Positions 1 through 21,129 of a stretch of 21,129 nucleotides of DNA are shown here, piece by piece (the stretch's first letter is position 1; each line of letters starts with the position of its first letter). Origin of the DNA: a virus. The translations under genes were made by a program, and so were the position numbers. Under the pieces are notes generated by a model, which was not told where the DNA came from, made no database searches, and saw only the letters and a program-made list of their open reading frames with translations. The stretch lies in IMG/VR virus record IMGVR_UViG_3300047546_000758, positions 1-21,129 of that record; one strand, 5' to 3'.

Positions 1-567
1 AGACTTTTTACTGCTCCCATTTATTCCTCGTTCCCGATATTCTGGATTATCTTTTATTTTATCTAATACTTGTTTTTGGTATGCATAGCGTACGTCGCCT
101 TGCGCCATTCTTGCAAGGGCATAGGAATCAGCAGCATTATCGTCTGTAAATTCAACGCCCCATGTTTTATATACATTAAGCAGTATTTGACTTTTACTTA
201 CGCCGTTGCCTTTTCCAGCCACATATTTCTTTAAAGTAGTTGGCGGAATAATCAAGGGGTAGATGCCAAAATCATGCAAAGTCATCTTAACCATACCGCC
301 AAGCTCACCTAATTGATAAACGGCACCTTGTCCTGCAAAGGCATATCCTTCCATGGCTACATCTGCAATTTCCTCAAACTCATGTATCCAATTCATAACG
401 TGTGCTTGTATATCTTTAAGGCGGTCTACACCACGAGCATCAGATTTATATACCTCTGTGTAAAATCCATTGTTATTAAGGGCGGTAAAACCAAACCCGC
501 TATACGACTGGTCAATGCCAATCCATACGGGCTCACCCGCTAGCACGCCGTCATAAAAAATTTTCAT
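1..567 (-). CDS. RuvC-like Holliday junction resolvase (3' end beyond window)
   Basis: RNase H-fold endonuclease expected to cut Holliday junctions or other branched DNA during phage recombination and packaging. The frame is open for 189 codons from the ATG at 567 to base 1, so the C-terminus lies outside the window. Acidic positions fit a RuvC-type active site: Asp19 in IGIDQSYSGFGFT (first beta strand), Glu73 in MEGYAFAG, and Asp142/143/147 in DDNAADSYALA near the end; a Lys-rich KKYVAGKGNGVSK segment precedes the last motif, as in many phage RuvC-like proteins. The start overlaps the upstream stop as ATGA, so translation is probably coupled. It ends a cluster of recombination genes (RecA, Hjc-like nuclease, Cas4-like nuclease). 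Family call is from motifs; junction specificity is inferred. Confidence 0.85.
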   Translation of the reverse strand, partial: MKIFYDGVLAGEPVWIGIDQSYSGFGFTALNNNGFYTEVYKSDARGVDRLKDIQAHVMNWIHEFEEIADVAMEGYAFAGQGAVYQLGELGGMVKMTLHDFGIYPLIIPPTTLKKYVAGKGNGVSKSQILLNVYKTWGVEFTDDNAADSYALARMAQGDVRYAYQKQVLDKIKDNPEYRERGINGSSKKS

Positions 568-1034
568 GCTGTAAATGAACCGAAGGCTTGCTTACGTCTC
601 TGTAAATCTGCCTTGACAACCCATGCCTGTTCTCCAACATTTTTTTGCAATGTTTTCAATAGGGAACCGTAAGCAGCATAGTAATCTCTTCTATCTAAAG
701 TTGATTGATAACCAGGCAATACCAATAAATCTGCTTTTATCTTAGTTGCTGTAGTTCCTTTGGCAGCAGCGTGCGTCGCCTCTGCTTCTTGTAACTTTAA
801 TTGTTTATCCAACTCAGTAACTGAAATCTCAGCTACCGTTGTTTGTAACGCTAAGAAATTCCCATATTCAACCAAGATGTTGTACAAATTAATGACTTCT
901 TCATGGCTCATAGCAGTTAAATCACTAGGGACGGTGGGGGTTTCATAGTCAAAAGTTGTAGGTATAAAAATACCTTGCTTGGTTAAGTTAGAAACAACAG
1001 TTTTACTGCTGATATCAAGGTCTAACTCAATCAT
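564..1034 (-). CDS. Hypothetical helical protein in recombination cluster
   Basis: A 156-residue protein I do not recognise. It begins MIELDLDISSKTVVSN; the ATG at 1034 overlaps the TGA of the Cas4-like gene as ATGA, which is why this start is preferred over an in-frame start 27 bases further upstream. Residues about 45-95 look strongly helical and probably coiled coil, with many Glu, Leu, Gln and Ala (for example TELDKQLKLQEAEATHAAAK). The C-terminal third is basic (LQRRKQAFGSFTA). There are no cysteines, no membrane segment and no catalytic motif that I can see. It sits between two nucleases in a tightly coupled set, so an accessory role in recombination or nuclease binding is possible but only inferred from position. 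Confidence 0.75.
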   Translation of the reverse strand: MIELDLDISSKTVVSNLTKQGIFIPTTFDYETPTVPSDLTAMSHEEVINLYNILVEYGNFLALQTTVAEISVTELDKQLKLQEAEATHAAAKGTTATKIKADLLVLPGYQSTLDRRDYYAAYGSLLKTLQKNVGEQAWVVKADLQRRKQAFGSFTA

Positions 1035-1915
1035 TCTGTAAACCCTTTGCATGCACCACATTGCTCAGCGCTATTTACATTACATGATGGCGGTGTGCCG
1101 TTCTTAATGCACTCTAGAATCATGTATACGGCCTCAAACTTTTGCTTGATACCCCAATCATCCTTGCGAATAACAAACTCTTTTTGAGTTTGATTAGCTT
1201 TGTTTTCGTATAAAAACAAAATCTCTTGCGGTGGAGCATATGGAAATGGGTCACGCTCATGGATAATCTCTAATAGCTTTAAATAAATCTGTGCCTGCAT
1301 GATGTGGCTAGTAAAAGGCATTGTTAATTTATCCCAAGCATCCATCCAATCAACGTTTCCATCATCGGTATAAATCATCTCGGGAGCTTCCCATCGGAAA
1401 GTTCCTTCGCCAACTGTTTTAACTTCAAGTAGAAGTGGCTCACCAAAACCAATAAGCCAACCGTCTGCGTGACCGCCAAACTTAAGGTCTTCAATTGCTA
1501 AAGGAACCTCTTTGTATCGTGTTAATGGTCCGTGACCGCGACTGCACTCTGGGTATGGAAGTCCCCATTGACGTTCTTTACAATCTTTATGCCAACATCC
1601 CCACACACCATACAAAACTCCCATTTCACCATAGAAATCTTGGTACCACGCATGTGTTGCATGACCTGTATCAAATACTCGTTGGGTGCTTAAACTTGTT
1701 CTGCCCTTTGTATCTAGGGGCTTATTACCTAATAATTCAAAGTATGTGGCTCTGTAACACCAGCTATCTTTCGACATCTGTGATGGGTGAAATACATCTG
1801 TTCTTCGTGATTCATCTTTAGGTCTAGTAAGGATGTGGCGTTCCATCCGCCCCAACACTCGTGTTTCATACTTTGTTGCATCAAGAAACTTCTTGAAAGT
1901 TGCGGATGAGACCAT
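1031..1915 (-). CDS. Cas4/RecB-like PD-(D/E)XK exonuclease
   Basis: A 294-residue nuclease of the Cas4/RecB group, expected to resect DNA ends to feed RecA-type recombination. The catalytic signature is FGGHADGWLIG followed by LLLEVKTV, giving His149, Asp151, Glu164 and Lys166 in the usual His...Asp...Glu-x-Lys order. Cysteines fit the Cas4 Fe-S pattern: Cys53 (KDSWCYRATYFE) near the N-terminus and Cys278, Cys286 and Cys289 at the C-terminus (CNVNSAEQCGACKGF). A second Cys/His group (Cys107, His109, Cys112, Cys124, His128) may bind zinc. The ATG at 1915 has a good ribosome-binding site (GAGGGG, 7 bases before). It follows the WhiB-like gene by 4 bases. No CRISPR array is present, so this is a phage recombination nuclease rather than an adaptation protein. 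Confidence 0.87.
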   Translation of the reverse strand: MVSSATFKKFLDATKYETRVLGRMERHILTRPKDESRRTDVFHPSQMSKDSWCYRATYFELLGNKPLDTKGRTSLSTQRVFDTGHATHAWYQDFYGEMGVLYGVWGCWHKDCKERQWGLPYPECSRGHGPLTRYKEVPLAIEDLKFGGHADGWLIGFGEPLLLEVKTVGEGTFRWEAPEMIYTDDGNVDWMDAWDKLTMPFTSHIMQAQIYLKLLEIIHERDPFPYAPPQEILFLYENKANQTQKEFVIRKDDWGIKQKFEAVYMILECIKNGTPPSCNVNSAEQCGACKGFTE

Positions 1916-1919
1916 TCGT

Positions 1920-2231
1920 TTACCCCTCTTGTTCTATCCAATCGTAGACCGACATCTTATTACGCTTTGCTTTCCGTTGTAAAGCGTTGCGCTCTCTGTG
2001 ACTTAGACCACCTCTAATGCCATGTTGCTCGTCTAGTTGAAGCGCAGCAATTAGGCACTCTTTACGCACTGGGCACTCTGGTTGCCCATCTTTACCAAAA
2101 CAAATAGCCTTAGCTTGGTCTGCTATCGGCTTATATAACTGTTTGTCTCGTGGGGGAAACCACAAGTCGGTATCCATGCCTTTACATTTTGCATGGTTAT
2201 CCCAATAATCTAGCTCGTCGCCTTTGTACAA
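1920..2231 (-). CDS. WhiB-like Fe-S transcriptional regulator
   Basis: A small WhiB-family protein. Such proteins bind a 4Fe-4S cluster through four cysteines and usually act with the housekeeping sigma factor; phage copies can repress host whiB genes or control phage promoters. Visible features: an early Cys (HAKCKGMDTDLWFPP), then CFGKDGQPECPVRKECLIAA, the family turn GIRGGLSHRER and a basic tail (RNALQRKAKRNK). The second and third cysteines are eight residues apart (CFGKDGQPEC) instead of the usual CxxC, while the final C-x5-C is normal. The start is uncertain: the GTG at 2237 has no Shine-Dalgarno of its own, whereas AGGAG at 2241-2237 lies five bases before the TTG at 2231, so TTG is preferred. 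The family points to an actinobacterial host. Confidence 0.88.
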   Translation of the reverse strand: MYKGDELDYWDNHAKCKGMDTDLWFPPRDKQLYKPIADQAKAICFGKDGQPECPVRKECLIAALQLDEQHGIRGGLSHRERNALQRKAKRNKMSVYDWIEQEG

Positions 2232-2548
2232 GTGCACTCCTGGGGGTGAGTGCAGAGCTCATGAAAATCTGTTTCTAATAAACATACATAGTCTTCGCCG
2301 TTTAGATGAAACCCTAAAACAGGCATACGACTATCCATGATTGCCTCCGTGACAATCTTCTCAAGCACTGCAGCTTTGACAGTGATTTGAGTTTTGCCAG
2401 TCCACTTGTGTTCAATCAACAACTCAGGTGACCTAACATCTCCCTTACGTTGCCAGAAACTTCCGCTCCCCGCGTTGCGCTTCCCACCGAATTTTTTGGC
2501 TAATCGGTCCTCGTGTTTTTTAGATTCTTTTTGGCCTCTAGTCTTCAT
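2210..2548 (-). CDS. Hjc-like PD-(D/E)XK nuclease, probable Holliday junction resolvase
   Basis: A 112-residue protein with the compact layout of archaeal Hjc-type and phage PD-(D/E)XK resolvases: an early acidic residue in KKHEDRLAKKFGGKRN (Glu13), a Gly/Ser-rich turn, KGDVRSPELLIEHKW giving Asp37, Glu46 and Lys48, then a helix and a core beta strand (MPVLGFHLNGEDYVCLLE). The C-terminal tail CTHPQECTCTK has a Cys/His cluster (Cys99, His101, Cys105, Cys107) that may bind a metal. The ATG at 2548 overlaps recA by 11 bases; the frame stays open further into recA, but those residues look like read-through and are not counted. It overlaps the start of the WhiB-like gene. Nuclease fold is likely; substrate is inferred from fold and from the RecA neighbour. 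Confidence 0.8.
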   Translation of the reverse strand: MKTRGQKESKKHEDRLAKKFGGKRNAGSGSFWQRKGDVRSPELLIEHKWTGKTQITVKAAVLEKIVTEAIMDSRMPVLGFHLNGEDYVCLLETDFHELCTHPQECTCTKATS

Positions 2549-3596
2549 CAGAAGTTGATTCTTCGTCAGAAACGGCCACCGAACTAACCTGAACTGCTGC
2601 TCTGACATCCCTATCGAGTTGCTCTTGCAGGTCCAGCTCTTCTCGCAATGCATCAATTGTAGCATCTTCACCCAACCATTTGCGTTCTGCATAGTTGTAG
2701 TAAGCGCCAGTTCTTTTAATTACTTTGTATAACTTAGCTGTTAAAAATAGCTCTTTAATATAATCAATCTCGCCAGCTTGAAACCCTCGGCCAGGAGCAA
2801 AATAAAAGTCAAAAACAGCCAGCTGATTAGGTACAGCAGTTTTGTTTTTAATAATCTTAGCTTTGATGGTTTGCCCAATGATTGGGCTGTCTTTGGCACC
2901 AACCTTTAGATACTCAACCTTATTTAACTCAACTCGAGTAGCAAAGTGATAATTTTTACCTTCACCACCTGGGGTTGTTTTGGGACTTCCGTACATCACC
3001 CCAATTTTGGAGCGGAACTGATTAATCACTAATCCTAAGAAAGGTCGTTCCCCACCAAAAGCACTGCGCTTCGATGAGAACTGAACTTTGCGCCAAAACT
3101 TATTTAAAAGCAGGGCTGTGCGACCTACTTGAAAATCTCCCATCGTTTCGTCATTTTCTTTACCAACGACAAGGGCAGGCAAACTATCAATAACAACACA
3201 ATCCACCGCTTTAGTTTCGACGATGTCGATGACGGCATCTAGGGCCTCCTCTAATACGTTTGTAGTAATAACATGTACTCGACTGGAGTCAACGCCACAC
3301 ATATCTGCGTGTGAAGGCACCCAATCTTCTGCTGCAACCCACACCGTAGTGAACTCTGGGTCACGTTGTTGATTAATGGCAATGGTCTTTAACGCAACGG
3401 CAGTTTTACCGTTACTTTGTTCACCGATAATTTCATGCCACTTGTTTACAGACCAACCCCCACCTAGAGCAAGGTCTAAAGTCAGTGACCCCGAAGGAAA
3501 ACGTCCATATTCAGTAATTTCATTAGCAGTTACAATGGTGTCAGAGCCGAGTTTTTTATTTATCTTTGCAATGGCAGCTTTAAGCGCAGTATTCAT
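2538..3596 (-). CDS. recA: RecA-like recombinase
   Basis: ATP-dependent strand-exchange protein of 352 residues, close to bacterial RecA length. Walker A is GEQSNGKT (about residues 58-65), differing from the usual GPESSGKT. Walker B is CVVIDSLPAL. The DNA-binding loop region is recognisable: INQFRSKIGVMYGSPKTTPGG matches the RecA order of INQ-R-KIGV followed by a TTPGG loop. Residues 300-352 form a helical, acidic C-terminal tail ending SDEESTSDED, like the regulatory tail of RecA. The ATG at 3596 is preferred; an in-frame TTG at 3602 overlaps the upstream TGA and could also serve. No clear Shine-Dalgarno is visible, so translation is probably coupled to the zinc-ribbon gene. It heads the recombination module. 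Confidence 0.95.
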   Translation of the reverse strand: MNTALKAAIAKINKKLGSDTIVTANEITEYGRFPSGSLTLDLALGGGWSVNKWHEIIGEQSNGKTAVALKTIAINQQRDPEFTTVWVAAEDWVPSHADMCGVDSSRVHVITTNVLEEALDAVIDIVETKAVDCVVIDSLPALVVGKENDETMGDFQVGRTALLLNKFWRKVQFSSKRSAFGGERPFLGLVINQFRSKIGVMYGSPKTTPGGEGKNYHFATRVELNKVEYLKVGAKDSPIIGQTIKAKIIKNKTAVPNQLAVFDFYFAPGRGFQAGEIDYIKELFLTAKLYKVIKRTGAYYNYAERKWLGEDATIDALREELDLQEQLDRDVRAAVQVSSVAVSDEESTSDED

Positions 3597-3598
3597 GC

Positions 3599-4156
3599 TC
3601 AAAGACTATCAATACGTCCGACAATTCCCTGTGGATTGAACCCGCCTGTCGGAATTTGTTTTGCTGGGGTTGCTCTTCCACTTTGCCCAGGAGCACTAAA
3701 TCCTCCTGCGCCACTACCTGATTGTTTTGTTGGGTATCCACAATCAAAGCAAACCCAAGCCTCAACGGTTCCATTTTGAGTACCAATCTGCCCGCGCTTC
3801 ATATAATTACCGCTGTCACATTCTGGGCAACGCTCTGAACGTCGAGTACTTGCTGGCGGTTTGGCTACAAAACCTTGTGCCTCCTGAATCTTCATGCCAG
3901 GCATAGCTTGAGGCACCATTGGGTACATCTGTGGTGGGTAAGGATAAGCAGGCTGCTGTGGCATTACTGGAGCTTGAGGCTGTTGAAATTGTGCTGGTGG
4001 ATATGGTGAAGGCACTTGAGGTGGATAAACAGGTTGTTGATATTGAGGTGGATATCCAGGCTGTTGGTAATACTGAGGTGGGTACACAGGCTGTTGTGGT
4101 TGCTGTGGTTGTGGTGGGTTGCCGAATTTACGTGCATACCAATCTGCATTAGTCAT
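3599..4156 (-). CDS. Pro/Gln/Tyr-rich protein with C-terminal zinc ribbon
   Basis: A 185-residue protein of unknown function with two distinct parts. Residues about 13-85 are low complexity, almost only Pro, Gln, Tyr and Val, with repeats of the form YPPQYYQQPG and YPPQYQQPV. Residues about 105-142 form a zinc ribbon: CPEC (Cys110, Cys113), a short hairpin, then CFDC (Cys136, Cys139) followed by GYPT. The tail is Gly/Ser-rich and ends IVGRIDSL. Its start overlaps the upstream stop as ATGA, and its own stop overlaps the recA start. A nucleic-acid-binding ribbon beside RecA suggests a role in recombination or repair, and the low-complexity arm could drive self-association; both are inference. 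Confidence 0.82.
   Translation of the reverse strand: MTNADWYARKFGNPPQPQQPQQPVYPPQYYQQPGYPPQYQQPVYPPQVPSPYPPAQFQQPQAPVMPQQPAYPYPPQMYPMVPQAMPGMKIQEAQGFVAKPPASTRRSERCPECDSGNYMKRGQIGTQNGTVEAWVCFDCGYPTKQSGSGAGGFSAPGQSGRATPAKQIPTGGFNPQGIVGRIDSL
4018..4101 (-). repeat. Short tandem repeats encoding YPPQ units
   Basis: Three adjacent degenerate units, each beginning gaggtggat or gaggtgggt on the plus strand, start at 4018, 4045 and 4075 (27, 30 and about 27 bases). Read on the coding strand they encode the PPQYYQQPGY-type repeats of the Pro/Gln-rich protein. All units are multiples of three, so copy number could change by slippage without breaking the frame. Confidence 0.7.
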
Positions 4157-4671
4157 AGGGGGAAGTTCCTCGTTGCTTCTGATGGTCCTGGTTGGATAAG
4201 GCCAAGATTAAATCCAATTGATAACATAAAAAGACAAGCAGCGTAACCTACTTGGTCGAGAAAAGCCGCGCTTTCCTCTCGAGCTAACTTTATTTGCTCT
4301 AAGTCCTCTGCGCTTATCTCAGGGTGGGTTTCACGTATTGCTTCTTCAAAGCCTTCTTCGTGAATCATGCTAATGATGTAACCATTTATTTCTGCAACAG
4401 CTTGGGCGATTGATTCAAACTCACGGACTCGCTCCATGCGCTCTTTGCTGTCACTTTTTTCCATCTCTTCCCCCTCTTGACTGATTGGAGGAATATCTAG
4501 ATATTTTTGGGCAAATTCTTCAGCTCTTTCAACCTCTAAGTCGTATAAATACCATCTCAATAAAGTTGTCATAGGAAGGTATGCAGAATCTGAGTCACTG
4601 CTGGCAACAAACTCATGCCCAGCAACACCATCGTTGCCTACTCGGTCGTTTAACCAATCTCTAAAACTCAT
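4153..4671 (-). CDS. Hypothetical acidic helical protein downstream of polymerase
   Basis: A 172-residue protein I do not recognise. It begins MSFRDWLNDRVGNDG and overlaps the polymerase stop as ATGA; its own stop overlaps the next gene the same way. Residues about 45-140 are strongly helical and rich in Glu, with EEMEKSDSKERMERVREFE likely to form a coiled coil. A hydrophobic stretch near the C-terminus (VGYAACLFMLSIGFNLGLI, about residues 141-159) could be a membrane segment or a buried helix. The tail is short (QPGPSEATRNFPL). Its place between DNA polymerase and the RecA module suggests a replication or repair accessory, but nothing in the sequence proves that. Confidence 0.75.
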   Translation of the reverse strand: MSFRDWLNDRVGNDGVAGHEFVASSDSDSAYLPMTTLLRWYLYDLEVERAEEFAQKYLDIPPISQEGEEMEKSDSKERMERVREFESIAQAVAEINGYIISMIHEEGFEEAIRETHPEISAEDLEQIKLAREESAAFLDQVGYAACLFMLSIGFNLGLIQPGPSEATRNFPL

Positions 4672-6629
4672 TTAGCCTCACCCCAACGGTCAACTATCTT
4701 GACGTCCGCAATCAAGGGAACATCTAATAGTTTAACGCCTTCCATAGCCTCTCTAATCGCCTCTGCGGTCTGGGTCGCCAGGTGCTCTGGAGTCAGAGTC
4801 ACCAATTCGTCATGAACGGTAAGAATAAGTCTACTCTCTTTTGGAATCATTTGGTGTGCACGCACCATTGCAAGCTTCATAATGTCGGCAGCTGTTCCTT
4901 GGATAACTGTATTAAAGGCCTGGCGGTCAGCGCCCCCCTTTTTAATGCGGTCCCGCGAGTTAATATCGGTGATATATCTGCGCCTACCCATAATGGTCTT
5001 TACAAAACCAACGTTCTCAGCAATGCTGATGACCTTGGATTTATACTTATTAACAGACTTAAAAGCCTTAGCAAAGTCATTAATTAGGTCTCTAGCTTCT
5101 TGAACCTTACAGCCAATGGTCCTTGCTACTTTATCGGGACCAACACCGTATGAAATGGAAAGCACTAAAACTTTTCCCGCAGCTCGGTCAACATTCATTT
5201 TTGTGGCTACTGCCTTGTAGATGTCTTCACCCTTGGTATAAGCCGAAAGCATTGTTTCATCCCTACTGAGTGAAGCAATAATTCGAGGCTCAATTTGTGA
5301 GTAGTCCGCGACTACCAACTTATAATTAGCGGGAGCGACAAATAGATTACGAACAGCGCGTCCATTAGCCGTAGCTGGATTGGGAACGTTCTGTAAGTTT
5401 GGATTCTTAGAACTAAATCGACCAGTTTCCGCCCCGTGCTGGACAAAATCCCCGTGCACTCGGCCTTTAATAAGCAGGCTTTCTTTATCTATCACCTTAG
5501 ACTCACCATTAACCGTTTTTGTGACTTCTCCGCCTAAATAAGGGATTACATAGGTAGTCAATAATTTATTTAAATCTTGATAATCAGTTAAGTGTTGAAT
5601 GATTTCGTGACGTCCAAGCAAACTTTGTAAAGCCTCGGCCGAAGTCGAAAAATCATCCCACTCAAGCTCTTCATATTTTTTGTTTCCTGCGCTGGAAGTT
5701 AATACCTGGGTTTTTAACCCCAAGCCTCCTTCTTTACGAGGTTTATAAAGTAAAGCTTGTTTTTCTTTTACTGAATTGATATTAAAATGACGCCCAGCAG
5801 CACGGTAAATCTCTGCTCTTTTATCTTCAATTTGTTTCTCTAAATCTACTTTTAATTGGGCGAGGGACTCCATATCAATAGGAGCTCCTTCTAATTTCAT
5901 ATGGCATAGCACGTATAAAACGTCCATTTCTAACCGCATAATGCCCATTAAGTTGCGGTCTTCTAAATGCTCTTTAACTTTGGAGTACAAAAGCCATGTG
6001 TATTTAGAGTCAAGACCAGAGTATTTAGCAACCTCATCAAAAGAATGAGCAGCAATATCTTTACCTACACCCTTAACCATGTGGTAATCCAACTCTCGTT
6101 TAAGACAATCATCTAGTCCTAACTTGCCTTTGTAACGAGTGTCATAAATAAAAGAACCTATCAAAGTATCAAAATATGGCTTTGCTACAACTCGATTGTT
6201 GTAATACTTTGCGATAGATGTAATATCAAAAATTATATTGTGACCAATTTTTAACTTGTCACTGAAAAATAAAGGCTCTAACGCCTGAAAAACTTGCTTA
6301 GGAAATAGCTGAACTGGAGGCGCCGTAAACGTCTTTGTAGCTTTCTTCTCGTCCCTTGAATAGTCCGCATCTCGGATTGTAAGTCCTTGAGCTTGTCTTT
6401 TAGCTCCCTGTCCAGTAAGAGGACGAATAAGATTTTCAAAATCGCCATTCGGATGACCCATAGGAATAACGTCAACGCGACCATAAGTAGCAAAGCTAAT
6501 CCATACAACGTTGTTAAGGATTGTGTTGCCTGCATGCTCCCCCATAGTTTCTATGTCGAAGGCAAAAGAATCTTGTTCCATGTAGTAAGCAACCATGTCA
6601 TTTAGTTGCTCAGTGGTTGTAATTATCAT
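4668..6629 (-). CDS. polA: DNA polymerase I (family A) with 3'-5' exonuclease domain
   Basis: Replicative family A polymerase, 653 residues, lacking the 5' nuclease domain of bacterial Pol I, as is usual in phages. The proofreading domain looks intact: Exo I AFDIET (Asp25, Glu27), Exo II IGHNIIFDIT (Asp135), Exo III YSGLD (Tyr203, Asp207). Polymerase motifs: ETGRFSSKNPNLQNVP, motif A ADYSQIEPRI (Asp442), motif B Arg482, Lys486 and Tyr494, and motif C LTVHDELV (His606, Asp607). In motif B the position equivalent to E. coli Phe762 is Leu490 (codon 5162-5160). The ATG at 6629 has the ribosome-binding site AAAGGGG, which is complementary to a segment of the leader hairpin loop. The gene follows the SSB-like gene after 78 bases. 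Confidence 0.96.
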   Translation of the reverse strand: MIITTTEQLNDMVAYYMEQDSFAFDIETMGEHAGNTILNNVVWISFATYGRVDVIPMGHPNGDFENLIRPLTGQGAKRQAQGLTIRDADYSRDEKKATKTFTAPPVQLFPKQVFQALEPLFFSDKLKIGHNIIFDITSIAKYYNNRVVAKPYFDTLIGSFIYDTRYKGKLGLDDCLKRELDYHMVKGVGKDIAAHSFDEVAKYSGLDSKYTWLLYSKVKEHLEDRNLMGIMRLEMDVLYVLCHMKLEGAPIDMESLAQLKVDLEKQIEDKRAEIYRAAGRHFNINSVKEKQALLYKPRKEGGLGLKTQVLTSSAGNKKYEELEWDDFSTSAEALQSLLGRHEIIQHLTDYQDLNKLLTTYVIPYLGGEVTKTVNGESKVIDKESLLIKGRVHGDFVQHGAETGRFSSKNPNLQNVPNPATANGRAVRNLFVAPANYKLVVADYSQIEPRIIASLSRDETMLSAYTKGEDIYKAVATKMNVDRAAGKVLVLSISYGVGPDKVARTIGCKVQEARDLINDFAKAFKSVNKYKSKVISIAENVGFVKTIMGRRRYITDINSRDRIKKGGADRQAFNTVIQGTAADIMKLAMVRAHQMIPKESRLILTVHDELVTLTPEHLATQTAEAIREAMEGVKLLDVPLIADVKIVDRWGEAK

Positions 6630-6631
6630 GC

Positions 6632-6694
6632 TACCCCTTTAAAACTTGAGCGGGGACAAGTTCGGAAAGGGGTAAACGCTGCCCCCGCTCAAGT
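6632..6694 (-). promoter_or_regulatory. Leader hairpin with loop complementary to the polA ribosome-binding site
   Basis: Between the SSB-like stop and polA lies a perfect 12-bp inverted repeat: acttgagcgggg at 6644-6655 and ccccgctcaagt at 6683-6694, with a 27-base loop. Inside the loop, aaaggggta at 6666-6674 is the exact complement of taccccttt at 6632-6640, which on the coding strand is the Shine-Dalgarno region of polA. The mRNA could therefore form the 12-bp stem with the loop pairing to the ribosome-binding site (pseudoknot topology), or switch between stems. On the transcript a short U run (UUUU) follows the stem, so weak attenuation of transcription is another reading. The pairing is seen directly; function is inference. 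Confidence 0.6.
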
Positions 6695-6707
6695 GACCTA
6701 GTGCGTG

Positions 6708-7400
6708 TTAGTTATTGCCAGCAGACAGTTCTTGAGCAATCTCAAGAAGCTCTGCGTATGTGTTCATGCGGTAAAGCGAAGCATCAAACACTTTTGCCTT
6801 GCTAACTACGTCTTCTGCATTAGCCTCGTTGATATTCCAATCTTCTTGGAGGTCACGAGCCTTGATTGCCTGTAGGTGATAGACAGTTGTCTGCATCTTA
6901 CCTGTGCGTGAAATTGCCCAGTAATGCTTGGTCAATGGACCTTGTGGTGAAAAATGTGCAAGGTGCAATGACTTATAGAAACGAGGTGTTGCCAAAATAA
7001 TTTGGCGTTGTGGTCCGCCTTCTGCGGAGAAATTAACAACGCTGAAAGCACGCTTTTCTTCAGCCTTGTTCTTAAGTACGGAGCAAAGTGGGCAATCGGT
7101 GCCACCCTTGCTGTTGAGGCAAACATAAGACTTCTTGCCTGGCTTACCATTTAAGAAGTGTTGCTTGAAGTTTGCAAATGGACCGTCTTGGTCAAGGAAC
7201 TTCACAATTTGTGGTTGTTCCGTATGTTTGAATTCAGTTGGATAACCTTCAGAAGTTTCTGACTGCAAAGCTTCTGCTGCTGCCCAACCTGATGTTACTA
7301 CTGTATCTTCGGTGACTCCCTGTGGGCGGTCATCAACGTCGATTGTTTCTTCCGCTACAACGTAATCGGTAGCGTTTGCTGTTAGTTCGTCGTTTGACAT
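6708..7400 (-). CDS. Phage single-stranded DNA-binding protein (zinc-containing, gp32-like)
   Basis: A 230-residue protein, best read as the phage SSB. It has an acidic, disordered N-terminus (about residues 1-50), then a core where His81 (KQHFLNG) and SYVCLNSKGGTDCPLCSVL give a His/Cys cluster (Cys94, Cys103, Cys106) like the zinc site of T4 gp32-type proteins, followed by beta-rich segments (RAFSVVNFS, RQIILATPRFYKSL, HYWAISRTGKMQTTVYHLQ). It has no classic OB-fold SSB signature and no DDDIPF-type tail. The ATG at 7400 has a good ribosome-binding site (AAGGAAA). Lying directly before DNA polymerase fits a replisome partner. The SSB call combines the zinc pattern with position and is fairly but not fully certain. 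Confidence 0.72.
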   Translation of the reverse strand: MSNDELTANATDYVVAEETIDVDDRPQGVTEDTVVTSGWAAAEALQSETSEGYPTEFKHTEQPQIVKFLDQDGPFANFKQHFLNGKPGKKSYVCLNSKGGTDCPLCSVLKNKAEEKRAFSVVNFSAEGGPQRQIILATPRFYKSLHLAHFSPQGPLTKHYWAISRTGKMQTTVYHLQAIKARDLQEDWNINEANAEDVVSKAKVFDASLYRMNTYAELLEIAQELSAGNN

Positions 7401-7423
7401 ATATTTCCTTATTTCTAGTGTGT

Positions 7424-7882
7424 TTATGCTTTACGTAGCGTTTGCCACGTCTCGTTTAGTTTTTCGGTGACTAAACGGTTGCGCGACCAGTCTATATACG
7501 GTTGGTCAATAAGTCCAGCGTCCGTAAATATCTTGATTGCAGCCTCTATCATATCGCGTGTATAGAGCCTACGACCCTTATGGTCTTCTCCGTTTTTGTC
7601 TTTCTTTGTCGGCAAACGATACGGACTAGGAGGAAGAATCCCCTCCTTCATCCACATCCGTATCGTAGGTATTGGTCTCCCTAACGCATCGGCTAGAGCA
7701 CCAATAGTGAACATCTCTATGTCTTCACCACTAGGTAGTGTTTTCTTATAGGGATGTTTATCCCAAGTCTTCTCCTGTACTTGGGAAACTTTAACTTCAA
7801 CACCCTCACGACGTTTACGTTTACTGCCTGGATAATACTCATCCAAGTCAGAGAACATATTGTCTACAAGGTTATCGTTCAT
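7424..7882 (-). CDS. MerR-like helix-turn-helix DNA-binding protein
   Basis: A 152-residue DNA-binding protein. Residues about 58-115 match a MerR/excisionase-type winged helix: MFTIGALADALGRP (recognition helix-turn-helix entry), IPTIRMWMKEGILPPSPYRL (second helix and wing), then a loop and RRLYTRDMIEAAIKIF. A basic N-terminal patch (SKRKRREGVEVKV) may add DNA contacts. No effector-binding domain follows; the rest is a short helical tail. The start overlaps the stop of the small Cys gene as ATGA. It could regulate its own operon (a dyad lies upstream at 8548-8565) or act in DNA architecture; which one is inference. The DNA-binding fold is well supported. Confidence 0.83.
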   Translation of the reverse strand: MNDNLVDNMFSDLDEYYPGSKRKRREGVEVKVSQVQEKTWDKHPYKKTLPSGEDIEMFTIGALADALGRPIPTIRMWMKEGILPPSPYRLPTKKDKNGEDHKGRRLYTRDMIEAAIKIFTDAGLIDQPYIDWSRNRLVTEKLNETWQTLRKA

Positions 7883-8028
7883 GCTGCAACTTTTTTAGTG
7901 CCTTGGCAAAAACCACAGACGGCGGGATGTTTAATGCCCAGCGCAGCAATGATGTTGGGAACACCACAACTGCGCATAATGAGACATGCAAATTCGTCGT
8001 CTGTTAGTCCTGCTTGATTATCTGTCAT
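7879..8028 (-). CDS. Small four-cysteine protein (49 residues)
   Basis: A short gene joined at both ends: its ATG at 8028 shares one base with the upstream TAA (TAATG), and its TGA at 7881-7879 overlaps the next ATG as ATGA. The product begins MTDNQAGLTDDEFACLIMRS and continues with CGVPNIIAALGIKHPAVCGF and CQGTKKVAA. Cys15, Cys21, Cys38 and Cys41 could form a small zinc knuckle; the CGFC pair is the clearest half. The family is unknown to me. The exact fit between two coupled genes, leaving no gap, is the main reason to call it real despite its length. Confidence 0.72.
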   Translation of the reverse strand: MTDNQAGLTDDEFACLIMRSCGVPNIIAALGIKHPAVCGFCQGTKKVAA

Positions 8029-8531
8029 TAAGCCTTATTCATAAAGAAAGCGTAACTAATTTTGCGTGGATACATCTCCGCGATGTCATCCTCTGTAAGC
8101 AAACCATCAAAGCTTGCTTTCATAACTTCGTCTTCCTGCACAGCTGGCACCATCTTGATGCACTGTTGCCATAGAGGTTGATTGTTGGCGTCTGTCTTAG
8201 TTTTAAGGATGCGTTCAATTGCCTCCATGTTTTCTTGAGGAGTTGAGCGACGCTGCAATTGCAAACCTGCAATGCCAACGGATGCGTCGCCCACCTCAAG
8301 ATTGATGTGACCACGTCCATCGGTCTCACCAAAGTTTTCAACGGCTGCAGTTAAGAAACTCTTTACCTCTGACATGCGCTCTGCAAGCAGGTCGGATTCT
8401 TTTTTAAGTGTTGCCATTTGGCGAATATAAGACTTAAGTTCTTCTACATTAAGCCCTGATTTAACTTCAGCGTGTGCTTCCATTAAATCATTCATCTCGT
8501 CTTGACGAGTAGTAATGATGTCTTCTGACAT
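8028..8531 (-). CDS. Hypothetical coiled-coil protein, first gene of SSB/polymerase operon
   Basis: A 167-residue protein of unknown function. Residues about 10-65 are helical and probably coiled coil (MNDLMEAHAEVKSGLNVEEL and MATLKKESDLLAERMSEVK). The second half is mixed, with a beta segment (GHINLEVGDASVGIAGLQLQ) and helices ending KISYAFFMNKA. I see no catalytic motif and no cysteine pattern. The ATG at 8531 has an excellent Shine-Dalgarno (AAGGAGG), the strongest in this part of the window, and a TTGACA promoter candidate lies just upstream, so it is probably the first and best translated gene of the operon running into SSB and DNA polymerase. A structural or scaffolding role in replication is possible but unproven. 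Confidence 0.8.
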   Translation of the reverse strand: MSEDIITTRQDEMNDLMEAHAEVKSGLNVEELKSYIRQMATLKKESDLLAERMSEVKSFLTAAVENFGETDGRGHINLEVGDASVGIAGLQLQRRSTPQENMEAIERILKTKTDANNQPLWQQCIKMVPAVQEDEVMKASFDGLLTEDDIAEMYPRKISYAFFMNKA

Positions 8532-8547
8532 TTCCCTCTCCTCCTTT

Positions 8548-8565
8548 AGGTAGGTGTAACTACCT
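8548..8565. promoter_or_regulatory. Operator-like 6-bp dyad over -10 and start site
   Basis: Perfect inverted repeat aggtag-gtgtaa-ctacct (6-bp arms, 6-base spacer) covering the end of the -10 element and the predicted transcription start. The position and size suit a dimeric repressor. The nearby MerR-like and ribbon-helix-helix proteins are candidate ligands; no binding evidence exists in the sequence itself. Confidence 0.45.
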
Positions 8566-8591
8566 TAAATCAAAATATATTCCATTGTCAA
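8562..8591 (-). promoter_or_regulatory. Candidate sigma-70-type promoter for SSB/polymerase operon
   Basis: On the minus strand a perfect TTGACA (-35) lies at 8591-8586, followed after 18 bases by TAAGGT at 8567-8562, which fits the loose actinobacterial -10 pattern TANNNT. A start site would fall near 8555, about 24 bases before the ATG at 8531 with its AAGGAGG site. The -35 overlaps the stop codon of the small upstream gene. Confidence 0.5.
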
Positions 8592-8746
8592 GAGCCAACA
8601 ATACGTTTTGCTTCCTTGGCTGTATAACTACGGTACCCAGTCTTTTTCTTATTCATAGACCCAGGCTTTTTAAACCCGTTACCTTTGGGCATGTTGTCTT
8701 GGCGCCATTTGAGCGCAGCAGCAATCTTATCGCGGTGCTTGCTCAC
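8588..8746 (-). CDS. Small basic protein (52 residues)
   Basis: A short open frame starting with GTG at 8746 that overlaps the TGA of the ribbon-helix-helix gene as GTGA, and ending TGA at 8588. It encodes MSKHRDKIAAALKWRQDN, then a segment rich in Lys, Gly and Pro (MPKGNGFKKPGSMNKKK), then TGYRSYTAKEAKRIVGS. The product is very basic and could bind nucleic acid. No family is recognised. The overlap, the absence of any other explanation for these 159 bases and the sensible composition support it; a GTG start and short length keep confidence moderate. Confidence 0.6.
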   Translation of the reverse strand: MSKHRDKIAAALKWRQDNMPKGNGFKKPGSMNKKKTGYRSYTAKEAKRIVGS

Positions 8747-8889
8747 TGCTCTTTTACGTATTTCTCTAGCGCTTTAATTATGATGCTAGTCACAGTTACT
8801 TTGTCTTTAGCTGCTTTTTTCTGCGCAGCTTTCCATAGCTCATCCGATACGCGGATAGTTCTTGTTGGGGTTTTAGGTGCATTTGGCAT
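8743..8889 (-). CDS. Ribbon-helix-helix (CopG/Arc-like) DNA-binding protein
   Basis: A 48-residue protein with a typical ribbon-helix-helix layout: a short beta strand TRTIRVSDELW, helix A (AAQKKAAKDK), a turn, and helix B (VTSIIIKALEKYVKEQ). Such proteins act as dimers, insert the strand pair into the major groove and often repress their own promoter. The ATG at 8889 is chosen because the fold begins just after it; an in-frame start further upstream would add 21 residues that overlap the preceding gene and do not look like this family. Only 16 bases separate it from the upstream stop, holding AAGG 12 bases before the ATG and a TATACT six bases before it. Confidence 0.83.
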   Translation of the reverse strand: MPNAPKTPTRTIRVSDELWKAAQKKAAKDKVTVTSIIIKALEKYVKEQ

Positions 8890-8895
8890 GGTGTC

Positions 8896-8901
8896 AGTAT
8901 A
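8896..8901 (-). promoter_or_regulatory. Possible -10 box for a leaderless transcript
   Basis: TATACT on the minus strand ends exactly six bases before the ATG of the ribbon-helix-helix gene, so a transcript would start at or next to the A of the ATG. Leaderless mRNAs with this geometry are common in Actinobacteria. No good -35 is visible, and AAGG at 8905-8902 offers a distant Shine-Dalgarno instead, so this is weak. Confidence 0.25.
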
Positions 8902-8905
8902 CCTT

Positions 8906-9469
8906 TCAAGCGGTAGGGACGGGCGTGTATACGGTTGGGTGATAGAGGCCAAGCTGGTGGACTAGATAACTGTCCGTTGTTTTACTATAAGTAAAGTAAT
9001 CAGAAGGGGTGGCTTCGTTAGTTGGAATAGCCCTATCCATTGCTTCTTCAATTTGAATGGCCCCTAAAATGCTGATGTGCTGTGGGTTATCATCATGAAC
9101 ATAAGCAAGTACGGCTACCTTGCTCTTTTCATCGTCTCCCCGCAAAGATAGATAACCATCCTCACTATTGATTCGACGCACCTCAAAATTAGGTTCTACG
9201 TCAGGTGCTTTTGTATGGGCTTTATGCTCTGATAAATCCCAAGGGACATCATTCCATTTGGTCCCGTAGTACTTGGCCACAGCGCACTCAGCAACTGTAC
9301 CCAGCATCTCCCCAATGATGTCAGGAAGCTTACGACCAGTACGGTACACAGTTCCTTTGCGCTCACCATTTTCATAACGATGCTTAAAAGCCCTGTCCAA
9401 AGCCACATTCATAGCGTGGCGTAATTCATTGCGAGTTAAAAAAACCTCAGCTTCATGTTTAATAGACAT
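8906..9469 (-). CDS. Putative PD-(D/E)XK-like phage protein
   Basis: A 187-residue protein resembling a widespread uncharacterised phage family. The recognisable part is PDIIGEMLGTVAECAVAKYY with an early Glu, then GTKWNDVPWDL, KAPDVEPNFEVRRIN (Asp and Glu separated as in PD-(D/E)XK nucleases, but with Arg where Lys is usual), and then LSLRGDDEKSKVAVLAYVH and HISILGAIQIEEAMDRA. That order (helix with Glu, Asp, Glu-x-Arg, strand, GxI strand) suggests a restriction-endonuclease-like fold. Catalytic activity is uncertain because of the Arg. It overlaps the helicase gene by 11 bases; the Shine-Dalgarno is poor, so coupling is likely. The C-terminal tail is Pro/Thr-rich. Confidence 0.72.
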   Translation of the reverse strand: MSIKHEAEVFLTRNELRHAMNVALDRAFKHRYENGERKGTVYRTGRKLPDIIGEMLGTVAECAVAKYYGTKWNDVPWDLSEHKAHTKAPDVEPNFEVRRINSEDGYLSLRGDDEKSKVAVLAYVHDDNPQHISILGAIQIEEAMDRAIPTNEATPSDYFTYSKTTDSYLVHQLGLYHPTVYTPVPTA

Positions 9470-11042
9470 TATGTGTCTGCAAGAACGTATTTAAACTTGC
9501 TAAGGTCATTTCGACCCCACCTTTCTCATTGATACCTTTGCCGTCCAAGACCGCGCTGGCAATGGCATTTTTTTGTTGTAGTGCTTGGTACTGTCTTTGT
9601 TCGATTGAGTTGCTGATAATAGCATCAAGGATGACAACGGATTTATGTTCACTAGAGGCTCGAACGATTCTTCCATTTCTTTGGTTTGCTGTTCCACTTG
9701 ACCACGGTAAGTCATAGTTGATAAGAAGGTTGCCCGCAGGTAGGTCAACGCCATAACCGCCAGCGTCAGAACTAACCAGTACTCGGATATCAGGCTCAGT
9801 ATTAAATGCAATTTTGTTCTCCTCTTTTGCCTTAGCAGTATGTAAGCCTGTGTAGGTTACACATGAGACGGTGTCAAGAGCCTCAACTATTAAATCCACC
9901 ATGTGAACGTGTGTGGCAAAAATAACTACTTTGTTTTTTGCGTCTAAATTTAAAAAATCTTTAACGTAAGTTACAACCGCATCCAACTTCGGATGACGTA
10001 CACCAACGAGCAAGCCACTATCAACCAGTTCAGCGCAATAAGCACTTCCTTCTCCTTCTTGTTTGTGAAATTTTGCAGCACTATCCAGAATTAACTGAGG
10101 GTGAGAGCAAAGCATTTTCATAGCGCCTATTTTGCTCATAAGTTTTCCACGCATCTCGTCGGCTGGTCCACCCCACTGCTGCTCTAAACCATAATGAGCC
10201 ATGATATTAAAACTAGAACCAAATAACTCTTGGGCATCTGCTAAATCATTTAAGAGGTCTCTTTTTATCTTTTCATAAAGCTTAGCGCCTTTAGAATCAA
10301 TGTTAATTGTCATAGGTTCTTTATGAATTGCTTCAGGTAAATATGGGGCAACGTCTGCATCTGTCTGTGCTTTACGAACAGATGCCTGTTTCATACGCTG
10401 GTGAAGAGTAGGTAAGTTGCGGTAACGGTCTACGCCACCCCATTTATTACGCACAATAAAAGCAGAATCAAAAATGTCATACTTACCGAGAACCTGCTTA
10501 TCAACAAATTGCATAATAGAGAACAGCTCTTCAGGCTTTCCGTTCTCAATTGGAGTGCCAGTTAAAGCAAATCTATAGTCTGACTTAAGCTCTTTAACGT
10601 GCTTTGAACGTTTTGACCTAAATGATTTGATGGCTGTGGCCTCGTCAAGGACGACAAATCCTCGTGGCAAGTTCCTAACGTATTTCCAGTCGTTGACCAC
10701 TTGCTCATAGTTAAGGATAATGTAATCAGGAGCTTTTCCATCGGTCCGCATGCAGGTGAGGTATTGGAGCTCTCTCTGTTTTGGTGTCCCATCAATGACC
10801 AAAGGGTTTGCAGTGCCATCAGTAAACTTTCTTATTTGGTTATACCACTGGTATTTAAGTGGTGATAAACAAATGATAAGACCTGGCTCTGTAACTTTCT
10901 GCTCTTCTTTAAGTCTTTCTATGGCAGCAATTGTAAGAACGGTTTTACCCAGCCCAAGGTCATAGGCAACCAGCATGCTCTTTCTATCGCACATGCGGTC
11001 AACCGCCTCGGGTTGGTAGGGTAAAAGAGTTCCTTTAAACAA
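9459..11042 (-). CDS. SNF2-type DEAD/DEAH-box helicase
   Basis: A 527-residue superfamily 2 translocase of the SNF2 group. N-terminal lobe: Q-like entry LLPYQPEAVDRM, motif I AYDLGLGKTVLTI (Lys33), motif Ia LSPLKYQWYNQI, motif II LDEAT (Asp133, Glu134; DEAT instead of DEAH), motif III ALTGTPIEN. C-terminal lobe: KVVIFATHVHMVD, motif V VLVSSDAGGYGVDL and motif VI NQRNGRIVRASS. Phage members are thought to act in recombination-dependent replication or fork remodelling. The start is a TTG at 11042, overlapping the dNMP kinase end by 8 bases, with AAGGA about 10 bases before; no ATG or GTG is available because an in-frame stop lies just upstream. Confidence 0.92.
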   Translation of the reverse strand: MFKGTLLPYQPEAVDRMCDRKSMLVAYDLGLGKTVLTIAAIERLKEEQKVTEPGLIICLSPLKYQWYNQIRKFTDGTANPLVIDGTPKQRELQYLTCMRTDGKAPDYIILNYEQVVNDWKYVRNLPRGFVVLDEATAIKSFRSKRSKHVKELKSDYRFALTGTPIENGKPEELFSIMQFVDKQVLGKYDIFDSAFIVRNKWGGVDRYRNLPTLHQRMKQASVRKAQTDADVAPYLPEAIHKEPMTINIDSKGAKLYEKIKRDLLNDLADAQELFGSSFNIMAHYGLEQQWGGPADEMRGKLMSKIGAMKMLCSHPQLILDSAAKFHKQEGEGSAYCAELVDSGLLVGVRHPKLDAVVTYVKDFLNLDAKNKVVIFATHVHMVDLIVEALDTVSCVTYTGLHTAKAKEENKIAFNTEPDIRVLVSSDAGGYGVDLPAGNLLINYDLPWSSGTANQRNGRIVRASSEHKSVVILDAIISNSIEQRQYQALQQKNAIASAVLDGKGINEKGGVEMTLASLNTFLQTHNVY

Positions 11043-11571
11043 ATTGCATCATCCTTGTCTTAACGGCTATTGCCAATGACTCTAGTGAGCCATCATTGAT
11101 AAATTTACAGTCCCAACTATCCCAGCTGTCAAGAGCGGTTTCAGATATATGGGTATTTACGGGACCAACTCCAGGACGTTCAATCCTCCATAGTTGTGAG
11201 TAATCCCTATCTTTAATTGTCTGTGCTTCATTAGGAAATCGAACGTCGGTGATAACGACGTTACTTGTATAAGCAACGTCTCTCAACGCTATTTTTACCC
11301 AAAAGTCATCCCCAAACTGCAAACGCGCTGATACCCCAACCTCTTGCAATAAACGACGAACTTCAGCAACTCGAGTCTTTGCTTTGTCCCATCCCATCTC
11401 ATCAACACAATCCTGCAATTTTAGCCCAGGCTTAACGATTGGATTTATAGCATAAACAAAGTCGCGTATTGCATCAGCAAAAGCAATTCTTTTATAGCCG
11501 TGTTTTGCGCACAGGTATTCAGCTATCGTGTCCTTGCCTGAACCTGCGTATCCAGATATACCTATAATCAC
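11035..11571 (-). CDS. Deoxynucleoside monophosphate kinase
   Basis: A 178-residue P-loop kinase of the T4 gp1 / phage dNMP kinase type, expected to phosphorylate dNMPs from degraded host DNA to dNDPs for replication. P-loop GYAGSGKDT (residues 7-15); the lid and substrate part includes FADAIRDFVYAINP, RRLLQEVG, DDFWVKIALRD, VVITDVRFPNEAQ and the late NTHISETAL segment, which is characteristic of phage dNMP kinases. The start is GTG at 11571 with a clear AGGGAG site that overlaps the primase stop. It lies between primase and helicase in the replication run, which fits a nucleotide supply role. Confidence 0.88.
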   Translation of the reverse strand: MIIGISGYAGSGKDTIAEYLCAKHGYKRIAFADAIRDFVYAINPIVKPGLKLQDCVDEMGWDKAKTRVAEVRRLLQEVGVSARLQFGDDFWVKIALRDVAYTSNVVITDVRFPNEAQTIKDRDYSQLWRIERPGVGPVNTHISETALDSWDSWDCKFINDGSLESLAIAVKTRMMQFV

Positions 11572-11579
11572 TTGTCTCC

Positions 11580-12509
11580 CTATATAACTATCATGGGTGA
11601 GAACTTGGCGTTCTCTATCCCTGCCTGTATCTCTGCCTTGCTCATGCCCCCAACATCTTTTTGGTCAGTGTCGGAATAGTTAAATACCCAAACGCCTTTG
11701 TTAATGGCCTTTGCCCATTTCAATAAATCTAAAGTGCACCCGCGTCCCGCATCATCGTTGTCAAAAGCCAACATTAAATGCTCTACTGAAGCAAGTAATT
11801 GTTTTTGGTCTTTAGACAACCCAGCACCATAAGACGCTATTGCATTTGGATAACCAACGGAATGAAGACGAGCAACATCTAAAGGAGACTCGACAACAAG
11901 CCTGTACTTAGCGTTTCCCCAGTTGTTATAGTTAAAGAGAGTATTTCCTTTTTTAACTCCCTTAGGGTAGTTATTAAAGTATCGACCTACATAAGCCTTC
12001 TCTTGCCAGCCATAAAGTTTATTAGTTTGTGGTTCTCTAATAGGAAGAATCCATAACTCACGTCTTGGGTCCCACAGCACCTCACACTCACGAGATGCCT
12101 CAGCGGTTATGCCACGAGACCTAAGCGCATGCAGCGGAGGAACGGTAAACAAAGCCATAGAAGACTCATGTAAAACTTCTATCTTTTCTACTTCAGGTTC
12201 TTTTAATAAAGACTCAAAAGCTTTTGTTAACCCAGTCGCGCTTTGGCTAAACCAGCTCTGACCAGATTTAACTTCTTCGACAGAAGTGCCAGTTACATAA
12301 GCAATTAAAAAAGGAAAACTTCCTTTGAAATTACAAGACCAACATCTGTGCGCACCTGTGGTGGCGTTAATAGACCATGATGGATTCTTATCTTCTTTTC
12401 CTGTACGAGCTAAATGTCCAGGGCATTTAGCCCACACCTCATGCCCAACAGTTTTTGTTGGGTGTATGTCAAGTGTGAGTAAATAATCCTCTAACTGCTC
12501 GACCTGCAT
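11580..12509 (-). CDS. DnaG-like primase (zinc-binding plus Toprim)
   Basis: A 309-residue compact primase. An N-terminal CHC2-type zinc finger is clear: Cys29 and His32 (KCPGHLARTG) and Cys56 and Cys59 (HRCWSCNFKGSF), with the KNPSWSIN stretch between them. The Toprim core follows: LVVESPLDVARL (Glu207), YGAGLSKDQ, then LAFDNDDAGR (Asp250, Asp252, Asp253), which together bind metal for primer synthesis. The helicase-binding C-terminal domain of bacterial DnaG is absent. The ATG shares one base with the stop of the DnaB-like gene (TAATG), so primase and helicase are probably made in step, as in many phage replisomes. Confidence 0.92.
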   Translation of the reverse strand: MQVEQLEDYLLTLDIHPTKTVGHEVWAKCPGHLARTGKEDKNPSWSINATTGAHRCWSCNFKGSFPFLIAYVTGTSVEEVKSGQSWFSQSATGLTKAFESLLKEPEVEKIEVLHESSMALFTVPPLHALRSRGITAEASRECEVLWDPRRELWILPIREPQTNKLYGWQEKAYVGRYFNNYPKGVKKGNTLFNYNNWGNAKYRLVVESPLDVARLHSVGYPNAIASYGAGLSKDQKQLLASVEHLMLAFDNDDAGRGCTLDLLKWAKAINKGVWVFNYSDTDQKDVGGMSKAEIQAGIENAKFSPMIVI

Positions 12510-13735
12510 TAGAAGTCATCCTCTTCAAACTCTCGGAATGTGGCGGTATCCCATTCCCAAGAAAGCTTAACTTCGGCACCACCTGAGTTACGGCTTGCCA
12601 TAATCTTTAGCAGACGCACTGAGTCATCATCATCTATGCGCTCAAGCCCCATGACTATATCTGCATCTTGTGCGAAGGAAGACGCGTAACCAATAGAGTC
12701 GAGGGTTGCCCTACCGCCTTTCATTTTGTGCCCTAAGTACTGGGTGTTAATGATGATTGGGATGTTTACATTTAAAGCTAAATTTTTTAAAGAGCGAGTT
12801 ATGTTAGTTAAAGCAGCGGGGGTATTCATTTCTTTTGTCTGCTCATCTTGCATCAAATACACACCGTCAATTACAACTAAAGAGGGCTGAAGTATTTGAA
12901 TGTTATTAGCAATAGATGTAACTGTTCTACCTTCAGCTCCAGGTACAAGGTGGAACCCAGCCTTGAACTGAGAAAGAGACTTTAATCCGCTAAGGAATCT
13001 TGCTTCTTCTTCCTGCTCTAAAGTACCTGTCATCAGGCGGTGATGAGAAAGTCTTGAACGCATTGAGTCATAACGACGAGCCTGTTCATCGTTTGTCATC
13101 TCAAAAGATTTAAACATAACGGGATGGCCAGCCTCGTGAACTGACAACGCCATTTGTAAACAGATAGTTGACTTACCAGTTTTTGGAAGAGCAGCTACAA
13201 CAATAAGCTGTCCATTTTGAATTCCACTGATGCTGTTATCAATTGTTGGAAATCCTGTCCTGTAACCAAGAATTCCATCTGGAGTGTTTTTTCGTGTGAG
13301 GTATTCTTCATACCGTTGCTCAGGATTGTCAGTGAGGTCGACTGTACTTGAACCTTTAAAAGACGAAGCTTCAATCCCAACGAGCCCTCCTTGCAAAGCA
13401 AGTAATGCTGCTTCATGGTCTTTCTCCTTATCTACAAGTTTGATTGCTTCGCCAAGCATTGCAATTGTTGCTTTCCTACGGCGCTCAGCAATCACTGCGT
13501 CAAGGAGGTAATCAATAGGGTCAGAAACGTCTACTAAATTAAAGGTAGGGAAGTTATCTTTTACTGCATCAATACTTGGTGACTCTCCATAGGTCACAAA
13601 GAACTGACGTAGAAATAAAAAGAGACGTCGGTCTTCATCAACATCAAACCAATTTTCATCTACTGATTTGGAAAGAATAGGGGCAAGGTCTTTTAATGAT
13701 ATTGCTTTGTGAAGCAATCTAGTTTCGTTTAACAT
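12509..13735 (-). CDS. DnaB-like replicative helicase
   Basis: A 408-residue hexameric helicase of the DnaB / RecA-fold type. An N-terminal helical part (about residues 1-125) is followed by a RecA-like motor: TGFPTIDNSISGIQNGQLIV, Walker A VAALPKTGKST, FKSFEMTNDEQARR (equivalent to the EMS region), Walker B SLVVIDGVYLM, IPIIINTQYLG and ADIVMGLER. The protein is slightly shorter than bacterial DnaB, as is common for phage helicases. The ATG at 13735 overlaps the upstream TGA by one base (TGATG); a GTG three bases upstream would also be in frame. It lies with loader, primase and initiator, giving a nearly complete phage replisome. Confidence 0.92.
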   Translation of the reverse strand: MLNETRLLHKAISLKDLAPILSKSVDENWFDVDEDRRLFLFLRQFFVTYGESPSIDAVKDNFPTFNLVDVSDPIDYLLDAVIAERRRKATIAMLGEAIKLVDKEKDHEAALLALQGGLVGIEASSFKGSSTVDLTDNPEQRYEEYLTRKNTPDGILGYRTGFPTIDNSISGIQNGQLIVVAALPKTGKSTICLQMALSVHEAGHPVMFKSFEMTNDEQARRYDSMRSRLSHHRLMTGTLEQEEEARFLSGLKSLSQFKAGFHLVPGAEGRTVTSIANNIQILQPSLVVIDGVYLMQDEQTKEMNTPAALTNITRSLKNLALNVNIPIIINTQYLGHKMKGGRATLDSIGYASSFAQDADIVMGLERIDDDDSVRLLKIMASRNSGGAEVKLSWEWDTATFREFEEDDF

Positions 13736-14154
13736 CACCGACCCCCGAACAAATCTCTAAACGAGTAACCCCAATGCCCGTACATTAGCAAGCGTTCAGG
13801 TAAATCCACCACCCCCATAACTTCAGGGTGATACGGGAGTGTCGCAACAAGTGTTTGCACATCAGGATAAGCGGAGTGATATCTAAAAGGGTTGGTGCCT
13901 GCTGCATCAAGCTTCTCCACAACGTTATCTAACTCTTCTTGTGTGTGAGAAGTGCTAACAAGCTCTAAGGTAACGCCCACCTGTACGGTGTAAACGTAAA
14001 ACCTACTAAGTGCAATCGAATCTAATTGTATATCTGTGATGGTGCGCTTTAAAACTTTATACTTTGGAACGGTAATCTTTTGGCTCTTAGAGATAACATC
14101 TATATGAACCAAGAAACGCTTCGGCATATCATTGCTGATATCGCCGTTGCGCAT
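13735..14154 (-). CDS. Hypothetical protein between SWIM protein and helicase
   Basis: A 139-residue protein I cannot assign. The first 70 residues look beta-rich (KRFLVHIDVISKSQKITVPK, DSIALSRFYVYTVQVGVTLE), followed by a helix (TQEELDNVVEKLDAA) and a conserved-looking C-terminal stretch, HSAYPDVQTLVATLPYHPEV then MGVVDLPERLLMYGHWGYSF. The ATG at 14154 shares one base with the upstream stop (TAATG); a later in-frame ATG (MPKRF) would shorten it by nine residues. No cysteines and no P-loop are present. Its place between zinc-finger protein and replicative helicase suggests a replication accessory, but that rests on position alone. Confidence 0.75.
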   Translation of the reverse strand: MRNGDISNDMPKRFLVHIDVISKSQKITVPKYKVLKRTITDIQLDSIALSRFYVYTVQVGVTLELVSTSHTQEELDNVVEKLDAAGTNPFRYHSAYPDVQTLVATLPYHPEVMGVVDLPERLLMYGHWGYSFRDLFGGR

Positions 14155-14450
14155 TAGAAAACCTCTATTCTCCCGTATTTGATAATGAATTCACGAAACT
14201 CTTCATCAGAGCTCTGTGCTAGTTCTGCTTCTTGTGGACTTGCTTTTTTAGAAATCTCTAGAGGGTATGTTCCATTGTTGGTAGCCATCTTACTTCTAAC
14301 AAACTTAAGATGCTTGCAGTCATAAGTTGTTTGCCAACCTGGGCATGTGCAATAGAGCCTATCTGATTCATCTACGCTGACTTCAAAAATGCCAGGGTTG
14401 AATGAACTCTTAGTACTAAGAAATACTTGGATTAATCTTTTGCCCACCAT
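14154..14450 (-). CDS. Small SWIM-type zinc finger protein
   Basis: A 98-residue protein with a SWIM signature: YCTCPGWQTTYDCKHLKFV, that is Cys34-x-Cys36, eight residues, Cys45-x-His47. SWIM fingers bind DNA or proteins and occur in recombination factors, MULE-type transposases and chromatin proteins. The rest is short: an N-terminal beta segment (IFEVSVDESDRL) and a charged helical tail (SPQEAELAQSSDEEFREFII). The ATG at 14450 has AAGGA directly before it, too close for a good Shine-Dalgarno, and the gene overlaps the loader gene by 35 bases, so the true start could lie slightly downstream at the GTG at 14447. It lies inside the replisome operon. Confidence 0.8.
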   Translation of the reverse strand: MVGKRLIQVFLSTKSSFNPGIFEVSVDESDRLYCTCPGWQTTYDCKHLKFVRSKMATNNGTYPLEISKKASPQEAELAQSSDEEFREFIIKYGRIEVF

Positions 14451-15144
14451 TCCTTAATCTTAAATCACCTTCGTCGGTTGCGAGGCGTATTTGGAAAAAA
14501 GCTTCGTTTAAAAAACTTTGTGTCGCGGGGCTATAGAGGTCTTTCCACTCCTTAGGGTTGGTGTTACTGGTGATAATCGTAGGTAAGCCCTTCTCGTATC
14601 TACCGCGTAACACCTCATGCAATAGGCTCTTCTGCCAGCCTGAGGTGTAATTATGCTCAGCTCCGACATCATCAATGACTAGAACTCTGATGTTGAATGA
14701 GTCGTCTTTACAGTCCCCTAAAATCCCGTGCCACAACTTGTACTCGCGCTCTTCATAATCACCGCTGATAATTTGACCGCGTAAAGAGATTAACCCTGTA
14801 TACGAAGTAAAATAAACTGGCCGTGATAAAGCTTTGCTATCTGTATCAAAAGATTTAAGTGGGAATGTAGTAATCATTTCTTGGAGAAGTGCAGCCCCTA
14901 CTGTGGATTTTCCAAGGCCAGGAGACCCAGCAAATAAAAGACCGCGCCCACACATCTTTCCGCCGTAAGCCCTAATAACAAAGCCAGTCTTTACTTTGCT
15001 GACCCACCCTTGTAATTCTTTATGAGAGGTCTCAGAAAGGTCTACACAGTCTTCTAGTTTCCATCCAATAAATTTTGCTGGAATGTTTGCAAGCTTAAGC
15101 CATGACTTACGACCAAGCGTTAACTTATCAATCGAGTAGGTCAT
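14416..15144 (-). CDS. DnaC-like AAA+ helicase loader
   Basis: A 242-residue AAA+ ATPase of the DnaC/DnaI type that should load the DnaB-like helicase at the origin. Motifs: an N-terminal part with IPAKFIGWKLEDC, Walker A FAGSPGLGKST (residues about 71-81), Walker B VLVIDDVGAEH (Asp158, Asp159), sensor I PTIITSNTNPKEW. The ATG at 15144 is selected because a strong GGAGGG lies eight bases upstream; the frame is open a further 37 codons, but that part runs through the initiator gene. It overlaps the initiator-like gene by 17 bases, a pairing typical of initiator and loader in phages (as in lambda O and P). Confidence 0.9.
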   Translation of the reverse strand: MTYSIDKLTLGRKSWLKLANIPAKFIGWKLEDCVDLSETSHKELQGWVSKVKTGFVIRAYGGKMCGRGLLFAGSPGLGKSTVGAALLQEMITTFPLKSFDTDSKALSRPVYFTSYTGLISLRGQIISGDYEEREYKLWHGILGDCKDDSFNIRVLVIDDVGAEHNYTSGWQKSLLHEVLRGRYEKGLPTIITSNTNPKEWKDLYSPATQSFLNEAFFQIRLATDEGDLRLRNGGQKINPSIS

Positions 15145-16063
15145 TGTTGCGTCCCTCCAAGCCACTATAGTACTCGTCCCAACTCTCTTGAGATACATGT
15201 TGGTATCGAGCACGTTCAAGAAGTGAACCGTAGTTCTTAACAAAGAGCATGGCAATAGCCGTTGGGTCTTTCATGCCTCGGATTGCAGGCTCAGCAAGAT
15301 GCAGGTCCATCATCTTTAACTCCAACTCAGGAGTTGATGTGTGTTTCTTTTGCGCAGTACTAAGTGCGTAAACAAAACGAGTCGAAGACATTTCCCAAGG
15401 TGGCAGGTCAAAACGATTATGCAACCTGTTAGCAAACTCTCTAGCAACATCCAGTGTATCCCAATCCGAGATTGGCCTTTCGCTTCGCGCTTTTTTCCGC
15501 TTCTTGTCTAGTATCGCTTTATCGTCTTTGTAATCTTGATTCTTTTGAACTTTACCTTTGACTTTTTCTTGAGCCTTTTCTTCTTCGTACTCCAAGTCAT
15601 CGGCCGAGAACTCGAAGCTCACGGTGCTACCTCCGATATTGATGATGTTTTTATCTTTATCTTTTTCTCCGAAATTTATTTTCGGGTATGCATAGGAATT
15701 AAGAGTATTAGCTATACTGCTAGATATAGTCGTATTAGCTATATTGGATATATTAGCTTTACTGCTATAGAAGCTGTATAAGCTTACTAGCAGTATGTAT
15801 AACCCATTGGATGGGTCTTGGTGCAAAGGACCATCTAATAGCCATCGGTCGGGTAAAGAAAACCCTTGAATAGTTGCCCATCGTCCATTGGCTTGTGGCT
15901 GTCTCTTGCTCCAAATTAAATTTAAAGTCTTAAGTTCACGTAAGGCTGTGCGAGTAGCATGCTTCCCGTACTTGATTTCACCGAGCTCAACAATCTTCTC
16001 GGCTGCCAGAACCTCGCCCTTGACAAGCATGTAGATGTAGATGGCTAGGGCTGCTGGGCTCAT
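15128..16063 (-). CDS. Winged-helix replication initiator-like protein
   Basis: A 311-residue protein probably acting as replication initiator, comparable in layout to lambda O or DnaD-like proteins. Residues 1-75 form a winged helix (SPAALAIYIYMLVKGEV, ATRTALRELKTLNLIWSK, RWATIQGFSLPD). Residues about 95-125 are a Ser/Asn/Ile-rich linker encoded by the repeat array, followed by a charged linker (EEEKAQEKVKGKVQKNQ, KKRKKARSE). The C-terminal domain (about 200-311, SDWDTLDVAREFANRLHNRF onward) is helical and DnaD-like in appearance. The ATG overlaps the upstream stop as ATGA, and the helicase loader comes next. DNA-binding is well supported; the initiator role is inferred from layout and the internal repeats. 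Confidence 0.78.
   Translation of the reverse strand: MSPAALAIYIYMLVKGEVLAAEKIVELGEIKYGKHATRTALRELKTLNLIWSKRQPQANGRWATIQGFSLPDRWLLDGPLHQDPSNGLYILLVSLYSFYSSKANISNIANTTISSSIANTLNSYAYPKINFGEKDKDKNIINIGGSTVSFEFSADDLEYEEEKAQEKVKGKVQKNQDYKDDKAILDKKRKKARSERPISDWDTLDVAREFANRLHNRFDLPPWEMSSTRFVYALSTAQKKHTSTPELELKMMDLHLAEPAIRGMKDPTAIAMLFVKNYGSLLERARYQHVSQESWDEYYSGLEGRNNDLLD
15655..15800. other. Candidate replication origin with iteron-like repeats
   Basis: An AT-rich stretch within the initiator gene carries three direct copies of tattagctwta at 15706-15716, 15733-15743 and 15751-15761, plus a degenerate tataagctta at 15777. Copies one and three extend to a 17-base match (tattagctwtactgcta). Start-to-start distances are 27, 18 and 26 bases. 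A 10-bp inverted pair, atactgctag at 15714-15723 and ctagcagtat at 15787-15796, brackets them, and a 6-bp hairpin (ccgaaa/tttcgg, 15669-15685) lies beside. Iterons inside the initiator gene are the lambda O arrangement. The repeats are plain to see; origin activity is inferred. Confidence 0.55.
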
Positions 16064-16692
16064 GAGTCTCTCCTCGCCCTCTTGATAGCCAACTTTGCTA
16101 TCTCGTAGATGGCGTCATAAATGGTCTCCATGAGCACTTCCTCTTCAGCTGAGTACTCTTCAGAGGCCTCTACAGGGTCCTCAGGGGCATCTTCCTCTTC
16201 GGGTGTGAGTTGTTCCTGCTCAGGTGCCTCAGCCCGCTTCTTAGGGGGCTTTAATCCAGCCACAGGGGTAATGTCGGTCAGACCATTGGTCAGGTCATAG
16301 CACCCAATGCCTTTAGCGCTCAGGGTGACAAGGGCATCTGCTGAGTCTTGGTCTTCGTCATCCCACAAAAGGAATCCGTAGACCTTAGATGTAGCGCCCT
16401 TGTAAAGCTTGCACGCCTCCTTGAGAGGTTCTTTAGCTTCATGAAAATCTGCAGCAGGGAACGCGGATAGTCGAGATGCATCGGGTGTATATACGACGCA
16501 ATCAAGACCCTTTTCACGAGCAAACTTTGCTGCAATAACCTGTCCCTCCGATGCTCGGTTGAGCACTATCGGAACAATGACAGGCTTAATGTTTTGTTGT
16601 TTTAAAGGAACAATGTAATCGTTTAGTAATGCTTCAATGTTGTTTTTACTTGTCTGACCATTACCAGCGACGAAAAGAAATGCTGAGTCCAT
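16060..16692 (-). CDS. Rossmann-like protein with acidic tail, first gene of replication module
   Basis: A 210-residue protein of unknown function. Residues 1-140 look like an alternating alpha/beta Rossmann-type domain: AFLFVAGNGQTSKNNIEAL (strand, Gly loop, helix), IKPVIVPIVLNRA, GLDCVVYTPDAS, VYGFLLWDDEDQDSADALV and KGIGCYDLTNGLTDI. The order recalls the SLOG/YspA-like nucleotide-binding proteins but I cannot assign it. Residues about 155-195 are a Pro/Glu-rich acidic linker, and the tail ends in a helix (YDAIYEIAKLAIKRARRDS). The ATG at 16692 has AAAGGAG four bases before it; a TTG 15 bases upstream in frame is not credible. Its ribosome-binding site sits in a perfect hairpin. Confidence 0.75.
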   Translation of the reverse strand: MDSAFLFVAGNGQTSKNNIEALLNDYIVPLKQQNIKPVIVPIVLNRASEGQVIAAKFAREKGLDCVVYTPDASRLSAFPAADFHEAKEPLKEACKLYKGATSKVYGFLLWDDEDQDSADALVTLSAKGIGCYDLTNGLTDITPVAGLKPPKKRAEAPEQEQLTPEEEDAPEDPVEASEEYSAEEEVLMETIYDAIYEIAKLAIKRARRDS

Positions 16693-16717
16693 GAGTCTCC
16701 TTTCCAAGGGAGACTCA
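16692..16717 (-). promoter_or_regulatory. Perfect 9-bp dyad covering the start of the replication module
   Basis: Inverted repeat tgagtctcc (16692-16700) and ggagactca (16709-16717) with an 8-base loop. On the mRNA the 3' arm contains the Shine-Dalgarno GGAG and the A of the ATG at 16692, so folding would hide the ribosome-binding site. As DNA it could equally be an operator near the start site of the promoter candidate just upstream. Confidence 0.55.
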
Positions 16718-16743
16718 GTGTATACACCTACCGCTTAGGAGGC
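16715..16743 (-). promoter_or_regulatory. Weak candidate promoter for the replication module
   Basis: On the minus strand TTGCCT lies about 17 bases before TACACT, which ends just ahead of the dyad at the first replication gene. TTGCCT matches four of six -35 positions and TACACT fits TANNNT. It lies at the junction between the tail and replication modules and overlaps the end of the membrane-protein gene, which makes sense for a module boundary, but neither box is strong. Confidence 0.3.
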
Positions 16744-16988
16744 AACACTGGAGGAAACAGCGGGGTGGCGAGCCTATCGGCAATGAGTAACAAAAGTAAT
16801 GAAAGGAACGAAGTAGCACAAACTAGGACAACCTTATGTGCAATAGTAACGTGAGGCGTTACTACGTAGATAGCACAGGTAGATAACGCTACGGCAAGGG
16901 GAGCCTTCCACCATCTAAGCCTAATTACTTCGTTAAAGATGGCTAGAAAAAAAGATGAACACAACGCACAAATGATGATGGTTTCCAT
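16728..16988 (-). CDS. Small membrane protein between tail and replication modules
   Basis: An 86-residue hydrophobic protein with about three membrane helices: IIICALCSSFFLAIF (residues about 4-18), APLAVALSTCAIYVV (29-43) and IAHKVVLVCATSFLSLLLLL (49-68). Short charged loops separate them (NEVIRLRWWK) and the tail is Pro-rich and basic (ATPLFPPVLPPKR). Size and topology fit a holin-like or other phage inner-membrane protein, and it directly follows tail genes, but there is no endolysin beside it to support a lysis cassette. The ATG at 16988 has no clear Shine-Dalgarno and lies nine bases after the tail-protein stop, so re-initiation is likely. Confidence 0.7.
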   Translation of the reverse strand: METIIICALCSSFFLAIFNEVIRLRWWKAPLAVALSTCAIYVVTPHVTIAHKVVLVCATSFLSLLLLLIADRLATPLFPPVLPPKR

Positions 16989-16997
16989 GGATAGATA

Positions 16998-19820
16998 CTA
17001 CAACGCTGCGTAGTAAATTGCATAGTTCGTACCCGCCATTAGGTAGTCGCTAAGGGTACTTTTTACTCGCCCGTAGGTTGCATTACGGTTTCTGTAGTAA
17101 TGGCTACGACTAGCTCCAGGGGTTCCTTGCCATCTTAAATCGTTTTGGTCTGCGTATCCATAGCTTCCATCAAAGTACTCAAGAACAAAGGAACTTTTTT
17201 CAAACAGCATCTGGTCAAAAACAAGGCCGATACCAGCTGCTGTTGGGGAAGCCCAAGAAGTTCTAGCAATTGCATAAGCTGCTGATTCAGGAGCAGTAGC
17301 GGTTACAAATGGGCGGATAAATGTAAGGGTTGCGTTTAAAGGTACTACCCATGTTGCGCTAGAAGATGTTCCTAAAAATACTTTATTTGTGTCATACCAG
17401 TCAATTTGCATAACAATGTTTTGATTTACTGTTGGGTTGTTGTCTGCTGACATAATAAAGTACCCGCTATATGTGTATGCATTACCAGCAAGCACAGAAA
17501 TATAGTTTGCAGTATCCACAACAGCGCAGTGTCTAAGTTCAACATCAGATGTTCCAGTAGAGTAGATTTCTCCTGAGTTTGCACTGTTAGCAATGTTAGT
17601 TGAGCCTGTGCTCACAACTTCACCAACAGCTACATCTAGGGTTGCGTTCGTTACACTCCAAGGGTTGGTAGAGCCAAAGTCAAAATTTGGATTTTTTAAC
17701 TCATTGACTCTATCAGCAAGCACATAGATTTGAAGTTGTCTTGCATCTTGGTAATAAGTTGCAGAAGAGCCTTGTTCAAATTGAACCGCATCAATATAGT
17801 GAACCTCATTGAGCGCAGCGCTTGCTATAGCTACTCTTCCTATTGCAAAGTAAGCCAATGGGTTTGAAGCCCCACTAACAGAGATGCTAGACCAGTTGAC
17901 ATTGCTGGTGGTAGATGGGGTTCCAGTAACAGTGCTGAGTAAGTTGCCTCTGTAGTCGTACCAATCAATATATAAAGTAACTGAACGCGTAGTTGATGCT
18001 GATAGCATCTTAACGCTAAATGTGTAGTTTGTGCTTGCGCTAACAGGTACTCCAGTAGTTAAAGGAGAGGTAGAGTCTGCGCATCTAGCTGTTACGGTCC
18101 CCGCGTTTGTACATTTAATGATGCCAACACCAAGACGAGTGTTATCGATATTAGCTGGATTGCTTCCTTCAAGGTATGGCAGGAATGAATAAGGGTAAAC
18201 ATAACCACCAGAGCCAGTACTTGCTGCCACATTAGAAGGTGTAGAAATAGTAGTAGTAGTAACACCGTATAAAGTGTTAGTAGTGGAGGAGACAGTTACG
18301 CTAGAACTATAGATATTATCTAAACCGTTGGACCCCAAAATACGAATTGCATTCCCATTTGTAAATGAATATGGAGATGTTGAGGGATAGGTTAGAGTTA
18401 AAGTTAATGTTGTTCCTGTAGTAACCCAGTTATTTATATAAGCAGCAACACCAGATTTGATTGTTGCGTTAGTTGCTTTCCAATTTCCCACGCCCAACTC
18501 AAAAGAACTACTGTCATTATCCAACATTAAATTTTTACCTTGAATAATTGTGGACTCTAATCCAGTAAAAGCTTTAATGTAATCTTTGGTTCCCAATAAA
18601 CTTCCTTTAGATTGGTAGAGGTGCGTGGCATTAGATAGTAAAGAACGCATTCTCTTAAATCCAAGTTCTGGTTCATAAATAAATTTAAACTCTTGAAGAG
18701 CTGCTGGTAATAGCTGCCCAGCAACATGCTTCATGTCGTATCTAGTAGCAGCTAAGGTTGCATATGTTTTAAGAAGGTCATAGTAAAAACCAAATAAAGC
18801 CAAGAAACTACGAAGCGTAGGATTTTCTTGATTCTCAATACTTTGAGTAGTGTCTACTACTTTATAGATATCTGGAAGGTAGTCATACATAAGGGCTTGA
18901 GTACCGTAGTCTTTAACAGAAAGACCTACCGCATTTCCAGCTCTAACCCATTGAGTATTGAGACCCGCAATAGAGTTTGGGCTAATTGTTGCAGTCCCAG
19001 TAGCTCCAGAAACAACGGTAAAAGTATTAGTAGTTCTAGCAATTACTTGATAACCAGAAATGTTGTACGTAATTGGAAAGACACCATTTACACCTACTAA
19101 ATCTCCCGTTAAAAACGTGTGAGCTCCAGCAGTTGTATAGGTTACTGTACCGTTACCGTTAGAGACTACATCGATTACGTAAACTGGATTTGATAAAGTT
19201 TTAACAAAAATAGAATAGTAATAAAAATGTTCTTGCTCTAATTGATTTATGAGAAGGTACCCGCCTGTACCGCTTCCAGAGGAACCACTGTATAAAACTT
19301 CAATAGTATAAGTTTGAGGAAAGATAACGGGACGTGTTTGAGTAGGTTGTGTTAAATATACACTGTTAATAATGTAAGTGCCGTCTACTGCGGTACCTCC
19401 AAAAACAGATACAGATGTACCTGAAACAAGGTAAGCACCATCAACCACTTCTATATTTAGAATACCTCCAGCAGCACTCCAACTAACAATTTCTCTTTTT
19501 TTATTGTGAACCTCATTATCAACTCTAGGTGAAATTGATTGACCTACTCCCACTGGGTCGTAAAAATCAACAGGGGTAGCTGCTGCGGTGTTGCCTCGAA
19601 CTTGGTCTACAAGAACCGTTCCATCATCGGCGGTTTGCGGAAACCCATAGCTATTACGCAGTAAACGAATACCTGTCCAGTTACCTGCTGGGGTAGCCCA
19701 TGTCACATGGATTTTTCCATAGTCAATGGCAGTCGCATTAAACGGAGCAGCATCATAGTCTGCAAGAGCTATGTTTCCGTAATATGCGCGACCGTAATAG
19801 TCGACCCCGTAACGTGCCAT
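16998..19820 (-). CDS. Baseplate gpI-like protein fused to adhesin modules
   Basis: A 940-residue structural protein. An N-terminal fibronectin-III-like part (about 25-85, resuming near 195-212: HVTWATPAGNWTGIRLLRN and FYYYSIFVK) leads to a P2 gpI-like tail segment (about 300-425: AGNAVGLSVKDYG, YDYLPDIYKVVD, LRSFLALFGFYYDLLKTY, GQLLPAALQEF, KGSLLGTKDYIKAFTG). Two jelly-roll carbohydrate-binding-like domains follow (about 430-690 and 702-885; NYTFSVKML then YIDWYDYRGN, and AYTYSGYFIM then QIDWYDTNK), with a short tail. Three small beta modules are inserted at about 108-192, 212-290 and 464-543. It should join baseplate and host-binding functions. It lies three bases after the small tail-region gene; the Shine-Dalgarno is weak. 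Confidence 0.85.
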   Translation of the reverse strand: MARYGVDYYGRAYYGNIALADYDAAPFNATAIDYGKIHVTWATPAGNWTGIRLLRNSYGFPQTADDGTVLVDQVRGNTAAATPVDFYDPVGVGQSISPRVDNEVHNKKREIVSWSAAGGILNIEVVDGAYLVSGTSVSVFGGTAVDGTYIINSVYLTQPTQTRPVIFPQTYTIEVLYSGSSGSGTGGYLLINQLEQEHFYYYSIFVKTLSNPVYVIDVVSNGNGTVTYTTAGAHTFLTGDLVGVNGVFPITYNISGYQVIARTTNTFTVVSGATGTATISPNSIAGLNTQWVRAGNAVGLSVKDYGTQALMYDYLPDIYKVVDTTQSIENQENPTLRSFLALFGFYYDLLKTYATLAATRYDMKHVAGQLLPAALQEFKFIYEPELGFKRMRSLLSNATHLYQSKGSLLGTKDYIKAFTGLESTIIQGKNLMLDNDSSSFELGVGNWKATNATIKSGVAAYINNWVTTGTTLTLTLTYPSTSPYSFTNGNAIRILGSNGLDNIYSSSVTVSSTTNTLYGVTTTTISTPSNVAASTGSGGYVYPYSFLPYLEGSNPANIDNTRLGVGIIKCTNAGTVTARCADSTSPLTTGVPVSASTNYTFSVKMLSASTTRSVTLYIDWYDYRGNLLSTVTGTPSTTSNVNWSSISVSGASNPLAYFAIGRVAIASAALNEVHYIDAVQFEQGSSATYYQDARQLQIYVLADRVNELKNPNFDFGSTNPWSVTNATLDVAVGEVVSTGSTNIANSANSGEIYSTGTSDVELRHCAVVDTANYISVLAGNAYTYSGYFIMSADNNPTVNQNIVMQIDWYDTNKVFLGTSSSATWVVPLNATLTFIRPFVTATAPESAAYAIARTSWASPTAAGIGLVFDQMLFEKSSFVLEYFDGSYGYADQNDLRWQGTPGASRSHYYRNRNATYGRVKSTLSDYLMAGTNYAIYYAAL

Positions 19821-19823
19821 CTA

Positions 19824-20234
19824 TTAATATCCGCCCATCACCGCAATGGCTTGATTATTATTGATTAATGAATCATGAGTAGACACAAGAGAAGTTAATG
19901 TAGGAATAGTACTTGCTTGACTTACAGCATAGTTAGCTAATCCCTCAACGTTAGTAATGCGGTCAGAGACCGTACTGAATGTAGTTAATCCTGCATAGAT
20001 ATACGTTGTTATATCTGGGGTGCTTGAGCCAGCAGTAGTTAAAGTTAAGAAATTATTTAAAGCATTCTTTCCAAACTTTCCAGAAATGTTTGGAGTAATA
20101 CCTATGGTAGTTTCTAAAGCTAAAACTTCAGCTTGAACAGAGTTAGGGTCGGAAGCATCAATCAGGTCTACGTTGTTCTGTTTTGTAGTAAACGTAGTGA
20201 CGATGCTAGCGGGGTATGATGCATATGTTGGCAT
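19824..20234 (-). CDS. Small conserved tail-region protein
   Basis: A 136-residue protein of a type often found among phage tail genes. It begins MPTYASYPASIVTTFTTKQN, then has a DASDPNSVQAEVLALETTIG segment that resembles the repeated 'VN-LQ-E--A-E--LG' motif of small tail or fibre proteins in aquatic phages, followed by a Thr/Ser-rich region and predicted helices (SDRITNVEGLANYAVSQAS). It ends AVMGGY. The ATG has a strong AAGGAG site and lies 12 bases after the stop of the gpJ-like gene. It probably helps attach or decorate the baseplate or fibre; its exact part is unknown. Confidence 0.75.
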   Translation of the reverse strand: MPTYASYPASIVTTFTTKQNNVDLIDASDPNSVQAEVLALETTIGITPNISGKFGKNALNNFLTLTTAGSSTPDITTYIYAGLTTFSTVSDRITNVEGLANYAVSQASTIPTLTSLVSTHDSLINNNQAIAVMGGY

Positions 20235-20246
20235 TTCTTCTCCTTA

Positions 20247-21129
20247 TTAAATAATTCCACCGCTAGGAATTACGGTAATAGTTCCTTGTGCTGGAATCTC
20301 ATAAAATGCAAACGTCAAGTCTGCAACTCCTGTGCTACCAGTTTTATTAAAAAGACTGATGCTATAAGTATCGACGCCATCTACCATTGAGATTGCATTT
20401 CGCAACTCATCTGCTCTTATAGTTTGACCAAAACTTGTATTAACAAAATACAATAGGCTTGCAATCGCAGTATTAACCGCGGTTTGAGTAGATGACTGTC
20501 GTCTTTTTGGATTGATTGTTATGTTTACCGTAACATCTACAGCAACATATGATGGAGGCAAAATGGTAACAGTTGTAGTAGGAGGAGTTACTTGAGAAAG
20601 AGAGTAAGCAACTTTTGTTTGAAGGCTTGAGAAAGCGCTGGTAAAAGCTCCACCAGATGTTCCAGGGTCTCCTTGCTGGGCGCAATATAAAACCACGCTG
20701 TTATAAGAAGTGGCTACAGCATTTGCTTTATCTACACCACTAACGTTGGCTGTTACATAGTTTGCATAATCTTGTAGGGTTACAATTCTATTAAGAGTAG
20801 CAATCTTTTTTGGAGCGTTGACTCGGATTGAATCTGTTATCTCTTGGTCAGCGCCACCAAAAGAGGCTGTTGATTGAGATACATTTAATCCAGCAGTAGT
20901 TAAGTTTATAATTTTAGTAATAGAGCCTGCTGCAACATTCCCAGCTGCACCGCTTCCAACCCGATATACGAAAGTTATTTCTGAGTTAATAGGGGGAATA
21001 CGGCCAGCGGTATTGTCTCCAAATAAAATATAAGTATTTCCATACTCATCGGTTGTTGTTGAGAACACAGGGTCATTTGCCGCAGCATCAATGATATTAG
21101 TTATGTATGTATAAGGAATACCATCAATT
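20247..21129 (-). CDS. Baseplate J-like protein (5' end beyond window)
   Basis: C-terminal 293 or so residues of a baseplate protein of the P2 gpJ / Mu gp47 family, which forms baseplate wedges in contractile tails. The frame stays open to base 21129, so the N-terminus lies outside; residues before the internal GTG at 21068 (IDGIPYTYITNIIDAAANDP) look genuine. Family features: TYILFGDNTAGRIPPINSEI and VYRVGSGAAGNVAAGSITKI (the conserved GDG-like turn and GxxGNV segment), FGGADQEITDSIRVNAPKK, RIVTLQDYANYV, then GVDKANAVA and a C-terminal domain with VDVTVNITINPKRRQS. It precedes the gpI-like protein, the normal J-I order. Confidence 0.9.
   Translation of the reverse strand, partial: IDGIPYTYITNIIDAAANDPVFSTTTDEYGNTYILFGDNTAGRIPPINSEITFVYRVGSGAAGNVAAGSITKIINLTTAGLNVSQSTASFGGADQEITDSIRVNAPKKIATLNRIVTLQDYANYVTANVSGVDKANAVATSYNSVVLYCAQQGDPGTSGGAFTSAFSSLQTKVAYSLSQVTPPTTTVTILPPSYVAVDVTVNITINPKRRQSSTQTAVNTAIASLLYFVNTSFGQTIRADELRNAISMVDGVDTYSISLFNKTGSTGVADLTFAFYEIPAQGTITVIPSGGII

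What the first reader, a model, noticed from the sequence alone, without database searches (positions are those of the whole stretch)
6632..6694. Possible RNA switch or pseudoknot hiding the polymerase ribosome-binding site
A perfect 12-bp stem precedes polA, and nine bases of its loop (6666-6674) are the exact complement of the Shine-Dalgarno region (6632-6640). The order stem-loop-stem then downstream partner is that of an H-type pseudoknot, similar in principle to leaders that block ribosome access. A third option, aacttg pairing with caagtt inside the same region, gives a competing small hairpin. This could hold polymerase below SSB levels, respond to a protein such as polymerase itself (as T4 gp43 does with its own leader), or act as attenuator. 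I know of no described leader with this sequence.
Basis: partly seen in the sequence, partly recalled or inferred. Interest (0 to 1): 0.75.

Follow-up and report, generated by a model that had tools for sequence, protein, structure and literature searches.

The report
Conserved RNA hairpin guarding phage polymerase gene
In a large family of uncultured viruses, probably of actinobacteria, the short gap before the DNA polymerase gene always folds into a hairpin whose tip usually complements the polymerase's ribosome-binding site, and tip and site tend to be gained and lost together in evolution, which points to an undescribed RNA element controlling how much polymerase is made.

Summary
On the minus strand, a 78-nt gap between a probable SSB gene and a family-A DNA polymerase gene holds a perfect 12-bp hairpin (S1) whose loop carries UACCCCUUU, the exact complement of the polymerase Shine-Dalgarno AAAGGGGUA (S2). 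It matches no Rfam family. I collected 379 loci (156 distinct leaders). All have a hairpin in this gap, with very different stem sequences. Among 105 divergent leaders, 76 have both a C-run in the loop and a G-run Shine-Dalgarno, 20 have neither, 2 and 7 have one only (Fisher 1e-13). The two traits evolve together on the polymerase tree (Pagel-type test p=6e-6). In 4.2 Mb of relatives the motif sits essentially only before polA. Fine-scale compensatory change inside S2 is weak (p~0.02), because the core CCC:GGG never varies. A strict coaxial H-type pseudoknot is sterically doubtful: S1 has a median of 15 bp, the crossing connector 3-4 nt. A partly opened pseudoknot, or an S2 hairpin replacing S1, is more plausible. 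Most likely it is a cis-acting translational control of polA. The signal (SSB, polymerase, the ribosome finishing ssb, or none) is unknown, and no experiment was possible.

The parts
6683..6694 (-). S1 5' arm, ACUUGAGCGGGG
   Evidence: Perfect inverted repeat with 6644-6655; L001 keeps the stem with a double change G-C to A-U
6656..6682 (-). S1 loop, 27 nt around the perfect core stem; folding programs extend the stem by several pairs into it
6666..6674 (-). Anti-SD in the loop, UACCCCUUU (S2 5' strand)
   Evidence: Exact complement of 6632-6640; C-run of 4 or more in the loop of 78 of 105 divergent leaders
6644..6655 (-). S1 3' arm, CCCCGCUCAAGU
6632..6640 (-). polA Shine-Dalgarno AAAGGGGUA (S2 3' strand); the G-run ends 4 nt before the AUG
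   Evidence: G-run of 3 or more in 83 of 105 leaders; spacing 4-8 nt in nearly all leaders
6657..6662 (-). AACUUG: inner helix of the alternative hairpin, pairs with CAAGUU 6643-6648
   Evidence: Forms when the S1 5' arm is absent: -21.4 kcal/mol, z -4.2; not conserved in L001
6643..6648 (-). CAAGUU, partner of AACUUG; overlaps the S1 3' arm, so S1 and the alternative hairpin exclude each other
6697..6704 (-). GCACUAGG box between the ssb stop codon and S1; a CUAG-like box recurs at this place in many relatives; role unknown
6708..7400 (-). Upstream gene: gp32-type single-stranded DNA-binding protein (probable)
   Evidence: hhalign to Streptomyces phage BRock gp86 prob 98.8%, E 1e-16; Foldseek to BRock SSB E 2e-11; weak SSB/gp32 profile matches
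4668..6629 (-). Downstream gene: family-A DNA polymerase (polA)
   Evidence: Pfam DNA_pol_A E 1e-96

Best explanation
The ssb-polA leader is a cis-acting RNA element that controls translation of the DNA polymerase gene. A hairpin (S1) folds right after the ssb stop codon and displays a C-rich loop that can pair with the G-rich Shine-Dalgarno of polA (S2). When S2 forms, by a pseudoknot with part of S1 opened or by S2 replacing S1, ribosomes cannot bind and little polymerase is made; when S1 stands alone the Shine-Dalgarno is mostly free. Shown: both pairings exist in sequence, S1 is universal in the family, and loop C-run and SD G-run are conserved and evolve together. Inferred: that S2 forms in the cell, that it lowers polA translation, and that something shifts the balance. 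The candidate signal I find most natural is the state of ssb expression: a ribosome terminating on the ssb stop would reach the base of S1, and SSB is a gp32-type protein. This last step is speculation.
For: S1 in all 156 distinct leaders from 379 loci, 12-28 bp, median -28.6 kcal/mol. Loop C-run and SD G-run co-occur: 76/20/2/7 in 105 divergent leaders, Fisher 1e-13; phylogenetically controlled correlated-evolution test LR 29.6, p 6e-6, or LR 25.7, p 4e-5 with a stricter G threshold. Independent contrasts: about 4 go the same way, essentially none the other way. Longest loop:SD helix exceeds that of re-paired leaders (5.38 against 5.02, 18 of 20,000 permutations). In the nearest clade the loop CCCCUU and the AAGGGG stay fixed while the stem sequences diverge. 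Motif almost absent elsewhere in 4.2 Mb, both strands. T-runs after S1 are short (median 3), arguing for translational rather than termination control.
Against: Within leaders that have both runs, flanking S2 positions covary only weakly (p 0.02; own tail better than nearest neighbour's in 22 against 12, p 0.12). Independent-contrast sign tests alone do not reach 0.05. Nine of 105 leaders keep one run only, among them L068, L365, L330 with a G-run and no C-run. Connector geometry disfavours a full S1+S2 pseudoknot in most members. In the nested model the SD is about 60% unpaired with S1 formed, in both classes.
Confidence: 0.62

Rival explanations
1. S1 is an intrinsic transcription terminator or attenuator between ssb and polA that lets a fraction of polymerase transcription through; the C-run in the loop is incidental.
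For: A GC-rich stem followed by U's in the window (UUUU) and in several relatives, longest in members without the loop C-run (L033 has seven T's). It would also give less polymerase than SSB.
Against: T-runs after S1 are short (longest run 3 or less in 69 of 105) and interrupted by the SD; some members have almost no T's (L105, L084). Does not explain the coupled C-run and G-run.
Confidence: 0.13
2. S1 is a binding site for a phage protein (SSB or polymerase) that reads stem and C-rich loop, as T4 gp43 reads its operator loop; the G-rich SD matters separately and S2 does not form.
For: Loop sequence CCCCUUUC is strongly conserved in the nearest clade; SSB and DNA polymerase are the two known autoregulators among T4 replication proteins (PMC3014915).
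Against: Stem and loop length vary widely; the loop conservation is lost together with the SD G-run, which pairing explains and protein binding alone does not.
Confidence: 0.13
3. S1 is an RNase processing or 3'-end protecting hairpin for the ssb message, with no control of polA translation.
For: Long stems right after the ssb stop in every member, also in Streptomyces phages BRock and LuckySocke without a loop C-run.
Against: Does not explain the loop:SD relation; may nevertheless be the older function of S1, on which the SD pairing was built.
Confidence: 0.08
4. The C-run/G-run association is a compositional or shared-ancestry coincidence.
For: Only about 10-11 changes of each trait on the tree; core pairs never vary.
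Against: Tree-based model test p 6e-6 to 4e-5; motif restricted to one place in 4.2 Mb.
Confidence: 0.04

Closest known systems
T4 gene 32 (SSB) translational operator pseudoknot
   Same: Phage replication gene, leader with a proposed pseudoknot, gp32-type SSB in play.
   Different: In T4 the pseudoknot lies about 67 nt upstream and nucleates gp32 binding over an unstructured RBS of gene 32 itself (PMC3014915); here the loop pairs with the SD itself and the controlled gene is the polymerase.
T4/RB69 gene 43 (DNA polymerase) operator hairpin
   Same: Hairpin just before a phage DNA polymerase RBS.
   Different: Operator of 16-18 nt with a conserved UAAC loop bound by gp43, no pseudoknot evidence (PMC3014915). 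Here the stem is 12-20 bp, the loop holds CCCC, and the polymerase is of family A.
SD-sequestering pseudoknot riboswitches (preQ1 classes, SAM-V)
   Same: SD accessibility controlled by an H-type pseudoknot in the leader (abstracts of PMC6061858, PMC11625349, PMC10622847).
   Different: No conserved sequence beyond the loop and SD runs that would suggest a ligand pocket; S1 too long and connector too short for their compact fold.
ESAS/SAS elements of Cluster K mycobacteriophages
   Same: Inverted repeats directly upstream of start-associated sequences in actinobacterial phages (PMC3203893).
   Different: ESAS has a conserved 17-bp sequence repeated at many genes per genome; here the stem is variable and the element is essentially unique to polA; no loop:SD pairing is described for ESAS in the passages read.

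Membership tests
T4 gene 32 type operator | Pseudoknot well upstream of the RBS of the SSB gene's own message | tested here: not met
   The element overlaps the RBS of the next gene, polA
T4 gene 32 type operator | Specific binding by the phage SSB | not testable with these tools
   SSB identity of the upstream gene is supported; binding needs experiment
T4 gene 43 type operator | Small hairpin with a conserved loop read by the polymerase | tested here: inconclusive
   Loop conserved only as a C-run, absent in about a quarter of leaders; binding not testable
H-type pseudoknot | Loop of a hairpin complementary to a downstream single strand | tested here: met
   9 bp in the window, mostly 4-10 bp in relatives
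H-type pseudoknot | Connector lengths compatible with both stems at once | tested here: inconclusive
   Median S1 15 bp against connector 3.5 nt; requires partial opening of S1
Known Rfam RNA family | Match above gathering score | tested here: not met
   No match in the window; only chance-level hits in the leader
Intrinsic terminator | Stem followed directly by a U-run of about 6 or more | tested here: not met
   Longest T-run is 6 or more in 2 of 105 leaders
ESAS of Cluster K phages | Conserved 17-bp repeat upstream of many genes in one genome | tested here: not met
   Element essentially unique to the ssb-polA gap; stem sequences variable
SD-hiding pseudoknot riboswitch | Specific small-molecule ligand | not testable with these tools
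   Variable loops and stems give no hint of a pocket; needs binding assays

The most novel reading that the evidence does not exclude
A widespread phage RNA switch in which the end of translation of ssb sets whether the loop of an intergenic hairpin captures the polA Shine-Dalgarno, so that SSB and replicative polymerase are balanced within one transcript without any small-molecule ligand.
Probability: 0.2. Interest if true: 0.8.

Novelty: new variant of a known kind. Interest (0 to 1): 0.6.

Why it matters
Translational operators on phage replication genes are known in detail mainly from T4-like phages; a 2010 review (PMC3014915) called the gene 32 pseudoknot possibly the only viral pseudoknot used in autoregulation of translation. 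Here is an independent, widely distributed candidate on a family-A polymerase gene, small enough to test with a reporter, with natural variants that have lost both halves and serve as ready-made controls.

Tried and rejected
Rfam at gathering and relaxed thresholds: nothing. Search of bacterial genomes for the polymerase gave no relative, so no host link. The closest isolated phages are Streptomyces phages at 39% polymerase identity; BRock and LuckySocke have a hairpin in the same gap but no C-run loop, and GiJojo and pSt2308 have small ORFs there instead. Intrinsic terminator as the main function: disfavoured on T-runs. The AACUUG:CAAGUU alternative as a general feature: rejected because L001 breaks it. 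Full S1+S2 coaxial pseudoknot: judged sterically unlikely for most members. Pairwise covariation inside S2: weak, not claimed as proof. RNAalifold on seven leaders did not recover S1 because MAFFT misaligns stems of different length. Foldseek of the SSB model against solved structures gave no hit below E 0.001. The literature search found no described leader of this kind, but most subscription papers are not held.

Full report
Setting. The window is a 21-kb virus record. Genes run on the minus strand. The record carries a WhiB-like gene, which suggests an actinobacterial host; no host was found directly. The finding lies in the 78-nt gap between gene 7400-6708 and gene 6629-4668. The downstream gene is a family-A DNA polymerase (Pfam E 1e-96). 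The upstream gene has no strong family match on its own, but its family profile aligns with the annotated SSB of Streptomyces phage LuckySocke and with gp86 of BRock (hhalign probability 95.7 and 98.8%), its predicted structure (pLDDT 83) matches the BRock SSB (E 2e-11), and members hit gp32 and SSB profiles weakly. I treat it as a probable gp32-type SSB.

Observation. Reading 5'-3' on the minus strand...CACUAGGUC-ACUUGAGCGGGG-(GCAGCGUU-UACCCCUUU-CCGAACUUGU)-CCCCGCUCAAGU-UUU-AAAGGGGUA-GC-AUG. A 12-bp repeat does not arise in 2000 shuffles, and a 9-nt loop:tail match arises in about 1 of 800 loop shuffles.

Relatives. Six protein searches of viral contigs gave 379 loci in which the polymerase start and the upstream stop could be placed, and 156 distinct leaders. 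Several loci come from the same contig, which is why only distinct leaders are counted. Every leader has a hairpin of 12-28 bp. The stems share little sequence; the closest relative L001 already has a double change, G-C to A-U, in the stem while keeping loop C-run and SD, and L034 and L021 differ by another. S1 is therefore a conserved structure.

Loop and Shine-Dalgarno. In most leaders the loop holds CCCC or longer and the SD is AAGGGG, AGGGG or GGGGG. Others have neither: loops such as CAACACGUGCUAAGA, CUUGACA or GAAA go with SDs such as AAGGA, GGAG or GAGG. In 105 leaders less than 90% alike, the table for C-run of 4 or more against G-run of 3 or more is 76 both, 20 neither, 2 loop only, 7 SD only (Fisher 1e-13). 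Relatives are not independent, so I fitted a dependent against an independent two-trait model on the polymerase tree: LR 29.6, p 6e-6; with G-run of 4 or more, LR 25.7, p 4e-5. Paired contrasts on well-supported branches go the same way in about 4 cases and in essentially none the other way, too few for significance alone. Re-pairing loops with other leaders' tails shortens the best helix (5.38 to 5.02, 18 of 20,000 permutations). Inside the class that has both runs, single flanking positions covary weakly (positions +1 and +2: p 0.04 and 0.01; best helix p 0.02), and swapping tails between nearest neighbours gives 22 better, 12 worse, p 0.12. So the complementarity appears to be under selection as a whole, but classical pair-by-pair compensation is not demonstrated because the core is invariant.

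Specificity. A sequence scan for hairpin, central CCCC and nearby GGGG over 4.2 Mb (both strands) of all loci gave 181 hits in the ssb-polA gap and 48 elsewhere. Of the 24 distinct ones elsewhere, most are the same gap read on the other strand and the few others look like chance.

Structure. Counting leaders with both runs, medians are S1 15 bp, first loop 4 nt, S2 6 bp (stacking -12.7 kcal/mol), second loop 0 nt, connector 3.5 nt. A connector of 3-4 nt cannot cross 15 bp of A-form helix in a coaxial pseudoknot (general RNA geometry, my knowledge). In the window the perfect core is 12 bp with 10 nt between anti-SD and the 3' arm, so a bent pseudoknot is possible at the cost of the upper S1 pairs; a rough estimate puts it at -33.7 to -36.3 kcal/mol against -33.5 for the S1-only fold, that is, near balance. 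If the S1 5' arm is unavailable the rest folds into one long hairpin with S2 at its base, -21.4 kcal/mol, z -4.2, and in the whole class the SD becomes about 98% paired, against 86% in the other class. Either route hides the SD; S1 alone leaves it mostly open. This is the anatomy of a switch, but the energies are too uncertain to say which state dominates.

Mechanism. I conclude that the element most likely controls polA translation through loop:SD pairing (0.62). A terminator is disfavoured by short T-runs. Protein binding to S1 is possible and compatible with S2. The nature of the signal is open: the ribosome terminating on ssb, SSB, polymerase, or none (a fixed brake that keeps polymerase below SSB).

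Comparison. It works like the SD-hiding pseudoknots of small riboswitches and recalls the T4 operators of genes 32 and 43, but it fails or cannot be shown to meet defining features of each (see membership table). It matches no Rfam family, and nothing of this kind turned up in the papers searched. The main text of a 104-motif survey of bacterial structured RNAs holds no mention of DNA polymerase. I rate it a new variant of a known kind.

Noticed in passing
window 7401-7423 and 6697-6704 (minus strand): The box ACACUAG / GCACUAG occurs both just before the ssb ribosome-binding site and between the ssb stop and S1; a CUAG-like box recurs between the ssb stop and the hairpin in many relatives. 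Role unknown (promoter, processing site or RNA contact).
   Followed up: partly
L002, L016, L033, L036, L068, L195 leaders: Hairpins that lack the C-run often carry ACGUG(C) in the loop instead, in more than one clade; it may be a second loop type with its own partner.
   Followed up: no
L384 831-1192 (GiJojo), L095 2250-2492 (pSt2308): In two Streptomyces phages one or two small ORFs of unknown function lie directly before polA, where relatives BRock and LuckySocke have the intergenic hairpin.
   Followed up: no
window 6708-7400: The SSB family is missed by Pfam and PHROG models at normal cut-offs although it is found next to polA in hundreds of contigs; a new profile would help annotation.
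   Followed up: partly
window 1920-2237: Phage-encoded WhiB-like transcription factor (Pfam Whib E 6e-17), pointing to an actinobacterial host.
   Followed up: no
window 16692-16717: Another compact inverted repeat (12-nt arms, 92% complementary, 2 nt apart) spanning the start codon of the gene 16707-16060; not examined.
   Followed up: no
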